Positions 1 to 64,000 of a stretch of DNA of 64,000 nt are shown in pieces. Below the pieces are notes generated by a model. The model was not told the DNA's origin. It saw nothing but the letters and a program-made list of their open reading frames with translations, and searched no databases. Origin of the DNA: Lentzea fradiae (GTDB taxonomy: Bacteria; Actinomycetota; Actinomycetes; Mycobacteriales; Pseudonocardiaceae). The position numbers and the translations under genes are program-made. Within the stretch, counting starts at the first letter, position 1. Every line of letters begins with the position of its first letter. The stretch is from NCBI RefSeq assembly GCF_900100955.1, contig NZ_FNCC01000011.1:248001-312000 (forward strand), given 5' to 3'.

Positions 1-2878
1 GCGCGATCGTCGCGAGCCGGTCGTGCGCGGTCTCCGTCAGCGGCGTCTCGGACGGGTACAGGAAGTACGCGTACCCGCGCTCGCGGCCACGGCCGACGCG
101 GCCGCGCAGCTGGTGCAGCTGCGCGAGGCCGAGCAGGTCGCCGCGTTCGACGATCAGCGTGTTCGCGTTGGAGATGTCGAGACCCGTCTCGACGATCGTG
201 GTGCAGACGAGGACGTCGAACTCGCGCTCCCAGAAGCCCTGGATGATCTTCTCCAGGCGGTCCTCGTTCATCTGGCCGTGCGCGGTGACGACGCGCGCCT
301 CCGGCACCAGCTCGCGGATGCGGCGCGCGGCCTTCTCGATCGACGAGACCCTGTTGTGCACGAAGAAGACCTGGCCGTCGCGCAGCAGCTCGCGGCGGAT
401 GGCCGCGGCCACCTGCTTGTCGTCGTACGCGCCGACGTAGGTGAGGATCGGGTGCCGTTCCTCCGGCGGGGTCAGGATCGTGGACATCTCGCGGATGCCC
501 GCGAGCGACATCTCCAGCGTGCGCGGGATCGGTGTCGCGGACATGGTCAGCACGTCGACGTGCGTGCGCAGCGCCTTGATGTGCTCCTTGTGCTCCACGC
601 CGAACCGCTGTTCCTCGTCGACGATCACGAGGCCGAGATCCTTGTACCGCACCGTCTTCTGCAACAGCCGGTGCGTGCCGATGACGATGTCGACCTCGCC
701 GTCGGCGAGTCCAGCGATGGTCTGCTCGGACTCGGCGGCGTCGGTGAACCTGCTGAGCCCCTTGATGTTCACCGGGAACTGGCGCATGCGTTCGGCGAAC
801 GTGTTGAGGTGCTGCTGGGCCAGCAGCGTCGTCGGCACCAGCACGGCGACCTGCTTGCCGTCCTGCACGGCCTTGAACGCCGCGCGCACCGCGATCTCCG
901 TCTTGCCGTAGCCGACGTCGCCACAGATGACGCGGTCCATCGGGACGCCGCGCTCCATGTCGGCCTTGACCTCGTCGATCGCGGCCATCTGGTCCTGCGT
1001 CTCGGTGAAGACGAAGGCGTCCTCCAGCTCGCGCTGCCACGGCGTGTCCGGCCCGAACGCGTGGCCGGGGGCGCTCTGCCGGGCCGCGTAGAGCTGCACC
1101 AGCTCGGCGGCGATCTGCTTGACCGCCTTGCGCGCCTTGGACTTCGTGTTCTTCCAGTCGCTGCCGCCGAGCTTGTTGAGCGTGGGCAGCTCACCGCCGA
1201 CGTACCGGCTCACCTCGTCGAGCTGGTCGGTCGGCACGAACAGCCGGTCGCCGGGCTGGCCGCGCTTGGACGACGCGTACTCCAGCACGAGGTACTCGCG
1301 GGTGGCCGAAGCGCCCGCGGTGTCTTTGGTCGTGCGCTGCACCATCTCCACGTACTTGCCGATGCCGTGCTGCTCGTGCACCACGAAGTCGCCCGCCTTG
1401 AGCGCCAACGGGTCCACGGCGTTGCGCCGCTTCGACGGCATCTTGCGCATGTCCTTGGTGGACGTGCCGCCACGGCCGCCGGTCAGGTCGGTCTCCGTCA
1501 GCACCACCAGCGCGAGGTCCGGCAGCACGAAGCCGTCCTCCAGGCAGCCGCGCACCACCGTCACCGAGCCCGCCTGCGGCGCCTCGTCGAGCGAGTCGAG
1601 GCAGACGGCGGAGACCTCGGCCTCCCGCAGCCGTTCACAGGCGCGCTGCGCGGTACCGGCGCCCGGCACGACCAGCACGGCCGCGCCGCCGGTCGCGGTG
1701 TGCGCCTTGAGGTCCGCGAACGCCCGCTCGACGTCGCCCTGGTACGCCTCGACGGGCTTGACGTCGAGGTGCACGACGTCCGGCGTGTCAGTGGTCAGCT
1801 GGCTGAGCGTCCACCACGGACGGTCGTTCGCCCTGGCCTGGTCGGCGACCTCGCCGATCCCCTGGTACGCGCTGCGCCCGAGGTCGATCGGCGCCTTGCC
1901 GCCCGCCGCGGCGGCCATCCACGACGCCTCCAGGAACTCCTGGCCGGTGCGCACCAGGTCGGCGGCGCGGGCGCGGATCTTCTCCGGGTCGTGCAGCAGG
2001 ACGTGCGTGCCCGCCGGGACGACCTCGGTGAGCAGCTGCAGCTCGCCGGGGCACAGCGCCGGGATCAACGCCTCCATGCCCTCGACCGCGATGCCGCCCG
2101 AGATCTTCTCCAGCATCTCCGCGAGGTGCGCGTCGGAGCGGTGCTCCTCGGCGAGACCGGCGGCGCGCTCCTTCACCTCCTCGGTGAGCAGCACCTCACG
2201 GCACGGCGGCGCCACGAAGTCGGTGATCTCCTCGGGCAGCGACCGCTGGTCCTGCACGGAGAACGGCCGGATCTCGCTGACCTCGTCGCCCCAGAACTCG
2301 ACGCGGTACGGGTGCTCCGCGGTCGGCGGGAAGATGTCGAGGATGCCGCCGCGGGTCGCGTACTCGCCGCGCTTCTCGACCATGTCGACGCGCGTGTACG
2401 CGTTCTCCGCCAGCCGCGTGACGAGCTCGGCGAAGTCCTGCTCCTCGCCGACCTTCAGGTGCACGGGCACCAAGTCGCCCAGGTCCGGCGCCATCGGCTG
2501 GATGAGGCTGCGGACCGTGGTGACCAGCACCTTGATCGGGTTGCCCTCGGGGTGCTTGAGCCGCCGCAGCACCTGAAGCCGCGCGCCGACCGTGTCCGCG
2601 CGCGGGCTCAGCCGCTCGTGCGGCAGCGTCTCCCAGCTCGGGAAGAACGCCACCGCGTCCGGGCCGATCAGGTCCCTGACGACGTTCGTGAGCTCCTCGG
2701 CCTCCCTGCCGGTCGCCGTGACGGCCAGGACGGGCCGGACCGTGGACAGCGCCGCGGTGACGAGCGGGCGGGCGGCCAGCGGGCCGTCCAGCGCCAACTC
2801 GGGGACACCGGCGGAGTCGATCAACGTGCGGAGGGCTTTGTCGGGCAGGACACCATCGAGCAGGCCGAGCAGCGGCAT
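1..2878 (-). CDS. mfd: Transcription-repair coupling factor Mfd (C-terminus outside window)
   Basis: ATP-driven translocase that removes RNA polymerase stalled at DNA lesions and recruits UvrA for strand-specific nucleotide excision repair. The ATG at 2878 opens a frame that runs off the left edge, leaving about 959 visible residues. Seen: the UvrB-like N-terminal motif [16 protein letters not shown] near residue 165, Walker [10 protein letters not shown] near residue 650, the DEEQ box [13 protein letters not shown] near 755, and helicase motif VI GRVGRG near 925. These are standard for the family, and the missing part would be the end of the translocase and D7 region. Mfd also lies beyond glmU and a TetR gene in M. 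tuberculosis (Rv1018c-Rv1020). Very confident; the opposite strand has a long but spurious open frame caused by GC bias. Confidence 0.97.
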
Positions 2879-3006
2879 GAGAGAAACCCCGGTCAAAGTG
2901 CTGTTGCGACGCCGGACAGACCCCTGCCTGGGACGAGGGGCCTCGCTCCCCACCTTAGCCCGTCCGGCGAACCCGCATCGGGTGGTTGCGGCGCCGCTCA
3001 GGCGGG

Positions 3007-3735
3007 CTACCAGGCGGCCAGCCGTTCCAGCACACCCCGGTCGCCGCGGACCTCCAGCACGTCCAGGCCGAGCCGTCCGTACAGCACGAGCATCAGGTCG
3101 TGGGCAGTCCCGACGGCCTCGACGGAGGCGTCCCGCCGCGGGACGAGCCGCGCCCCCTCCCCGTCCAGCCGCAGCCACCACGACCGGCCTGCCGCCTCGA
3201 AACGGATGGTCTCGGGCTCGTGCGGCCACGGGTCGGTCGTCGTGTTGAACATGCGCAGGAACTCGTCCACGCCGTCCACCGCGATCTCGGCGGGCACGGG
3301 CTGCGGAGCACCGATGGTGACCTGGGCGTCGTAGGTGTGGGCGGCGACCTCGTGCAGCTGGCGGCGGGCCACGACCCCGGCGGTGCGCGGCGCGGTGGTC
3401 CAGAAACCCCAGCACTCGCGGTCCGGTCCTGCCGCCTCCAGCGCGTCGAGGAGCTCCCGCGTCGCGTCCTCCAGCCAGCCGAGCAGGTCGTCGCGCCCCT
3501 CGGGCATCGGCACCGGCTCGGGGGCCGCTTTGGCGTCCGCCGGACCCGCGGCGACGGTGGCGGCCCAGGTCCTGCGGCCGTCGCCGATGTGCCGCACGAG
3601 GTCGGCGAGGGTCCAGTCCGGACAGGTGGGGACCTGCGCGCCCAGGTCGGGGGCGGCGGCGACCGCGGCGCGGAAGGCGGCCGACCGTTCGTCGATCAGG
3701 CGGAGGAGGTCGGAGAAGCCCGGCGTGGTGTGCAC
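3007..3735 (-). CDS. Maleylpyruvate isomerase-family mycothiol-dependent enzyme
   Basis: A 242-residue protein of the actinobacterial DinB-like superfamily, with an MDMPI N-terminal domain and a TIGR03083-type fold. Members use mycothiol as cofactor for isomerisation or thiol transfer and coordinate a metal through conserved histidines. Seen: [15 protein letters not shown] near residue 38 with the first family His, and [14 protein letters not shown] near residue 125 with HxxxxHxxD-like ligands. The C-terminal half (about 170-240) resembles the accessory domain of the family. The substrate cannot be deduced. It is divergent from the lipoprotein gene at 3835, with about 100 bp between. The family is confident and the function is open. 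Confidence 0.85.
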
Positions 3736-3834
3736 TGCGGGTGTCTAGCACCGGGGCCGGGCGAGCGGACAGCGAATATCGATGGTCCAAGCGGCCTTAC
3801 GCGACCACCACGACACAAAACGCATAGTTGGGAC

Positions 3835-4944
3835 ATGCGCGCACTGGTTGCAGCTGTCTCGGTCCTGGCCCTCGCGGCCTGCTCCACGCCGGAACCAGGC
3901 GGCAACGCGCCGTCGAAGGCTCCCGCGCCGCAGGGCTTGCGGGTCGAGGAGGTCGCGGGCGGGTTCCAGCACGGCTGGGACCTCGGGTTCCTGGAGGACG
4001 GCTCCGTCCTCGTCACCGAACGTCCCGGCACCCTCAAGCTCGTCAGGAACGGCCAGGTCACGCCTGTCGACATCGACCTGACGGACGTGCAGGCGCGGGG
4101 CGAGGGCGGTCTGATGGGCCTCGTCGTCCACCCCGGCGGCGAGCGCTTCACCCTCTGCTACAACACCGTCCGCGACGTGCGGCTGGTGACGTTCCGGCTC
4201 GACGGCACCACGGCCACGAAGGTGAAGGACCTGCTCACCGGCATGCCGTCGAACTCCAGCGGGCGGCACTCCGGGTGCCGGCCCACGCTCGCGCCGGACG
4301 GCACGATGTACGTCGCCACCGGTGACATCGCGCAGGGCCGCAACCCGCAGGACCGCACCAGCCTCGGCGGGAAGGTGCTGCGGATCGACGCCGAGACCGG
4401 CGAGGGGGCGGCGGGCAACCCGTTCATCGGCTCTGCCGACGCCAACGAGCGGCGGATCTTCACCTACGGCCACCGCAACGTGCAGGGCGTCGTCTTCCGG
4501 CCGGACTCCGACCAGGTGTTCTCCAGCGAGCACGGGCCCAGCACGGACGACGAGGTCAACCTGCTCAAGGCCGGTGGCAACTACGGCTGGGACCCGTCGC
4601 GGGGCGGCACGAAGGGCGGGTACGACGAGAGCGTGCCGATGACCGACCTGGAGCGGTTCCCCGACGCGGTGCCCGCGGTGTGGTCGTCCGGGTCGCCCAC
4701 CGAGGCGATCTGCCAGGCGGCGTTCTGGAACGGCAAGCTCGCGGTCACCGCGCTGAAGGGCTCGAAGCTGCTGCTGTTCAGCCTCGACGAGGCCGGGAAG
4801 GTGCAGAACGTGAGCATCCCCGACGAGCTGAACGACAGGTACGGGCGGCTGCGCGCCGCGAGGACCGCGCCGGACGGGTCGCTCTACCTCACGACCTCGA
4901 ACGGCACGGACGACAAGCTGCTGCGGCTCACCGGCGACGTGTAA
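3835..4944 (+). CDS. PQQ-dependent sugar dehydrogenase-like lipoprotein (GSDH family)
   Basis: A secreted, lipid-anchored six-bladed beta-propeller of the soluble glucose/sorbosone dehydrogenase family, 369 residues. The ATG at 3835 begins a lipoprotein signal (MRALVAAVSVLALAAC), with the acylated Cys in LAAC. GSDH hallmarks follow: an LEDGSVLVTERPGTL blade near residue 60, RGEGGLMGLVVHP near 95, and HRNVQGVVFRP, EHGPSTDDEVNLL and GGNYGWDP between residues 220 and 255. Family enzymes oxidise aldose sugars with PQQ and calcium, but many actinobacterial lipoprotein members have no proven substrate. A CATAGT hexamer at 3823-3828, six bases before ATG, suggests a leaderless message. The longer in-frame extension upstream lacks any signal peptide and is not favoured. 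Confidence 0.88.
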   Translation: MRALVAAVSVLALAACSTPEPGGNAPSKAPAPQGLRVEEVAGGFQHGWDLGFLEDGSVLVTERPGTLKLVRNGQVTPVDIDLTDVQARGEGGLMGLVVHPGGERFTLCYNTVRDVRLVTFRLDGTTATKVKDLLTGMPSNSSGRHSGCRPTLAPDGTMYVATGDIAQGRNPQDRTSLGGKVLRIDAETGEGAAGNPFIGSADANERRIFTYGHRNVQGVVFRPDSDQVFSSEHGPSTDDEVNLLKAGGNYGWDPSRGGTKGGYDESVPMTDLERFPDAVPAVWSSGSPTEAICQAAFWNGKLAVTALKGSKLLLFSLDEAGKVQNVSIPDELNDRYGRLRAARTAPDGSLYLTTSNGTDDKLLRLTGDV

Positions 4945-5038
4945 GGCTGCCGGGCCGCCCGACCCCTCGACGAACGGCTCGACAGCGTCATGCTCCGAGT
5001 ACATCGCGTGAGGGGTGGGTGCCCGTTATCACCGCTGC

Positions 5039-5656
5039 TCAAGAACGGGGAAAACGCAGCGCCGGCTTGTGGTCCATCGCCGCGAGGCCGTTCCACGCCA
5101 GGTTGACCAGGTGGGCCGCGACCTCGTCCTTCTTCGGCTTGCGGGCCTCCAGCCACCACTGGCCGGTCAGCGCGACCATGCCGACCAGGGCCTGCGCGTA
5201 CAGGGCGGCCAGCTTGCGGTCGTAGCCCTGGCGGGCGAAGTGCACGCCGAGGATGTGCTCGACCTGCGAGGCGATGTCGTTCAGCAGCGAGGAGAACGTG
5301 CCGGAGGTCGAGGCGACCGGCGAGTCGCGCACCAGGATGCGGAACCCGTCCGTCGACCCCTCGATGTAGTCGAGCAGCGCGCAGGCGGCCCGTTCGAGCA
5401 GCTCACGGGGGTGCGCCCCGCCGTCGAGCGCCTCGACGATCTGGTCCATCAGGCGCCGCATCTCGCGGTCGACGACCACCGCGTAGACGCCTTCCTTGCC
5501 GCCGAAGTGCTCGTACACGACCGGTTTCGACACGCCCGCGCGTGAGGCGATCTCCTCGACGGAGGTCGCCTCGAAGCCCTTCTCGCCGAACAGGGCGCGG
5601 GAGACGTCCAGGAGCTGTTCCCGCCGTTCTTTGCCCGTCATCCTGACCCTGGCCAC
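5039..5656 (-). CDS. TetR/AcrR-family transcriptional regulator
   Basis: A 205-residue one-component repressor. The N-terminal HTH is textbook: KERREQLLDVSRALFGEKGF then TSVEEIASRAGVSKPVVYEHF, within residues 6-55. The all-helical remainder is the ligand and dimer domain. The ligand is unknown. It is transcribed away from the membrane-anchored hydrolase at 5724, with 67 bp between, so it probably controls that gene and itself. The position between glmU and mfd matches the M. tuberculosis TetR gene Rv1019, which suggests orthology. No clear palindromic operator was recognised in the short intergenic space. Confidence 0.93.
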   Translation of the reverse strand: MARVRMTGKERREQLLDVSRALFGEKGFEATSVEEIASRAGVSKPVVYEHFGGKEGVYAVVVDREMRRLMDQIVEALDGGAHPRELLERAACALLDYIEGSTDGFRILVRDSPVASTSGTFSSLLNDIASQVEHILGVHFARQGYDRKLAALYAQALVGMVALTGQWWLEARKPKKDEVAAHLVNLAWNGLAAMDHKPALRFPRS

Positions 5657-5723
5657 CGCGCCAGCCTACGCAGGCCCGAGCGAACGGGACCGCGGCGAGA
5701 CCGGGACCGGGCATCATCGGCAC

Positions 5724-6866
5724 ATGGCCAGACGCAAGATCATCCGCATCGCCGCGGTCACGTCGCTCGTCCTGCTCGTGCTGGTCACGGGCGCGCTGGG
5801 CGGCGTCGGGTGGTACTACAGCAACGAGCTGCTCAAGCCCGCCGAGGCACGGCCGCAGCGCTACCCGGAGACGTCGCTCGGCACCGCCGCCGGGAACGTG
5901 GTGCTCGCCGAGTCGAAGCTGACGACGCTGCGCGGCACGTACGGCATCGTCTGGCCCGGTGGCGCCGCGAAGATCGGCGACGTCGTCTCGAACGCGGACG
6001 GGCGCGTCGAACGGCCGTTGCTCGGCGGCACCGCGCCGCCGGAGGGCACGAAGGTGCGCGTCGAGACCGACCTTTACGACGGCGACCCGAAGAAGGCGCT
6101 GGGCATGGTCTACAGCGAGGTCAGGGTGCCGTCGGAGCTGGGAGAGCTCCCCGCGTGGCTCGTCCCCGCCGCGAACCAGGACACGTGGGTCATCACGGTG
6201 CACGGGCGGGGCGCGTCCCGCGAGGAGGCGCTGCGCGTCGTTCCGCAGTTGCACAAAGCCGGGCTGCCCGTCCTGCTGATCACCTACCGCAACGACCCCG
6301 ACGCGCCCCCGTCGCCCGACGGGCTCTACCACCTCGGCGACACCGAGTGGCGCGACGTCGAGGCGTCGATCCGGTACGCCCGGTCGCGGGGCGCGCGCAA
6401 CGTCGTCCTCTACGGCTGGTCGATGGGTGGCGCCCTCGTCGGCCAGCTGCTTTCCCGCTCCGAGCTCGCACCGGCCGTCAGCGGGGTGGTGCTCGACTCC
6501 CCCGTCACGAACTGGACGCAGACGCTGAACCTCCAGGCCCGCAACCGCGGCGTGCCGACCTGGCTCACACCGGTCGCCGAGGTCGTCTCCGGCTGGCGCG
6601 CCGACCTCGACTTCGACCGGTTCGACCTGGTCCGCAACCCGCCCGCGCACAAGCCTCCGACGCTGGTCCTGCACGGTTCCGCCGACGGCACCGTGCCCGC
6701 GCAGTCCTCTCGCGACCTCGCCGCCGCGGCGGACGGACTGGGCTGGCCGCTGCGCTACGTCGAGATCCCGGACGCCGACCACACCTCCGGCTGGAATGTG
6801 GCGACGGACACGTACGCCGGGGCGCTCGGCGACTTCTTGACCAGGTCGGTCGGCGTGCGAACGTGA
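5724..6866 (+). CDS. Membrane-anchored alpha/beta hydrolase
   Basis: A 380-residue serine hydrolase with one N-terminal membrane helix (residues about 9-29, RIAAVTSLVLLVLVTGALGG) and an extracytoplasmic alpha/beta-hydrolase domain. The nucleophile elbow is GWSMGG near residue 233. The acid and histidine fit LHGSADGTVP (about 318-327) and DADHTSGW (about 355). HGRGAS near residue 160 forms the oxyanion region. This layout is common in actinobacterial BAAT/peptidase S9-like hydrolases, and the substrate cannot be inferred. The start ATG at 5724 was chosen because it begins the signal anchor and has CATCAT six bases upstream. Divergent from the TetR gene, its likely regulator. Confidence 0.88.
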   Translation: MARRKIIRIAAVTSLVLLVLVTGALGGVGWYYSNELLKPAEARPQRYPETSLGTAAGNVVLAESKLTTLRGTYGIVWPGGAAKIGDVVSNADGRVERPLLGGTAPPEGTKVRVETDLYDGDPKKALGMVYSEVRVPSELGELPAWLVPAANQDTWVITVHGRGASREEALRVVPQLHKAGLPVLLITYRNDPDAPPSPDGLYHLGDTEWRDVEASIRYARSRGARNVVLYGWSMGGALVGQLLSRSELAPAVSGVVLDSPVTNWTQTLNLQARNRGVPTWLTPVAEVVSGWRADLDFDRFDLVRNPPAHKPPTLVLHGSADGTVPAQSSRDLAAAADGLGWPLRYVEIPDADHTSGWNVATDTYAGALGDFLTRSVGVRT

Positions 6867-6954
6867 TCATGGTCTGAGCCGGACGAGTGGTGGTTGGACA
6901 AGGGCGGGAGGTCTCGTGACAACATGTGCGCAGGACGGGTGCGAGCCCGCCCGG

Positions 6955-7025
6955 TCCGCCATGGTGTAAAGGCAGCACCTCGGATTTTGGTTCCGATGGT
7001 CCAGGTTCGAATCCTGGTGGCGGAG
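6955..7025 (+). tRNA. tRNA-Gln (anticodon UUG)
   Basis: A cloverleaf can be folded by eye. The acceptor pairs TCCGCCA with TGGCGGA, and the anticodon stem is TCGGA/TCCGA around loop TTTTGGT, which gives anticodon TTG (reads CAA). The T arm is CAGGT-TCGAATC-CTGGT. The discriminator is G at 7025 and no full CCA is encoded. The gene stands alone between the hydrolase and the GGDEF gene, whose proposed start is only about 27 bp downstream. Confidence 0.96.
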
Positions 7026-7052
7026 CAGGGGCCTTGAGCGCGCAGGGTCAAG

Positions 7053-8747
7053 GTGTCTTTGGGAGGTGCGGCGCTGCCCGAGGAATCGGTCGACGAGCAG
7101 GGCAACGTGGGCCACCGCCACCACGAGATGTCCGACGCGTGGCTGGTGGGCCGCGCGAGCGAGCTTGTCGCCGTCGCCCAGAGCAGCCATCTCGCCGCCC
7201 AGCTGGACGCGACCTCCGAGATCGACAACATCCTGGCCGAGGCGCAGGGCCGCGGCGAACCGCGCATCGTCGCGCAGCTGCTCAGGGCCGCGGCCGTGGT
7301 CCGGCTCGTCACGCCGGGCCTCGTCGACATGTCCGACCCGCAGCTCGACGAGATGCTCGCCCACTGCCGCCGGCACGGCCTGATCGTGCTGGAGGCGGAC
7401 GCGCGGGCGTTGCGCGGACGCCGGTTCCTGCTCGGCAACGCCGAGGACAAGGCGCTCACCGAGATCGCGGCGGCGCTCGCGATGATGCTCGACGAGCAGC
7501 CGGAGGTCGACCCGGTCATCGACAAGCGCATCTGGGACCAGCTGCTCGCGACGACGTTGCAGGACATCGCCCTGGTGCTGACCCAGCTCGGCGTCTACGA
7601 GATGGCCGACGACGTGCTGGCGGGCGCGAACCACGCGCTGCGCGAGAGCGGCCAGCCGCACCAGATCTACGTGCACCTGGTCAACAGGGCCCGGCTGCGG
7701 ATCGGCTGGGGCCTGCGGCTCGAACGGGTGGACCTGCGCGAGGCCGCGGACGAGCAGTTCCGGGTGGCCGCCGGGCTCGCCGAGGCAGCGGAGGTGCCGT
7801 TCCGGCAGTCCCTGCACCCCGGCAGGCGCGACCTCGCCGCCGCCGAGCAGGTGCCGATCCTGGGCGCCGCCCACGCGCTCACCGACCCCGGCGAGGAGCA
7901 CCTCGACCGGCTGTGGTCGTTGCGCGGCCTGTCGATGTACGCGCGGGAGCTGATCATCGTCGCCATCGCGCTGGCCCGCTGCCTGGTCGAGGCGGGCCGC
8001 GTGGACGACGCGCTGAAGGTCCTCGACGACACGCGCACGCAGATGGAGCACGACACGTCCGAGCCGTCGCTCGTGCTGTCACTCGAACGGGAGTACGCCC
8101 ACCTGTGCGGCCCGCACACCACGTCCGCGCTGCACGCCTACAACGCGGCGTTGGAGCAGGAGCTGTGGCAGATGCGGGAGTCCCGTGTGGCCACTCTGCA
8201 GACCCGCCGCGAACACGAACGGCTGACCCGCGCCCACGGCGCCATCGCGCAGCAGGCGTTGCAGGACCCGTTGACCGGCCTGCCGAACCGCCGCGCGCTC
8301 GACGACAAGATGAGCGAGCTCATCGCGAGCCAGATCGACCCGTTTTCGATCGCACTGGTCGATTTGGACGGGTTCAAGGGCGTCAACGACCGTCACTCGC
8401 ACGCCGAGGGTGATGATGTCCTCCGGGTGATTGCCAGCACACTCCGGCAGGCCCTGCGGGGTGACGACATGGTGGCGCGCTACGGCGGCGACGAGTTCGT
8501 GGTGCTGCTGCCCGGCGCACCCCTGCACGCCGCGGAGGCGGCACTGGGCAGGGCCGTGGATGCGGTGGCAGGACTGCCAAAGGACCTCTCCCGCGGCGTG
8601 ACGCTGTCCGTCGGCGTCATCTCGTTGCGCCCGCGGGAAACCGCCACCAGGGCCCTGTCGAGGGCCGACTCGGCGATGTACGTGGCGAAGCGCCAGGGCG
8701 GCTGCCAGGTCGCGGCGGTGGCGGGGGAGCCCTCCCAGGAGGCTTAG
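7053..8747 (+). CDS. GGDEF-domain diguanylate cyclase with helical N-terminal region
   Basis: A soluble protein of up to 564 residues that should make cyclic di-GMP from two GTP. The C-terminal GGDEF domain (about 400-555) begins with [14 protein letters not shown] and carries the intact signature [13 protein letters not shown] near residue 477. An RxxD product-inhibition site (RGDD) lies exactly five residues before GGDEF, as in PleD. The N-terminal 370 residues are helical and TPR-like, with no membrane segment. A coiled coil ([20 protein letters not shown]) links the parts. No EAL domain is present. The start is uncertain: GTG 7053 gives the longest frame, while GTG 7107 or ATG 7128 would remove a poorly conserved leader. 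No strong ribosome site distinguishes them. Confidence 0.9.
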
Positions 8748-8794
8748 GCTGGTCCGCGGACTTCGAACCACCCAGCCTGTTAGGGAGAGCATTG

Positions 8795-10267
8795 ATGCTC
8801 GAGGGCCCTGTCAGCACGGTCGTGCTCGCCGCCGGGGAAGGCACCCGCATGCGGTCGTCCACGCCCAAGGTGCTGCACCGGATCGCCGGACGCTCACTCG
8901 TCGAACACGCGGTCCGCGCCGCGGCCGGCACAGACCCCGACCACCTGGCCGTCGTCGTCGGCCACGGCCGCGAAGCAGTCACCGAGCATCTGGAAGCACT
9001 CGCGGGCGCGCTCGGCCGCAAGGTCACCGTCGCGGTGCAGGCCGAGCAGAAGGGCACCGGCCACGCGGTCGGCTGCGGCCTCGCCGAGCTGCCCGGCGAC
9101 CTGGGCGGCACCGTGATCGTGAGCTACGGCGACGTGCCGCTGCTCGACACCGAGACCTTCCGGGCGCTGCTCGCCGAGCACTCCTCCGCGGGCAACGCCG
9201 TCACCGTCCTGACCGCAGAGGTGGAGAACCCCACCGGGTACGGCCGGATCGTCCGCGACGCCGACGGCACCGTCCTGCGGATCGTGGAGCAGAAGGACGC
9301 CTCCCCCGAGGAACAGCGCATCACCGAGATCAACTCGGGCGTCTACGCGTTCGACGCGGCGGTGCTGCGCTCCGGCCTGTCGCGACTGTCCACCGACAAC
9401 GCGCAGGGCGAGCTCTACCTGACCGACGTCCTGGGCATCGCCCGCGGCGACGGCCTGCGCGTCGGCGCGCTGGTCGCGTCCGACCGCTGGCTCGTCGAGG
9501 GCATCAACGACCGCGTCCAGCTCGCGGCCGTCGGCGCCGAGATGAACCGCCGCCTCGTCGAGTCCCTGATGCGCTCCGGCGTCACCGTCGTCGACCCGGC
9601 CACCGTCTGGGTCGACGCGGACGTGACGGTCGGCCAGGACGCCCTGATCGAGCCGAACGTGCAGCTCCGCGCGGGCACCTCCGTCGGAGCGGGCGCCGTC
9701 GTCGGCCCGGACACCACCCTGTCCGGGGTGACGGTGGGCGCGGGCGCGACCGTCGTGCGCACCCACGGCAGCGACTCGGTGATCGGCGACAACGCGACCG
9801 TCGGCCCGTTCGCCTACCTGCGCCCCGGCACTTCTCTAGGCGTGAAGGGCAAGATCGGCACGTTCGTCGAGACCAAGAACTCGACGATCGGCGAAGGTTC
9901 GAAGGTCCCCCACCTCTCCTACATCGGCGACGCCACGATCGGCGACCACAGCAACATCGGCGCCGCCTCCGTGACCGTCAACTACGACGGCGTGAACAAA
10001 CACCGCACGATCGTCGGTTCCCACTGCCGCACCGGCTCGGACAACATGTTCGTGGCACCGGTCACGGTGGGCGACGGCGCGTACACGGGCGCGGGCACGG
10101 TCCTGCGCCGCGACGTCCCACCCGGCGCCCTGGCGGTGTCCGGCGGCCCACAGCGCAACCTCGAAGGCTGGGTCCTCAGCCGTCGTGAGGGCACCGCCGC
10201 GGCTCAGGCGGCGGCAGCAGCCCTCGCGAAGCAGAATGCGGACGAGAAGACACAGGAGGGTCGCTGA
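8795..10267 (+). CDS. glmU: Bifunctional GlmU (UDP-GlcNAc synthesis)
   Basis: Makes UDP-N-acetylglucosamine for peptidoglycan in two steps: acetylation of glucosamine-1-phosphate, then uridylylation. The N-terminal pyrophosphorylase has [18 protein letters not shown] (about 10-27), with [15 protein letters not shown] and [11 protein letters not shown] after it. The C-terminal left-handed beta-helix acetyltransferase shows hexapeptide repeats and the active-site block [17 protein letters not shown] near residue 375. The length (490) is normal. ATG 8795 follows AGGGAGA at 8782-8788 with good spacing; the TTG one codon earlier is less likely. It lies two bases from prs, so the two are one operon. 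Confidence 0.98.
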
Positions 10268-10269
10268 CC

Positions 10270-11253
10270 GTGAACCCGCAGATGCCCGGCACACCGAAGA
10301 AGAACCTGATGCTCTTCGGCGGGCGTGCCTACCCGGAGCTGACGGAGGAGGTGGCGAAGCACCTCAACGTCACGGTGACCCCGCAGCAGGCGTACGACTT
10401 CGCGAACGGCGAGATCTTCGTCCGCTTCGAGGAGTCCGTCCGAGGCTGTGACGCCTTCGTCATCCAGTCGCACACCGCCCCCATCAACCAGTGGCTGATG
10501 GAACAGCTGATCATGGTCGACGCCCTGAAGCGCGCCAGCGCCAAGCGCATCACCGTGATCATGCCGTTCTACCCGTACAGCCGCCAGGACAAGAAGCACC
10601 GGGGCCGCGAACCGATCTCCGCCCGCCTGGTGGCGGACCTGTTCAAGACGGCAGGCGCCGACCGCCTGGTCTCCGTGGACCTCCACACGGCCCAGATCCA
10701 GGGCTTCTTCGACGGCCCGGTGGACCACCTGTGGGCCATGCCCCTCCTGGCGGACCACATCAGGGGCAAGTACGCGGGCCACGACCTGACCGTCGTCTCC
10801 CCCGACGCGGGCCGCACCAAGCTGGCCGAGAAGTGGGCGGACACCCTCGGCGGCGCTCCCATCGCCTTCATCCACAAGACCCGAGACCCCCTCCGCCCGA
10901 ACGAGGTCGTCTCGAACCGGGTGGTCGGCAACGTCAAGGACCGCCTCTGCATCGTGATCGACGACATGGTCGACACCGGCGGCACTATCGCGGGCGCGGT
11001 CAAGCAGCTCCTCAACGAGGGCGCCTCCGACGTGGTCATCGCGGCCACGCACGGCATCCTCTCCGGCCCGGCAACCCAACGCCTCCAGGACTCGGGCGTC
11101 CGCGAGGTCGTCTTCACCGACACCCTGCCGATCCCGGCCGAGAAGCGCTTCCCGAACATGACCGTGCTCTCCATCGCCCCCCTCCTGGCCCGCGTGATCC
11201 AGGAAGTCTTCGAGGACGGCTCGGTCACCTCCCTGTTCGACGGCAACGCCTGA
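10270..11253 (+). CDS. prs: Ribose-phosphate pyrophosphokinase (PRPP synthase)
   Basis: Converts ribose-5-phosphate and ATP to PRPP for nucleotide, histidine and tryptophan synthesis. In actinobacteria PRPP also feeds arabinose donor synthesis. Seen in the 327 residues: FANGEIFVRFEESVRG (about 43-58), the ATP loop PFYPYSRQDKKHRGREPIS near 100, VDLHTAQIQGFFDGPVDHL near 140, and the PRPP-binding motif IVIDDMVDTGGTI near 233. GTG start at 10270, directly after the glmU stop. The order glmU-prs-rplY-pth is as in M. tuberculosis, where lpqT sits between prs and rplY; lpqT is absent here. Confidence 0.97.
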   Translation: MNPQMPGTPKKNLMLFGGRAYPELTEEVAKHLNVTVTPQQAYDFANGEIFVRFEESVRGCDAFVIQSHTAPINQWLMEQLIMVDALKRASAKRITVIMPFYPYSRQDKKHRGREPISARLVADLFKTAGADRLVSVDLHTAQIQGFFDGPVDHLWAMPLLADHIRGKYAGHDLTVVSPDAGRTKLAEKWADTLGGAPIAFIHKTRDPLRPNEVVSNRVVGNVKDRLCIVIDDMVDTGGTIAGAVKQLLNEGASDVVIAATHGILSGPATQRLQDSGVREVVFTDTLPIPAEKRFPNMTVLSIAPLLARVIQEVFEDGSVTSLFDGNA

Positions 11254-11265
11254 CGCACGACACAC

Positions 11266-11298
11266 GGGCCTCCCTGCCGCGACGTGGCAGGGAGGCCC
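11266..11298 (+). terminator. Intrinsic terminator after glmU-prs
   Basis: A perfect 13-bp inverted repeat (11266-11278 with 11286-11298) with a 7-base loop starts 12 bp after the prs stop and is followed by CTTTT. It should end the glmU-prs transcript and separate it from rplY. Confidence 0.85.
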
Positions 11299-11443
11299 CG
11301 CTTTTGCGAGCCGGGTGCGGTGGGGCCCCCGATCAGATTGCCGGGGGTCCGAGGCCGAACCCCGGGTGGAGCACCCCCCGCACGCAGGCCGCCGATCGCA
11401 CACCCACCCACCCCCCGGTTGGCCTCCCCGATCCCCCCTCACC

Positions 11444-11642
11444 TACACTGGTCGGGTTGCCTCGGCGAGGGCGAGCTCCTCAAGCTCGGCGTGATCGACG
11501 CGGTGGCTTGATGCCGCGCGTGTTGACGTATCCCGCGCTGCTCGCCGCCGCAGGCCGCCACAAAGCCTCAACCGCTGAAAACCGCTGAAGACTTGTGCAC
11601 CGCCCCGACGTACAAGGCCAGACTTGTAAGGAGTACCCCACC
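11444..11642 (+). promoter_or_regulatory. Promoter and long structured leader of rplY (candidate)
   Basis: A -10-like TACACT at 11444-11449, with TTGGCC 19 bases upstream, would start a leader of roughly 185 nt before rplY. The first 60 nt contain two small adjacent stem-loops: CCTC-GGC-GAGG, then GAGCT-CCTCA-AGCTC, followed by GGCGTGATCGACGCGG. Similar G+C-rich leaders precede rplY in other actinobacteria as I remember them, but no named RNA family is claimed. The leader ends with a strong ribosome site, AAGGAG at 11628-11633. Bases 11303-11443 show nothing else. Confidence 0.4.
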
Positions 11643-12248
11643 GTGTCCGAGGTCCGTCTCGCCGCTGAGCAGCGCACTGAATTCGGCAAGGGCGCAGCCC
11701 GCCGTACCCGTCGCGCCGGCAAGATCCCCGCGGTGCTCTACGGCCACGGTTCCGACCCGAAGCACCTGGCCCTGCCGGCGCTCGAGTTCGCCCGTGTCGT
11801 CCGCGAGCACGGTCAGAACGCCGTCCTCACCCTCGCCATCGAAGGCGGGAGCGAGCTGGCGCTCACCAAGACCGTGACCACGCATCCCATCAAGAACTAC
11901 ATCGAGCACGTCGACCTGCTGCTCGTCCAGCGCGGCGAGAAGGTCACGGTCGACATCCCCGTCGTCATCACCGGTGAGCCCGCCTCGGGCACGCTCGTGA
12001 CGCAGGACGCCACCACCATCAGCGTGGAGGCGGACGCCCTGAACATCCCCGAGCAGGTCGAGCTCTCGATCGAGGGCAAGGAGGCCGGCACCCAGATCCA
12101 CGCCGGTGACCTGGAGCTGCCCGCGGGTTCCACCCTGGCCACCGACGCCGAGGCCCTGATCGTCGCCGTGAACGAGGCGCCGTCCGCGTCTCAGCTCGAG
12201 GGTGACGAGGCCGCCGCCGAGGCGCCCGAGGCCACCGACGAGAGCTGA
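11643..12248 (+). CDS. rplY: 50S ribosomal protein L25/general stress protein Ctc
   Basis: Binds 5S rRNA in the large ribosomal subunit. The 201-residue protein has the N-terminal L25 domain ([22 protein letters not shown], about residues 12-33) and the TL5/Ctc C-terminal beta domain (about 100-190) found in the long form. An acidic tail ends [19 protein letters not shown] at 11643 is nine bases after AAGGAG and was chosen over an earlier in-frame GTG that would add an unconserved peptide. Upstream lies a long possibly structured leader, downstream a strong hairpin and then the DivIVA-repeat and pth genes. Confidence 0.96.
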
Positions 12249-12273
12249 GCCCCATCACGTCGGGCCGCACTGA

Positions 12274-12310
12274 CGGCGCGCCACCTCCTCACGAGGGGGG
12301 CGGCGCGCCG
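12274..12310 (+). terminator. Hairpin between rplY and the DivIVA-repeat gene
   Basis: Outer arms of 9 bp (12274-12282 with 12302-12310) continue after one mismatch into a CCTCCTC/GAGGGGG stem with a 4-base loop. No U-run follows. The 3' arm contains GAGGGGGG, the only plausible ribosome site for the TTG start at 12311, so the same structure could both end rplY messages and hide that site. Confidence 0.6.
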
Positions 12311-12817
12311 TTGCCGTACCTGAGCCCCGCCGACATCAGGTCGAAGACGTTCCGGCGCAAGCGCCAGGGCTACGACCCGGGCCAGGTCAACGAGTTCCTG
12401 CTGATCATCGCGGACGCGCTGGCCGGGCGGCTGCGGCTGAACCCCGACCACATCCGCACCGTCCGGTTCGCCGCGGTGCCGAACGGCTACGACCCGTTGA
12501 GCGTCGACGGGGTCCTGCACCTGCTGGAGTTCCAGGTCCGCAACGGCATCGTGCCGCCGACGGGCCTGAACTCCGGCGAGGACCTCCGAGCGCGCAAGCT
12601 GCCGAGGTCCGGCACCGGCTACGATCGCGCCGAAGTCGACGCCTTCATCGCGCGCGCCGCGGCCAACCTGGACGGCCGGGGCTCCATGACCTCCACCGAG
12701 GTCCGCAACACCCGGTTCAGCACCACGTCCGGCCTGCTGGGCAAGGGCTACCAGGTGCAGGCCGTCGACACGTTGCTGGACGACCTCGAGCAGGAGTTGC
12801 GGTTCCGTGGACGCTGA
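12311..12817 (+). CDS. Small DivIVA-domain repeat protein (four repeats)
   Basis: A 168-residue protein built from four copies of the short DivIVA-like motif (TIGR03544/divI1A-type): GYDPGQVNEFLLII, GYDPLSVDGVLHLLE, GYDRAEVDAFIARAA and GYQVQAVDTLLDDLE. In DivIVA/Wag31 this segment begins the membrane-curvature and pole-targeting domain; tandem-repeat versions occur only in actinobacteria and have no established role. No coiled-coil tail, signal peptide or membrane helix is seen. The TTG start at 12311 is set by GAGGGGGG ten bases upstream. It overlaps pth by 11 bp, implying translational coupling. A larger eight-repeat paralog lies at 15501-16802. Confidence 0.82.
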   Translation: MPYLSPADIRSKTFRRKRQGYDPGQVNEFLLIIADALAGRLRLNPDHIRTVRFAAVPNGYDPLSVDGVLHLLEFQVRNGIVPPTGLNSGEDLRARKLPRSGTGYDRAEVDAFIARAAANLDGRGSMTSTEVRNTRFSTTSGLLGKGYQVQAVDTLLDDLEQELRFRGR

Positions 12818-13370
12818 CCTCGCCCTCATCGTCGGCCTGGGCAACCCCGGCCCCCGGTACGAGGGCAACCGCCACAACATCGGCTTCCTGGTCCTCGACG
12901 AGCTGGCGGCGCGCGTGGGCGGCAAGTTCAAGGCCCACAAGTCCGGCGCCGAGATCGTCGAGGGGCGCCTGTCCGGGCACCGGGTCGTGCTGGCCAAGCC
13001 GCGCAGCTTCATGAACCTGTCCGGCGGGCCCGTGTCGAGCGCCGTGAAGTTCTTCAAGCCGACCACGATCGTCGTGATCCACGACGAGCTGGACCTGCCG
13101 TTCGCCGCCATCCGGATGAAGCTCGGCGGCGGCGACAACGGCCACAACGGACTCCGCTCCATCACGAAGTCGTTGGGCACCAAGGACTACCACCGGGTCC
13201 GCTTCGGCGTCGACCGCCCACCGGGCCGCCAGGACCCCGCTGACTACGTGCTGAAGGACTTCTCCACCGTCGAGCGCAAGCAGCTCGCGCTGGAGATCGA
13301 CCGCGCGGCCGACGCGACGGAGGCCCTGGTCACCAAGGGCTTGGAAGCCGCCCAAAACGCCTTCCACTGA
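12807..13370 (+). CDS. pth: Peptidyl-tRNA hydrolase
   Basis: Cleaves peptidyl-tRNAs released from stalled ribosomes and recycles the tRNA. The 187-residue length is standard. Family blocks are intact: IVGLGNPGPRYEGNRHNIGF with the catalytic His near residue 22, KPRSFMNLSG near 69, HDELDLPF with the catalytic Asp near 96, and GGGDNGHNGLRSI near 112. The GTG start at 12807 lies inside the 3' end of the DivIVA-repeat gene. A run of palindromes and tandem repeats follows the stop. Confidence 0.97.
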   Translation: MDADLALIVGLGNPGPRYEGNRHNIGFLVLDELAARVGGKFKAHKSGAEIVEGRLSGHRVVLAKPRSFMNLSGGPVSSAVKFFKPTTIVVIHDELDLPFAAIRMKLGGGDNGHNGLRSITKSLGTKDYHRVRFGVDRPPGRQDPADYVLKDFSTVERKQLALEIDRAADATEALVTKGLEAAQNAFH

Positions 13371-13524
13371 CCCGGCGACACCGACACCCCCACTCCACCC
13401 TCCCGACTCCGGCTCACGCCCCTGGCTCCCGGCCACGGCCCACGGCCCACGGCCCACGGCCCACGGCTCACTGTCCGTGATGCCTCGCCGCACACCCGAA
13501 CCCTTTTCGGGTTTCCCTTGCCGT

Positions 13525-13574
13525 ACGCGGGGACCCCGCGTGTCCGCCATTGGTACGCGGGGTCCCCGCGTACC
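13525..13574. repeat. Two adjacent GC-rich palindromes downstream of pth
   Basis: 13525-13541 is an 8-bp-arm palindrome (ACGCGGGG-A-CCCCGCGT) and 13552-13574 an 11-bp-arm version of the same core flanked by GGT/ACC. They lie between the convergent pth and acyl-AMP ligase genes. The same core recurs in inverted repeats at 18732-18786 and 30332-30396. The stretch 13371-13524 holds only short CACGGCC tandem copies (about 13431-13466) and no gene. Confidence 0.7.
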
Positions 13575-13626
13575 GCACGGGGCGTCACGCGGGGCACGCT
13601 GGGTGGTCGGAGTCACCCTGGTGGGG

Positions 13627-13772
13627 TACCCGCTGTGGGGAGGGCGGTGAGCCGGTCCCCACAGCGGGTCGGCGGTGAGCCGGTCCCCACAGCGGGTCGG
13701 CGGTGAGCCGGTCCCCACAGCGGGTCGGCGGTGAGCCGGTCCCGCAGTTGGTCGGCGGTGAGCCGGTTGAGG
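13627..13772. repeat. 28-bp tandem repeat array with hairpin potential
   Basis: Three identical 28-bp units start at 13643, 13671 and 13699. A diverged 27-bp unit follows at 13727 and a partial unit at 13754-13772. The unit contains GGCGGTGAGCCGGTCCCCAC. The sequence just before the array (13627-13640) is the exact reverse complement of 14 bases inside each unit (first at 13656-13669), so a 14-bp hairpin can form with any copy. It sits between convergent genes, where it may serve as a bidirectional terminator. Confidence 0.85.
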
Positions 13773-13787
13773 CTTCTGGCAGAGCGC

Positions 13788-15401
13788 CTAGACCAGGGTG
13801 GCCGCCGCGGACCGCCGGAGCTTGCCCGACGGCGTCTTCGGCAACGTCCCCGGCGGCTGCACGACCACCGAGAACGGCCGCAGCCCGACCGCGTCCATCA
13901 CGCGAGCGGTCACCTGCTTGACGAGGTCCTTCTCGGCGGCCTCGTCCCCGGCCAGCTTCGACTCCAGCACCACGGCGAACCGTTCGCGCTGGGTGCCCGC
14001 GTCGAGCCGCACGGCGACGGCGTTGCCCGCCCGCACCCCGTCCACGGAGCAGGCGGCACGCTCCACATCGGTCGGGTAGATGTTCCGGCCGCCCATGATG
14101 ATGACGTCCTTGCGGCGCCCGCAGACGACCACCTGGCCGTCCTCCACCAGGTACCCGAGGTCCCCGGTGGACAGCCAGCCCTCGGCGTCCTGAGTGGCCA
14201 GTGGGCCGTCGACGGTCAGGTAGCCGGGTGTCACGGCCTCGCCGCGGATCTGGAGCTCGCCGACGTCGCGCACGCCGAGCACCTCGCCGGAGTCGGACAC
14301 CACCCGCAGCTCCAGTCCCGGCAGCGGCGGCCCGAGCAACGGGAACGCGCGGCCGGACTCCGAGGGCACGGCGCGGCGGTCGGCCTCGACGGCGTCGGCG
14401 TCCACGACGTCCACGGACAGGCCGGTGAACAGCGGCGCGAAGGCCACGCCCAGCGTCGTCTCCGCCATGCCGTAGGCGGCGAGGATCGACTGCGGCCGCA
14501 ACCCGAACCGGGCACCGGCCTGCACGAACGACTCGACGGCCGCGGGGTCGATCGGTTCGGCGCCGTTCAGCGCCAGCCGCATCGACGACAGGTCGAACGA
14601 GTCGGACGAGGACGCGAGGCGGCGGGCCACGATGGCGTAGGCGAAGTTCGGCGCGGCGGTGATCGTGCCGCGGTAGCGGGTGATCAGGTCGGCCCACAGC
14701 GTGGGGCGCGACAGGAAGTCGACGGGCGTGACCTTCACCAGTTCCAAGCCGAAGAGCATGGGCACGGTCAGGAACCCGACCATCCCCATGTCGTGGAACA
14801 ACGGCAGCCACGACACCATCACGTCGGTCTCGGGGTCGAGCGCCGCCGCGATCCGCATGCCCTCGGCGTTGGCCATCAGGTTCCGGTGTGTGATGCGCAC
14901 CGCTTTCGGGTCAGCGGTCGACCCACTCGTCAACTGCAGCAGGGCCGTGGCATCCTCGGGGGTGGGAACAGGAGCGGCGATCGGTTCCGCGTCCAGCTCG
15001 GACAGCTTGCGGTAGGGAATCCCGTGCTGGTCGAGCACGGGTGCCAGGGCGTCGAACGGGCTGCCGAGCAGGACGAGACGCGAGTCGATCATGGCGAGCA
15101 CCCGCAGCGTGTCCTCGGCCCACTCGGCCAGGTCGGTGCGTGGTGTGGGTTGATGCAACATCGTGACGCTGCCGCCGCACAGCCACGCGGCCTGCACGGC
15201 GGGGGCGATCACAGCTGGTTCGGCGGCGAGCACGGCGATCGCGGTGCCCGGCGCCACGTCGAGCGCACCGGCCATCCGCCGGGCGCGTTCGTGCACCTCG
15301 GCCCAGGTCTTGCGGACGGGTGCGGCGGGTTCCCCCGTCGTCATGCCCCTGTCCCTGCCGCTGGAGGCCGTCGCCAGCATCACATCCACGAACTGACTCA
15401 T
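13788..15401 (-). CDS. Fatty-acyl-AMP ligase (FAAL/Pks16-like adenylating enzyme)
   Basis: A 537-residue ANL-superfamily enzyme that activates a fatty acid as acyl-adenylate. Seen: P-loop [14 protein letters not shown] (about 155-168), [13 protein letters not shown] near 197, [13 protein letters not shown] near 247 (a block typical of acyl-AMP ligases), AYGMAET near 310, [14 protein letters not shown] near 412, and the C-terminal lysine motif [11 protein letters not shown] near residue 525. FAALs pass the acyl group to carrier proteins of polyketide or lipopeptide systems, but no such partner lies in this window. The position next to pth matches M. tuberculosis pks16 (Rv1013), of similar length. 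The choice between acyl-AMP and acyl-CoA ligase rests on motif impressions. Confidence 0.85.
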
Positions 15402-15500
15402 GTGGCGATCGTAGTGGCGCCGTTTGGTCCATCAGGACGAAACGTTATGCCATGCGAAACGCGATACTCCCCAGTACAGGTACGCAGGAGGAGGTCATTG

Positions 15501-16802
15501 GTGGATCGGGGCGGCCCCGGAGCGCAGCATCGTCTACCCGCGCATCCGGCACCTCTGCTCTCCGCACAGGACGTGGCGCTGGTCGCGTTCCACCGGCCCC
15601 CCAGGGGTCAGCGGGGGTACGACGCGGCCGAGGTGGACTCGTTCCTCGATCGCGTCGAGGCCACGATGCGCAGCAGGGACATCCTGACGCGCGAAGACGT
15701 GCTGAACGTCAAGTTCAGCACAGCGACCCGTGATCCCGGGTACGACGTCAACGAGGTCAACGTCTTCATGGAGCTCGTGGCCGACACGTTGCGGTCCACT
15801 CCGCAACGCCAGCAGGCCACCGCACCGGCGCAGGGCGCGCACGCCACCTCGCAGGCGATGAGACCCGCGGTGCGGCTGTCCCCGGACGACGTCGCCGCGG
15901 TGCGCTTCCACAAGCCCAGACCGGGGACCCGCGGGTACCACGAAGGTCAGATCGACGCGTTCCTCGACCGCATCGAGGCCACCCTGCGGGGCAGGGACAA
16001 CCTGACCGCGCAGGAGGTCCAGGACGCGGTGTTCGGCGAGTCGGCGCCGGGAACGTTCGGGTACGACCAGGAGGACGTCGACACGTTCCTGGACCTGGTG
16101 GTCCTGATGTTCGAGACGGCGCCACCGCCCAAGGCGCCTCCCGCGCCGGCCCAGCTGCCGCGGCAGCAACAGCGACCCCAGCAGCAGCGCCCACAACCGC
16201 CGCAACGGCCCCAGCAGAGGCCCCAGCAGCAGCCGCCCGCGCAACGCCCCGCCGTGGCGGCCTCCGTCGACTCACCGGAGCTCACCGCCGCGGACGTCCG
16301 CAACGTCGCGTTCCACCGCCCGCCCCGCGGCCGCCGCGGGTACCAGGAGTCCCAGGTGGACGCGTTCCTCGACCGCATCGAGGCGACGCTGCGCGGCCAG
16401 GACAACCTGACCGGCAAGGACGTCCGCGACGTCCGGTTCTCCCGTCCGCTCATCGGACGGCGCGGCTACGACGAGACCGAGGTGGACGCGTTCCTCGGCC
16501 AGGTCGAGAAGCAGCTGTCGGGGCCGATGCCGAGCATGCCGCAGATCAAGTCGTGGAAGGACCTGCGCCAGCTGCGCATCCCGCAGGCACCGGCCGGGCA
16601 GCGCGGCTACCGCACCGCGCAGGTCGACCGGATGCTGGAGGAGATCGGCGTGGCGCTCGACGGCATGCTGGGGGCGACCTCCGAGGAGGTCATGAAGGCG
16701 CGCTTCAGCTACGCGCTGCTGTCCGGCCAGGGCTACGACACGTCGTTCATCGACGAGCTGCTGCCCCAGCTGGCGGAGGAGCTGCGCCGCAAGGGCAAGT
16801 AG
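15501..16802 (+). CDS. Large DivIVA-domain repeat protein (eight repeats, Q/P-rich linker)
   Basis: A 433-residue repeat protein with eight DivIVA-type motifs, including [59 protein letters not shown] and [15 protein letters not shown], ending with [15 protein letters not shown] Gln/Pro-rich linker (about residues 210-245) separates repeats 1-4 from 5-8. Two module types alternate (HRPPRG.RGY and FS......GY), implying growth by pair duplication. No membrane segment is seen. A role in cell-pole or envelope organisation is inferred only from the DivIVA motif. GTG 15501 is preceded by AGGAGGAGG at 15486-15494. It is divergent from the acyl-AMP ligase and a paralog of the 12311 gene. Confidence 0.85.
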
Positions 16803-16828
16803 GCCGTTCCGGCCGGGGTGGACTCGCG

Positions 16829-16850
16829 GCGGAGGGCATCAGCCCTCCGC
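16829..16850. terminator. Bidirectional terminator between convergent genes
   Basis: A 9-bp perfect stem (16829-16837 with 16842-16850) with loop ATCA lies between the DivIVA-repeat stop and the ABC-F stop. A second small palindrome, CTCCCGCGCGGGAG, follows near 16877-16890. There is no U-run, as is usual in high-GC actinomycetes. Confidence 0.65.
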
Positions 16851-16892
16851 ATTCCCCGTGACAGCGCCGGAAACTCCTCCCGCGCGGGAGCG

Positions 16893-18659
16893 TCAGCCCT
16901 CCACGACCTCCGCCGCGGCCATCCAGGCGGCCTCCACGTCCGACTGCTCCGCCAGTACGGTGCGCAGCTCGGCGTCGAGCTTCAGCAGCCGGTCGGGCTC
17001 GGTCGCGGCCTCGGCCAGCGCGGCGTGCAGCTCGGCCTCCTTCTTGTGCAGCACCTCCAGCCGCCGTTCCAGCCTGGCCAGCTCCTTGCGGGCGGCACGC
17101 TGGTCGGCGGCGTTGGACGGCGCCTTGGCCGCGGCGGCAGCGGCGCTTTCCCTGTCCCGCACCGAGTCGCGGCGTTTGAGGTACTCCTCGATGCCGCCGG
17201 GCAGGTCGGTGAGCTTGCCGTCGCCGAAGAGACCCACGACCTTGTCGCAGACGCGCTCGACGAGGTAGCGGTCGTGCGAGATCACGACGAGCGTGCCCGC
17301 CCACGAGTCGAGCAGGTCTTCCAGCTGCTGCAACGTGTCGATGTCCAGGTCGTTCGTCGGCTCGTCGAGCAGCAGCACGTTCGGCTCCGCCATGAGCAGC
17401 CGGCACAGCTGCAACCGCCGCCGCTCACCACCGGACAGGTCCGACACGGGCGTCCACTGCTTCTGCGACGAGAACCCGAACCGCTCGCCCAGCTGCGAGG
17501 CCGACATCTCGTACTTGCCGAGCACGACGCGGCGCGCGACCTGCTCGATCGCCTCCAGCACGCGCATCGACCCGTCGAGGTCGAGCAGCTCCTGCGAGAG
17601 GTGCGCGATCTTCACGGTCTGGCCCTGGATGCGCTTGCCCGTCTCGGGTGCGCGCTCTCCCGCCAGCAGCCGCAGCAGCGTCGTCTTGCCCGACCCGTTG
17701 ACGCCGACCAGACCGATCCGCTCGCCGGGACCGATGCGCCACGTCAGGTCGCGCACCAGGACGCGGTCCGGAATGGACAGTGTGACGTCCTCGAGCTCGA
17801 TCACCGTGCGCCCCAGGCGCTTCTTGGCGAACGCGAGCAGCTCGACGTTGTCGCGCAACGGAGGCACGTCGGCGATCAGCGCCTCCGCCGCCTCGATCCG
17901 GTAGCGCGGCTTCGAGGTCCGCGCGGGCGCGCCGCGGCGCAGCCACGCGAGCTCCTTGCGGGCCAGGTTCTGCCGCTTCTCCTCGGCCGCGTCGGCGAGC
18001 CGCTGCCGTTCGGCGCGGGCGAAGATCCAGTCGGCGTAGCCGCCCTCGTACTGCTCGACCTTGCCCTTCACCACTTCCCACGTGCGGTTGCAGACCGTGT
18101 CGAGGAACCACCGGTCGTGGGTGACGACGACGAGCGCGCACTTGCGGGCCAGCAGGTGCTCGGCGAGCCACCGGACGCCCTCGACGTCGAGGTGGTTCGT
18201 GGGCTCGTCCAGCACGAGCAGCTCGAGGTCCTGGATGAGCGCGGCGGCCAGCGCGACGCGGCGGCGTTCGCCACCGGACATCGTGGAGACCACCGAGTCG
18301 AGGCCCAGCGCCGTGATGCCGAGTCCGTCCAGAATGGACCGCACGCGGGCGTCGGCCGCCCACTCGTGCTCCGCGTCGAACCCGAGCGGGTCGATCACGG
18401 CGTTGCGCACGGTCGAGCCGTGCGGCAGCTCGGTGCGCTGCGTCACGACGGCCATCCGCAGGTCGCGCGAGCGCGACACCCGGCCGTCGTCGGCGGGCTC
18501 GACCCCGGCCAGCACCTCGAGCAGCGTCGTCTTGCCGCCGCCGTTCAAGCCGACGACACCGATCCGGTCGCCCTCGTTGACGCCGAGGGACACGGCGTCG
18601 AGCAGCGGACCGACGCCGAACGACTTCGAGACGGACTCCAGGTTGACCAGGTTGGCCAT
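16893..18659 (-). CDS. ABC-F family ATPase (Uup/Ettβ-type)
   Basis: A soluble 588-residue protein with two ABC nucleotide-binding domains and no membrane segment. ABC-F proteins act on the ribosome (translation factors or antibiotic resistance) or, for Uup, in ribosome and DNA housekeeping. Domain 1 has Walker A GLNGGGKTT near residue 37 and MSGGERRRVALA then LLVLDEPTNHLD near 150. Domain 2 has GVNGSGKTT near 320 and LSGGERRRLQLCRLL then LLLDEPTNDLD near 435. The interdomain linker is basic and helical, and a C-terminal coiled coil (ARKELARLERRLEVLHKKEA) resembles the Uup tail. Start ATG 18659 has GAGG five bases upstream. It lies downstream of ispE, separated by a strong hairpin. Confidence 0.92.
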   Translation of the reverse strand: MANLVNLESVSKSFGVGPLLDAVSLGVNEGDRIGVVGLNGGGKTTLLEVLAGVEPADDGRVSRSRDLRMAVVTQRTELPHGSTVRNAVIDPLGFDAEHEWAADARVRSILDGLGITALGLDSVVSTMSGGERRRVALAAALIQDLELLVLDEPTNHLDVEGVRWLAEHLLARKCALVVVTHDRWFLDTVCNRTWEVVKGKVEQYEGGYADWIFARAERQRLADAAEEKRQNLARKELAWLRRGAPARTSKPRYRIEAAEALIADVPPLRDNVELLAFAKKRLGRTVIELEDVTLSIPDRVLVRDLTWRIGPGERIGLVGVNGSGKTTLLRLLAGERAPETGKRIQGQTVKIAHLSQELLDLDGSMRVLEAIEQVARRVVLGKYEMSASQLGERFGFSSQKQWTPVSDLSGGERRRLQLCRLLMAEPNVLLLDEPTNDLDIDTLQQLEDLLDSWAGTLVVISHDRYLVERVCDKVVGLFGDGKLTDLPGGIEEYLKRRDSVRDRESAAAAAAKAPSNAADQRAARKELARLERRLEVLHKKEAELHAALAEAATEPDRLLKLDAELRTVLAEQSDVEAAWMAAAEVVEG

Positions 18660-18731
18660 CAAAACCTCACGACTAGGGAAGATGTACCGCCGAAGGCTAC
18701 CCAGCCCCGCAACGCCACTGCTGCCGCTCAA

Positions 18732-18786
18732 CCGCACGCGGGGCCCTTTCGTACTGTCACACAGTACGAAAGGGCCCCGCGTGCGG
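18732..18786 (-). terminator. 26-bp perfect hairpin directly after ispE
   Basis: Arms 18732-18757 and 18761-18786 are perfectly complementary with a 3-base loop. The hairpin begins on the base after the ispE stop codon and carries the core GCGGGGCCC seen in other intergenic palindromes here. It is a likely terminator of the ispE transcript. Confidence 0.8.
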
Positions 18787-19749
18787 TCAGGCGTGCACCT
18801 CGGGCGGGGTGGGTTTGGGCTCGTCGGTTGCGATCACGCGGGCACCGGGGACGGGGCCGTGCGCGACGCGGACCGTGCGGCACACACCGGCTCCGGCGAG
18901 CTCCGCGGCGACGCGCACCGCCGTGTCGCCGTCCTCGCACAGGAACGCCGTGGTGGGGCCGGAACCGGAGACGATCCCGGCCAGCGCGCCCGCGTCGACA
19001 CCGGCGCGCAGGGTGCGGCGGAGGTTGGGCCGCAGCGAGACGGCGGCAGCCTGGAGGTCGTTGCCCAGCAGGAGCGCGAGCTGGCGCGGGTCGCCGGAGG
19101 ACAGGCCCTCCAGCACGGCCTCGACCGGGCCGACGCGCGGCGGGTCGCCCTCGGCGCGCAGGCGGTCGAGCTCGTCGAAGACGTCCGGAGTGGACAGTCC
19201 GCGGCGGTCGAAGGCGAGGACCCAGTGGAACTGGTGGCGGCCGAGGACCGGGACGATCCGCTCACCGCGGCCCGTTCCCAGCGCGGTGGCGCCGTAGAGG
19301 GCGAACGGGACGTCGGCCCCGAGCTTGCCGGCCAGCTCGGCCAGCTCGTCGCGGCTGATGTCGAGCCGCCACAACGACGACAGGCCCACGAGGGCGGCCG
19401 CCGCGTCCGCGCTGCCGCCCGCCATGCCGCCGGCGACCGGGATCGCCTTGCGGATGACGACGCGGACCTTCGGGTCGTCGGCGTCGCGCCCCACGTGGGC
19501 CGCGAGCAGCTGGACGGCGCGCCAGGCGAGGTTCGAGGCTCCGGTGGGCACCTGGTCGGCGCCCTCGCCGTGCACCTCGACGCCCGGCTCGTCGGCCACC
19601 GCGACGGTGACCTCGTCGACCAGCGAGAGGGCCTGGAAGATCGTCACCAGGTCGTGGTATCCGTCCGGGCGCACGTCACCGACGGCCAGGTGCAGGTTGA
19701 CCTTGGCCGGGACGCGAACCGTGACCGGGGGTGGAACGACTGCGAGCAC
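18787..19749 (-). CDS. ispE: 4-diphosphocytidyl-2-C-methyl-D-erythritol kinase
   Basis: GHMP-family kinase of the non-mevalonate isoprenoid pathway; it phosphorylates CDP-methylerythritol on the route to IPP and DMAPP. Seen in 320 residues: [21 protein letters not shown] at the N-terminus (about 12-32), the GHMP ATP loop [17 protein letters not shown] near 105, LGADVPFAL near 143, and the C-terminal GSGPTTAFL near 270. In M. tuberculosis ispE directly follows ksgA; here the metNIQ operon and its leader separate them. Confidence 0.96.
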
Positions 19750-19804
19750 GATGTCAGCCTACGGGCGTTCTCGGGTCCCGGACTCCTCCCCCGGCCACGT
19801 CACG

Positions 19805-20605
19805 TCAGACCGGGATGACCGAGCCGTCGAAGGTCTGCTTGATGTAGTCCTTGACCTGCTGCGATCCGAGCAGCTCCGCGAGGTCGCGGATGCGCTTGTC
19901 GTCCTTGAGCTCGGTGCGGGTGACGAGACCGTTCGCGTTCGGGTTGCCCTCGGCCTTCTCCAGCGCGAGCGAGTCGGAGGCGGGCTTCAGGCCGGCGTCG
20001 ATGGCGTAGTTGCCGTTGATGACCGACGCGTCGGTGTCGTCGAGCGACCGGGGCAGCTGGGCGGCCTCCAGCGGCACGAACTGCAGTTTCTTCGGGTTCT
20101 CCGCGAGGTCGCGCACGGACGGCTGGTCGACGTCCTTGAGCTTGATGAGGCCGTTCGCCTCCAGCAGCCGCAGGCCGCGGGCCTCGTTGGTGGCGTCGTT
20201 GGCGACGGCGATCTTGGCGCCGTCGGCCAGCTCGTCGAGCTTCTTCACCTTCTTGGAGTACAGGCCGAGCGGCTCGACGTGGACGGGCTGGACCCACTCG
20301 ACCGGCGCGCCGCTGTCCTTGGTGAACGTCTCCAGGTACGGGACGGTCTGGAAGTAGTTGGCGTCGAGCGAGCCGTCGACCAGCGCCGTGTTGGGCTGCA
20401 CGTAGTCGGTGAACTCGACGACCTCGATCTTCAGACCCTTCTCGGCGGCCAGGTTGTCGGCCACGTACTTGAGGATCTGGGCGTGCGGGACGGGCGACAC
20501 GCCGACCTTCAGCGTGTCGGACGAGCTGGCGCCACCCGACGAGCAAGCGGACAGAGCAGTCAAACCGGTCAAAGCGACTGCGATGAGGGCAGCACGAATG
20601 CGCAT
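19805..20605 (-). CDS. metQ: MetQ/NlpA substrate-binding lipoprotein
   Basis: Lipid-anchored binding protein of a methionine-type ABC importer, 266 residues. The signal MRIRAALIAVALTGLTALSAC ends in a lipobox with the acylated Cys near residue 21. NlpA family blocks follow: LKVGVSPVPHAQILKYV, EFTDYVQPNTALVDGSLDANYFQT and NDATNEARGLRLLE. ATG 20605 was chosen because AAGGAA lies just upstream and it starts the signal. The S-box riboswitch in the operon leader supports methionine or a related sulfur compound as substrate. Order metN-metI-metQ, 28 bp after metI. Confidence 0.94.
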   Translation of the reverse strand: MRIRAALIAVALTGLTALSACSSGGASSSDTLKVGVSPVPHAQILKYVADNLAAEKGLKIEVVEFTDYVQPNTALVDGSLDANYFQTVPYLETFTKDSGAPVEWVQPVHVEPLGLYSKKVKKLDELADGAKIAVANDATNEARGLRLLEANGLIKLKDVDQPSVRDLAENPKKLQFVPLEAAQLPRSLDDTDASVINGNYAIDAGLKPASDSLALEKAEGNPNANGLVTRTELKDDKRIRDLAELLGSQQVKDYIKQTFDGSVIPV

Positions 20606-20633
20606 GATGTTCCTTCGAAGAATTACTTCTGGT

Positions 20634-21317
20634 TCAGACGGAGGCGTGCCGGCGCCGGTCGGCGGCGCGGGCGGCACGGGTGAAACCGAGCTGGATCACG
20701 GTGGTGAGCACGGCGAGCCACGCCACGGTGCTCCACAGGACCCGGTCGTTGAAGCGCTGGTAGCCCTCGCGGATGGCGAGGTCGCCGAGACCACCGCCGC
20801 CGATCACGCCGGCCATCGCCGAGTACCCGATGAGGGCGATCACGGTGACGCCGATGGCGTTGATCAGCGCGGGCAGCGACTCGCGGATCAGCACGCTGCG
20901 CACGATCTTGAGCGTCGAGGCGCCCGTGGTGATCGCGGCCTCGACCACGGTCACGTGCACCTCGGACAGGATGTTCTGCACGAGCCGCCCGACGAACGGG
21001 ATGGCGCCCACGGCCAGCGGCACGATGACCGCCGTGCTGCCGATGGAGCCGCCGACGATCAGGCGGGTGACCGACGTGAGCGCGACGAGCAGCACGATGA
21101 ACGGCATCGAGCGGCCCAGGTCGGTGACGAAGCCGAGGACCCTGTGCACCGCGGTGTTCGGCCGCAGCCCGCCCTTGGCGGTGAGCTGCAGCCAGACCCC
21201 GACGGGAACTCCGAGAACGGTGGCGATGACGGTGGAGACGCCGACCATGTACAGCGTCTCCCCGGTGGCCTCGACGAGATACGAGATCACGTCGGACCAG
21301 GGTGTTGCAGACCTCAC
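20634..21317 (-). CDS. metI: MetI methionine ABC transporter permease
   Basis: A 227-residue inner-membrane permease with about five helices. The family core is visible: ATGETLYMVGVSTVIATVLGVPVGVW (within residues 14-42), and the coupling EAA loop EAAITTGASTLKIVRSVLI near residue 120, followed by INAIGVTVIALIGYSAMAG. GTG 21317 overlaps the metN stop as GTGA, so the two are translationally coupled. The frame continues upstream but that extension has no ribosome site. Confidence 0.94.
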   Translation of the reverse strand: MRSATPWSDVISYLVEATGETLYMVGVSTVIATVLGVPVGVWLQLTAKGGLRPNTAVHRVLGFVTDLGRSMPFIVLLVALTSVTRLIVGGSIGSTAVIVPLAVGAIPFVGRLVQNILSEVHVTVVEAAITTGASTLKIVRSVLIRESLPALINAIGVTVIALIGYSAMAGVIGGGGLGDLAIREGYQRFNDRVLWSTVAWLAVLTTVIQLGFTRAARAADRRRHASV

Positions 21318-22312
21318 GCAGCTACTCCCTGCGGCCCCTTCAGGGACCTCTGCACCGCACCGCCCGCTTCGCCGATCCACTCGAGGGCGGAGTCGGAGCG
21401 CTCGCCGTTCAGGCCGAGGCGGAAGCGCGCGACCGGGGTCTCACCCAGGCGCGTCAGGCCACCGCCGACGATGTTCAGCTCGACGCCGAACCGGTGCGCG
21501 GCCTCGGGCAGCAGCGCGCCGACGGCGGCGAAGCCGACGAGCACCACGTCGGCGACGCGGTCGTAGGCGGACTCGTTGATCGGGTTCAGGTCGACGGCGG
21601 GCAGCAGCGCGGAGCTCGTGCGGCTCCCGGCGTTGCCGACCAGGTCGAGGACCTTGCCGTGCTCGACGACGCGGCCCTGCTCCAGCACGGCGACGTCGTC
21701 GCAGATCTTGCGGACCACGCCCATGTCGTGCGTGACGACGAGGACGGTCACGCCCAGCTCGGCGCGCGCACGGTCGAGCACGGTCAGCACGGACCCGGTG
21801 GTCTCCGGGTCGAGCGCGGACGTGGGCTCGTCGGCGAGCAGCACGGACGGGTTGGCGGCGAGCGCCCGCGCCACGGCGATGCGCTGGCGCTGCCCGCCGG
21901 ACAGCTGGTCGGGGTAGGCGGTGGCCTTGTCGGTCAGGCCGACGAGGTCGAGCAGCTCGCCCACACGGGTGCGGCGCTGCGGTCCCGGCACGCCGGCGCT
22001 CTCCAGCGGCAGCGCGACGTTGCCGGCCGCGGTGCGCTGACGCAGCAGCGAGTCCCCTTGCGGCACAACGCCGATCTGGCGGCGGGCGGCCCGCAGCGCG
22101 GACCCGTCGAGGCTCGTGATGTCGGTGCCGTCGACGCGGATCGCACCGGAGTCGGGGCGCTCCAGCAGCGCGACGCAGCGGGCGAGCGTCGACTTGCCGG
22201 CGCCGCTCGGGCCGACGACGCCGAGGACGGTGCCCGACTCGACGTCCAGCGTCACGCCGTTCAGTGCGTTGACACCCTGGAAGGACTTGGTGAGGTTCTC
22301 GACAGTGATCAC
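21314..22312 (-). CDS. metN: MetN methionine ABC transporter ATP-binding protein
   Basis: ATPase of the MetNIQ importer, 332 residues. Walker A GPSGAGKST near residue 35, signature LSGGQRQRIAVARALA near 137, Walker B VLLADEPTSALD near 158, and the switch His in VVTHDMGVV near 195. The last 90 residues form a NIL domain, which in MetN senses internal methionine and shuts transport. GTG start at 22312 follows GGAG with a five-base gap. First structural gene after the riboswitch and leader peptide; 132 nt separate it from the leader peptide stop. Confidence 0.96.
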   Translation of the reverse strand: MITVENLTKSFQGVNALNGVTLDVESGTVLGVVGPSGAGKSTLARCVALLERPDSGAIRVDGTDITSLDGSALRAARRQIGVVPQGDSLLRQRTAAGNVALPLESAGVPGPQRRTRVGELLDLVGLTDKATAYPDQLSGGQRQRIAVARALAANPSVLLADEPTSALDPETTGSVLTVLDRARAELGVTVLVVTHDMGVVRKICDDVAVLEQGRVVEHGKVLDLVGNAGSRTSSALLPAVDLNPINESAYDRVADVVLVGFAAVGALLPEAAHRFGVELNIVGGGLTRLGETPVARFRLGLNGERSDSALEWIGEAGGAVQRSLKGPQGVAA

Positions 22313-22444
22313 TTCTGCTCCACGGCTGCGCGCGACCGCACACGGCCCGTCCCAGGTCAGGAGGGGGTGCGTTGTCGGGGTTTGCTGCTCTGGTGTGCGC
22401 CACTCGTTGGCTGAGCGCGCGTCAAAGGACTCTGGGAAGGCGCC

Positions 22445-22531
22445 TTAGACGAGGTGGCGACGACATGCAGAAGCGGTGCGACGGCACTGGTCGACGACTC
22501 GACGGCGCGTCAGCATTCGCGAGGTGCACAT
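22445..22531 (-). CDS. Actinobacterial sulfur-type putative leader peptide
   Basis: A 28-codon frame (ATG 22531, TAA at 22445) containing TRRRVVDQCRRTASACRR. This resembles the short putative leader peptides known upstream of actinobacterial cysteine, methionine and sulfur-uptake genes, with an RRxxD.(C/R)R..(A/S)SA.C pattern. It holds three Cys codons (2, 16 and 23) and many Arg codons, so ribosome pausing could report cysteinyl-tRNA supply. The ribosome site GGAGG (22537-22541) shares two bases with the 3' strand of riboswitch stem P1. It sits between the S-box and metN on the same strand. The mechanism is inferred; the peptide call rests on motif, spacing and context. Confidence 0.75.
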   Translation of the reverse strand: MCTSRMLTRRRVVDQCRRTASACRRHLV

Positions 22532-22539
22532 GTGATCCT

Positions 22540-22627
22540 CCATCGGTCCTGGCGTTAGCACCTGCCCGCATCCAGCGGGTGGTTGCTGCGACGTCGTAGA
22601 GCCAGGTCTCTCAGTCGCTCCGGATGG
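22540..22627 (-). promoter_or_regulatory. S-box (SAM-I-type) riboswitch upstream of metNIQ
   Basis: The minus strand shows the S-box core in order: AGCGACTGAGAGACC (P2 with the kink-turn GA pairs), GGCTC-TACGA-CGTCGC, AGCAACC, a P3 stem (CCCGC-TGGAT-GCGGG), then AGGTGCTAA. P1 pairs CCATC at the 5' end with GATGG at the 3' end. P4 looks very short or absent. SAM binding would stabilise P1, whose 3' strand reaches into the GGAGG of the leader peptide, pointing to translational control. The core does not fit SAM-IV as I recall it. Confidence 0.87.
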
Positions 22628-22718
22628 CAAGTAGCAGTCAACCGGACGGACGTTCGGTTGCGCAAGCCAGATCCGGATTCGTTCGACAGATCACACTGTT
22701 GGCCGAAGGATCCCCGGC

Positions 22719-23546
22719 CTAGACCTCTGCGATCCGGATGAAGTCGATCACGCTGAGCTGCTCGCCCCTCGACTGCGGGTCGACGCCCGCCTTCCGAAGC
22801 AGTTCGTCGACGTTCTCGACGGCACCCTTGAGGGCCGCTCGCAACGTCTTGCGCCGCTGCGCGAAGGCCGCGTCCACGATCTTGAACAGCCTCTTCTTGT
22901 CCACTGTGGACAACGGCTTTTCGTGGCGCTGGAAGGCAACCAGGCCCGAGTCGACGTTGGGCGCGGGCCAGAAGACGTTCTTGCCGATCGAGCCCGCCTT
23001 GCGGGCCTGCGCGTACCAGGCGAGCTTCACGCTGGGGACGCCGTAGATCTTGCTGCCGGGCCCCGCGGCCATCCGGTCCGCGACCTCCGCCTGCACCATG
23101 ACAAGACCCGTTCGGAGCGTCGGCAGCTCGTCCAGGAGGTGGAGCACCACCGGCACCGCGACGTTGTACGGGAGGTTGGCGACGATCGCTGTGGGTTGCA
23201 CGGGCAGGTCCGCCCGGGTGACCTTCATGGCGTCCATCCGGACGACGTGGAGCTTGTCCGCGTTCTCCGGGTCGTACTCGGCGACGGTGCGCGGCAGCCG
23301 CTCGGCGAGCGGCGGGTCGATCTCGACGGCCACCACCTGCTTCGCCTCGGGCAGCAGGGCGAGGGTCAGCGAGCCGAGGCCGGGACCGACCTCCAGCACC
23401 ACGTCGTCGTCACCCAGCTGCGCCGCCGAGACGATCTTGCGGACCGTGTTGGGGTCGTGCACGAAGTTCTGGCCCAGCTTCTTGGTCGGGCGGACGCCCA
23501 GCTCTTCGGCTAGACGGCGGACTTCGGCGGGTCCCAGCAGGCTCAC
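22719..23546 (-). CDS. rsmA: 16S rRNA dimethyladenosine transferase RsmA/KsgA
   Basis: Dimethylates the two adjacent adenines near the 3' end of 16S rRNA and checks small-subunit assembly. The 275 residues show [18 protein letters not shown] (about 22-39), the SAM-binding motif [16 protein letters not shown] near 50, and the catalytic [10 protein letters not shown] near residue 124. GTG start at 23546. It follows rpfB on the same strand with a hairpin between, as in the tatD-rpfB-ksgA order of M. tuberculosis. Confidence 0.97.
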
Positions 23547-23625
23547 CGGGGCATTCTCGCAGGCTCGCGGACGCGGGGAGACGGGACGGTGCCCGCACGC
23601 GCGCCTGGAGGCCCCTCCGGCACGA

Positions 23626-23661
23626 CGAAGGCCGCCCGTGGCGAACCACGAGCGGCCTTCG
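23626..23661 (-). terminator. Hairpin between rpfB and rsmA
   Basis: Arms CGAAGGCCGC and GCGGCCTTCG plus an inner CGTGG/CCACG stem around loop CGAA span 23626-23661, 29 bp downstream of the rpfB stop on the minus strand. A likely terminator or attenuator for rpfB. Confidence 0.65.
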
Positions 23662-23690
23662 CGAGTACTGCGGGGGTTTGCAGCGCGGGT

Positions 23691-25403
<1,713 letters not shown>

Positions 25404-26225
25404 TCAGTAGCCGAGCCCGAACACCCGTTGGGCAGTACGGGTGACGGCGGAGCAGAGTTCAGAAAGATCTTCGCCACGCAGCGTGGCCAGATCCCGGACT
25501 GTGTAATTCACACAATAAGGTTCGTTCGGCCGCCCCCGGAACGGGTGCGGCGTCAGGAACGGCGCGTCCGTCTCCACCAGGAGCTGGTCCTGCGGCACCA
25601 GCACGGCCGCCTCCCGCAGCGCGCGGGAGTTCTTGAACGTCACCGGCCCCGCGAACGACAGCACGTACCCCGCGTCGACGCACCGCCGGGCGAAGTCCGC
25701 GTCGCCGGAGAAGCAGTGGAAGACCACAGTGGACGGTGCGCCCTCGGCGTCGAGGATCTTGAGAACGTCCTCGTGCGCGTCCCGGTCGTGGATCATCAAC
25801 GGCTTCCCGACGCGCTTGGAAAGGTCGATGTGCCAACGGAAAGCCTCGTGCTGCGCGGCCGGCGGCGAGTAGTCCCAGTAGTAGTCGAGACCGGTCTCGC
25901 CGATCGCGACCACCCGGTCGTAGGCGGCCAGGCGCTCCAGCTCGGCCTTCTCCGCGTCGCCGAACGCGGCCGTGCGCGTCGGGTGCACGGCCACCGCCGC
26001 GTACACGCGCGAGTCCCAGGTGGACGCCTCCGCGGCCCAGCGCGCGGCCTCCAGGTCGTCCGCCACGGTGATCACGTGCGAGACACCGGCCGCGTTGGCC
26101 CGGTCCAGCAGCACGGCCACGTCCGCGGCGTCGGCCGCGCCACAGGCGTCGAGGTGGGTGTGGGCGTCGACCACCGGCACCGGAAGGGCTTCCGGCACCG
26201 GCGGTCGTTCCCGCTTGTCGGTCAA
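25404..26225 (-). CDS. tatD: TatD-family metal-dependent DNase
   Basis: TIM-barrel metallo-hydrolase; TatD enzymes have 3'-5' exonuclease activity linked to oxidative DNA repair. The metal ligands are all visible in 273 residues: DAHTHLD (about 20-26), IGETGLDYYWD near 112, MIHDRDAHEDV near 144, FHCFSGD near 170, and ETDAPFLTPHPFRGRPNEP near 220. TTG start at 26225 with GAGG four bases upstream, 16 bp after metG. The metG-tatD-rpfB-ksgA order is an old actinobacterial block. Confidence 0.95.
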   Translation of the reverse strand: MTDKRERPPVPEALPVPVVDAHTHLDACGAADAADVAVLLDRANAAGVSHVITVADDLEAARWAAEASTWDSRVYAAVAVHPTRTAAFGDAEKAELERLAAYDRVVAIGETGLDYYWDYSPPAAQHEAFRWHIDLSKRVGKPLMIHDRDAHEDVLKILDAEGAPSTVVFHCFSGDADFARRCVDAGYVLSFAGPVTFKNSRALREAAVLVPQDQLLVETDAPFLTPHPFRGRPNEPYCVNYTVRDLATLRGEDLSELCSAVTRTAQRVFGLGY

Positions 26226-26241
26226 CTGTCCTCGTCCGCGA

Positions 26242-28041
26242 CTAGTCGGTGACGATCGGAGCCCACTCGGGCCCGGTCTCGCCCAGCTTCGGGTCGAGCT
26301 TCGCGAAGAGCGGCGAGGGCTTCTGCAGCGGCCTGCCGACCTCGATCGGCGACGACTCCCAGCGCGCCTGCTCGCCCGCGTAGTCGCCGGTCAGCACCGG
26401 GTACGAGCGGTCGGGCACGTCGAGGTCGGTGACCTCGTCCATCGACGGCTGCGCCGCCCACACGCCCGTGCCACCCAGCGCCTCGTGCACCTTCTGCGCC
26501 GAGTGCGGCAGGAACGGCGTCATCAGCGTGTTCGCGTCCTGCACGACCTGCAACGCGGTGTGCAGCACCGAGTCGCGGCGCTCCGGGTCGTCCTTGAGCT
26601 TCCACGGCTCCTGGTCGGACAGGTACTTGTTCGCCGCCGAGATCACCCGCATGGCCTCGCCGGACGCCTGCTTGAACCGCGAGCGGCGCAGGTGCGCGCC
26701 GACCGTGTCGAACGCGGCCCTGGACTGCCGCAGCAGCTCGTGGTCCGCGTCCGTCAGCGCCGTGGCCTTCGGGATGGCGCCGACGTTCTTGTGCGCCATC
26801 GAGATCGAGCGGTTGACCAGGTTGCCCCACTCGTTGGCCAGCTCGAAGTTCGTCCTGCGGACGAACTCCTCCCAGGTGAAGTCGGTGTCCTGGTTCTCGG
26901 GGCCCGCGACGGAGATGAAGTACCGCAGCGCGTCCGGCCCGAACTCCTTCAGGAAGTCGCCGACGTAGATCACGGTGCCGCGCGAGGTGGAGAACTTCGA
27001 GCCGCTCATCGTCAGGTACTCCGACGACACGACCTCGGTCGGCAGGTTCAGCGTGCCGAACCGGCCGGGCTCGCCTCCCTTGTCGCCAGCGCCGTTCTGC
27101 CCGAGCAGCAGCGACGGCCAGATCAGCGAGTGGAAGACGATGTTGTCCTTGCCCATGAAGTAGTAGCCCTGGGCGTCACCGGTCCAGAACTCCTTCCAGG
27201 CGTCGTCGTCGCCGGTGCGGCGGGCCCACTCGACGGACGCGCTCAGGTACCCGATCACGGCGTCGAACCACACGTAGAACCGCTTCATCGGCTGGTCGCT
27301 CCACCCGTCGAGCGGGATGGGGACGCCCCAGTCGAGGTCGCGGGTGATCGCGCGCGGCCGCAGGTCGGAGATCAGGTTCTGCGAGAACTTGAGCACGTTC
27401 GGGCGCCACTCGGTGCGCGTGGACATCCACGAGCCGAGCGACTCGATGAACGACGGCAGGTCGAGGAACAGGTGCTCGGTCTCGACGAACTTCGGCACCT
27501 CGCCGTTGATCCGCGAGCGCGGGTTCTTCAGGTCGGCGGGGTCGAGCTGGTTGCCGCAGTTGTCGCACTGGTCGCCGCGCGCGCCGTCGTAGCCGCAGAT
27601 CGGGCAGGTGCCCTCGATGTAGCGGTCGGGCAGCGTGCGGCCGGTGGACGGGCTGATGGCGCCCATCTCGGTCTTGGGGACGACGTAGCCGTTCTTCCAC
27701 AGCGCGGAGAACAGGTCCTGCACGACCTGGTAGTGGTTGCCGGTGGTCGTGCGGGTGAAGAGGTCGTAGGACAGGCCGAGGCCCTGGAGGTCGGAGGCGA
27801 TGACGCGGTTGTACTTGTCGGCGAGCTCGCGGGCGGTGAGCCCTTCCTTCTCGGCCTGCACCTGGATGGGCGTGCCGTGCTCGTCCGTGCCGCTGACCAT
27901 GAGCACCCGGTGTCCGGACATTCGCATGTAGCGGGAGAAGACGTCGGACGGGACACCGAAACCGGAGACGTGACCGATGTGCCTGGGGCCGTTGGCGTAA
28001 GGCCAGGCCACCGCGGTCAGTACGGAGGCACTCATGCACAT
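26242..28041 (-). CDS. metG: Methionyl-tRNA synthetase (zinc-knuckle type)
   Basis: Charges elongator and initiator tRNA-Met. The 599-residue class I enzyme has the HIGH box HIGHVSGFG near residue 21, a zinc knuckle [18 protein letters not shown] near 145-162, the [12 protein letters not shown] block, and a KMSKS-equivalent KFSTSRG near 350. The anticodon-binding helical domain fills the rest; there is no C-terminal tRNA-binding dimerisation domain, as in mycobacterial MetG. ATG 28035 ([16 protein letters not shown]) is an equally good start. It lies in the same operon as tatD, while the S-box near metNIQ is a separate unit. Confidence 0.96.
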
Positions 28042-28088
28042 AGCCTACGGAGGCGGTGCCAGCCGCTTTCCACGGCATGGGAGGTCCG

Positions 28089-28640
28089 TTGTCCGCGACC
28101 AGGATGCTGGTGCTCGGCGTGGTGAAGCTCGTCGGCGAGGCGCACGGCTACGTGGTGCGCCGCGAGCTGAAGTCGTGGTCGGCGGACGCCTGGGCGAACG
28201 TGCAGCCGGGGTCGATCTACCACGCGCTGAAGTCGCTGGCCAGGGACGGCCTGCTGGAGCCGGTGGGCACCGAGTCCGCGGAGGGACCGGCCAGGACCAC
28301 CTACAAGATCACCGAGTCGGGTGAACGCGAGCTGCGCGACCGGCTCGCCCACGCGCTCGCCGACGCCACCGCCGGCAACGACGAGGTCTCCGCGGCCGTG
28401 GCGATGCTCAACCTCGTCCCCCGCTCGCAGGCGGTCGTGCTGCTGAAGAACCGCCTGGCGGGCCTCGAAGGACAGCTGGCGCCGACGCGGCACGGCATCA
28501 CGTCCATGCCGGAGATGGGCAAGCCCGCCCACGTCGGCGAGCTCTTTCGACTGTGGCTCGTCCACCTCGAAGGCCAGGTGCGCTGGACTCGGGAGCTGAT
28601 CGGCCGACTCGAGGCGGGCGAGTACGACCTCCGCGACTAG
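28089..28640 (+). CDS. PadR-family transcriptional regulator
   Basis: A 183-residue winged-helix repressor. The PadR N-terminal domain is clear: RMLVLGVVKLVGEAHGYVVRREL then VQPGSIYHALKSLARDGLLEP (about residues 4-60) and RTTYKITESGERELR. The C-terminal helical domain, ending with HLEGQVRWTRELIGRLEAGEY, is the usual dimer region. TTG 28089 is preferred for GGGAGG at 28079-28084; a GTG at 28056 would add eleven residues. It is co-directional with the ABC exporter at 28699, and two near-palindromic sites sit between them, the first over its own stop codon. Confidence 0.9.
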   Translation: MSATRMLVLGVVKLVGEAHGYVVRRELKSWSADAWANVQPGSIYHALKSLARDGLLEPVGTESAEGPARTTYKITESGERELRDRLAHALADATAGNDEVSAAVAMLNLVPRSQAVVLLKNRLAGLEGQLAPTRHGITSMPEMGKPAHVGELFRLWLVHLEGQVRWTRELIGRLEAGEYDLRD

Positions 28641-28685
28641 TCAAACTTGATTAGTTCGGGCTAGCCTCTGGTCAAACTTGACTAG
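28637..28685 (+). promoter_or_regulatory. Paired operators between padR and ABC exporter genes
   Basis: Two copies of a near-palindrome share the core TCAAACTTGA: CTAGTCAAACTTGATTAG at 28637-28654 and CTGGTCAAACTTGACTAG at 28668-28685. Centres are 31 bp apart, close to three helical turns. The second abuts the ribosome site of the ATPase gene. They are probably PadR-binding sites controlling the exporter. Confidence 0.65.
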
Positions 28686-28698
28686 AGGGGGTTTGACG

Positions 28699-29631
28699 AT
28701 GATCAAGGCACGCGGTCTCGCGCGCCGGTTCGCGACGAAGACCGGTCCGGTGGACGCCGTGCGGGGAGTGGACATCGACGTCGCCGAGGGCGAGCTCGTC
28801 GGGTTCCTCGGCCCCAACGGCGCGGGCAAGTCGACGACGCTGCGGATGCTCACCACGCTGCTGGCACCGACGGCGGGCGAAGCGCTCGTCGCGGGCCACG
28901 ACCTGCTGACCGACCCGGCGGGCGTGCGCCGCAACATCGGGTACGTCGGCCAGAAGACCGGCGCGAGCCTCGACCAGCGCGTCGCGGACGAGCTGGAGTT
29001 CCAGGCCCGCTTCCACGGCCTGGGCAAGCACGACGCCCGCCGCAGGGTCGCCGGCCTGCTCGACCGGTTCGAGCTGCGCGGCATGGAGAAGCGGACCGTC
29101 GCCACGCTGTCGGGCGGCCAGCAGCGCCGCCTCGACATCGCCATGGGCCTGCTGCACGAGCCGCGGCTGCTGTTCCTCGACGAACCGTCCACCGCGCTCG
29201 ACCCGCAGAGCCGCCGCAACCTGTGGGAGCACGTCCGACAGCTCGGGGACGACGGCGTGACGGTCTTCCTGACCACCCACTACCTCGACGAGGCCGACTT
29301 CCTCAGCGACCGGCTGCTGGTGATCGACAACGGCACCATCGTCGGCGAGGGCTCACCCGACGAGCTGAAGAACCGCGTCAACGGCGACCTGGTCGTGCTC
29401 GGCACCCCGCAGGCGGCACTGGTGGCGACCAGGTTCGCGGACGCCGCCGTCGACGGCGAGAAGGTCAGCTTCCGCATCCCGAACGGCGACCGCGCACTGC
29501 CCGGCCTGCTGCGCGATCTTGGCGACATCGGCGTGGAGCTGCACTCCGTGCAGGTGCACCGGCCCACGCTCGACGACGTGTTCCTGACCATGACCGGCCG
29601 TTCCCTGCGGGAGGAAGCGAATGTTGCGTGA
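28699..29631 (+). CDS. ABC exporter ATP-binding protein (DrrA-type)
   Basis: A 310-residue ATPase of the daunorubicin-resistance type. Walker A GPNGAGKST near residue 38, signature LSGGQQRRLDIAMGLL near 138, Walker B LLFLDEPSTALD near 160, and the switch His in LTTHYLDEADFLS near 192. The C-terminal 90 residues resemble the DrrA tail (HSVQVHRPTLDDVFLTMTGR). Substrate unknown; the PadR regulator suggests a drug or small-molecule signal. ATG 28699 has AGAGGGGG at 28684-28691. It overlaps the permease gene by 11 bp. Confidence 0.93.
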   Translation: MIKARGLARRFATKTGPVDAVRGVDIDVAEGELVGFLGPNGAGKSTTLRMLTTLLAPTAGEALVAGHDLLTDPAGVRRNIGYVGQKTGASLDQRVADELEFQARFHGLGKHDARRRVAGLLDRFELRGMEKRTVATLSGGQQRRLDIAMGLLHEPRLLFLDEPSTALDPQSRRNLWEHVRQLGDDGVTVFLTTHYLDEADFLSDRLLVIDNGTIVGEGSPDELKNRVNGDLVVLGTPQAALVATRFADAAVDGEKVSFRIPNGDRALPGLLRDLGDIGVELHSVQVHRPTLDDVFLTMTGRSLREEANVA

Positions 29632-30334
29632 CACCTGGCTCGTGTTCTGCCGCGTGATGCTGCCGGTCCTGCGCAACCCGGTCGTCGTGGTGTTCGGGCT
29701 CGCCCAGCCGCTGCTCTACCTCGGCCTGTTCGGCCCGCTGCTCGGCGCCGGCGGCTGGCAGTGGTTCGTGCCGGGCCTGCTGGCGCAGATGGCCCTGTTC
29801 GGCACCGCCTACGCGGGCTTCTCCCTGCTGCCCGAGGTGCGCACCGGCGTGATGGAACGCCTGCGGGTCACCCCCGTCAGCCGGGTCGCCCTGCTGCTCG
29901 GCCGCGTCGGCAAGGACGTCGTGCTGCTGGTCGTGCAGAGCCTGCTGATCGTGCTCGCCGCGACGCTCTTCGGGTTCCGGGCGTCGGTGGGCGAGGTCCT
30001 GCTCGGGCTCGGACTGGTGGCTCTGCTGGGCGTCGCGATCGGCGCCCTGTCCTACGCGGTCGCGTTGAAGGTGAAGCTGGAGTACGTCTTCGCGTCGGTG
30101 CTCTCGGCGACGATCGTGCCGGTGATGCTGCTGTCCGGGGTTCTGCTGCCCATGTCGAACGGGCCCCAGTGGCTCTACTGGCTGTCCAGGGTCAACCCGC
30201 TCGCCCACGTCGTCGATGCCGAACGGTCGCTCTTCAACACCGGCCCGGTGCTGTTCGGCCTGCTCTCCGTCGCCCTGCTGGTCCTGGCCGGCGTCTTCTA
30301 CGGCGTCCGCACCTTCCACCGCGAGTCGTCCTGA
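29621..30334 (+). CDS. ABC-2 exporter permease
   Basis: A 237-residue membrane protein with six hydrophobic segments and the ABC-2 permease fold (DrrB-like). Typical block: GVMERLRVTPVSRVALLLGRVGKD near residues 75-98, then VMLLSGVLLPMSNGPQWLYWLSRVNP near 165-190. Translationally coupled to the preceding ATPase (11-bp overlap). The stop codon is part of the outer arm of a large inverted repeat shared with the convergent rsmI gene. Confidence 0.91.
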   Translation: MLRDTWLVFCRVMLPVLRNPVVVVFGLAQPLLYLGLFGPLLGAGGWQWFVPGLLAQMALFGTAYAGFSLLPEVRTGVMERLRVTPVSRVALLLGRVGKDVVLLVVQSLLIVLAATLFGFRASVGEVLLGLGLVALLGVAIGALSYAVALKVKLEYVFASVLSATIVPVMLLSGVLLPMSNGPQWLYWLSRVNPLAHVVDAERSLFNTGPVLFGLLSVALLVLAGVFYGVRTFHRESS

Positions 30335-30396
30335 CGGGGAACGCTGGGGCCCTACGTTTCCTCCCGGGGAACGCGGGGCCCCCGCGTTCCCCGTCA
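30332..30396. terminator. Nested inverted repeats joining two convergent stop codons
   Basis: The outer arms, 30332-30344 and 30384-30396, pair over 13 bp, and each includes a stop codon (permease TGA, rsmI TGA). An inner palindrome at 30366-30392 has 13-bp arms around one base. The core repeats the ACGCGGGGCCC motif of other intergenic palindromes here. A bidirectional terminator is likely. Confidence 0.75.
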
Positions 30397-31239
30397 GCTT
30401 GACTTGACCGCGGCGTCGTAGAGGGTCTTCTTGCTGATCCCCGCTGCTTCGGCGACCTCGGCGGCGGCGGACTTCATGCGTTCGCCGTCGGCCACGCGTT
30501 GGCGGACCTCGGCCACCAGGGTCGCGAGGTCCGGTTTGTCCTCGGCGGGGGCCGGGCCCAGGACGACGGTGATCTCGCCGCGGGCGCCCTCGACGGCCCA
30601 CTCGGCCAGTTCGGAGAGGGTGCCTCGGACGACTTCCTCGTAGGTCTTGGTCAGTTCGCGGCAGACGGCGGCTCGGCGGTCCGGGCCGAGGACTTCGACC
30701 GCGTCGGCGAGGGTTGCCGCCAGGCGGTGGGGTGCCTCGAAGAAGACGACCGTGCGTTGTTCGGTGGCGAGGGGGGTGAACCAGCGCTTTCGTTCGCCGG
30801 ACTTGCGCGGGGGGAAGCCGTCGAAGGCGAAGCGGTCGCTCGGCAGGCCCGAGAGGGCCAGCGCTGTCGTCACGGCGGAGGGACCTGGGAGGCAGGTGAC
30901 CTTCAGGTCCTGTTCCACGCACGCGGCCACCAGGCGGTAGCCGGGATCGGAGACCGAGGGCATCCCGGCGTCTGTCACCAGCAGGACTGTCTCGCCCGCG
31001 CGCAGGGACTCCAGGAGGGCCGGGAGGCGGGCGGTCTCGACCTGGTCGTAGAAGCTGACGACCCGGCCCGTGGGTTTGACCTGCAGTGCGGTGGCCAGGG
31101 AGTGGAGGCGGCGGGTGTCCTCCGCGGCGATCACGTCGGCGGTCCGCAACGCCTCCACCAGGCGGGCGGAGGCGTCTCGGATGTCGCCGAGTGGAGTAGC
31201 TGCCAGAACCAGACGGCCTGAACCGGATACAGGACTCAC
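30394..31239 (-). CDS. rsmI: 16S rRNA 2'-O-ribose methyltransferase RsmI
   Basis: Methylates the 2'-OH of C1402 in 16S rRNA, tuning decoding at the P site. The 281-residue tetrapyrrole-methylase-fold enzyme shows LVLAATPLGDIRDAS at the start, VIAAEDTRRLHSLA near 37, LVTDAGMPSVSDPGYRLV near 88 (SAM loop), and PGPSAVTTALALSGLPSDRFAF near 118. GTG 31239 is preferred because TAGGGT lies exactly seven bases before it, implying leaderless transcription; GTG 31248 is also in frame. Divergent from pmt with overlapping promoters. The pmt-rsmI pair matches Rv1002c-Rv1003. Confidence 0.95.
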   Translation of the reverse strand: MSPVSGSGRLVLAATPLGDIRDASARLVEALRTADVIAAEDTRRLHSLATALQVKPTGRVVSFYDQVETARLPALLESLRAGETVLLVTDAGMPSVSDPGYRLVAACVEQDLKVTCLPGPSAVTTALALSGLPSDRFAFDGFPPRKSGERKRWFTPLATEQRTVVFFEAPHRLAATLADAVEVLGPDRRAAVCRELTKTYEEVVRGTLSELAEWAVEGARGEITVVLGPAPAEDKPDLATLVAEVRQRVADGERMKSAAAEVAEAAGISKKTLYDAAVKSS

Positions 31240-31246
31240 GGGGTTC

Positions 31247-31256
31247 ACCCTACGAT
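31247..31256. promoter_or_regulatory. Overlapping divergent -10 elements for rsmI and pmt
   Basis: On the plus strand TACGAT (31251-31256) is seven bases before the pmt GTG. On the minus strand TAGGGT (31252-31247) is seven bases before the rsmI GTG at 31239. Both fit TANNNT, and they share two base pairs. Neither gene has a ribosome site, so both transcripts may be leaderless and transcribed in competition. Confidence 0.55.
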
Positions 31257-31263
31257 CGGCGAC

Positions 31264-32805
31264 GTGACAGTCCTCGTGCAGCCAGGTGAGGCGCCCGTCG
31301 TCGTCGAGGAACCGCGTACGGACCGTGCGGCGACACTCGACCCGCCGCCGAGCGGCGACCGCCTGCGCGGGTGGCTCGTCACGCTCGCCGTGACGCTGGT
31401 CGGTGCCGTCGTCCGGTTCTGGAACCTCGGCTACCCCACCGACAAGGGCACACCGATCTTCGACGAGAAGCACTACGTGCCTCAGTCGGCTCAGGTGCTG
31501 CGCAACGGCGGCTACGAGGACAACCCGGGCTACCAGCTGATCGTCCACCCGCCGCTCGCCAAGCAGCTGATGGCGATCGGGCAGGACCTGTTCGGCTACG
31601 ACGGGGTCGGCTGGCGGTTCGCCTCGGCGGTCGCGGGCACGATCACGATCCTGCTGGTCGTGCGGATCGCCCGCCGGCTCACCCGGTCCGACCTGCTCGG
31701 TGCGCTGGCCGGTGTGCTGCTCATCGCGGACGGCGTCTCGCACGTGCAGTCGCGGATGGGGATGCTCGACATCTTCCTGGCGTTGTTCGCCGTGGCCGCG
31801 TTCGGCTGTCTGGTCGTCGACCGCGAACAGGTGCGCGCACGGCTGGCGGTGGCCGTGCGCGAGGGGTTCGTCACCAACTCGGCGTTCGGTCCGTGGCTGG
31901 GCTTCCGGTGGTGGCGCTTCGGCGCGGGCGTGATGCTCGGCATGGCGTGCGGCATCAAGTGGTCGGGCATCTGGTACGTCGCCGCGTTCGGCCTGCTCAC
32001 GGTCATCTGGAGCGCCCTGGCGCGGCGGGCGGCCGGGGTCGAGGCGCCGTGGCTCGGCGCGCTCGCGAAGGACGTGCTGCCGTCGCTCGGCGGCCTGGTC
32101 GCGGTCCCGCTGCTGGTCTACCTCGCGACCTGGTTCCCGTGGATGGCCAGCGAGACCGGCATCGACCGGCACGTGGTCAGCGGCGGCAAGGTCCAGGACA
32201 TCGCGTGGATCCCGGACATCCTGCAGTCGCTCTGGTACAACGCGAAGAACGTCTACAAGTTCCACGTCGAGCTGGTGACGCCGGAGACCAACCGGCACCC
32301 GTGGGAGTCGAAGCCGTGGACGTGGCCGATGGGCCTGCGTCCGATGCTCTACTACTACGACAACGCCGTCACGGGCTGCGGCGCGGCGTCGTGCCTGGGC
32401 GCGATCATGCTGATCGGCACGCCCGCGATGTGGTGGCTCGCGTTCCCGGTGATCGGCTGGGCGATCTACCGCACCATCGGGCAGATGGACTGGCGCTACG
32501 CCGGTGTCCTCATCGGCTACGCCGCCGGCCTGCTGCCGTGGTTCCTGAACCTCGACCGGCAGATGTACTTCTTCTACGTCACGCCGATGGCGCCGTTCCT
32601 GGTGCTGCTGATCGTGCTGGCGCTGGGCGAGATCCTCGGCCGCAAGACGGCGGGTCCCGAACGCCGGGGCACCGGGCTACTGGTCGTGGCGCTCTACACG
32701 GGCATCGTCGTCGCGAACTTCGTGTGGCTGTGGCCGATCCTCAACGGCAACCCGATCACACCCGAGCTGTGGCAGCAGCAGCTCTGGCTGCCCAGCTGGC
32801 GGTGA
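31264..32805 (+). CDS. pmt: Dolichyl/polyprenyl-phosphate-mannose protein mannosyltransferase
   Basis: Membrane glycosyltransferase (GT39) that moves mannose from polyprenyl-phosphomannose to Ser/Thr of secreted proteins during Sec export. About eleven helices are visible in 513 residues. The catalytic acidic pair is in FDEKHYVPQ near residue 68 (first external loop), followed by HPPLAKQL near 98. SRMGMLDIFLALFAVAAFG near 165 and the C-terminal hydrophobic block fit the family. Ortholog of Rv1002c by position and motifs. GTG start with a -10 immediately upstream. Secreted lipoproteins in this window are candidate substrates. Confidence 0.95.
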   Translation: MTVLVQPGEAPVVVEEPRTDRAATLDPPPSGDRLRGWLVTLAVTLVGAVVRFWNLGYPTDKGTPIFDEKHYVPQSAQVLRNGGYEDNPGYQLIVHPPLAKQLMAIGQDLFGYDGVGWRFASAVAGTITILLVVRIARRLTRSDLLGALAGVLLIADGVSHVQSRMGMLDIFLALFAVAAFGCLVVDREQVRARLAVAVREGFVTNSAFGPWLGFRWWRFGAGVMLGMACGIKWSGIWYVAAFGLLTVIWSALARRAAGVEAPWLGALAKDVLPSLGGLVAVPLLVYLATWFPWMASETGIDRHVVSGGKVQDIAWIPDILQSLWYNAKNVYKFHVELVTPETNRHPWESKPWTWPMGLRPMLYYYDNAVTGCGAASCLGAIMLIGTPAMWWLAFPVIGWAIYRTIGQMDWRYAGVLIGYAAGLLPWFLNLDRQMYFFYVTPMAPFLVLLIVLALGEILGRKTAGPERRGTGLLVVALYTGIVVANFVWLWPILNGNPITPELWQQQLWLPSWR

Positions 32806-32886
32806 CCCTCACCTCACCTCTTCCGGCCAACTCGGGTTCTCGCTGAGTTACGATCCCACCGGGGCTGACAGGGGGATCGGCGAAGC

Positions 32887-35016
32887 ATGAGCACCACCGT
32901 ACAAACACGTGTCGCGCAGGCCAGGAAGCTGCTCGGCACGGGCAACCGAACGCCGAAGGCACCGGGCTTCCGCGCCGACGTCCAGGCCCTGCGCGCGATC
33001 GCGGTGCTGGCAGTGGTGGTGAACCACTTCTGGCCCGGCGTGCTCACCGGTGGCTACGTCGGCGTCGACGTCTTCTTCGTCATCTCCGGCTTCCTGATCA
33101 CCTCGCACCTGGGCCGCGAGATCGCGCGCACCGGGCGCGTCCGGTTCGGCACGTTCTACGCGCGCCGCATCCGCCGGTTGATGCCCGCGGCGCTGTTGGT
33201 GCTCGCCGTGAGCGTCGTGCTGGCGGGCGTGCTGCTGCCGTACCCGCGGTGGTCGGCGACGGCGTGGGAGACGTTCGCGTCCGCCTTCTACTGGGAGAAC
33301 TGGCTCCTCGCGGCGAAGTCGGTGAACTACTCGGCGCAGAACGCCTCGGCGAGCGTCGTCCAGCACTTCTGGTCGCTGTCGGTGGAGGAGCAGTTCTACC
33401 TGTTCTGGCCGCTGCTGCTGGTCGGCCTCGTCTCGCTCGGTCGCAACCTGCGCTGGCTCGTGCCCGGCGTCGCCGCCGTCGGCGTGCTGTCGCTGGTGGT
33501 CAGCGTCGTGCACACGGCCCTGTCCCCCAACCCGGCCTACTTCAACACCTTCGCGCGGGTGTGGGAGTTCGCGCTCGGGGCGTTCGTCGCGCTGCTGGCG
33601 TCGAAGCTGGTGCTGCCGCGCGTCCTCGCGGAGGTCGCGGCGGGCGTCGGTTTCGTGCTGATCCTCGTCCCCGCGTTCGTCTACGACCACACCACGCCGT
33701 TCCCCGGCTCGCTCGCGCTGGTCCCGACGATCGGCACCGCGCTGGTGATCGTCTCCGGGCTGCGGCCGGGACCGCAGTGGCACACCCCGGTGACGGCGTC
33801 GGCGCCCGTGCAGTTCATCGGCAACATCAGCTACTCGCTGTACCTGTGGCACTGGCCGGTCGTGGTCCTCGCGCCGTTCGTCCTCGGCGGCTCGCTCGAC
33901 GGAGGCAAGCTGACCACGGCCTGGCTGCTGTGGCTGCTGGCGCTGTCGGTCGTGCTGGCGTGGCTCACGAAGATGCTGGTGGAGGACCGCGCCCGCACGT
34001 TCGCACCGCTGGTGCGCAACACGAAGACGACCTTCGCGGCGATGTTCGCCGGCCTGCTCGTGGTCGAGGTCCTCGCGGGCGGGCTCCAGGCGGGCTACCA
34101 CCAGCGGGTCGCCGCCGCCGGGCGGGAGGTCCCCCAGGAGATCAAGATCACCGGGTGCCACGGCGCCGCCGCGATGATCGCGGAGAACAACTGCGCCGAC
34201 CCGTTCGGCCCTGCCCGTGTCACGGAGATGGGCCCGGCCAACGAGTACTGGCACCCCGCCCCGGAGTGTGAGGTCACCGACCGCTTCAAGGTCGGTGACA
34301 AGCGGACGATGTCGGTGTGCGACTTCAGCGGCGACGGCAAGCCCACCCAGACCGTGTGGCTGCTCGGCGACTCGCACGCCGAGCAGTGGCAGCCAGCGGT
34401 GTTCGAGGTGGCCCGCAAGGAGAAGTGGCTGCTCAAGGTCGGCATCCTGGGCGGCTGCCCGTTCGCCGACGTCCAGTTCAGCGGCTACCGCGCCCCTGGG
34501 GGGATGGCCGACATCATGAGCTGCTACGAGTGGAAGGCGCAGGTGGTCCCCGCGGTCACCGACGACCGGCCGTCGATGGTGCTGATGTCGTTCTTCTCGC
34601 GCCAGGAGTTCGTGGAGGACGGCAGCGGCCGCAGCCAGACCGAGCAGTACCGCACCGGCCTCGAACCGTGGTGGCAGGCGTGGACGGACACCGGCACGCG
34701 CGTCTTCGTCATCGCCGACCCGCCGTACAACCGGGACGTCCGCTCGACCGACTGCGCGACGCTGAACGCCTCGAACCCCAAGGCGTGCGCGATGCCGCGC
34801 GACAAGGCGCACCCGCCGGACCCGCTGACCGAGGTCGCGAAGTCGACGAGCAACCCGCGCGTCTCGCTGATCGACCTGACGAACTACTTCTGCGACAGAG
34901 AGCTCTGTTACAGCGTGATCGGGAACGTGACGGTGTACTTCGACGGCGACCACATCAACAAGGAGTACAGCCGCACGCTGACACCGATGATCGAGCAGGC
35001 GCTCAGCTCGCGCTGA
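32887..35016 (+). CDS. OafA-type acyltransferase with fused SGNH domain (copy 1)
   Basis: A 709-residue envelope O-acyltransferase. The N-terminal Acyl_transf_3 domain has about ten helices and the block QALRAIAVLAVVVNHFWPG (catalytic His near residue 46) followed by GGYVGVDVFFVISGFLIT. SVEEQFYLFWPLLL near residue 165 and YSLYLWHWPVVVLAPF near 315 are standard. The extracytoplasmic SGNH domain (about 430-700) has GDSHAEQW near 494 and the Asp-His pair in DGDHINKEY near 685. Such proteins acetylate cell-wall or exported polysaccharides; the target is unknown. A TACGAT at 32849-32854 may be the -10. A close paralog follows. Confidence 0.92.
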   Translation: MSTTVQTRVAQARKLLGTGNRTPKAPGFRADVQALRAIAVLAVVVNHFWPGVLTGGYVGVDVFFVISGFLITSHLGREIARTGRVRFGTFYARRIRRLMPAALLVLAVSVVLAGVLLPYPRWSATAWETFASAFYWENWLLAAKSVNYSAQNASASVVQHFWSLSVEEQFYLFWPLLLVGLVSLGRNLRWLVPGVAAVGVLSLVVSVVHTALSPNPAYFNTFARVWEFALGAFVALLASKLVLPRVLAEVAAGVGFVLILVPAFVYDHTTPFPGSLALVPTIGTALVIVSGLRPGPQWHTPVTASAPVQFIGNISYSLYLWHWPVVVLAPFVLGGSLDGGKLTTAWLLWLLALSVVLAWLTKMLVEDRARTFAPLVRNTKTTFAAMFAGLLVVEVLAGGLQAGYHQRVAAAGREVPQEIKITGCHGAAAMIAENNCADPFGPARVTEMGPANEYWHPAPECEVTDRFKVGDKRTMSVCDFSGDGKPTQTVWLLGDSHAEQWQPAVFEVARKEKWLLKVGILGGCPFADVQFSGYRAPGGMADIMSCYEWKAQVVPAVTDDRPSMVLMSFFSRQEFVEDGSGRSQTEQYRTGLEPWWQAWTDTGTRVFVIADPPYNRDVRSTDCATLNASNPKACAMPRDKAHPPDPLTEVAKSTSNPRVSLIDLTNYFCDRELCYSVIGNVTVYFDGDHINKEYSRTLTPMIEQALSSR

Positions 35017-35055
35017 TCGGACCCGCCCCCGGCGGGTAGACCGGATCGGAGGTGA

Positions 35056-35089
35056 GTGGTGAGGCGATCGGCGGAAACCGCCTCACCAC
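35056..35089 (+). terminator. Hairpin after first acyltransferase gene
   Basis: An 11-bp perfect stem (35056-35066 with 35079-35089) lies 40 bp after the stop; a second small hairpin (GGGCACC/GGTGCCC) follows at about 35098-35117. Further on, AACGGTGA-A-TCACCGTT at 35151-35167 is a compact palindrome that could be an operator for the second copy, whose -10 may be TAGCAT at 35242-35247. Confidence 0.6.
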
Positions 35090-35292
35090 CCTCCGCGGGG
35101 CACCCCCTGCGGTGCCCGAGCTCCCGGATGAACCACGGCTTAGGTCGTTGAACGGTGAATCACCGTTACGGGTAACTCCCACGTTCACCCGGATCGCCTA
35201 GAAGCAGGCCCGAAATATCGTCCTCACCAGGTGCGGTCGGTTAGCATCCCCGCTCGCACCTCAAGCGAGTGACACTCGAAGGACGTACCCCT

Positions 35293-37404
35293 GTGAGCAC
35301 CACCGTCGAGTCACGCCCGGAGCACGGCAGCCGGCCCGACGGACACGGGCAGCGGAAGGCTCGCGGCTTCCGCACGGACGTGCAGGCCCTGCGCGCGATC
35401 GCCGTGCTGGCCGTCGTGGTGAACCACTTCTGGCCGGGCTCGCTCACCGGCGGCTACGTCGGCGTCGACGTCTTCTTCGTCATCTCCGGCTTCCTGATCA
35501 CCTCGCACCTCGACCGCGAGATCCTCCGCACCGGCCGGGTCCGGCTCGGCCGCTTCTACGCGCGCCGCGTCCGCCGCCTGCTGCCCGCCGCGCTGCTGGT
35601 GCTCGCGCTCAGCGTCGTGATGGCGTACTTCCTGCTCCCGTACCCGCGCTGGACCGCCAACGCGTGGGAGTCCTTCTCCGCCGCCTCCTACTGGGAGAAC
35701 TGGCTCCTCGCGGGCAAGTCGGTGAACTACTCGGCGCAGAACGAGGCCGCGAGCCTGGTGCAGCACTACTGGTCGCTGTCGGTGGAGGAGCAGTTCTACC
35801 TGTTCTGGCCGCTGCTGCTGATGGGCATGTTCAAGCTCGGCAGGCGCCGCCGGGTGATGGCCGGCGTCGCGGTCCTCGGCGCGTTGTCGCTGGGCCTGAG
35901 CGTCCACTACACGATCGTCTCGCCGAGCGCGGCGTACTTCATCACGCCGGTCCGCGTGTGGGAGTTCGCGATCGGCGCGGGCATCGCACTGGCCGCCACC
36001 CGGCTCGTGCTCCCCCGCCTCGCCGCGGAGCTGGCCGCGTTCACCGGTCTCGCCCTGATCGTCGCGACCGCGTTCGTCTACGACCACCACACGCCGTTTC
36101 CCGGCTACCTCGCCCTGCTGCCCGCGGCCGGCACCGGCCTGGTGATCATGTCCGGCTTGCGCCCCGGCCGTCAGTGGCACACACCCGTGACCGCCTCCCG
36201 GCCGGTGCAGTTCGTCGGCGACATCAGCTACTCGCTCTACCTGTGGCACTGGCCGGTGCTGCTGCTGGCCCCGTTCGCGCTGGGCGGTCTGCTCGAGGGC
36301 GGCAAGCTCACCACGCCCTGGCTCTTCGGCCTGCTCGCGGTGTCGCTGGTGCTCGCCTGGCTGTCGAAGGTGCTCGTCGAGGACCGCGGCATGGCGTGGG
36401 GCCCGCTCACCAGGAGCACCCGCCTGACGTTCGCGGGCATGGTGGCGGGCATCGCCGTCGTCGCCGTCCTCGCGACGGGCCTGCAGTGGACCTACGGCAG
36501 GCACGTGGCGCAGGCCGAACGCGACGTGGCCGCCGGTCTCACCAGCCCGTGCCACGGCGCCGGGGCCATGATCGGCACCAACGGCTGCCCCACCCCGTTC
36601 GGCCCGGCGAGGGTGACGGCGATGGGTCCCGCGAACGAGTACTGGCGGCTCGCCCCCGAGTGCAGGCAGATCCAGGACTACAACGCCGGCGACAAGCACA
36701 CGACGTCGATCTGCGACTTCTCCGGCGGCGCACCCGCCAGGAAGGTCTGGCTGGTCGGCGACTCCCATGCCCAGCAGTGGCAGTCCTCGCTGTTCGAGCT
36801 GGCCCGCGCCTCGAAGTGGCAGCTCAAGCTCGCGTTCCTCGGCGGCTGCCCGTTCGCCGACGTGCGCACCAGCGAGTTCCGCGGCAAGCCGATCGCGAGC
36901 CACGAGGCCGACCGCTGCGCGAACTGGACCCGCCGGATGACCGACGTGATCGCCGATGACCGCCCGTCACTGGTGCTGACGTCGTTCTTCGCCCGCAAGG
37001 AAGTGGTCGAGGACCGTGCCCGCCGCGGCCAGACCGAGCAGTACCGGGCGGGCCTGGAACCCCGCTGGCGCAAGTGGACGGACGCGGGCGCCCGAGTCGT
37101 CGTCCTCGCCGACCCGCCCCTCAACAGCGACGTCCGCTCCCCCGACTGCGTGACGCTGAACCCCTCCGACCCGCTCGCCTGCGCCATCCCGCGCGAGACC
37201 GCCCACCCGGCCGACCCGCTGGTGGAGGTCGCACGCACCACGACGGTGCCGGGGGTGTCGCTGGTGGACCTGAGCGAGTACTTCTGCGACCCGCGGCAGT
37301 GCTACTCGGTCATCGGGAACGTCGTCGTCTACTACGACGCCGACCACGTGAACGGCGAGTACAGCCGCAGCCTGGCGCCGGTGGTCGAGAAAGCCCTGGG
37401 CTGA
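35293..37404 (+). CDS. OafA-type acyltransferase with fused SGNH domain (copy 2)
   Basis: A 703-residue paralog of the preceding gene with the same architecture: a multi-helix Acyl_transf_3 domain (QALRAIAVLAVVVNHFWPG, FFVISGFLITSHLDREI) and an SGNH domain with GDSHAQQW near residue 487 and DADHVNGEY near 681. The two proteins share long identical stretches around both active sites, so this is a tandem duplication, but linkers and the C-terminal half differ. GTG 35293 is favoured by GAAGGA at 35279-35284; an in-frame GTG at 35269 adds eight residues. It ends 28 bp from the convergent kinase gene. Confidence 0.92.
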   Translation: MSTTVESRPEHGSRPDGHGQRKARGFRTDVQALRAIAVLAVVVNHFWPGSLTGGYVGVDVFFVISGFLITSHLDREILRTGRVRLGRFYARRVRRLLPAALLVLALSVVMAYFLLPYPRWTANAWESFSAASYWENWLLAGKSVNYSAQNEAASLVQHYWSLSVEEQFYLFWPLLLMGMFKLGRRRRVMAGVAVLGALSLGLSVHYTIVSPSAAYFITPVRVWEFAIGAGIALAATRLVLPRLAAELAAFTGLALIVATAFVYDHHTPFPGYLALLPAAGTGLVIMSGLRPGRQWHTPVTASRPVQFVGDISYSLYLWHWPVLLLAPFALGGLLEGGKLTTPWLFGLLAVSLVLAWLSKVLVEDRGMAWGPLTRSTRLTFAGMVAGIAVVAVLATGLQWTYGRHVAQAERDVAAGLTSPCHGAGAMIGTNGCPTPFGPARVTAMGPANEYWRLAPECRQIQDYNAGDKHTTSICDFSGGAPARKVWLVGDSHAQQWQSSLFELARASKWQLKLAFLGGCPFADVRTSEFRGKPIASHEADRCANWTRRMTDVIADDRPSLVLTSFFARKEVVEDRARRGQTEQYRAGLEPRWRKWTDAGARVVVLADPPLNSDVRSPDCVTLNPSDPLACAIPRETAHPADPLVEVARTTTVPGVSLVDLSEYFCDPRQCYSVIGNVVVYYDADHVNGEYSRSLAPVVEKALG

Positions 37405-37432
37405 CCCGGCCTCCGGCGCGGCGGCGGTCCGC

Positions 37433-39451
37433 CTACATCGGCATGTGCCTCGTCGGAGGCGGTCCCGGCTTGCCGATCATCTTCGTCACCGGGCCCTCCT
37501 TGCTCATGCCCTGCTGGTCGAGGAACTGCGACAGCTGCCCCCGCACCTGCGCGAGCGACGGGCGGCGGGACGGTTCCGGGTCCATCGCCGCGAGCAGCAG
37601 GCGGGCGTGCGCGCTGTTCTGCGGCAGCTTCGTCACCGGTTCGCCCTGGGCGGCGGCCATCAGCGAGGAGATCGGGTTCTCGCGGGAGCCGCGCGGCGGG
37701 TGGCCGGTGAGGGCGTAGGAGACCGTCGCGGCCAGCTGCCACGAGTCGGACGCGGGGGACGCCGCCTCGCCGCGTGCGGTCTCCGGTGCGAGGAAGTCGG
37801 GGGTGCCGACCATCATGCCGGTGGCGGTGAGGGTGCTGTCGCCCTTGGAGCGCGCGATGCCGAAGTCGATCAGGTGCGCGGTGCCCTGGTTGTCGACGAT
37901 CACGTTGGACGGCTTCACGTCGCGGTGCAGGACGCCCCGGTCGTGCGCGGCGGCCAGTGCGTCGGCCATGTTGAGCCACAGGCGGGCGGCGAGCTTGTCG
38001 TCGATCAGGCCGTTCTTGATGACCGTCTCCGACAGCGATGCGCCCTCGATGTACTCCATGACCAGCGCGAGGCCGTCCGGGTCCTGGACGATGTCGAACA
38101 CCCGCACGCAGTTCGGGTGGCGGACGGCGGCCAGTGCGCGGGCCTCGCGCAGCATGCGGGCCTCGGTCTCGTTGTCCGGGGCGTGCGCGAGCTTCACCGC
38201 GACCGTGCGGTCGAGCTGCTCGTCGACGGCCAGCCAGACGGTGCCGAAGCCGCCGGAGCCGAGCTGGCGGACGCGGCGGAACCGGCCGTTGCCGGGGTTC
38301 CAGACCTTGCCCGACTTCTGCACGGGGGACGGCGCGTCGGCGTTCGCGGCGCCGGGGCCGAACGGCAGCGGGCCCGGCGTGTCGGCGAGGACGGCCGGCT
38401 GGGACGGCTGCGGGGGCGGCGCGTGGTGCGGCGGGACCTCGGCCACGCGGGTCGGCGGGTACTGCGGTGGCGGCTGGTTCACCGGGCGCATCGGCCGGTT
38501 CAGCGGCGCCGGCTGGTACTTCGGCACCTGCGCCGGCTGGTACGGCGGCGGGTTCTGCGGCGGCTGGTGCGGCTGGCGCTGGGACGGCTGGTGCTGAGAA
38601 GGCTGGTGCTGGGACGGCTGCTGGTACTGCGCCGCGTCGATCGGCTTGGTCTGCGCCTTCTTCTGCGGGGCGGGGGGCAGCGACGACTGCTGCGGCGTGC
38701 GCGCCACCGGCTGCGGTGGCGGCGAGTTCTGCGAGTTCCGGTCGGCGGACCGGTCGCGGCCGGGGCGGTTCAGCATGGCGGTAGTCAACCCGAAAATCCG
38801 CACGACGATTGAGCCGATTACCGCAATCGGCAGAAAGCCCAGGAGCACGTGGCCCACCAGCGTCACCGGTTGTGCCGACGTGGCCGCGAGGAGCACCAGG
38901 AACGGCGGCCAGAAGACGCGCCGCGGCCAGCTCGGGCCGAGCCGGAACGCCGAGCCCGCCTGCAGCATCACGAACAGCAGGCACAGCAACGCCAGCACGA
39001 TGGTGATGCCGGCCGCGACCAGGAACACGAGGGACCCGCCGAGGTCCCTGGCCACGCCGATGATCGACGGGGTGCCGTCGACGAGGTAGCTGCCCTGGGA
39101 GAACTGGTTGAAGCAGGTGGCGCTGTCGAGCGAGGAGGAGCCGGGGATCGAGCGCGAGGCGAGGCCCTCGACGGTGCCGCGCATGATCAGCCACGGCAGC
39201 ACCAGGCAGCCGGCGACACCGAGCACGGCGAAGATCGCGCCCGTGACGGGGCCGTAGGAGTTGCCGACGACCCGGCGCACCGCGATGGACAGCAGCGCCC
39301 CGATCGTGGGGAACAACCCGAGCACCGCGCCGAGCGCGGTGGTGGTCCACACCCAGTCACCGGGGCAGATTGTGGCGCCCACGAAGCCGTGCAGCCACGT
39401 GAGCAAGGACTCGGCGAGCCCCACGACCGACACCACCCCTTCCGCGATCAC
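37433..39451 (-). CDS. Ser/Thr protein kinase with N-terminal membrane domain
   Basis: A 672-residue Hanks-type kinase in reversed order. Residues 1-225 hold about six hydrophobic helices and a Cys-containing loop (SLDSATCFNQFSQGSY). Residues 226-380 are a Pro/Gln-rich disordered linker with three PSQHQ/PSQRQ copies. The kinase domain (about 390-650) is C-terminal. Motifs are intact: GSGGFGTVW, VAVKLAHAP, MEYIEGASL, HRDVKPSNVIVD near 510, IDFGIARS and GTPDFLAPE with activation-loop threonines. Mycobacterial PknA/B have the kinase first and PASTA repeats outside, which are absent here. It ends a run of minus-strand genes (WXG-like, EspC-like, SEFIR-SseB); a functional link is inferred. Confidence 0.92.
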   Translation of the reverse strand: MIAEGVVSVVGLAESLLTWLHGFVGATICPGDWVWTTTALGAVLGLFPTIGALLSIAVRRVVGNSYGPVTGAIFAVLGVAGCLVLPWLIMRGTVEGLASRSIPGSSSLDSATCFNQFSQGSYLVDGTPSIIGVARDLGGSLVFLVAAGITIVLALLCLLFVMLQAGSAFRLGPSWPRRVFWPPFLVLLAATSAQPVTLVGHVLLGFLPIAVIGSIVVRIFGLTTAMLNRPGRDRSADRNSQNSPPPQPVARTPQQSSLPPAPQKKAQTKPIDAAQYQQPSQHQPSQHQPSQRQPHQPPQNPPPYQPAQVPKYQPAPLNRPMRPVNQPPPQYPPTRVAEVPPHHAPPPQPSQPAVLADTPGPLPFGPGAANADAPSPVQKSGKVWNPGNGRFRRVRQLGSGGFGTVWLAVDEQLDRTVAVKLAHAPDNETEARMLREARALAAVRHPNCVRVFDIVQDPDGLALVMEYIEGASLSETVIKNGLIDDKLAARLWLNMADALAAAHDRGVLHRDVKPSNVIVDNQGTAHLIDFGIARSKGDSTLTATGMMVGTPDFLAPETARGEAASPASDSWQLAATVSYALTGHPPRGSRENPISSLMAAAQGEPVTKLPQNSAHARLLLAAMDPEPSRRPSLAQVRGQLSQFLDQQGMSKEGPVTKMIGKPGPPPTRHMPM

Positions 39452-39595
39452 CCCCAGCCTAGGCGTCTTGACAGCCTACGGTGCGTGATCGGTCTGCGGT
39501 TGACGCCACAGCAACCCGCTGCCCGTCACCGCGTCGTACCCACCCGTTCGCCGTAGTGCGAGACGCCGTCTCCTCTACAACGCGGTGGAACCCCG

Positions 39596-40168
39596 TCACG
39601 TTGACCACCTCCGCCAACGCGGGTAGCGCGCGGTGATCGCGAGCGTCGTCAGCACCGTCTCGACGTGCGGCTTCGCCATGAAGTCCTCCACCTGCGGCAC
39701 CACCGGCGGTGCCGCGGCGACCGGCACCTGCGCCGCGGAGGGCGCCGGGACGCCGTCCGTGACCCGCACCGGAACGGGGTCGTGGTCGCGCAGCTCCGAC
39801 CGCACGTGTCTCAGTTCGTCGGTCGCGACGCCGACGGCGCGGACGGCGAGCTGCTCCTCCTCGGCGAGCTGCCGCCACAGCCGCTCAGCCTGGTCGGGGT
39901 CCGCGTGCTGGACGAGACGGCTCACCTCGACGTGGGTGTAGAGGTAGGTCTCGACGGCGTCGTGGGCGGCCTCGAACGCGTCGGACACCTCGAGCCAGCG
40001 CTTCCGCGCCCGGTACCGGTACTCGTCGAACTTGGTGCTCGCCGCGCCGGTCCACCCGTTCGCCGTGGCCCTGGCATGGGCGAACCCCACGGATGCGCAC
40101 TCGTCACGCATCCGCTTCAACCACTCCTGCACGCTCAGGAGGTAGTGGAAGTCGCTGGTGAGGCTCAC
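39596..40168 (-). CDS. Uncharacterised WXG-like/type VII-associated protein
   Basis: A 190-residue protein not matched to a named family. The N-terminal 120 residues are helical with ANGWTGAASTKFDEYRYRAR near residue 36, a WxG-like turn between two helices as in type VII secretion substrates and their partners. Then come a Pro/Ala/Val-rich spacer (about 130-155) and a short conserved-looking tail (DFMAKPHVETVLTTLAITA). No signal peptide or membrane helix. GTG 40168 overlaps the EspC-like stop (GTGA), so the two are translated together and may form a heterodimer. No ESX core gene is in the window. Confidence 0.7.
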   Translation of the reverse strand: MSLTSDFHYLLSVQEWLKRMRDECASVGFAHARATANGWTGAASTKFDEYRYRARKRWLEVSDAFEAAHDAVETYLYTHVEVSRLVQHADPDQAERLWRQLAEEEQLAVRAVGVATDELRHVRSELRDHDPVPVRVTDGVPAPSAAQVPVAAAPPVVPQVEDFMAKPHVETVLTTLAITARYPRWRRWST

Positions 40169-40428
40169 GCGAGAAAGGTGTCCACCTCTTCGTAATGTCG
40201 GGCTGTGTCGACGAGGCGGTCCGCCGTGCCTTCGACGTCGCGCACCAATTCTGCTGTCGCCTGCTCGGAGACGTCTCGGAACCTCGCGAGTGCGGCGAAC
40301 AGGTCACCGCGGGTGGGGTCCGTCCGTCCGTCCGGGTGCCGGGCCAGGGAGGTGACCTCCTCGGCCGCTCGGACCAACGGGCCGACGAGCGCCCGCAGCT
40401 CCGCCGGATCGACGCTGAACCCGTTCAA
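40165..40428 (-). CDS. EspC-like small helical protein (ESX-associated family)
   Basis: An 87-residue all-helical protein resembling the T7SS_ESX_EspC family (PF10824-type). It begins GFSVDPAELRALVGPLVRAA, with a central helix FAALARFRDVSEQATAELVRDVEGTA and the ending HYEEVDTFLA. The YxxxD/E signal of ESX substrates can be read as YEEVD near the C-terminus. TTG start at 40428 with GGAGG four bases upstream; it overlaps the next gene by four bases. It sits 45 bp after the SEFIR-SseB gene, in the same operon. The family assignment is by pattern and would need a profile search. Confidence 0.72.
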   Translation of the reverse strand: MNGFSVDPAELRALVGPLVRAAEEVTSLARHPDGRTDPTRGDLFAALARFRDVSEQATAELVRDVEGTADRLVDTARHYEEVDTFLA

Positions 40429-40473
40429 GACACCTCCACCGGGGAAAGTTTGGTCAGGAACGGTACTGGAGCG

Positions 40474-41301
40474 TCAGCCGATGAGCCCTCGGATGTCGGC
40501 GGCGGACACGAAGACCACCTCGTCGCGTGACGCCCCCGCGTCGACCACCACCCCGACGCCGAGCGGCGCCACGAGCGGCAGCAGCTCCGCGCCCTCGACC
40601 TCGAGCCAGCGGTCGTCCCACGGGAAGCCCTTGAGCCGCCGGTAGGCCACCAGCCGGTCGAGCCCGGTGAACGCGAGCACCGCCCGCTCGTGGCCGGAGA
40701 CGTCCGCCGCGACCAGGCCGGGCCGTCCGGGATCGGGCAGGTAGACGGTGGTGTTGAGCAGCTCGGCGACGACCTCGGGGTCACCGGCCCTGGCGAGCTC
40801 GCGCAGCCGCGGCACGGGCGTCTCGTACATCGGCCGCCCGGACAGCTGGTGCTCCAGGTCCACAGCGGACGACGGGTCGCCGGGGTCGACGACGAAGTGC
40901 GGCACGCAGGTGAGCGACGGCGGGATGTCGTCGACCGTGGCACCGGGCAGCACTACGACGATCACCTTGCGCTGGAACAACTGCGGCCGTTGCAGGAGCA
41001 GCCCGCGCAGGTGCTTCAGCTCGTACTCGACGCCCCGGCTGTCCGGGTTGCGGCCGCTGAACGCGAGGGCCCAGCCCGGCGACACCGCGACGGCGATCCG
41101 GTCCGCGTCCTCCATGTGCCGCAGGCAGAACGTCGGCCAGTCGACGGGTTCGTGCTGGTGGTAGAGGTCGATCTCGGGCTTGGCGCCGATCTCGTGCAGC
41201 AGCCCGGCGAACCTGTGCAGCGTCTCCCGCCAGGCCCGTGTTCGCGCGGCGTCCCAGCCGGGACTCGTGTGTGCCCAGACCACGAACACCTCGGGACGCA
41301 T
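40474..41301 (-). CDS. SEFIR-SseB fusion protein
   Basis: A 275-residue two-domain protein. Residues 1-150 look like a SEFIR (TIR-related) domain: MRPEVFVVWAHTSPGWDAAR, DLYHQHEPVDWPTFCLRHME, ADRIAVAVSPGWALAF, RGVEYELKHLRGLL and RKVIVVVLPG. SEFIR domains mediate signalling contacts and in bacteria are linked to defence or NAD-type effectors. Residues 165-275 fit SseB: NTTVYLPDP, VLAFTGLDRLVAY, GAELLPLVAPLGVGVVVDAG and VVFVSAADIRGLI. SseB-like domains in actinobacteria often accompany type VII loci. ATG 41301 is preferred (CATGAT six bases upstream); an in-frame GTG at 41319 also exists. First gene of the four-gene cassette. Confidence 0.8.
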   Translation of the reverse strand: MRPEVFVVWAHTSPGWDAARTRAWRETLHRFAGLLHEIGAKPEIDLYHQHEPVDWPTFCLRHMEDADRIAVAVSPGWALAFSGRNPDSRGVEYELKHLRGLLLQRPQLFQRKVIVVVLPGATVDDIPPSLTCVPHFVVDPGDPSSAVDLEHQLSGRPMYETPVPRLRELARAGDPEVVAELLNTTVYLPDPGRPGLVAADVSGHERAVLAFTGLDRLVAYRRLKGFPWDDRWLEVEGAELLPLVAPLGVGVVVDAGASRDEVVFVSAADIRGLIG

Positions 41302-41995
41302 CGGCGCATCATGCCGCACGAGGTGCGCTCAGCCGCCGCAGACCTCGTGCGCGACGGCCGGGGTAGGACTGGGTGCTTGGGTGCCGCACCTCCGAACCGG
41401 GCGGTTCCGGCAGGGCGAGTGCGGTCACGGCGGGCATCACCGCTGCCGTCGTCCAAGCCGCCCCCGCAGCGGCGCGTCACCACCGTGCCGTCAACCGGTC
41501 GGCGCGGTGAACTCGGCGGCCCACCGGTGCCGGGCCGCCGGTCGGTCTCCTCCCCCTCCGCCCCGAGGCTGACGACCGCGTCCGGTGTCCCCACCGCGGT
41601 CCGCGCAGCCCCGCCTCAGCGGGCGTGGAGGTCGGCTCCGGCCGGACGCGGCCCCATCGCGGCACCGGGTCCGTCTCGGCCTTGTCGGCGGCCACGGTGC
41701 GGGAGGCGCCGTGGACACGGGCGACGAGCGTCGCCCGGACGACGAGCTCACCGGCCGGGCAGCCGGTGAGGACGTGCGTCGGCAGCTGTCTCCGTGCCGG
41801 AGACGACAGGAGGGGCGGCCGCGCACCTCCCGGCGGGCACGTCGGCCGAAGCGACTGCCTCACCGGAGGTGACGGCCCCGGGTAATAACGCGGCGACCAC
41901 AGACCTCATGCGGGACAACATATTCGGCCCCGCCGCGCTCCCGCCCCAACTTCACCCCACGGTGGGGTGAGGCCGAAAAACGTTGCAGGCCAACG
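41302..41995. other. Gene-poor stretch (no supported gene)
   Basis: About 690 bp lie between the SEFIR-SseB start and the cupin stop. Several open frames of 85-130 codons exist on both strands, but their translations are Arg/Pro/Ser-rich, match no family I know, and lack ribosome sites. A small palindrome lies at 41952-41970. It could be a decayed gene or a long regulatory spacer. Confidence 0.5.
41952..41970 (-). terminator. Small hairpin after the cupin gene
   Basis: TCACCCCAC (41952-41960) pairs with GTGGGGTGA (41962-41970) around one base, 26 bp beyond the cupin stop on the minus strand. A possible terminator without a U-run. Confidence 0.45.
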
Positions 41996-42376
41996 TCAGT
42001 GGCCGTCGTGGTCGTGGTCGTGCTCGGGCGCGAACGGCTGGTAGACGTAGAACATCGTGACCGGCTCGTCCCCCGCGACCGTCTCGTGGTCCACCCCCGG
42101 CGGCACGAACGCGTAGGCACCGGCGCCCGCCTCGACCCCGCCGATGGTCACGGTGCCGTCGACGACCCACGTGTGCTGCGTGGCCGACGGGTGGTTGTGC
42201 CCGACGTCGCGAGCGCCCGGCGCCATCCGGATGAGACCGACGATCGTGTCGCCGTTGGGAGACTTCCACAGGAGCTTGTTCTGCAGCCGCTCGTCACCGT
42301 GGAGCGGGAACGACTTCATCTGCGCCAGCACGTCCGGCGGGATGACGGTGACTCTGTCGGGTAACGGTCCGTTCAT
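41996..42376 (-). CDS. Cupin-domain protein with His/Asp tail
   Basis: A 126-residue single-domain cupin. Motif 1 reads GHNHPSATQHTWVVDGTVTIGG (metal ligands HNH and a later His; quoted region about residues 59-80) and motif 2 is FVPPGVDHETVAG near 90-102. The C-terminus ends HDHDHDGH, a potential metal-binding tail. Similar proteins serve as small dioxygenases, isomerases or sensors; no specific role is visible. It is divergent from the ABC exporter at 42607 with 230 bp between. ATG at 42376. Confidence 0.85.
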   Translation of the reverse strand: MNGPLPDRVTVIPPDVLAQMKSFPLHGDERLQNKLLWKSPNGDTIVGLIRMAPGARDVGHNHPSATQHTWVVDGTVTIGGVEAGAGAYAFVPPGVDHETVAGDEPVTMFYVYQPFAPEHDHDHDGH

Positions 42377-42606
42377 GTGGGCTGCCTTCCACTCGCCTGC
42401 GGGATGCGGGAAGGCTACCTGGGCACTCTCACTCGTCCGTGTAGTGCGGAGCGGCCTGGTGACAGAGCGGCGTCAGGCCGAGGAACAGCACCCGTGCAGG
42501 CGTCCGCCGGTGCCGATCAGCACCGGTGGAGGCGTCCTTCTCACCCTCCGATAGAGGGACGCTCGCCGAGCACCGGTTTTCCGCTCCTTCCATGCACAAT
42601 GCCCGC

Positions 42607-43584
42607 ATGACGCCGACGCCTCCGGTCCACTCCGAACACAGTGGGCCACCGGATCTCGCCGTGTCCGTCTCCGGCCTGTCGAAGCGCTTCGGCGACAGGC
42701 AGGCCGTCTCCGGGCTGACGTTCGAGGTCACCAGGGGCCGGGCGTTCGGCCTGCTGGGCCCCAACGGCTCGGGCAAGACCACGACGGTCCGGCTCCTGAC
42801 CGGCCTGCTGCGCCCCGATGGCGGCGAGGTGGCGCTGTTCGGCGAGAGGCTGACCGAGGCGAGCGCCGACGGGTTGCGGGCGCGGATCGGCGTCCAGACC
42901 GACACCAGCCTGTACCCGTCGCTGAGCGCGCGGGAGAACCTGCGCGCGTGGGGTGAGCTGTACGGGCTGTCCCGCGCGACGCTGGACGTGCGGATCGACG
43001 AGGTGCTGGAGGTGCTCGGCCTATCCGAGCGGGCCGGCTCGCTGGTGGGTCAGCTCAGCAAGGGCATGCGGCAGAAGCTCGCGGTCGGACGCGCGGTGCT
43101 GCACACGCCCGAGCTGCTCTTCCTCGACGAGCCCACCGCCGGGCTCGATCCGGAGGCGGCGAACGACCTGATCGCCTACCTGACCGGGATGGTGCGGGCC
43201 GCGAACACCACGGTGATCATCTGCACGCACCAGCTGCACGGCCTCGAAACGCTCTGCGACGACATCGGCATCCTCAAGGACGGCACGCTGCTCACGGCGG
43301 GAGACGTGCCGACCCTGCTGCACCGGAAGTGGCCCGCGCAGCGCTACTCCGTCACCGTCGGGTCCGACCCCGCACGGGCGGCCGAAGTGATCTCCTCGGT
43401 CGACGGGCTGACCGCGGAGGTCGTCGCGGGCGAGGTCACGTTCTCCACCGCCGACGAGGACGCGGTGCCGGCCGCCGTCGCCGCGCTCGTCCGCCACGAC
43501 GTGCCGGTGCGGGCCGTGGTGCCGCAACGGCCGACGATCGAGCAGCTCTACTTCGCCACGCTCGCGGAAGAAGGTGCGGCATGA
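42607..43584 (+). CDS. ABC-2 exporter ATP-binding protein
   Basis: A 325-residue ATPase with Walker A GPNGSGKTTTVRLL near residue 55, a variant signature LSKGMRQKLAVGRAVL near 152 (LSKGM in place of LSGGQ, common in NatA-like proteins), and Walker B LLFLDEPTAGLD near 172. The switch His is in ICTHQLHGLETLCDD near 205. ATG 42607 is chosen; ATG 42592 is also in frame. CACAAT lies six bases before 42607, so the message may be leaderless. It shares ATGA with the permease start. Substrate unknown. Confidence 0.92.
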   Translation: MTPTPPVHSEHSGPPDLAVSVSGLSKRFGDRQAVSGLTFEVTRGRAFGLLGPNGSGKTTTVRLLTGLLRPDGGEVALFGERLTEASADGLRARIGVQTDTSLYPSLSARENLRAWGELYGLSRATLDVRIDEVLEVLGLSERAGSLVGQLSKGMRQKLAVGRAVLHTPELLFLDEPTAGLDPEAANDLIAYLTGMVRAANTTVIICTHQLHGLETLCDDIGILKDGTLLTAGDVPTLLHRKWPAQRYSVTVGSDPARAAEVISSVDGLTAEVVAGEVTFSTADEDAVPAAVAALVRHDVPVRAVVPQRPTIEQLYFATLAEEGAA

Positions 43585-44393
43585 TCGACCGTCAGCGGGT
43601 CTGGGCGTTGATGCGCAAGGACTGGCTCGAGATCTCGCGCAACAAGCAGGCGATCGCACCGCTGGCGATCGTCCCGCTCCTCTTCGCCGCGATCATCCCC
43701 GCCGCCGTGATCCTCGTCGGCAACGGCGGGCTGCTGAGGACGTCGGTCAACGGGTTGCAGAGCTTCCTCGACAACCTGCCGGACGGGATCGTGCCGTCCG
43801 GCTACACCGTCGAGCAGACCGTCGTCCACACCGTGATCATCTACTTCCTGGCGCCGTTCTTCCTGCTCATCCCGGTCATGGTGGCGACCATCGTGGGCAG
43901 CTCCAGCTTCGTCGGCGAGAAGGAGCGGCGGACCGTCGAGGGCCTGCTCTACACGCCGCTGACCAACCGCGAGCTGGTGCTGGGCAAGGTGCTCGTGTCG
44001 GTCGTGCCGTCCGTGCTGGTGACCTGGGTGTCGTTCGTGGTCTACACGGTCGTCGTCAACTCGCTCGGCGCGTCCGTGATGGGCGGCCTGTTCTTCCCGA
44101 CCTGGTCGTGGGTGGTGCTCGTCGTCGTGCTGGTGCCGCTGGTGTCGTTCCTGGCGACCAGCCTGATCGTGGCGGTCTCCGGCCGGTCGAAGACGATGCA
44201 GGGGGCCCAGAGCACGGCGGTCGTGATCATCCTGCCGGTGGTGGGCCTGCTGATCGGCCAGGCCACCGGCCTGATGCTCTTCGACATCACCGTCGCGCTC
44301 GTCGCCGCTCTCGTGCTGCTCGCCATCGACGTGGCCGCGTTCTTCCTCGTCGTGAAGCAGTTCCACCGGGAGCGCGTCATCACGAGCCTGTGA
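43581..44393 (+). CDS. ABC-2 exporter permease (NatB-like)
   Basis: A 270-residue membrane protein with about six helices: one at residues 22-45, a second after an external loop (LDNLPDGIVPSGYTVEQ), and four in the C-terminal half. The cytoplasmic motif GEKERRTVEGLLYTPLTNRELVLGK near residue 113 is typical of NatB/YhaP-type permeases and probably contacts the ATPase. The ATG overlaps the ATPase stop (ATGA). It is convergent with the excalibur lipoprotein gene. Confidence 0.92.
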   Translation: MIDRQRVWALMRKDWLEISRNKQAIAPLAIVPLLFAAIIPAAVILVGNGGLLRTSVNGLQSFLDNLPDGIVPSGYTVEQTVVHTVIIYFLAPFFLLIPVMVATIVGSSSFVGEKERRTVEGLLYTPLTNRELVLGKVLVSVVPSVLVTWVSFVVYTVVVNSLGASVMGGLFFPTWSWVVLVVVLVPLVSFLATSLIVAVSGRSKTMQGAQSTAVVIILPVVGLLIGQATGLMLFDITVALVAALVLLAIDVAAFFLVVKQFHRERVITSL

Positions 44394-44408
44394 ACCGTCC
44401 TGAGTGGA

Positions 44409-45137
44409 CTACTCGCAGGCGACGCCGTCCTTGTCGCGGTCGAGCGCCGCCCGGTAACCGGGCTGTCCGGCGTAGATGGGCGCGGCACCGGCAGCACGGG
44501 CCGCGTCGCAGTTCGCGTAGTAGGCGCTGACCGGCGGCGCGGGAGCGGGCTGCGGCACAACGGGCTGCGGCTGCGGCTGCGGCACGACCGGCTGCGGCGG
44601 CGCGGCAACGGGTTGCGGCGCGGGCTTCACGTCGAGACCACCGCACGACGGCCCCCAGAAGCCCAGCCCCGCCTGCTTCGCGACGGCCGCCGCCTCCGCG
44701 ATGGCGGTGTCGGCACCTTCGGCCGCGCGGGCGGCGCCCTGCCCGGCGGCGAGCACCGCGAAGTCACCTTCGCCGGGCAGCACCAGCCGCGCGCCGACGA
44801 CCTGCACCGGCTTGCCCACCAACGTCTTCGTGGCGAACTCGACCGCCGACGAGGCCCAGCACTCACCGGGCGCGGCCAGCCCTTGCAGCACCAGGTTGAC
44901 CCCGCTCGACAACACCACGGTCCGACCGTCCACAACGGACGTGACGGTGACGGGCGGCGGAGTCGTGGTGGTCGTCGTAGTGGTGGTGGTCGTCGTGGTC
45001 GTCGTGGCACTGGAGCTCGCCGAGGCGGCAAGGCCGGTGGACGACTGGCCACACCCGGCGACGACGGCCAGCGAGACCACCGCCGCACTCAGCAGCGCGG
45101 CACGGCGAAAGGTGTGAGGCAGAACGGTTTCGGTCAC
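44409..45137 (-). CDS. Excalibur-domain lipoprotein with degenerate nuclease-like domain
   Basis: A 242-residue predicted lipoprotein. The signal ends in VVAGC near residue 26. Then comes a tract of 15 consecutive threonines (about 40-55), a nuclease-like beta-barrel domain (VTSVVDGRTVVLSSGVNLVL to about residue 150), a Pro/Gln-rich linker with PQPVV repeats, and a C-terminal excalibur domain (YYANCDAARAAGAAPIY ... DRDKDGVACE, calcium-binding DxDxDG). In staphylococcal-type nucleases the barrel carries DGDT and R..G.DAPE. Here these are DGRT and LQGLAAPGE, so catalysis is doubtful. GTG 45137 is the best guess for start. Confidence 0.82.
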   Translation of the reverse strand: MTETVLPHTFRRAALLSAAVVSLAVVAGCGQSSTGLAASASSSATTTTTTTTTTTTTTTPPPVTVTSVVDGRTVVLSSGVNLVLQGLAAPGECWASSAVEFATKTLVGKPVQVVGARLVLPGEGDFAVLAAGQGAARAAEGADTAIAEAAAVAKQAGLGFWGPSCGGLDVKPAPQPVAAPPQPVVPQPQPQPVVPQPAPAPPVSAYYANCDAARAAGAAPIYAGQPGYRAALDRDKDGVACE

Positions 45138-45556
45138 GAGCAGCACATCGCAAGATGCCGACGCCCGTGTTACCCGCGTCACTCCAATGGCGGATGGCGA
45201 ACCCCGCGCCTCAACGGCGACACCCCCAGGACAAAGGTCACCCACGCCAGTGACCCGCCGCCAGGACGGCGCCCACAACCTGCGCCGACGCCGCCGAACT
45301 CGTCGCCGATGACCTAGATGCCGCTGCCCGTTCCGGCACAGCGCGCGACAAGCTCAGCTCGCCGGACTCCGCTATGCACAAACGTCCGAAATGGACACAT
45401 ACACCTCACACAGGACGCCACCACGCCGAAGGCGGATGCACGAAAGGCCAGGGCGAAGCCCGGCCCGGTTACCAGGCGGGGGTTCCGGGGCGGAGCCCGG
45501 CGGGGTCCGGGGCGGAGCCTCCGGCTGGGGTCTGGGGGCTCGGCCCCCAGAAAACA
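45138..45556. other. Intergenic region with GC-rich palindromes
   Basis: No gene is supported in these 420 bp. It holds a direct repeat of TCCGGGGCGGAGCC (45484-45497 and 45506-45519) and a palindrome with arms 45532-45539 and 45543-45550. The rest is ordinary high-GC spacer upstream of the lipoprotein gene, whose promoter was not identified. Confidence 0.6.
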
Positions 45557-45607
45557 CCGAGGGCCGAGAGTAGATCTGCGCTTTCTGCAGATACTCTCGG
45601 CCCTCGG
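45557..45607 (-). terminator. Strong intrinsic terminator downstream of tRNA-Ala
   Basis: An imperfect stem of more than 20 bp (arms about 45557-45579 and 45587-45607, one bulged base) begins seven bases beyond the tRNA 3' end on the minus strand. It is followed by TGTTTTCT, one of the few U-run terminators in the window. Confidence 0.9.
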
Positions 45608-45613
45608 AACGAG

Positions 45614-45686
45614 TGGAGCTGAGGGGAATCGAACCCCTGACCTTCTCGATGCGAACGAGACGCGCTACCAACTGTGCTACAGCCCC
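45614..45686 (-). tRNA. tRNA-Ala (anticodon CGC)
   Basis: Reading the minus strand: acceptor GGGGCTG pairs with CAGCTCC (one G-U), and the D arm contains AGTTGGTAG. The anticodon stem TCTCG/CGAGA surrounds loop TTCGCAT, giving anticodon CGC (reads GCG). The T arm is AGGGG-TTCGATT-CCCCT and the discriminator is A. CCA is not encoded. Confidence 0.97.
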
Positions 45687-45744
45687 TTGCGGTGTTACGA
45701 GAGAACTATAGCAGCCCCGGAGGGGGTGTTTTCACCACCCCCTC

Positions 45745-46470
45745 CTACGCCCCGACGGCCCCGCGGAACCGCAGTGACTCGACGCCGTCGAGCTCGACGA
45801 AGACAGGGTCCTCATCGTCGGAGTCGACCGGGATCGTGCCCGGACGCACGGGGTGCTCGTAGCGCGGTAGCGGTGGCAGCGCGGGCTTCTCCTCGACGGC
45901 GACGACCTCGACCTGGGTGGTCTCGGCCTCCTCCGGCGACGGTTCGTCGGCCACGGCGGGAGCCGGGGTCTCCTGCTGGGGTTGCGGGCCCGTCGCGCGG
46001 CGGCGGCGGACCTGCTGCAGGCGGGCGAGGCGGCGGGCGCGGATCTCCTCCTCCATCCGCACCTGGCGGCGCAGGTAGGTGAGGTAGCCCACGACGATCA
46101 GGTCGAGCGCTCCGTGGACGTACCAGAGCGGCGTGTAGAACACGCCGGCCGCGATGCCCGTCACCAGCGCGGCGGCCAGCAGGACCGCGACGACCCGGCG
46201 GCGGAACGCGTACTTCGCCTGCGCCACGAGTGCGGCGGTCTCGGGGTCGTAGCCTCCGCGGCCGCGCCGGAACGGGCGTTCGACGTACTCCTCCTCGTCG
46301 AAGAAGGCGTCGTCGATGTCGATGTCGTGGATGTCGTCGTACTCGGCGTCGGGCATGGCGTCGTACTCCTCCCCCACGCGTGCGCCCTCCTGGCGCTTGC
46401 GGGCCAACATGGGGACGAGGACCACCAGCCAGGCCACGACCAGCGCAACGATGATCAGTGAGCTCGGCAT
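45745..46470 (-). CDS. glpR: Divisome membrane protein SepX/GlpR
   Basis: A 241-residue membrane protein matching the actinobacterial SepX/GlpR family. It has one N-terminal helix (SSLIIVALVVAWLVVLVPML, residues 3-22), a basic then strongly acidic cytoplasmic stretch (YDDIHDIDIDDAFFDEEEY), two central helices (about 92-135), a basic coiled segment (RMEEEIRARRLARLQQVRRRR) and a disordered tail. In Corynebacterium GlpR recruits the gephyrin-like protein Glp to the divisome; Streptomyces SepX is needed for normal septation. The probable Glp gene lies two genes upstream (47293-48516), as in M. tuberculosis Rv0994-Rv0996. GGGGAGG precedes the ATG at 46470. Confidence 0.87.
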   Translation of the reverse strand: MPSSLIIVALVVAWLVVLVPMLARKRQEGARVGEEYDAMPDAEYDDIHDIDIDDAFFDEEEYVERPFRRGRGGYDPETAALVAQAKYAFRRRVVAVLLAAALVTGIAAGVFYTPLWYVHGALDLIVVGYLTYLRRQVRMEEEIRARRLARLQQVRRRRATGPQPQQETPAPAVADEPSPEEAETTQVEVVAVEEKPALPPLPRYEHPVRPGTIPVDSDDEDPVFVELDGVESLRFRGAVGA

Positions 46471-46625
46471 TCCCCGTTCACCTCCCCCGACCCACGCGTG
46501 GTGCTGTCACCACGCTAGTCACAACAGTCACACCTGTGTCGGAGGCACGCCGAGTTCGGTGCGTACGAAAGTGTGGTGTATCACCCACTTTTGGGTGAGG
46601 TGATTAAGCCGCACGGCCGCACCCA

Positions 46626-47279
46626 TCAGGGAAGACGGGCGTCTCCGCGTGCGACCAAACGGCGCACGAGACCTTCCGGGAAGTCTTCGACGGTCAGCGC
46701 GAAGCAGAGGTGGTCGCGCCACTGCCCGGCGACGTCGAGGTAGCGCTTGAAGAGTCCTTCCTCGCGGAAGCCGGACTTCGTCAGGACGCGGATCGAGGCG
46801 GCGTTCTCCGGACGGACGGTGGCTTCGAGCCGGTGCAGCCCGGCCTCGCGGAAGGCGTGGTCGGTGAGCAACGCCACAGCGGCCGTCGCGACGCCTCCGC
46901 CCGCCCGGTCGGCCGCCACCCAGTAGCCGATCCAGGCCGACTGGAGGGAGCCGCGGACGATGTTGCCCACGGTGATCTGGCCGGCCACCTCGCCGTTGAC
47001 CATGATCATGAACGGCAGGGTGGTGCCACGTCTGGCCATGGAGCGCAGCGACGACCACTGGCCGGGCCAGGACCACGCCGCGTTGCGCTCGTCCCAGCCC
47101 TCCTGGGCCGTGGGCTCCCACTGCTCCAGGTAGGCGCGGTCCCGGATGCGGAGCCGCGACCAGCGGGAACCGTCGAAGAGGCGGGGTCCGCGCAGCGTGA
47201 CGGTCCCCGCGCGCACCTCGACGGGCCCCAGCCTGGCCGGCCAGCCGGGGTGGCGTCCCAGATCGGCGAAAACGCTCAT
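46626..47279 (-). CDS. RimJ/RimL-type GNAT N-acetyltransferase
   Basis: A 217-residue GNAT enzyme. The fold is visible from VEVRAGTVTLRGPRLFDGSRW (about 18-38) through FMIMVNGEVAGQITVGNI and the acetyl-CoA loop AWIGYWVAADRAGGGVATAAV near 130, ending with ENAASIRVLTKSGFREEGLFKRYLDVAG near 170. This matches the RimJ group that acetylates protein N-termini; in this locus it is usually named rimJ (cf. Rv0995). The substrate is unproven. ATG 47279 lies 13 bp after the glp stop, in one operon galU-glp-rimJ. Confidence 0.92.
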   Translation of the reverse strand: MSVFADLGRHPGWPARLGPVEVRAGTVTLRGPRLFDGSRWSRLRIRDRAYLEQWEPTAQEGWDERNAAWSWPGQWSSLRSMARRGTTLPFMIMVNGEVAGQITVGNIVRGSLQSAWIGYWVAADRAGGGVATAAVALLTDHAFREAGLHRLEATVRPENAASIRVLTKSGFREEGLFKRYLDVAGQWRDHLCFALTVEDFPEGLVRRLVARGDARLP

Positions 47280-47292
47280 CCCCGGCCGCTCG

Positions 47293-48516
47293 TCAGCTCT
47301 TCTGGGCCAGGAAGCTGACCAGGACCTCGTCACCGGCCGCGATCTCGGTGACGTCCTCGTCGACCACGATCAGGCAGTTGGCCTCCGCCAGTGACGCGAG
47401 CAGGTGCGACCCGGACGTGCCGAGCGGCTGCACCAGGTACTCGCCGTTGTCCGCGTCGCGCAGCAGCTGGCCGCGCAGGAAGCCCCTGCGGCCCTTCGTC
47501 GACTGGACCGGCGACAGCAGGCGGGCCGACACCGCGCGGCGGTACGGGTTCTTCTTGCCGAGCGCGGCCCTGATCAGGGGCCTGACCAGCACCTCGAACA
47601 CGACGAGCGCGCTCATCGGGTTCGCGGGCAGCAGGAACGTCGGCACGGCGTCCGGCCCGAGCCTGCCGAAGCCCTGCGCGGAGCCGGGGTGCATCGCGAC
47701 GCGGCCGAGGTCGACGTCGCCGAGGTCGGCCAGCGCGGCCTTCACCTCGTCGCCGGTCGAGCCGCCGACGCCGCCCGCGATGACGACGATCTCGGACAGC
47801 AGCAGCCGCCCCTCGACGACCTCGCGCAGCCTGCGCGGGTCGGCGGACATGATGCCGACCCGGCTGACCTCGGCGCCCGCGTCGCGCGCCGCGGCGGCCA
47901 GCGCGTAGGAGTTCACGTCGTAGACCTGGCCCTGGCCGGGCGTGCGGTCCACGTCGACGAGCTCCTCGCCCAGCGAGATCACCGAGACGCGCGGACGCGG
48001 GTGGACGAGCACCTTGTTGCGCCCGACCGCGGCCAGCAGGCCGACCTGGGCGGCCCCGATGGACGAACCCCGCCGGACGGCCACGTCACCGGTCTGCACG
48101 TCCTCGCCGGTGCGGCGGACGAACCCGGCGGACGGCACGCCCCTGTTGACGGTCACCTTGGCCTGGTGGCCGTCGGTGTACCCGAGCGGGACGACCGCGT
48201 CGGCCAGCGTCGGCAGCGGCGCGCCCGTCGCGATGCGCACGGCCTGGCCCGGCTGGAGCCGCCGCGGCTGCCGCGACCCGGCCGGGATCTCGCCCACGAC
48301 CGGCAGCTGCACGGGGTTCGCGTTCGCGCCGGACACGTCGACGCTGCGCACCGCGTACCCGTCCACGGCGGCCTGGTCGAAGCCGGGCAACGCGCGTTCC
48401 GCCACGACCTCCTCGGCGCAGAGCAGGCCCTGCGACTCCGAGATCGCCACTCGCACGGGTGCCGGCCGCACGGCGGCGGCGATCACCCTGGCGAGCTGCT
48501 CGTCCACTGACCTCAT
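47293..48516 (-). CDS. glp: Gephyrin-like molybdotransferase Glp/MoeA family
   Basis: A 407-residue MoeA-fold protein. Seen: PGFDQAAVDGYAVRSVDV near residue 47, IATGAPLPTLADAVVPLGYT near 98, SLGEELVDVDRTPGQGQVYDVNSYALAA near 185, IVIAGGVGGSTGDEVKAAL near 240, and LPANPMSALVVFEVLV near 300. MoeA inserts molybdate into molybdopterin, but the actinobacterial copy between galU and rimJ/glpR is the one shown in Corynebacterium to act in division as Glp, binding FtsZ and GlpR. Linkage to glpR here supports that reading; enzymatic competence cannot be judged. ATG 48516 with GAGG nine bases upstream, 32 bp after galU. Confidence 0.88.
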   Translation of the reverse strand: MRSVDEQLARVIAAAVRPAPVRVAISESQGLLCAEEVVAERALPGFDQAAVDGYAVRSVDVSGANANPVQLPVVGEIPAGSRQPRRLQPGQAVRIATGAPLPTLADAVVPLGYTDGHQAKVTVNRGVPSAGFVRRTGEDVQTGDVAVRRGSSIGAAQVGLLAAVGRNKVLVHPRPRVSVISLGEELVDVDRTPGQGQVYDVNSYALAAAARDAGAEVSRVGIMSADPRRLREVVEGRLLLSEIVVIAGGVGGSTGDEVKAALADLGDVDLGRVAMHPGSAQGFGRLGPDAVPTFLLPANPMSALVVFEVLVRPLIRAALGKKNPYRRAVSARLLSPVQSTKGRRGFLRGQLLRDADNGEYLVQPLGTSGSHLLASLAEANCLIVVDEDVTEIAAGDEVLVSFLAQKS

Positions 48517-48548
48517 GTGATTGGTCCTCGCGCCCAGGAAGGTGTTGA

Positions 48549-49433
48549 TCAGGAGTTGCCGAGGCGTTCCCGCAACCACTCGCGCAGATCGGGTCCGTAC
48601 TCCGGGGTCTCGAGTGCGAAGTCAACCGCAGCGCGGAGGAATCCGGCGGGATTGCCGAGGTCGTGTCGTCCGCCGCGGTGCACGACGACGTGCACGGGGT
48701 GGCCCTCGTTGATCAGCAGCGCGATGGCGTCGGTGAGCTGCAGCTCGCCGCCGGCACCGGGGGTGATGCGCTTGAGGGCGTCGAAGATGGCCCGGTCGAG
48801 GAGGTAGCGGCCGGCGGCGGCGAACGTCGAGGGCGCGTCCTCCGGCTTGGGCTTCTCGACCATGCCGACGACCTGCTTGACGTCGTCGCTGCCGGTGTCG
48901 CGGACGTCGAACACGCCGTAGGCGGAGATCTGCTCGCGCGGGATGTCGAACGCCAGCAGGACGCTGCCGCCCTTCTCCTGGCGGACCTCCGCCATCTTCT
49001 TGAGCGCGCCGGTCGGCAGGATGATGTCGTCGGGCAGCAGCACCGCGACGGCCTCGTCGGCACCGGTCAGGTTGGCCTCGGCGCAGCCGACCGCGTGGCC
49101 CAGGCCGAGCGCCTGCTCCTGGATCGCCGTCTCGGCCTTGATCAGCTGGGGGGCCCGCTGGATCTTCTCCACCAGGTCGGTCTTGCCGCGGTCGGCGAGC
49201 GTCTGCTCGAGCTCGGGGTTCGAGTCGAAGTAGCTCGCGACCGACGCCTTCTCCGGCGACGTGACGATGACCAGCTTGGACGCCCCCGCCTCGGCCGCCT
49301 CCCTGGCCACGTACTCGATGGCCGGGGTGTCGACCAGTGGCAGCAACTCCTTCGGCACGGCCTTGGTCGTGGGGAGGAAACGGGTGCCCAGACCTGCCGC
49401 GGGCACGATAGCGGTGTGGAAGGCGCTGCTCAT
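48549..49433 (-). CDS. galU: UTP-glucose-1-phosphate uridylyltransferase
   Basis: Makes UDP-glucose for envelope polysaccharides, glycogen and trehalose, and for galactose metabolism via GalT. The 294-residue enzyme shows IVPAAGLGTRFLPTTKAVPKEL (about 8-29), PAIEYVAREAAEAG, LGLGHAVGCAE near 105, VLLPDDIIL near 127, and GRHDLGNPAGFLRAAVDFAL near 260. ATG 49433 with TAGCAT eight bases upstream. Divergent from the 5-FTHF ligase gene with 38 bp between, as in Rv0992c/Rv0993. Confidence 0.97.
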   Translation of the reverse strand: MSSAFHTAIVPAAGLGTRFLPTTKAVPKELLPLVDTPAIEYVAREAAEAGASKLVIVTSPEKASVASYFDSNPELEQTLADRGKTDLVEKIQRAPQLIKAETAIQEQALGLGHAVGCAEANLTGADEAVAVLLPDDIILPTGALKKMAEVRQEKGGSVLLAFDIPREQISAYGVFDVRDTGSDDVKQVVGMVEKPKPEDAPSTFAAAGRYLLDRAIFDALKRITPGAGGELQLTDAIALLINEGHPVHVVVHRGGRHDLGNPAGFLRAAVDFALETPEYGPDLREWLRERLGNS

Positions 49434-49471
49434 GAGCTGCGATGCTAACGACATGCCGGGGGATACCCACC

Positions 49472-50038
49472 ATGACGTCCGATCTTCGTGACCGGAAGGC
49501 CGCGCTCCGTTCGGAGTTGCTGGCCGCCCGCAGGGCCGTGCCGCCCGAGGTCCGCGCGGCGGAGGCGGCCGCGCTGCGGGCACACGTCGCCGCCCTGGAC
49601 GTCCGGCCTGATCAGACCGTGTGCGCGTTCCTGCCGGTCGGGTCGGAGCCCGGTGACGCGTCGTGGCTCGACGACCTGCGGTGCCGGGTGCTGCTGCCGG
49701 TCGTGACGGGCGACTCGCCGCTGGACTGGGCGGTCCACACCGGACCGGACGCGCTCGCGCCCGCGGCGCTGCGGCTGCTGGAGCCCACCGGTCCCCGGCT
49801 CGGCGCCTCGGCGATCGCTGGAGCTTCCCTGGTGCTCGTGCCCGCGCTCGCGGTGTCGCTGGACGGGGTGCGGCTCGGCAAGGGCAAGGGCCACTACGAC
49901 AGGTCGTTGTCGCTGGTCACAGCTCCGCTGATCGCGGTGGTGCGGGATGAGGAGGTGCTGCCGTCGGTGCCCGCGGAGCCGCACGACGTGCGGATGGACG
50001 GCGTCCTGACCCCCTCCGGCGGCCTGCGCCGGCTGTGA
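49472..50038 (+). CDS. 5-formyltetrahydrofolate cyclo-ligase
   Basis: Converts 5-formyl-THF to 5,10-methenyl-THF with ATP, recovering stored folate. In 188 residues: the basic N-terminal helix DRKAALRSELLAARRAVP, the mid-domain VCAFLPVGSEPGDASWLDDL near 48, and the C-terminal signature LVPALAVSLDGVRLGKGKGHYDRSL near 130. ATG 49472 is preceded by CCGGGGG. Ortholog of Rv0992c by place and motifs. Confidence 0.94.
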   Translation: MTSDLRDRKAALRSELLAARRAVPPEVRAAEAAALRAHVAALDVRPDQTVCAFLPVGSEPGDASWLDDLRCRVLLPVVTGDSPLDWAVHTGPDALAPAALRLLEPTGPRLGASAIAGASLVLVPALAVSLDGVRLGKGKGHYDRSLSLVTAPLIAVVRDEEVLPSVPAEPHDVRMDGVLTPSGGLRRL

Positions 50039-50132
50039 CGTTGCCCGGTGGCGTTTGCGCTCCGGGAAGGGTCTGATGGAAAATCGTGTTGGCACTCACA
50101 ACGGCCGAGTGCCAGATCTAGGAGCGAACCCA

Positions 50133-50438
50133 GTGCCTACGTACCAGTACGCCTGCACCGCGTGTGAGCACCGGTTCGAGGCGGTGCAGTCGTTCAGCGA
50201 CGCCTCCCTGACCGAGTGCCCCGAGTGCTCGGGCAAGCTGCGCAAGCTCTTCGGCGCCGTCGGTGTCGTGTTCAAGGGCAGCGGTTTCTACCGCACGGAC
50301 AGCAGGTCCGGCGCGTCCAAGAGCACGTCGTCGTCCTCCACGACCTCGTCGTCGACGTCGTCGTCGGACTCGAAGCCCTCGACGTCCTCCTCGGACTCGA
50401 AGTCCTCGACGAGCACCCCGGCGGCCGCGGCGTCCTGA
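50133..50438 (+). CDS. FmdB-family zinc-ribbon protein
   Basis: A 101-residue protein. The N-terminal FmdB/CxxC_CxxC domain has PTYQYACTACEHRFEAVQSF and ECPECSGKLRKLFG, giving two CxxC pairs that bind zinc, then GVVFKGSGFYRTDSR. The last 40 residues are almost all Ser/Thr/Lys/Asp, probably disordered. FmdB was named for amide-induced gene regulation in methylotrophs; actinobacterial homologs beside the 5-FTHF ligase (Rv0991c) have chaperone-linked roles reported. GTG 50133 lies eight bases after AGGAG (50120-50124). Confidence 0.93.
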   Translation: MPTYQYACTACEHRFEAVQSFSDASLTECPECSGKLRKLFGAVGVVFKGSGFYRTDSRSGASKSTSSSSTTSSSTSSSDSKPSTSSSDSKSSTSTPAAAAS

Positions 50439-50509
50439 AGATCGCGAGTTGTCCACAACTTCGCGCCAGCCCGGTTTCCCGTGCCCTCGACAGCCCTACC
50501 GTCGAGGGC

Positions 50510-51076
50510 ATGACCTTTTCCGCCGCCCTGTCCGGCACGCCGTCCGACCGAGTCCGCGCCCTGCTGCGCCGCCGCCCGTCCGCGCTGTGGCGCCGCTTCC
50601 TGGCCGCCGGGCTCGCGCTGCTGGCCGCGGTGACGGGCTTCTGGCCGGACGTGGGGCATCCGGTCGTCGTCGCCGCCCGTGACGTGCCGCCGGGCGTCCC
50701 GCTGACCGGTTCCGACCTCCGGCTGGCGACGTTCCCGGCCCCGGTGTCCGGTTCGTTCGCCGCCGTCTCCGACCTGGCGGGCCGGAGGTTGAACGAGGCC
50801 ACCAGAGCGGGCGTCCCGGTCACGGACCTGGCCCTCGCCTCCCCCTCCGCCGACACGGCCGCGGTGGCGGTGCACCTCCCCGAGCACGGCCTCGCCGGCG
50901 TCATCCGGGTCGGCGACCACGTCGACGTGGTGTCCGGGGAGGGCGAGGTGCTGGCCGAGAACGTGCCCGTGCGGGAGGCACGCGGACGGGTGGTCCTGCT
51001 CCAGTTGCCGAGAATTCACGCGAATCGCGTGGCCGCGACATCACTGGATCTCCCGTTAGCCGTTACCCTCCGCTGA
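50510..51076 (+). CDS. SAF-domain (CpaB/RcpC-like) membrane protein
   Basis: A 188-residue protein with a basic N-terminus (RVRALLRRRPSALWRR), one membrane helix (about 30-46) and an extracytoplasmic SAF domain starting VVVAARDVPPGVPLTGSDLRLATFP. A second part (VAVHLPEHGLAGVIRVGDHVDVV) matches RcpC/CpaB of Flp pili. No pilus genes are nearby, so the role is open; SAF genes next to mscL occur in other actinobacteria. TACCGT (50497-50502) lies seven bases before ATG 50510 with no ribosome site, suggesting a leaderless message. The stop overlaps the mscL ATG by one base. Confidence 0.87.
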   Translation: MTFSAALSGTPSDRVRALLRRRPSALWRRFLAAGLALLAAVTGFWPDVGHPVVVAARDVPPGVPLTGSDLRLATFPAPVSGSFAAVSDLAGRRLNEATRAGVPVTDLALASPSADTAAVAVHLPEHGLAGVIRVGDHVDVVSGEGEVLAENVPVREARGRVVLLQLPRIHANRVAATSLDLPLAVTLR

Positions 51077-51513
51077 TGCTGAAGGGTTTCAAAGACTTCC
51101 TGATGCGCGGAAACGTCGTCGACCTGGCTGTCGCCGTGGTCATCGGCACCGCGTTCACCGCGATCGTCACCGCGTTCACCACGAGCCTCATCAAGCCGCT
51201 CATCGCGGCTTTGGGCAGCGCCGAGACCAAGGGCCTCGGCATCCAGCTCCGCGAGGGCAAGGAGGACACGTACCTCGACTTCAGCAACGTCATCAACGCG
51301 GCGATCAACTTCCTGATCGTCGCCGCGGTCGTGTACTTCGTCCTGGTGCTCCCGATCAAGAAGATCCAGGAGCGCCGCAAGCGGGGCGAGGAGCCGGGCC
51401 CGTCGGAGCCGACGGATGTCGAGCTGCTGATCGAGATCCGCGACCTGCTGCGGGCCCAGCAGGGCGGGCAGACGCCGCCAGGGGGCACGGACGTGCGGAC
51501 GCCGAAGATCTGA
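51076..51513 (+). CDS. mscL: Large-conductance mechanosensitive channel MscL
   Basis: Emergency osmotic release valve, a pentamer. The 145-residue protein has FKDFLMRGNVVDLAVAVVIG at the N-terminus (amphipathic helix plus TM1), the periplasmic loop (about 45-75), TM2 INFLIVAAVVYFVLVLPI near residue 77, and the C-terminal helix VELLIEIRDLLR. Start ATG at 51076 overlaps the SAF stop (TGATG), so expression is coupled. A short hairpin (51552-51570) follows. Confidence 0.97.
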   Translation: MLKGFKDFLMRGNVVDLAVAVVIGTAFTAIVTAFTTSLIKPLIAALGSAETKGLGIQLREGKEDTYLDFSNVINAAINFLIVAAVVYFVLVLPIKKIQERRKRGEEPGPSEPTDVELLIEIRDLLRAQQGGQTPPGGTDVRTPKI

Positions 51514-51551
51514 CCGGCTCGGCCGTCTCCCGGTGACGGGCGGCGGCCGGT

Positions 51552-51570
51552 CCCCGGCCTCGGGCCGGGG
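51552..51570 (+). terminator. Hairpin after mscL
   Basis: CCCCGGCC (51552-51559) pairs with GGCCGGGG (51563-51570) around TCG, 38 bp after the stop. A possible terminator. Confidence 0.55.
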
Positions 51571-51758
51571 CGGCGGGGCTCGGGTGGCTGACGGCTGCCA
51601 CGCCTGTGCGCGGCAGCCGCGGTGAGCTGCTGCCTGGCGAGGGCGGCCGGTCGCCGAGAGCGGCCGGTTGGCGAACGCTGATCACCGAAGGCCGCGGGCT
51701 GCCCAAAGTTACGGGCCGCCAAGGAGCTGCCGAGAGCCGCGGCCGGACCAGCGCCGAG

Positions 51759-51800
51759 CAGCCTCACCCGGGCAGCCTCACCCGAGCAGCGTCACCCAGG
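51759..51800. repeat. Three 14-bp tandem repeats
   Basis: CAGCCTCACCCGGG, CAGCCTCACCCGAG and CAGCGTCACCCAGG follow each other at 51759, 51773 and 51787. They lie in the 349-bp spacer between mscL and the small gene at 51863, which holds no other feature I can support. Confidence 0.75.
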
Positions 51801-51862
51801 CCCGCCCAGCGGCCAGTCGCCGCCGCGGTCCCCAGGGACGCGGTCAGGGCCCCGGAACGGGC

Positions 51863-52048
51863 TCAGCCGCCGTGGTGCGGGGGCCGGTTCTCGCGGTACC
51901 AGGTCTCGCGGTCGTCCGACCCGGACTCACCGCCGCGCTCGTCGGACGTCGTCTCCGGCAGCACGTCGCCGAACACCTCGGCCAGCCGGCGGCGACGCTT
52001 CGCGGCGTCGTCGCCGGCCGGCTGAGGCGGCGGGTCATTCTTCGTCAA
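51863..52048 (-). CDS. Small conserved actinobacterial protein
   Basis: A 61-residue hydrophilic protein. Its centre AAKRRRRLAEVFGDVLPETT and end WYRENRPPHHGG resemble the small hypothetical proteins commonly encoded next to the moaB-type gene in actinobacteria. No domain is recognised. GTG/ATG start at 52048 overlaps the end of the moaB-type gene by 14 bp, supporting coupled translation. Confidence 0.72.
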   Translation of the reverse strand: MTKNDPPPQPAGDDAAKRRRRLAEVFGDVLPETTSDERGGESGSDDRETWYRENRPPHHGG

Positions 52049-52535
52049 GACCGCTCAACTGCTCGATCACGTAGGGCACCAGCGAGGACAGGGTCGCCAT
52101 GCCGTCGCGGACCGCGGAGCGCGAGCCCGCGAGGTTCACGACGAGCGTGCTGCCGGAGACGCCGACGAGGCCGCGGGAGATACCCGCGTCGACCGCGCCG
52201 GCGGCCAGGCCGGAGGCCCTGAGGGCCTCGGCGATGCCGTGGATGGGGCGGTCCAGCACGCCCTGCGTGGCGTCGGGGGTGACGTCGCGCGGGGACACGC
52301 CTGTGCCTCCCACGGTGACCACCAGGTCGACGCCTCCGATGACGGCCGTGTTGAGCGCGGCCCGGATGTCGACCACCTCACCCTCGACCGCGACGGTGCC
52401 GTCGACGATGAAGCCCGCTTCCTCCAGAAGTTCGGTGACCAGGGGACCGGAGTTGTCGTCCTGCTCGCCGTGCGCCACCCGGTCGTCCACGATCACGACC
52501 AAAGCGCGGCCAAGGCGCTGCGCGCTGCGTTCCAT
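52035..52535 (-). CDS. MoaB/MogA-family molybdopterin-binding protein
   Basis: A 166-residue MoCF-biosynthesis-fold protein. Seen: ALVVIVDDRVAHGEQDDNSGPLV near residue 11, DLVVTVGGTGVSPRDVTPDA near 70, and GSTLVVNLAGSRSAVRDGM near 128. Family members adenylylate molybdopterin. The ortholog by context is M. tuberculosis moaB2 (Rv0984), which sits with mprAB and pepD and has no clear pathway role. ATG 52535 is five bases after the kinase stop; the frame runs on upstream inside the kinase gene but that part is spurious. Confidence 0.92.
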   Translation of the reverse strand: MERSAQRLGRALVVIVDDRVAHGEQDDNSGPLVTELLEEAGFIVDGTVAVEGEVVDIRAALNTAVIGGVDLVVTVGGTGVSPRDVTPDATQGVLDRPIHGIAEALRASGLAAGAVDAGISRGLVGVSGSTLVVNLAGSRSAVRDGMATLSSLVPYVIEQLSGLDEE

Positions 52536-52539
52536 GAGA

Positions 52540-53439
52540 TCACCGTAGCGGGATTCGCACCTCGAAGCGGCAGCCAGGACCGTGGTTCTGGACGCCGATG
52601 CGCCCGTGGTGGGCGTCGACGAGTCCGCGCGCGATGGAAAGGCCCAGTCCCGCGCCGGACGGATTGCGCGCCGTCGTCCCGCGGAAGCCCACGTCGAACA
52701 CCTGTGGCAGCACGTCATCGGGTATGCCGCCGCACCCGTCGCCCACCCGCACGACCGCGTCGGGTCCGTCCACATCGACCTGGACGGCGACGGACCCGCC
52801 CTCCGGGGTGTGACGAATGGCGTTGGACACAAGGTTGCGCACGACACGCATCAGCTCCGGTTCGGAGCCCCGCACGACCGGCCACTCACGAGCGTCGGCG
52901 CGCAGTTCGACTCCCTCGCGGGCGGCGACGGGGCGGGACGCGGCGACGACGTCGCTCACGACGTCCGCGAGGCGCACGTCGTGCAGCGTCAGGTTCAGGG
53001 CGCCCGCGGTGATGCGGGAGAGCTGGAACAGGTCGTCCACGAGCTTGGACAGGTGGTCCGCCTCCAGGGCGATCTGCTTGGCGTAGACGGCGACCTCGCC
53101 CGGTTCGGCGACGACGCCGTCCTCCAGCGCCTCGGTCATCGCGCGGATGCCCGCCAGCGGGGTGCGCAGGTCGTGGCTGATCCACGCGACCAGCTGCCGC
53201 CGCGCCGACTCGGCCTCGCGCTCCCACATGGTGCGGCGGGCGATCGCGCGGCCCAGCATGATCGAGAACGGCACGGTGACCAGACCGACCAGCACGCACG
53301 CCATGAGCGCGGCGTTCAGCATCGGCGTGAACATGAACCCGCTGACCATGAGCACGCCCGCGATGGTCGCCACGACCGGCACGATGACCATCACCGTCAT
53401 CACGGTCGTGAGCGGGACGCGGCTCAGGCGCTCAAACAC
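52540..53439 (-). CDS. Sensor histidine kinase without periplasmic sensor (MprB-like position)
   Basis: A 299-residue kinase with two membrane helices (about 12-34 and 42-62) joined by a loop of only a few residues. The dimerisation domain has [17 protein letters not shown] (phospho-His near residue 88), then N box [13 protein letters not shown] near 205, G1 [10 protein letters not shown] near 237, and G2 GAGLGLSIA near 268. No HAMP or extracytoplasmic domain is present, unlike M. tuberculosis MprB (about 500 residues), whose place it holds. It overlaps the response regulator by eight bases. Confidence 0.94.
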
Positions 53440-54109
53440 GGTCGTACCGGTAGCCGACGCCCCACACCGTGCTCAGCCGGCGGGGTTTCGCGGGGTCTTC
53501 CTCGATCTTCTCCCGCAACCGTCGCACGTGGACGGTCACGGTCGACTGGTCGCCGAACTGCCAGCCCCACACGCGTTCGAGCAGCTCGGCCCGGCCGAAC
53601 GCCTTGCCTGCGTTGCCAATGAAGAACGCGAGCAGGTCGAACTCGCGGGTGGTGAGCTGCAACGGCCGGTCGTCGAGGGTCGCGGTGTGCGCGGCCACGT
53701 CGAGCACCAGGTCACCATCGCGCACCACGCGCGGCTCGTAGGCCCGGTGGGCCCGCCGCAGCACCGACGAGACGCGCAACGCGAGCTCGCGCGGGCTGAA
53801 CGGCTTGGTGACGTAGTCGTCGGCGCCGATCTGGAGCCCGGCGATGCGGTCCTCCTCCTCGCCCAGCGCGGTCAGCATGACCACGGGCGTGCTGCCGCGT
53901 TCGCGGATGCGCCGGCACACCTCCAGGCCGTCGACGCCGGGCAGCATGAGGTCCAGCACGACGATGTCCGGTTCGTGCACGGCCACCAGCTTCAGCGCCT
54001 GCTCTCCGTCACCGGCGAGCTCGACCTCGTACCCGGCGTGTTCGAGGTAGCGGCGCACCACGTCGCGCACCGTCGTGTCGTCGTCGACGACCAGGACCCG
54101 TTCCACCAC
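53432..54109 (-). CDS. OmpR/PhoB-family response regulator (MprA-like)
   Basis: A 225-residue DNA-binding regulator. The receiver domain has [14 protein letters not shown], phospho-Asp in [12 protein letters not shown] near residue 52, the switch Thr in VVMLTALG near 80, and Lys in [11 protein letters not shown] near 102. The winged helix (about 130-225) shows [12 protein letters not shown] and [17 protein letters not shown] with the final [11 protein letters not shown] hairpin. Context (pepD before, moaB-type after) mirrors mprA of M. tuberculosis, which answers envelope stress and controls pepD and sigma factors. GTG start six bases after TAGCGT. Confidence 0.95.
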
Positions 54110-54121
54110 GAGACCACGCTA
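54110..54121 (-). promoter_or_regulatory. -10 element giving a leaderless response-regulator message
   Basis: TAGCGT (minus strand, 54121-54116) is followed by six bases and then the GTG at 54109. No ribosome site exists in the 64 bp between the gene and the upstream terminator. Confidence 0.55.
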
Positions 54122-54173
54122 GGCCACCAACGGCCGTGCGGCCCCGGTCCGTCACGAGGACGTAAGAAGCGGA

Positions 54174-54238
54174 CACGAGAAGAAGCCCGGTTCCTGTGCG
54201 CGGGGCAGGTGCTCACAGGAACCGGGCTTCTTCTCGTG
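54174..54238 (-). terminator. 25-bp perfect hairpin after the HtrA protease gene
   Basis: Arms 54174-54198 and 54214-54238 are perfectly complementary over 25 bp with a 15-base loop. It lies 55 bp beyond the protease stop and just upstream of the response-regulator promoter, so it insulates the two transcripts. Confidence 0.82.
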
Positions 54239-54293
54239 GGTCGTACGCCTGGCTCGGGCGGACGGCGGTCGGCCGAGACAGGCGTCCCCCGAC

Positions 54294-55769
54294 CTACCCC
54301 ACCTCGACGCCGTCGAGGGTGGCTTCCACGGTGCTGCCGCCGGACAGCGTGATGGCGACCTTGTCACCGGGTGCCTTCGAGCGGACGGCGGCGACCAGCG
54401 TGTCCGACTCGTCGATGCGGCGGTCGTCGAACCTCGTGATCACGTCACCGGCCTTCAGACCGGCCTTCTCGGCGGCTCCGCCCGGGGTGACCTCGGTGAT
54501 CCTGGCGCCCTGCTCGACCGACTCGACCTTCACGCCGAGCACCGTCTGCTTCGGCTTGCCGGTCTTCACGATCTCGTCGATCGTGCGGCGCGCCTGGTCC
54601 ATCGGGATCGCGAAGCCGATGCCGACCGACCCGGCCTGGCCACCGGCCGAGTTCGGGCTGTAGATCGCGGAGTTGATGCCGACGACCTGGCCCTGCATGT
54701 TCACGAGCGGCCCACCGGAGTTGCCGGGGTTGATGGCCGCGTCGGTCTGGATGGCGTTCAGCACGGTGGCCTGCGAGTTGCGGGCATCGCCACCGGCGGA
54801 CACCGGGCGGTTCAGCGAGCTGACGATGCCGGACGTGACGGTGCCGGACAGCTCGAACGGCGAGCCGATCGCGACGACGCCCTGGCCGATGCGCAGGTCA
54901 CCGGAGTTGCCCAGCTGCACGACCGGCGCGTTCGAGATGTTCTCCGCCTGGATGACGGCGATGTCGGAGCTGGGGTCGCGGCCGAGGATCTTCGCGGACG
55001 CGGTCTTGCCGTCCTGGAAGACGACCTTGATGGCGCCTCCGCCGGCGGCACCCTCGATGACGTGGTTGTTCGTCACGATCTGGCCGTTGCTGGAGATCAC
55101 GAAGCCCGAGCCCTCGCCGGCGCCGGTCCGCGTGACGACCTGGATCTGCACGACGGACGGCAGCAGCTTGTTCGCCACGTCCTCGACCGAGCCGGCCGGG
55201 GCGTTGCCGGTCTGCGACGCGGGGCGCGGCGTGTCGAGCGAGCTCACCACGGACGACTCGTTCGCGAAGTTGTAGCCGAGGTAGCCGCCCACGCCGCCGG
55301 AGACACCGCCGACGAGCAGCACGAGGGCGGCGGCACCGGCCACGAGCTTGCCGCGGCCCTTGGGGCGGGCGGGCACGGGTGCCGGGAAGCCGGGCGGGAG
55401 GTAGTACTGACCCGTCTGTGGCCCCGTCTGCGGCCCCTGGGCGGGCGGTTCCGCGCCGAACTGGGCGGTCGTGGCGCCGAGGCCGAACGGGTGCGGCTGG
55501 CCGGTCCCCTGCTGGGGGAACTGCGGGCCTGGCATCCGGCCCGCGTCCGGTGCCGGGGCCGGGGTGAAGGAGGCGGGCACGTCCCCGAGGCCCGCCGGGA
55601 CGTTCGAGGCCCCGGCCTGGCCGGATCCCCCCTGCGAAGGATCCGGCTGGCCGGGGTCCGGCAGCGACGGGCCCTGCTCCCGTGCGCCGGAGTCTGTCTG
55701 ACCGGCGCTCGACGGCACGGAGTGTGGCTGTTCCGGCTGCGCTGGCTGGTTGCTCTCGGTCATGCCCAT
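54294..55769 (-). CDS. pepD: HtrA/PepD-like membrane serine protease with PDZ domain
   Basis: A 491-residue extracytoplasmic quality-control protease. It has a cytoplasmic Pro/Gln/Gly-rich N-terminus of about 135 residues, one membrane helix (KLVAGAAALVLLVGG, about 140-165), a trypsin-like domain, and a C-terminal PDZ domain (about 395-485). Catalytic triad: His in TNNHVIEG near 234, Asp in SSDIAVIQ near 269, Ser in GNSGGPLV near 349. M. tuberculosis PepD (Rv0983) has the same plan and belongs to the MprAB regulon; here it lies upstream of the regulator. ATG 55769, or ATG 55763 two codons later. Confidence 0.95.
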   Translation of the reverse strand: MGMTESNQPAQPEQPHSVPSSAGQTDSGAREQGPSLPDPGQPDPSQGGSGQAGASNVPAGLGDVPASFTPAPAPDAGRMPGPQFPQQGTGQPHPFGLGATTAQFGAEPPAQGPQTGPQTGQYYLPPGFPAPVPARPKGRGKLVAGAAALVLLVGGVSGGVGGYLGYNFANESSVVSSLDTPRPASQTGNAPAGSVEDVANKLLPSVVQIQVVTRTGAGEGSGFVISSNGQIVTNNHVIEGAAGGGAIKVVFQDGKTASAKILGRDPSSDIAVIQAENISNAPVVQLGNSGDLRIGQGVVAIGSPFELSGTVTSGIVSSLNRPVSAGGDARNSQATVLNAIQTDAAINPGNSGGPLVNMQGQVVGINSAIYSPNSAGGQAGSVGIGFAIPMDQARRTIDEIVKTGKPKQTVLGVKVESVEQGARITEVTPGGAAEKAGLKAGDVITRFDDRRIDESDTLVAAVRSKAPGDKVAITLSGGSTVEATLDGVEVG

Positions 55770-55814
55770 AGTCTCGGGTGTCGTCCTGAGAGAACCCTTA
55801 AACCAGCCTGGGAG

Positions 55815-56903
55815 CTACTTGTGCGTTCCCCGGAGGCGTTCGGCGATCTGCTCCGGCGTCACGTCGTTGATCCACACGGCCTCGCCGGACTCGGAGCCCG
55901 CGAGGTACTTGAGCTTGTCCTTCGTCCTGAGCACCGAGAAGACCTGCAGGTGCAGCCACATCTCCTCGCGGCCCGCGTTGACCGGCGCCTGGTGCCACGC
56001 GGCGATGTAGGGCAGCGGCCGGTCGTAGAGGGCGTCCAGGCGGTGCAGGACCCGCAGGTACGTCGTGCTGAGGTCGTCGCGTTCCGCTGAGGACAGCGCG
56101 GCGAGGTCCGGCACCTGGCGGCGCGGCGCCAGCACGACCTCGACGGGCCAGCGGGCGGCTGCGGGCACGAACGCCACCCAGTGCTCGGACTGCTCCACGA
56201 TCCGGGCACCGGCGCGCAGCTCGGCCTCCAGCACGTCGCCGAACAGCGGGCGGCCGTGCCGGGCGTGGTGGTCGAGCGCCGCCGAGAGCATCCGCTCGGT
56301 CTTGGGCGTCACGAACGGGTACGCGTAGATCTGGCCGTGCGGGTGCGAGAGCGTCACGCCGATCTCTTCGCCGCGGTTCTCGAACGGGAAGACCTGCTCC
56401 ACGCCCGGCAGCGCCGACAGGAACGCGACCCGGTCGGCCCAGGCGTCCACGACGGTCCGCACCCGCGACGGCGACAGCTCGCCGAACGACTTCTCGTGGT
56501 CGGACGTGAAGCACACGACCTCGCAGCGCCCCCGGCCGGGAGCACGCGCGAACAGCTCCTCACCATCCACAGTGGACGGCACGTCCGGGACGTTCTGCGC
56601 CAGCGACGGGAAGCGGTTCTCGAACACGACGACGTCGTAGCCGGCCTCGGGGATCTCGGTCGGCCTGCCCGGCGTCGACGGGCACAGCGGACAGAGGTCC
56701 GCGGGCGGCTTGTAGGTGCGCGTCTGGCGATGAGCCGCCATCGCGACCCACTCGCGGGTCAACGGGTCCAGCCGCACCTCCGACATCGGCTGAGTCGCGG
56801 GGAGGTCCCGCGTGTCCACCGCGACCCGCGGCGGCGCCTCGGCGCTGTCGTCGAAGTAGATGATCTCCCGGCCGTCCGCCAGTTTTCCCGCGGTACGCCT
56901 CAC
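55815..56903 (-). CDS. galT: Galactose-1-phosphate uridylyltransferase
   Basis: Leloir-pathway enzyme exchanging UMP between UDP-glucose and galactose-1-phosphate. In 362 residues: LTREWVAMAAHRQTRTY near 48, the CPLCP zinc half-site near 69, VVVFENRFPSL near 90, and the active-site SHPHGQIYAYPF near 186, where the second His of HPH carries UMP. GTG 56903 overlaps the DeoR stop (GTGA). Third gene of the operon beta-galactosidase-deoR-galT. GalK and GalE are not in the window. Confidence 0.95.
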   Translation of the reverse strand: MRRTAGKLADGREIIYFDDSAEAPPRVAVDTRDLPATQPMSEVRLDPLTREWVAMAAHRQTRTYKPPADLCPLCPSTPGRPTEIPEAGYDVVVFENRFPSLAQNVPDVPSTVDGEELFARAPGRGRCEVVCFTSDHEKSFGELSPSRVRTVVDAWADRVAFLSALPGVEQVFPFENRGEEIGVTLSHPHGQIYAYPFVTPKTERMLSAALDHHARHGRPLFGDVLEAELRAGARIVEQSEHWVAFVPAAARWPVEVVLAPRRQVPDLAALSSAERDDLSTTYLRVLHRLDALYDRPLPYIAAWHQAPVNAGREEMWLHLQVFSVLRTKDKLKYLAGSESGEAVWINDVTPEQIAERLRGTHK

Positions 56904-57697
56904 GCCAGCTCCTCGCCACTTCCCGGTACGTGCGCCAACACCAACTCGCCGACCTGCTCGGAGAGGATCGCCCGTGCGTCGTCCGGCAAACCCTCGTCCG
57001 TCACCAGGACGTGCGCCTCGTCCAGGTCGGCGATCGTGGAGATGCCGACGGTTCCCCACTTCGTGTGGTCGGCGACCACGACCACGCGACCGGCCGCGTC
57101 GACGAGCGCGCGGTCGGTCTCGCTCTCGTTGAGGTTAGGGGTGGTGAAGCCGGAGCGCTCGGCCATGCCGTGCACGCCCAGGAACACCACGTCCAGGTGC
57201 AGCGAGCGCAGCGCCTGCACGGCGACCGGGCCGACCAGGGCGTCGGACGGGGTCCGCACGCCGCCGGTGAGGACCACCGTGCGGTCGGTCCGCCCGCTCT
57301 GTTGCAGCACGTCCGCCACGCGGATGGAGTTCGTCACGACCGTCAGGTCCGGGATGTCGTCGAGGAAGCGGGCCAGCGTCCACGTCGTGGTGCCCGCCGA
57401 TAACCCGATGGCCGTGCCGGGCCGCACGAGGCCCGCGGCGAGTGCCGCGATCGCCTCCTTCTCGGGCAGCTGGCGGACCGACTTGGCCTCGAACCCCGGT
57501 TCGTCCGTGGAGCGCCCGACGACGGACGTGGCGCCGCCGTAGACCTTCTCGACGAGCCCGCGGGAGGCGAGCACGTCCAGGTCGCGGCGCACGGTCATGT
57601 CCGAGACGCCGAGCCTGACCACCAGGTCGCTCACGCGCACGGCGCCGGTCCGCCGGACCTCCTCCAGGATGACCGCCTGCCGTTGACGTGCCAGCAC
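56900..57697 (-). CDS. DeoR-family sugar regulator
   Basis: A 265-residue repressor. The N-terminal HTH reads RQRQAVILEEVRRTGAVRVSDLV then VSDMTVRRDLDVLASRGLVEKVYGGA (about 4-56). The C-terminal sugar-phosphate sensor has GLSAGTTTWTLAR near 100, TNSIRVADVL near 120, and VFLGVHGM near 175. DeoR proteins bind a phosphorylated sugar; here galactose-1-phosphate or similar is a reasonable guess from galT. It probably acts on the repeats at 59717-59736. GTG start one base after the beta-galactosidase stop. Confidence 0.93.
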   Translation of the reverse strand: MLARQRQAVILEEVRRTGAVRVSDLVVRLGVSDMTVRRDLDVLASRGLVEKVYGGATSVVGRSTDEPGFEAKSVRQLPEKEAIAALAAGLVRPGTAIGLSAGTTTWTLARFLDDIPDLTVVTNSIRVADVLQQSGRTDRTVVLTGGVRTPSDALVGPVAVQALRSLHLDVVFLGVHGMAERSGFTTPNLNESETDRALVDAAGRVVVVADHTKWGTVGISTIADLDEAHVLVTDEGLPDDARAILSEQVGELVLAHVPGSGEELA

Positions 57698-57698
57698 C

Positions 57699-59681
57699 TC
57701 ACACCTCTTCCCTGAGGACGACGACGTCCCCGGCGCGCACGGTGAGGCGTCCGGAGACCTGCGTGCCGGACAACACGTCGACCCCGGACGCCTCGATCTG
57801 CGCGTCGGTGCCGGAGTGGTTCACGGCGAAGAGCCACGATACGTCGCCCTTGCGCCTGACCAGCTCGATTCCCGTGGGTGAAACGGCGACACCCGCGCCG
57901 GAGAGCGCGTTTTCCACCGTTCGGCCGAGACCGGCCTCGTCGAGGTCGCACGCCACGTACCACGCGACACCGTTGCCGAAGCTGTTGCGCGTGATGGCCG
58001 CGACGCCCGGCAACGGTCCGTCCGCATAGGAGGCGACCACGTCGGCGCCGCGGGTGTGGAGGTGCTCGGTCCACATCGACGCCGTCGAACCGTCGCTCAG
58101 CGAGACGGTCTCGTCCTTCCGAAGCGGGAAGAACTCCTCCGACCACACGCCCAGCACGTCGCGGAACGCGCCGGGGTAGCCGCCCAGCCGCACCCGCGTG
58201 TGCTCGTCGGCCACCCCGGACAGGTACGTGACGACGACGTGCCCGCCGCCCGCCACGTAATCGGCGATCACGTGGGCGTGCGCGTCGGACACCGCGTAGA
58301 AGGCCGGTACGACCACCAGCGAGTAGCCGGAGAGGTTCGTGCCCGGCGCGACGAAGTCGACCGTGACACCGGCCTGCCAGAGCGCCTTGTAGTAGCCCAG
58401 GACATGCCGGTAGTAGTCGAAGTCCGCGGTGGGGTGCGCGTCCTGCCGCAGTGCCCAGTTGGACTGGAAGTCGTACAGGACCGCAACGGACGCGTCCACA
58501 GTGGACCCGACGACGTCGCGCAGCTTCGCGTACTCGGCACCGACCTCGCAGACCTCGCGGTACACCTTGGTCTCCGTGCCGGCGTGCGGGACCATCGCCG
58601 AGTGGTAGCGCTCGCTGCCGCCGCGCGACTGCCGCCACTGGAAGAACAGCGTGCCGTCCGCGCCGCGGGCGATGTTCTGGAACGAGTGCCGCCGCATCTC
58701 CCCCGGCAGCTTCGCGATGTTGCGGTGCTGCCAGTTCACCGCGGACGTCGAGTTCTCCATGAGCAGCCACGGTTTGCCGCCCGCGAGACCGCGCACCAGG
58801 TCGGCGGACATGGCGAGCTCGACGTGCCGGTCCGGCGACTCGGCCTGCGTGTAGTGGTCGTTGGAGACGAAGTCGACCTCGCGCGCCCACTTCCAGTAGT
58901 CGAGGTCGCCGAACGTCCAGTTGGCCATGAAGTTCGTGGTGACCGGCACGTCCGGCGTGATCATGCGCAGCACGTCCCGCTCGGCCTTGTACAGCTCCAG
59001 GATCGCGTCGTCGGAGAACCTGTCGTAGTCGAGCACGTGCGCAGGGTTCGAGAACGTCGGCGTGACGCGCGGCGGCAGGACCTGCGCGAAGTCGGTGTAG
59101 CCCTGGCTCCAGAACGCCGTGGACCACGCGTCGTTGAGCTGGTCGAGGGTGTAGCGGCCGGCCAGCCACTCGCGGAACGACGCCGCGCACGCGTCGCAGT
59201 AGCAGCGCTTCACGTGGCAGGCGTACTCGTTGCCGACGTGCCACGCGGCCAGCGCGGGGTGGTCGCGGTAGTGCGAGGCCATCTCGGCGGCGAGTGCCGT
59301 CGCCCTGTCCCGGTAGATCGGCGACGACGGGCAGTACGCCTGCCGGGAGCCGTGCGAGAGCCGCACGCCGTCCGCGCGGACGGGCAACATCTCGGGGTGC
59401 TCGGCGGTCAGCCAGGGCGGCGGCGCGGCGGTGGCGGTCGCGAGGTCGACGCGGATGCCACCGGCGTGCAGGAGGTCCATCACGCGGTCGAGCCACTCGA
59501 AGCGGTACTCGCCCTTGCTGACCTCGATCCGGCCCCAGGAGAAGATCCCGAGGCTGACCATCGTGACGCCGGCCCGTCGCATGAGCTCGACGTCCTCGGT
59601 CCAGACGTGTTCTGGCCACTGCTCTGGGTTGTAGTCAGCGCCCCAGCCCAGGCCCGGCAGGTCGATCGGCCACGTCGTCAC
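57699..59681 (-). CDS. GH42 beta-galactosidase
   Basis: A 660-residue family 42 glycoside hydrolase releasing galactose from beta-galactosides. It starts GLGWGADYNPEQWPE, typical for the family. The acid/base Glu is in WHVGNEYACH near residue 152, the Cys cluster CHVKRCYCDAC near 157-167 fits the GH42 zinc site, and the nucleophile Glu is in LLMENSTSAVNW near 308. Trimer and C-terminal beta domains follow. No signal peptide, so it is cytoplasmic and acts on imported sugar. First gene of the operon; GTG 59681 has CACTCT seven bases upstream. Confidence 0.95.
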   Translation of the reverse strand: MTTWPIDLPGLGWGADYNPEQWPEHVWTEDVELMRRAGVTMVSLGIFSWGRIEVSKGEYRFEWLDRVMDLLHAGGIRVDLATATAAPPPWLTAEHPEMLPVRADGVRLSHGSRQAYCPSSPIYRDRATALAAEMASHYRDHPALAAWHVGNEYACHVKRCYCDACAASFREWLAGRYTLDQLNDAWSTAFWSQGYTDFAQVLPPRVTPTFSNPAHVLDYDRFSDDAILELYKAERDVLRMITPDVPVTTNFMANWTFGDLDYWKWAREVDFVSNDHYTQAESPDRHVELAMSADLVRGLAGGKPWLLMENSTSAVNWQHRNIAKLPGEMRRHSFQNIARGADGTLFFQWRQSRGGSERYHSAMVPHAGTETKVYREVCEVGAEYAKLRDVVGSTVDASVAVLYDFQSNWALRQDAHPTADFDYYRHVLGYYKALWQAGVTVDFVAPGTNLSGYSLVVVPAFYAVSDAHAHVIADYVAGGGHVVVTYLSGVADEHTRVRLGGYPGAFRDVLGVWSEEFFPLRKDETVSLSDGSTASMWTEHLHTRGADVVASYADGPLPGVAAITRNSFGNGVAWYVACDLDEAGLGRTVENALSGAGVAVSPTGIELVRRKGDVSWLFAVNHSGTDAQIEASGVDVLSGTQVSGRLTVRAGDVVVLREEV

Positions 59682-59688
59682 GGCCGCA

Positions 59689-59736
59689 AGAGTGGCTGAC
59701 TTCGGCCCCGAACGTCAACACAAGCAAACACAACTT
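59689..59736 (-). promoter_or_regulatory. Beta-galactosidase promoter with phased direct-repeat operator
   Basis: On the minus strand TTGACG (59718-59713) and CACTCT (59694-59689) are 18 bp apart. The -35 overlaps a 10-bp direct repeat on the plus strand, AACACAAGCA (59717-59726) then AACACAACTT (59727-59736), one helical turn apart, a good candidate DeoR site. Confidence 0.6.
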
Positions 59737-59830
59737 TCCGTTGAGGTCTGTGCGCCGAAGTACCGGGACGAGTACCGGGAACGCTCACCACACCGCGCTG
59801 TGCACGGGTTTAACAGCTCCGTAACGGGGC

Positions 59831-59859
59831 TTGACATGGTGTATGACTGCGACCACATT
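59831..59859 (+). promoter_or_regulatory. Promoter of the sugar ABC transporter operon
   Basis: TTGACA (59831-59836), a 17-bp spacer and CACATT (59854-59859) precede the binding-protein gene. A small palindrome CAAC-TTT-GTTG (59865-59875) lies at the expected start of transcription and could bind a repressor. Confidence 0.6.
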
Positions 59860-59922
59860 GTGCGCAACTTTGTTGGAGTCCTGTTCGGTTCGCACGAGCG
59901 AGTGTCACCTGTAGGAGCGATG

Positions 59923-61227
59923 ATGGTTCGGTACACGCCTGGTTCCACTCCGTTACCGCACTTCGGTCGGCGCGCGATGCTGCGGGCCATGCTGGCGGGC
60001 GCCGGCGTCGCCGCGGCGAGTGGCGTCCTCTCGGCGTGCGGCTCCGGCTCCGGCGGCGACCCCAACGCGGTCACGTTCGGCAACAACCTGTCCGACCAGG
60101 TGCCGAAGGACGCGATCACCGCCGCGCTCAAGGCTTTCGAGGGCCAGTCGGGCGGCCTGTCCGTCACGATCAACACCAAGCAGCACGAGCAGTACCAGGA
60201 ACAGATCAACAACTACCTGCAGGGCAAGCCGGACGACGTGCTCGCGTGGTTCGCGGGCTACCGCATGCGGTTCTTCGCCGACCAGGGCCTCACCGGCGAC
60301 CTCACCGACCTGTGGGGCAAGATCGGCGGCAACTACTCCGACGCGCTCAAGCAGGCGTCCACGGCCTCGGACGGCAAGCAGTACTTCGTGCCGTTCACCA
60401 ACTACCCGTGGGGCGTGTTCTACCGCAAGAGCCTGTGGCAGGAACGCGGCTACGCGGAGCCCAAGACCCTCGACGAGCTCGTCGCGCTCGCCACGAAGAT
60501 GAAGTCCGACGGCCTGGTCCCGATCGCCTTCGCGCAGAAGCAGGGCTGGCCCGGCATGGGCACGTTCGACCAGCTCAACTTCCGCATCAACGGGTACCAG
60601 TTCCACGTGGACCTGCTGGCGGGCAAGGAGGACTGGCAGGACAAGCGCGTCAAGGAGGTCTTCGACACCTGGAAGCGCCTGCTGCCGTTCCACCAGGAGA
60701 ACGCGCTCGGCCGCGACTGGCAGGAAGCCGCGCAGTCGTTGCAGCAGAAGAAGTCCGGCATGTACCTGCTGGGCTCGTTCCTCGGCCAGCAGTTCCCCGA
60801 CGCGGAGAAGGACGACCTCGACTTCTTCCCGTTCCCGGAGATCAACCCCGAGCACGGCACCGACACGGTCGAGGCGCCGATCGACGGCTACATGATGGCC
60901 AAGAAGCCCGCCAACTCCGAGGGCGCGCTCAAGCTGCTCGAGTACCTGTCGACGGCCGAGCCGCAGCTCACCTACCTGAAGTCCGACTCGTCCGTGGTCG
61001 CCACCAACAAGGACGCGGACACCTCCGGCTACAACTCGCTGCAGAAGAAGGCGGCCGAGGTCATCAAGAACGCCAAGCACGTCACGCAGTTCCTCGACCG
61101 CGACACCGACCCCGGCTTCGCGAGCGAGGCCGCCACCAACGGCATCATCGAGTTCATCAAGAACCCCGACAACGTCGACTCCGTGCTCAAGGGCATGGCC
61201 GACCAGGCGAAGAACATCTTCAAGTGA
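59923..61227 (+). CDS. Sugar ABC transporter substrate-binding lipoprotein
   Basis: A 434-residue family 1 solute-binding protein. The signal has a twin-arginine-like FGRRAMLRAMLAG followed by a hydrophobic run and lipobox LSAC near residue 43. The mature part shows NNYLQGKPDDVLAWFAGYR near residue 100, NYPWGVFYRKSLW near 160, and the long C-terminal lobe typical of MalE/UgpB-like proteins. Substrate is probably a beta-galactoside or galactose oligomer, judged from the divergent beta-galactosidase operon. ATG 59923 has AGGAG at 59913-59917. It overlaps the first permease gene (GTGA). Confidence 0.93.
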   Translation: MVRYTPGSTPLPHFGRRAMLRAMLAGAGVAAASGVLSACGSGSGGDPNAVTFGNNLSDQVPKDAITAALKAFEGQSGGLSVTINTKQHEQYQEQINNYLQGKPDDVLAWFAGYRMRFFADQGLTGDLTDLWGKIGGNYSDALKQASTASDGKQYFVPFTNYPWGVFYRKSLWQERGYAEPKTLDELVALATKMKSDGLVPIAFAQKQGWPGMGTFDQLNFRINGYQFHVDLLAGKEDWQDKRVKEVFDTWKRLLPFHQENALGRDWQEAAQSLQQKKSGMYLLGSFLGQQFPDAEKDDLDFFPFPEINPEHGTDTVEAPIDGYMMAKKPANSEGALKLLEYLSTAEPQLTYLKSDSSVVATNKDADTSGYNSLQKKAAEVIKNAKHVTQFLDRDTDPGFASEAATNGIIEFIKNPDNVDSVLKGMADQAKNIFK

Positions 61228-62177
61228 CGGCGTTGCAGGAGAAGCCGCAGGCGGCGGTCCCCGGAGGACCGCCGCCTCGTCGGCGTGGAAAACGTGCCAC
61301 CGCCCTCGCGGGCACGGACAAACTGGTGCTGGGGCTCATGCTCGGCATCCCCGCGGTCGTGCACCTGCTGTTCGTGTGGATCCCCGCGCTGGGCTCGGTC
61401 GCCCTGTCGTTCAGCGAGTGGAACGGCATCGGCGGCTTCGAGGACATCGAGTGGATCGGTGTCGGGAACTACGTCGAGATCTTCACCGAGTACCCGCGGT
61501 TCTGGCCCGCGGTGCAGCACAACCTCATCTGGCTGGTGTTCCTGCTCGTCGTGCCCACGTCGGCGGGTCTGCTGCTGGCGGTGCTGCTCGACCGCGAGCT
61601 GAGGTTCAGCCGGGTCTACCAGAGCGCGCTGTACCTGCCGATGGTGCTGTCGCTCGCGCTCGTCGGCTTCATCTGGCAGCTCATCTACACGCCCGACGGC
61701 GGCCTGCTGAACTCGGTGCTGGGCCTCGACAAACCGGTCGACTGGATCGGCGACTCGGACATCAACCTCTACGCGGTGCTCGTCGCCGCGGCCTGGCGGC
61801 ACACCGGCTACATCATGCTGCTGTACCTGGCGGGCCTGAAGTCCGTCGACCCGGCGCTGAAGGAAGCGGCGGCACTGGACGGCGCCTCGTCCGCCCAGAC
61901 GTTCTTCCGCGTCACGTTCCCGGTGATGAAGCCCGTCAACATCGTCGTGCTCGTGGTGACGGTGATCGAGGCGCTGCGCGCGTTCGACATCGTCTACGTC
62001 ATCAACAAGGGCCGCAACGGCCTGGAGCTGCTGTCGGTCCTGGTGACCGACAACATCATCGGCGAGGCGTCCCGCATCGGCCGCGGCTCCGCGGTCGCCG
62101 TGGTGCTGCTGACGATCTCGCTCGGCTTCATCATCACGTACCTGTACCAGGTGTTCAGCAAGGAGAACCGGACGTGA
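61224..62177 (+). CDS. Sugar ABC transporter permease (MalF-type)
   Basis: A 317-residue CUT1-family permease with six helices: the first (LVLGLMLGIPAVVHLLFVWI) at about 35-55, then the core five. The coupling loop is KEAAALDGASSAQTFFRVTFP near residue 213. A basic Pro-rich N-terminus (GGPPPRRRGKR) precedes. GTG 61224 overlaps the binding-protein stop and its own stop overlaps the next start in the same GTGA fashion. No ATPase gene is linked; CUT1 systems in actinobacteria often share an MsiK-type ATPase encoded elsewhere. Confidence 0.95.
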   Translation: MTALQEKPQAAVPGGPPPRRRGKRATALAGTDKLVLGLMLGIPAVVHLLFVWIPALGSVALSFSEWNGIGGFEDIEWIGVGNYVEIFTEYPRFWPAVQHNLIWLVFLLVVPTSAGLLLAVLLDRELRFSRVYQSALYLPMVLSLALVGFIWQLIYTPDGGLLNSVLGLDKPVDWIGDSDINLYAVLVAAAWRHTGYIMLLYLAGLKSVDPALKEAAALDGASSAQTFFRVTFPVMKPVNIVVLVVTVIEALRAFDIVYVINKGRNGLELLSVLVTDNIIGEASRIGRGSAVAVVLLTISLGFIITYLYQVFSKENRT

Positions 62178-63073
62178 CGGCGACCCTGGAACGCCCTGCC
62201 GCCAAAGCGAACAAGCGGTCGGTGACGCCCGCCAGGATCGCGCTGCACGTGTTCCTGGTCCTCACGTGCCTGATGACGCTGGCACCACTGCTGTGGGCGA
62301 TGTACGCGTCACTGCGGACGTACGAGGACACTTCGGTCAACGGGTACTTCTCGCTCGCCGAGTCGCTGACGTTCGAGAACTTCGCCAAGGCGTGGGAGAT
62401 CGGCAACCTGCCGCAGTACTACTGGAACACGCTGCTGATCACGATCCCGGCACTGGTGGTCACGCTGCTGCTGAGCTCGATGGTCGCGTTCGGCGTCGCG
62501 CGGTTCAGCTTCAAGTTCAACATCGCCTTGCTGATGCTGTTCACCGCCGGCAACCTGCTGCCGCAGCAGGTCATCGTGACCCCGCTGTGGCGGCTGTACC
62601 GGCTGATCGAGCTGCCGGTGTGGATGTCGGAGAGCGAGTCGCTCATCGACTCCCAGCTCGGCGTGATCCTGATCCACATCGCGTTCCAGATGGGCTTCTG
62701 CACGTTCGTGCTCTCCAACTACATGAAGACCATCCCGTACGAGCTGACCGAGGCGGCCCGGGTGGACGGGGCTTCGGTGTTCCGGCAGTACTGGCAGCTC
62801 ACCCTGCCGTTGTGCCGGCCGGTGCTGGCGGCTCTGGCCACGCTGGAGTTCACCTGGATCTACAACGACTTCCTGTGGGCGCTGGTGCTGATCCAGGACG
62901 GGGACAAGATGCCCGTCACCTCTGCGTTGCAGAACCTCAAGGGCACGTTCTTCACCGACAACAACCTGATCGCCGCCGGGTCGCTGTTGGTGGCGTTGCC
63001 GACGCTGGTGGTGTTCTTCGTGTTGCAGCGGCAGTTCGTCGGCGGGTTGACGCTCGGCTCGACCAAGGGCTGA
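62174..63073 (+). CDS. Sugar ABC transporter permease (MalG-type)
   Basis: A 299-residue partner permease with six helices. It has an N-terminal helix near 20-42 (IALHVFLVLTCLMTLAPLLW), a family periplasmic segment, and the EAA loop TEAARVDGASVFRQYWQLTLP near residue 195. The C-terminus FVLQRQFVGGLTLGSTKG is typical of MalG. GTG 62174 overlaps the preceding stop. It ends the operon; a strong bidirectional hairpin follows. Confidence 0.95.
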   Translation: MTATLERPAAKANKRSVTPARIALHVFLVLTCLMTLAPLLWAMYASLRTYEDTSVNGYFSLAESLTFENFAKAWEIGNLPQYYWNTLLITIPALVVTLLLSSMVAFGVARFSFKFNIALLMLFTAGNLLPQQVIVTPLWRLYRLIELPVWMSESESLIDSQLGVILIHIAFQMGFCTFVLSNYMKTIPYELTEAARVDGASVFRQYWQLTLPLCRPVLAALATLEFTWIYNDFLWALVLIQDGDKMPVTSALQNLKGTFFTDNNLIAAGSLLVALPTLVVFFVLQRQFVGGLTLGSTKG

Positions 63074-63113
63074 CCGGCTCCTCGGTCACGTCATCGCCGC
63101 TCCACGACGATGC

Positions 63114-63147
63114 GAAGGGGCGGGGACCTCGTGGTCCCCGCCCCTTC
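63114..63147. terminator. Bidirectional terminator between transporter and lepB
   Basis: A 15-bp perfect stem (63114-63128 with 63133-63147) with a 4-base loop TCGT lies between two convergent stop codons. Confidence 0.85.
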
Positions 63148-63160
63148 CGCGTGTCTTCGG

Positions 63161-63991
63161 CTACCGGCCGCCGGTCTGCGGGTTGTGGTCCGAGATGGTG
63201 CCCCAGCGGCCCACCGGGATCACGATCACGCGGGCCTTGCCCACGACGTTCTCGATCGGGATGGCGCCGTCCGCGGGGGTCGGGTCGCCGTGCTTGCGCG
63301 AGTCCGACGAGTTGTTGCGGTTGTCGCCCATCACCCACAGCTTGCCCGCGGGGACGGTGACCTTCTCGAAGGACTCCTGCTGGCGGGGGCCGCCGTTGAA
63401 GTTCAGGTACGGCTCGTCCAGGGGCTTGCCGTCGACCATCACCCTGCCCTGGTCGTCGCAGCACTCGACGGTCTGGCCGCCGACGGCGATGACGCGCTTG
63501 ATGAAGTCGGTGCCGCTGGGCTCGGAGAGGTTCACCATCGAGCCGAGGTCCTGGAGCGTGCCCACGACGAAGTTCGGGGGCTGCTGGCCGCCGGTCCAGT
63601 TCGGCGGGCCGCGGAAGACGATCACGTCGCCGGGGCGCGGGTCGTTGAACAGGTACGTGATCTTCTCGACCAGCACCTTGTCGTTCACGCAGCCCGTGCA
63701 GCCGTGCAGCGTCGTCTCCATCGAGGCCGACGGGATGACGAACACGCGCGCGACGAACGTCTGGATCACCACGGTCAGCAGGATCGCCACGCTGAAGATG
63801 ACGAGCAGCTCTTTCCAGAACGGCTGCTTCTTCTTCGGCTTCTTCTTGGAGAACTTGGGTGACCTGTCCTCTTCCTCGTACGACGAGGAGGACGAAGCGG
63901 ACGACCTGGACGTGGAGAAGCGCGTGGTGCGCTCGGAACCGTCTCCGGGGGGAGGCGTCGTCTCCCAGGTCGACGAAGAATCGTCGTTCAC
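63161..63991 (-). CDS. lepB: Signal peptidase I
   Basis: Membrane protease that removes signal peptides from Sec and Tat exported proteins. The 276-residue protein has a hydrophilic Ser/Glu/Lys-rich cytoplasmic N-terminus of about 58 residues, one membrane helix (LLVIFSVAILLTVVIQTFV, about 62-80), and the catalytic Ser in VIPSASMETTL near 88. The catalytic Lys is in DFIKRVIAVGG near 165, and the family box MGDNRNNSSDSR lies near 219. A CDDQ/CC cysteine pair near 178 is a mild variation. GTG start at 63991 close to the right edge of the window. Confidence 0.96.
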   Translation of the reverse strand: MNDDSSSTWETTPPPGDGSERTTRFSTSRSSASSSSSYEEEDRSPKFSKKKPKKKQPFWKELLVIFSVAILLTVVIQTFVARVFVIPSASMETTLHGCTGCVNDKVLVEKITYLFNDPRPGDVIVFRGPPNWTGGQQPPNFVVGTLQDLGSMVNLSEPSGTDFIKRVIAVGGQTVECCDDQGRVMVDGKPLDEPYLNFNGGPRQQESFEKVTVPAGKLWVMGDNRNNSSDSRKHGDPTPADGAIPIENVVGKARVIVIPVGRWGTISDHNPQTGGR

Positions 63992-64000
63992 GCGATGACT

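Follow-up and report, generated by a model that had tools for sequence, protein, structure and literature searches.

The central finding of this study is that the window, the 64,000-nucleotide stretch of Lentzea fradiae DNA analysed here, holds a conserved three-gene operon in which a SEFIR-SseB fusion is followed by an EspC-like gene and a short T7SS_signal/WXG gene. The most likely reading is that a partner of type VII secretion substrates gained an intracellular output domain, and that it reads the state of a substrate pair that has no toxin. That the trio as a whole represents an operon for a type VII (ESX) substrate pair which has become a signalling module is a proposal drawn from sequence, and we hold it with close to, but slightly less than, even confidence. 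Together, the results suggest that a toxin-secretion pathway has been rewired into a signalling switch in some Lentzea, with predicted secreted partners that lack a toxin.

Operon structure and distribution

Genes 1–3 are a real and conserved operon, and the kinase gene next to them lies outside it (Table 1). The earlier note had described four consecutive minus-strand ORFs, which the ORF map bore out. The 45-bp gap between genes 1 and 2 and the GTGA overlap between genes 2 and 3 that it reported are present in the window ORFs and kept in 7/7 Lentzea copies, as a gap of 44–58 bp and a 4-bp GTGA overlap. With dN/dS values of 0.19–0.61 among the pairs listed, genes 1–3 look like real genes. A scan for sigma-70-type promoters found none.

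Table 1. Features of the trio and its neighbor (positions in the window).
Feature	Position	Strand	Basis
Trio, genes 1–3	39596-41301	minus	conserved operon
Gene 1, SEFIR-SseB fusion, 275 aa	40474..41301	minus	ORF, orthologues, alignment
SEFIR domain, residues 3–163	40813..41295	minus	homology to SEFIR proteins, residue table
SseB-like domain, residues 164–275, predicted partner of type VII substrate pair	40477..40812	minus	Pfam, neighbourhood survey
Gene 2, EspC-like small helical protein, 87 aa	40165..40428	minus	PF10824, conservation
YxxxD export-type motif (YEEVD), gene 2 C terminus	40180..40194	minus	7/7 Lentzea copies
Gene 3, short T7SS_signal/WXG protein, 190 aa	39596..40168	minus	PF21725, AlphaFold
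W-x-G motif (WTG), gene 3 turn	40046..40054	minus	W[TNR]G 7/7
Conserved gene 3 C-terminal segment (DFMxxPHxE..), behind Pro-rich linker	39608..39685	minus	alignment
Membrane Ser/Thr kinase, core neighbor, outside cassette	37433..39424	minus	Pkinase, distribution

The trio occurs in 7/24 Lentzea genomes, directly upstream of a kinase common to all 24. All seven full-length SEFIR-SseB homologues are accompanied by the EspC-like/WXG pair, so that homologues without the small pair, which the earlier note had named as evidence against its grouping, were looked for and not found. In one of the seven genomes (G272), gene 3 is frameshifted and genes 1 and 2 are open, which indicates that the pair is no obligate antidote to SEFIR there. 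Trio labels are scattered over the kinase tree (5 changes), at a variable spot. Because only 4/21 branches of this tree are well supported and the trio clusters no more than in 69/500 shuffles, the order of gain versus loss cannot be set.

What had been presented as a four-gene cassette is instead a three-gene unit, since the N terminus of the kinase, which has hydrophobic segments, is found in 24/24 Lentzea and 218/297 family genomes, and the kinase stands without the trio in 17/24 Lentzea genomes. This core distribution led us to reject the kinase as a cassette member, and it leaves the relay that had been built upon it without support. The description of this gene as a membrane Ser/Thr kinase holds for its clear kinase domain (Pkinase E 1.1e-45, residues 392–636), but its assumed start at 39451 is probably wrong. 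If the window reading is applied, 11/24 Lentzea orthologues have a stop at residue 8 (with TGA flagged within the match in 12/24), and GTG 39424 is therefore the likelier start. From the corrected start, ahead of which a Shine-Dalgarno-like stretch can be seen by eye, the distance to gene 3 becomes 171 bp rather than the 144 bp given previously, and ranges from 119 to 320 bp across the Lentzea trio copies.

Domain composition of the three proteins

Gene 1 has full-length orthologues in 6 other Lentzea genomes (67–81% identity). Its description as a SEFIR-SseB fusion survives thanks to its relatives, which back both domains, whereas the window protein itself scores below both Pfam cut-offs. For SEFIR (PF08357), it reaches 11.9 bits against a cut-off of 23 (E 0.28). 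In a genome search its SEFIR region matches other SEFIR proteins with a best E of 1.7e-16 (L008), and among three of these matches scanned with Pfam SEFIR, L008 (E 3.1e-18) and L029 (E 1.4e-15) pass and L009 fails (E 0.022). Gene 1 keeps residues H11, D54-W55, S74, G83, G90 and E94; in the residue table, E94 and W55 are present in 23/23 other SEFIRs and in 7/7 Lentzea sequences. By this homology to confirmed SEFIRs with the same conserved residues, the domain is a SEFIR. The PADLOC model of bacterial SEFIR proteins, bSEFIR (PDLC03957), also detects the window protein (E 0.001) and its orthologues L031 (1.4e-10), L034 (0.0096) and L035 (1.8e-8), with matches that end by position 195 of the 412 in the model and hence do not span it.

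For Pfam SseB (PF07179), the whole of gene 1 scores 15.4 bits against a cut-off of 21 (E 0.022) and the SseB domain alone 17.5 bits (E 0.0049), still under the cut-off. Among its close SseB-like relatives (set A3), 10/17 match SseB at E <= 0.05, the best at 1.3e-7, and SseB is the only Pfam family listed for the set, which amounts to homology at the family level. Among NCBIfam models, NF042914 matches the window protein below its cut-off (E 0.0035) and NF033532 has no match listed at E <= 10. AlphaFold gave a poor model for gene 1 (pLDDT 49.6).

Gene 2, conserved in 7/7 Lentzea copies, starts with TTG in the window and with GTG in the other six. Its EspC-like assignment follows a similar pattern, since gene 2 itself remains under the PF10824 cut-off (20.7 versus 23.5 bits, E 5.8e-4) but 7/11 of its relatives match the family at E <= 0.05. 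The C terminus reads Y-E-x-x-D in every Lentzea copy. A Y...[DE] pattern lies near the C-terminal end in 58/61 EspC-like relatives, compared with a mean of 13.7 and a maximum of 26 upon shuffling, and YxxxD/E is also found in 17/20 further EspC-like relatives.

Gene 3 passes Pfam T7SS_signal (PF21725; 33.6 bits, cut-off 27), in agreement with its earlier description as WXG-like, and all 10 members of the set of its relatives (A1) match at E <= 0.05. AlphaFold predicts a helical hairpin and a third helix (mean pLDDT 70), with the W-x-G, kept as W[TNR]G in the seven copies, at the turn between helices 3–33 and 42–87. The roughly 150 residues after the W consist of a Pro-rich linker and a short helix, modeled with low confidence at gene 3 residues 168–181, in the C-terminal segment. 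Neither Pfam nor the model revealed a match to a toxin family in gene 3, which in this respect does not resemble a polymorphic toxin. The A1 profile matched 35/394 genomes across the class, where the frames listed are mostly 400–1800 aa long and those below 300 are the window plus a few others (G460, G452 and G500), which suggests that short versions are for the most part confined to the family. EccB, the one ESX core gene tested, is present in 24/24 Lentzea genomes. In the genome under study it lies on another contig (G000:C31:534601-536154, the window being on C40) and not beside the substrate genes, which fits the previous remark that the window has no ESX core gene.

SseB-like genes in Pseudonocardiaceae

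The same gene order recurs widely in the family. Our survey found SseB-like sequences at about 150 places (not counted exactly) in 90/297 genomes at E <= 0.01, from which we examined 80 regions. Of these, 60 were taken in ranked order and 20 were picked by hand lower in the list, with a preference for long frames and for other genomes. EspC-like and T7SS_signal genes lie directly downstream of the SseB-like gene in 66/80 of these regions (48/60 ranked and 18/20 hand-picked, by the same rule of E <= 1e-4), a count that leaves out 20 further regions chosen by their match to the window's own proteins. All 20 hand-picked regions have at least one of the downstream genes and 19 have both at E 0.05; L213 misses the two-gene rule on position. 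The pair is absent from the region examined at six loci encoding SseB fused to a helical domain (L132 and L139–L143) and from downstream of five other SseB genes. A general tie between SEFIR genes and type VII pairs was considered and not seen: the flanks of 23 further SEFIR loci from the family, approximately 1.5 kb on each side, yielded no SseB, EspC or T7 match at E <= 0.01. Likewise, the same downstream pair was absent within 1.5 kb of 19 NF033532 loci elsewhere in the class, where there was one weak EspC-like match.

Fusion of SseB goes together with a short gene 3. An initial comparison of gene 3 lengths covered L116–L175. Fused SseB is followed by a short gene 3 in 17/17 loci that have gene 3 downstream, versus 2 loci for SseB without a recognised fused domain—no match to the SEFIR or helical profile in frame, with starts not fixed—for which gene 3 is long in 45 loci and at least two T7SS_signal ORFs are present in 4. 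The latter (L130, L131, L148 and L162) were left out of the Fisher test, which gave p 1e-13 for loci that are non-independent, the fusions forming one clade. The short class includes L217 (263), L218 (242) and L226 (no W-x-G, ORF of 209 aa), the lowest long value being 334, and four loci counted as unfused (L161, L162, L165 and L231) have >100 residues before SseB that match neither profile. The fused SseBs group in a single clade with support of 96/88, within which the N-terminal domains differ, and since they share one origin in the tree, the split does not represent many independent events. Long gene 3 products have a variable C terminus, as in polymorphic toxins. The domain preceding fused SseB is SEFIR in Lentzea and mostly an unnamed helical domain elsewhere. 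Because searches with the members tried against Pfam, NCBIfam, PADLOC and PDB profiles returned no convincing name for this helical domain, an output role for it is a guess. An apparent likeness of the L065 N terminus to DNA-binding proteins found no support in Pfam and PDB searches.

Across 40 loci, SseB co-varies with the N-terminal T7SS_signal domain (rho 0.77, 0/200 permutations as high) and not with the variable C terminus of gene 3 (rho 0.08, 11/200 permutations). In addition, there are 7 cases of SseB pairs at 70–89% identity whose partner C termini belong to different clusters. SseB thus follows the T7SS_signal domain rather than the variable C terminus, which fits a substrate partner and disfavours an immunity protein in the toxin-type loci. 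The earlier idea that the small pair is read by SEFIR-SseB and relayed by the kinase is therefore strengthened in its first half, by these neighbourhoods and this co-variation, and left without support in its second.

Proposed mechanism and alternatives

In the mechanism that we propose, the products of genes 2 and 3 would assemble into a helical EspC-like/WXG heterodimer. Its YxxxD and WxG motifs may each supply one half of a type VII export signal, and the genome's own ESX system would export the pair. In the cytosol, the SseB domain of gene 1 would serve this pair as a partner, either a chaperone or a targeting factor, a role that SseB proteins preceding EspC-like and long T7SS_signal genes would share. 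In the fused branch the pair would come without a toxin, and SseB would bear an output domain, here SEFIR, which is a TIR-like domain and retains the conserved glutamate. Binding of the pair would fix the state of SEFIR, and successful or failed export would alter SEFIR assembly and lead to an output such as NAD cleavage or scaffolded signalling. On a wider scale, and slightly more tentatively, Pseudonocardiaceae may hold a whole class of signal switches coupled to type VII secretion. In these, the plan of a toxin operon (SseB partner, EspC-like targeting factor and WXG substrate) would have been kept and the toxin lost, SseB would bear an exchangeable output domain (SEFIR in Lentzea and the helical domain elsewhere), and the producing cell would sense from within whether a decoy pair has been exported. 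The results point to SseB-like proteins as a neglected partner family of actinobacterial type VII substrates, which would give a poorly understood domain a function that is easy to test. The fused branch would be one where toxin secretion may have turned into signalling, with SEFIR as one output, and it would connect TIR-like immune domains with a secretion system.

Other explanations account for part of these data. SEFIR-SseB could itself be cargo, with SseB docking on the toxin-less pair so that SEFIR is carried to or through the ESX channel and a toxin once fused to gene 3 would now be delivered non-covalently. The co-variation of SseB with the T7SS_signal domain, the strict pairing of fused SseB with short gene 3—as if the effector had changed chains—and the conserved glutamate kept in SEFIR would all suit this. 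We nevertheless consider it unlikely, as no small candidate immunity gene follows the trio, the core kinase being next in 7/7 loci, and the helical domain of most fusions matches no known toxin family. SEFIR/TIR domains self-associate, and SEFIR might do no more than promote oligomerisation of an export chaperone, with the pair as a structural or surface protein that signals nothing. The existence of chaperones for ESX substrates, such as EspG and EspK (PMC9811218), is in line with this explanation, which is less probable still, for it accounts neither for the pairing of fusion with short gene 3 nor for the differing N-terminal domains in the clade.

We give somewhat less weight again to anti-phage or abortive defence, in which a SEFIR NADase restrained by the pair would be freed when a phage damages the envelope or the ESX system. 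In its favour are the matches of gene 1 and of three orthologous proteins to the N-terminal half of a PADLOC defence model, the scatter of the trio on the kinase tree at a variable spot, and the match of the adjoining kinase to the PADLOC PD-T4-6 kinase models (E 2.5e-63), although these last are kinase-domain matches of a core gene. However, the rest of the bSEFIR model is missing, and other fusions of the same clade carry a domain that is not SEFIR. A relay of four genes, in which the kinase would be the third component, is highly improbable: the kinase is indeed directly downstream in every trio locus, but it is also there in the many genomes without the trio, and in the trio loci a gap of 119–320 bp separates it from gene 3, with a Shine-Dalgarno-like stretch seen by eye before its corrected start. 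Readout of a toxin-less type VII pair by a fused SseB partner is the explanation that we consider likeliest.

Comparison with known systems

The proposed role of SseB as a cytosolic substrate partner is the one played for mycobacterial ESX substrates by the chaperones EspG and EspK, from which SseB is set apart here by family name (PMC9811218). In the Firmicute T7SSb system, Lap1 and Lap2 are targeting factors of LXG toxins and resemble gene 2 in being small helical partners with a C-terminal FxxxD, encoded beside the substrate; the portion of the source available (PMC9600955) mentions neither SseB nor a signalling domain. An independent label tying the SseB fold to type VII secretion comes from NF033532 (type VII secretion system-associated protein) and NF042914 (SAV_915 family), which stand-alone SseB relatives match weakly, with a best E of 6.9e-5 and all below cut-off. 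The trio shares the SEFIR domain, in the N-terminal half of the model, with bSEFIR anti-phage proteins, but has SseB in place of the rest and co-encodes a type VII pair. The closest likeness in gene order is to T7SS polymorphic-toxin-type operons (PF07179/PF10824/PF21725), which have homologous SseB, EspC-like and T7SS_signal domains in the same arrangement and mostly keep W-x-G and YxxxD/E; the trio differs from them in that its SseB is fused to SEFIR and its gene 3 has no long variable C terminus.

Results

The four consecutive minus-strand ORFs that the earlier note had placed at 37433-41301 in this 8.5-Mb genome of Lentzea fradiae (Pseudonocardiaceae) are present as described, with 45 bp between genes 1 and 2 and a GTGA overlap between genes 2 and 3. 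This spacing is kept in 7/7 Lentzea copies (gap 44-58 bp, overlap 4 bp). Pairwise dN/dS among Lentzea copies (Nei-Gojobori) is 0.28-0.53 for gene 1, 0.19-0.61 for gene 2 and, leaving out genome G272, 0.27-0.50 for gene 3; for the kinase it is 0.20-0.26 (window versus four orthologues). In the genome search, the same 7/24 Lentzea genomes carry full-length gene 1 and strong gene 3 matches. The five named records with these genes comprise four Lentzea species and one "Nocardia sp." grouping with them; the record titled Nocardia sp. NRRL S-836 (L035, genome G266) falls among Lentzea in the genome grouping and is probably misnamed. In G272, a single-contig genome, a frameshift interrupts gene 3 near residue 86; genes 1 and 2 are open.

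Features of the locus and a compared region (window coordinates unless stated)
Feature	Position	Strand	Length
Gene 1 (SEFIR-SseB)	40474-41301	-	275 aa
Gene 2 (EspC-like)	40165-40428	-	87 aa
Gene 3 (T7SS_signal)	39596-40168	-	190 aa
tRNA-Arg call (ARAGORN)	38629-38717	+	
Membrane protein, acyltransferase-like by eye	32887-35016	+	
Membrane protein, acyltransferase-like by eye	35269-37404	+	
Frameshifted gene 3 of G272 (in L036)	about 8930-9498	-	

The SEFIR, SseB and EspC assignments do not stand on the window proteins themselves, which fall below Pfam cut-offs (E 0.28, 0.022 and 5.8e-4, respectively), but they do stand on their relatives. Residues 3-165 of gene 1 match other proteins with a best E of 1.7e-16, two of three such matches pass Pfam SEFIR (3e-18, 1e-15; the third fails, 0.022), and the PADLOC defence-system model bSEFIR matches three gene 1 orthologues (1.4e-10, 0.0096, 1.8e-8). 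The Lentzea SEFIR retains H11, W55, S74, G83, G90 and E94, among residues conserved in 23/23 other SEFIRs; E94 is presumably the counterpart of the catalytic glutamate in TIR NADases. Pfam SseB is the sole family matched by the 17-member SseB alignment (10/17, best 1.3e-7), and 7/11 gene 2 relatives match EspC. At the sequence level, these relatives settle the predicted identities of all three domains. The WXG-like nature of gene 3 was borne out directly, as it passes Pfam T7SS_signal (33.6 versus 27 bits) and has W-[TNR]-G in 7/7 copies; all 10 aligned gene 3 proteins match T7SS_signal at E <= 0.05, some below cut-off.

According to PMC9600955, the signal of type VII substrates is bipartite, with WxG contributed by one partner and YxxxD/E by the other. 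All 7/7 Lentzea copies of gene 2 have Y-E-x-x-D at the C-terminal end, and YxxxE occurs in gene 3 in only 2/7. Among EspC-like relatives, Y...[DE] is found close to the C-terminus in 58/61 loci (shuffled mean 13.7, maximum 26) and in 17/20 further loci. The AlphaFold model of gene 3 comprises helices 3-33, 42-87 and 91-128 (block pLDDT 67-92), the first two joined by the WXG turn, followed by a disordered linker. EccB, an ESX core gene, is found in 24/24 Lentzea genomes, in the window's genome on another contig.

An SseB-domain profile searched over 297 family genomes matched in 90, and we surveyed 60 regions from the match list plus 20 lower-ranked ones. EspC-like and T7SS_signal genes lie directly downstream of SseB in 48/60 regions; of the remaining 12, one has just the EspC-like gene downstream and the other 11 lack both there, one of these having a T7SS_signal gene upstream. 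By the same rule, both genes are downstream in 18/20 lower-ranked regions (at least one in 20/20), making 66/80 in both sets. Where SseB has no recognised fused domain, downstream gene 3 proteins have long C-terminal extensions (at least 334 in 33 + 12 loci), and in the set of 33 their last 130 residues sort into 14 BLAST clusters, a pattern like that of polymorphic toxins, from which we infer that these C-termini are toxins. Four such loci have further T7SS_signal ORFs alongside, and gene 3 is short in two: L153, with SseB spread over two ORFs, and L170, with the helical domain described below on a separate ORF nearby. Six Lentzea genomes (L159, L160, L166, L167, L168, L172) have SseB, EspC-like and long T7SS_signal loci apart from the SEFIR trio. 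Across 40 loci, SseB similarity correlates with similarity in the N-domain of T7SS_signal (rho 0.77) and in the EspC-like protein (0.56), and not with the gene 3 C-terminus (0.08; 11/200 permutations as high). Common ancestry adds to correlations of this kind; the C-terminus, part of the same polypeptide as the N-domain, serves as the control. Because SseB co-varies with the N-domain and not the C-terminus, this pattern fits a substrate partner rather than an immunity protein.

Gene 3 is short, in contrast, where SseB is fused. Most fusions other than SEFIR ones carry an N-terminal helical domain (~140 residues, ..GPELR..WGI..), whose C-terminal neighbour is SseB in all listed loci (L064, L068, L069, L071, L134-L137, L146-L147, L151-L152, L158, L212-L218, L226); the members tried had no Pfam, NCBIfam or PADLOC match, and the domain appears undescribed. 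With a T7SS_signal gene downstream, gene 3 of these loci is short in 9/9 (first set) and 8/8 (second set), with no more than 263 residues following the W; that of L226 lacks W-x-G (ORF of 209 aa). It is also short in five fused loci found via gene 3 and the seven Lentzea copies, the G272 frameshift being the exception. In L134, L135 and L136, fused SseB, EspC-like and short gene 3 are followed by a second helical-domain-SseB copy. On the SseB tree (123 columns, some long branches, 20 later regions excluded), the SEFIR and helical-domain fusions, together with that of L065, fall in a single supported clade (96/88), whose internal order is unsure, against 48 unfused forms; one unfused row, L149, lies within it. 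The SEFIR-SseB fusion appears to have arisen once, in Lentzea, because the seven SEFIR-SseBs group together in a clade of their own (100/100) and the 23 other SEFIR loci examined have no SseB, EspC or T7SS_signal-type neighbours.

The kinase had been counted as a fourth cassette member, which its distribution contradicts: its N-terminal 235 residues have one match each in 24/24 Lentzea genomes (and occur in 218/297 family genomes), whereas the trio is in only 7/24. It is a neighbour of the trio, not a member. In the 17 trio-less Lentzea genomes, the region fetched upstream of the kinase gave no match to SEFIR-SseB, EspC or gene 3 at E <= 1e-3. Ten of these genomes have an empty site, where the end of a small gene, secreted-type by eye, lies 219-241 bp upstream of the kinase match; the spot is variable (L176-L192), and in the remaining genomes it holds other genes or is arranged differently. 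On the weakly supported kinase tree, the trio distribution requires five changes. The kinase probably starts further downstream than annotated, with GTG 39424 the likely start, because 11/24 orthologues have a stop codon at what would be residue 8 of the window ORF. The tRNA-Arg call, opposite the Pro/Gln-rich kinase linker, is probably a false positive. The two tandem membrane proteins are mutually similar; L034 and L035 have a relative close to the kinase, and none is present in the stretches covered for L031, L032, L033 and L036.

Discussion

The SseB-partner survey and the opposition of fused/short to unfused/long loci together suggest that the exported chain lost its toxin and that its cytosolic partner gained an intracellular domain. 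The simplest working model for SseB fusions would be a switch, in which SseB holds the gene 2/3 pair, gives it up on export or keeps it when export is blocked, and the fused N-terminal domain reports the export state; the Lentzea output would be SEFIR assembly, perhaps with NAD cleavage. The leading alternative is that SEFIR is itself exported, riding on the pair; the trio is not followed by an immunity-like gene, which counts against this reading. Gene 1 can be retained where the pair is incomplete or missing, as shown by the frameshift in G272 and by six helical-domain-SseB loci without the pair. The trio may also have a role in defence.

The SseB (enhanced serine sensitivity) domain is presumably unrelated to the Salmonella effector named SseB. 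In searches with subscription journals mostly outside their reach, no title among the matches listed linked this domain with type VII secretion, and no paper combined "enhanced serine sensitivity" with "type VII secretion"; a term search of the text available from a 2012 polymorphic-toxin survey gave neither "SseB" nor "SEFIR". This is not proof of novelty. Among known families, stand-alone SseB relatives weakly match NCBIfam NF033532, "type VII secretion system-associated protein" (best 6.9e-5), an independent pointer to a type VII link.
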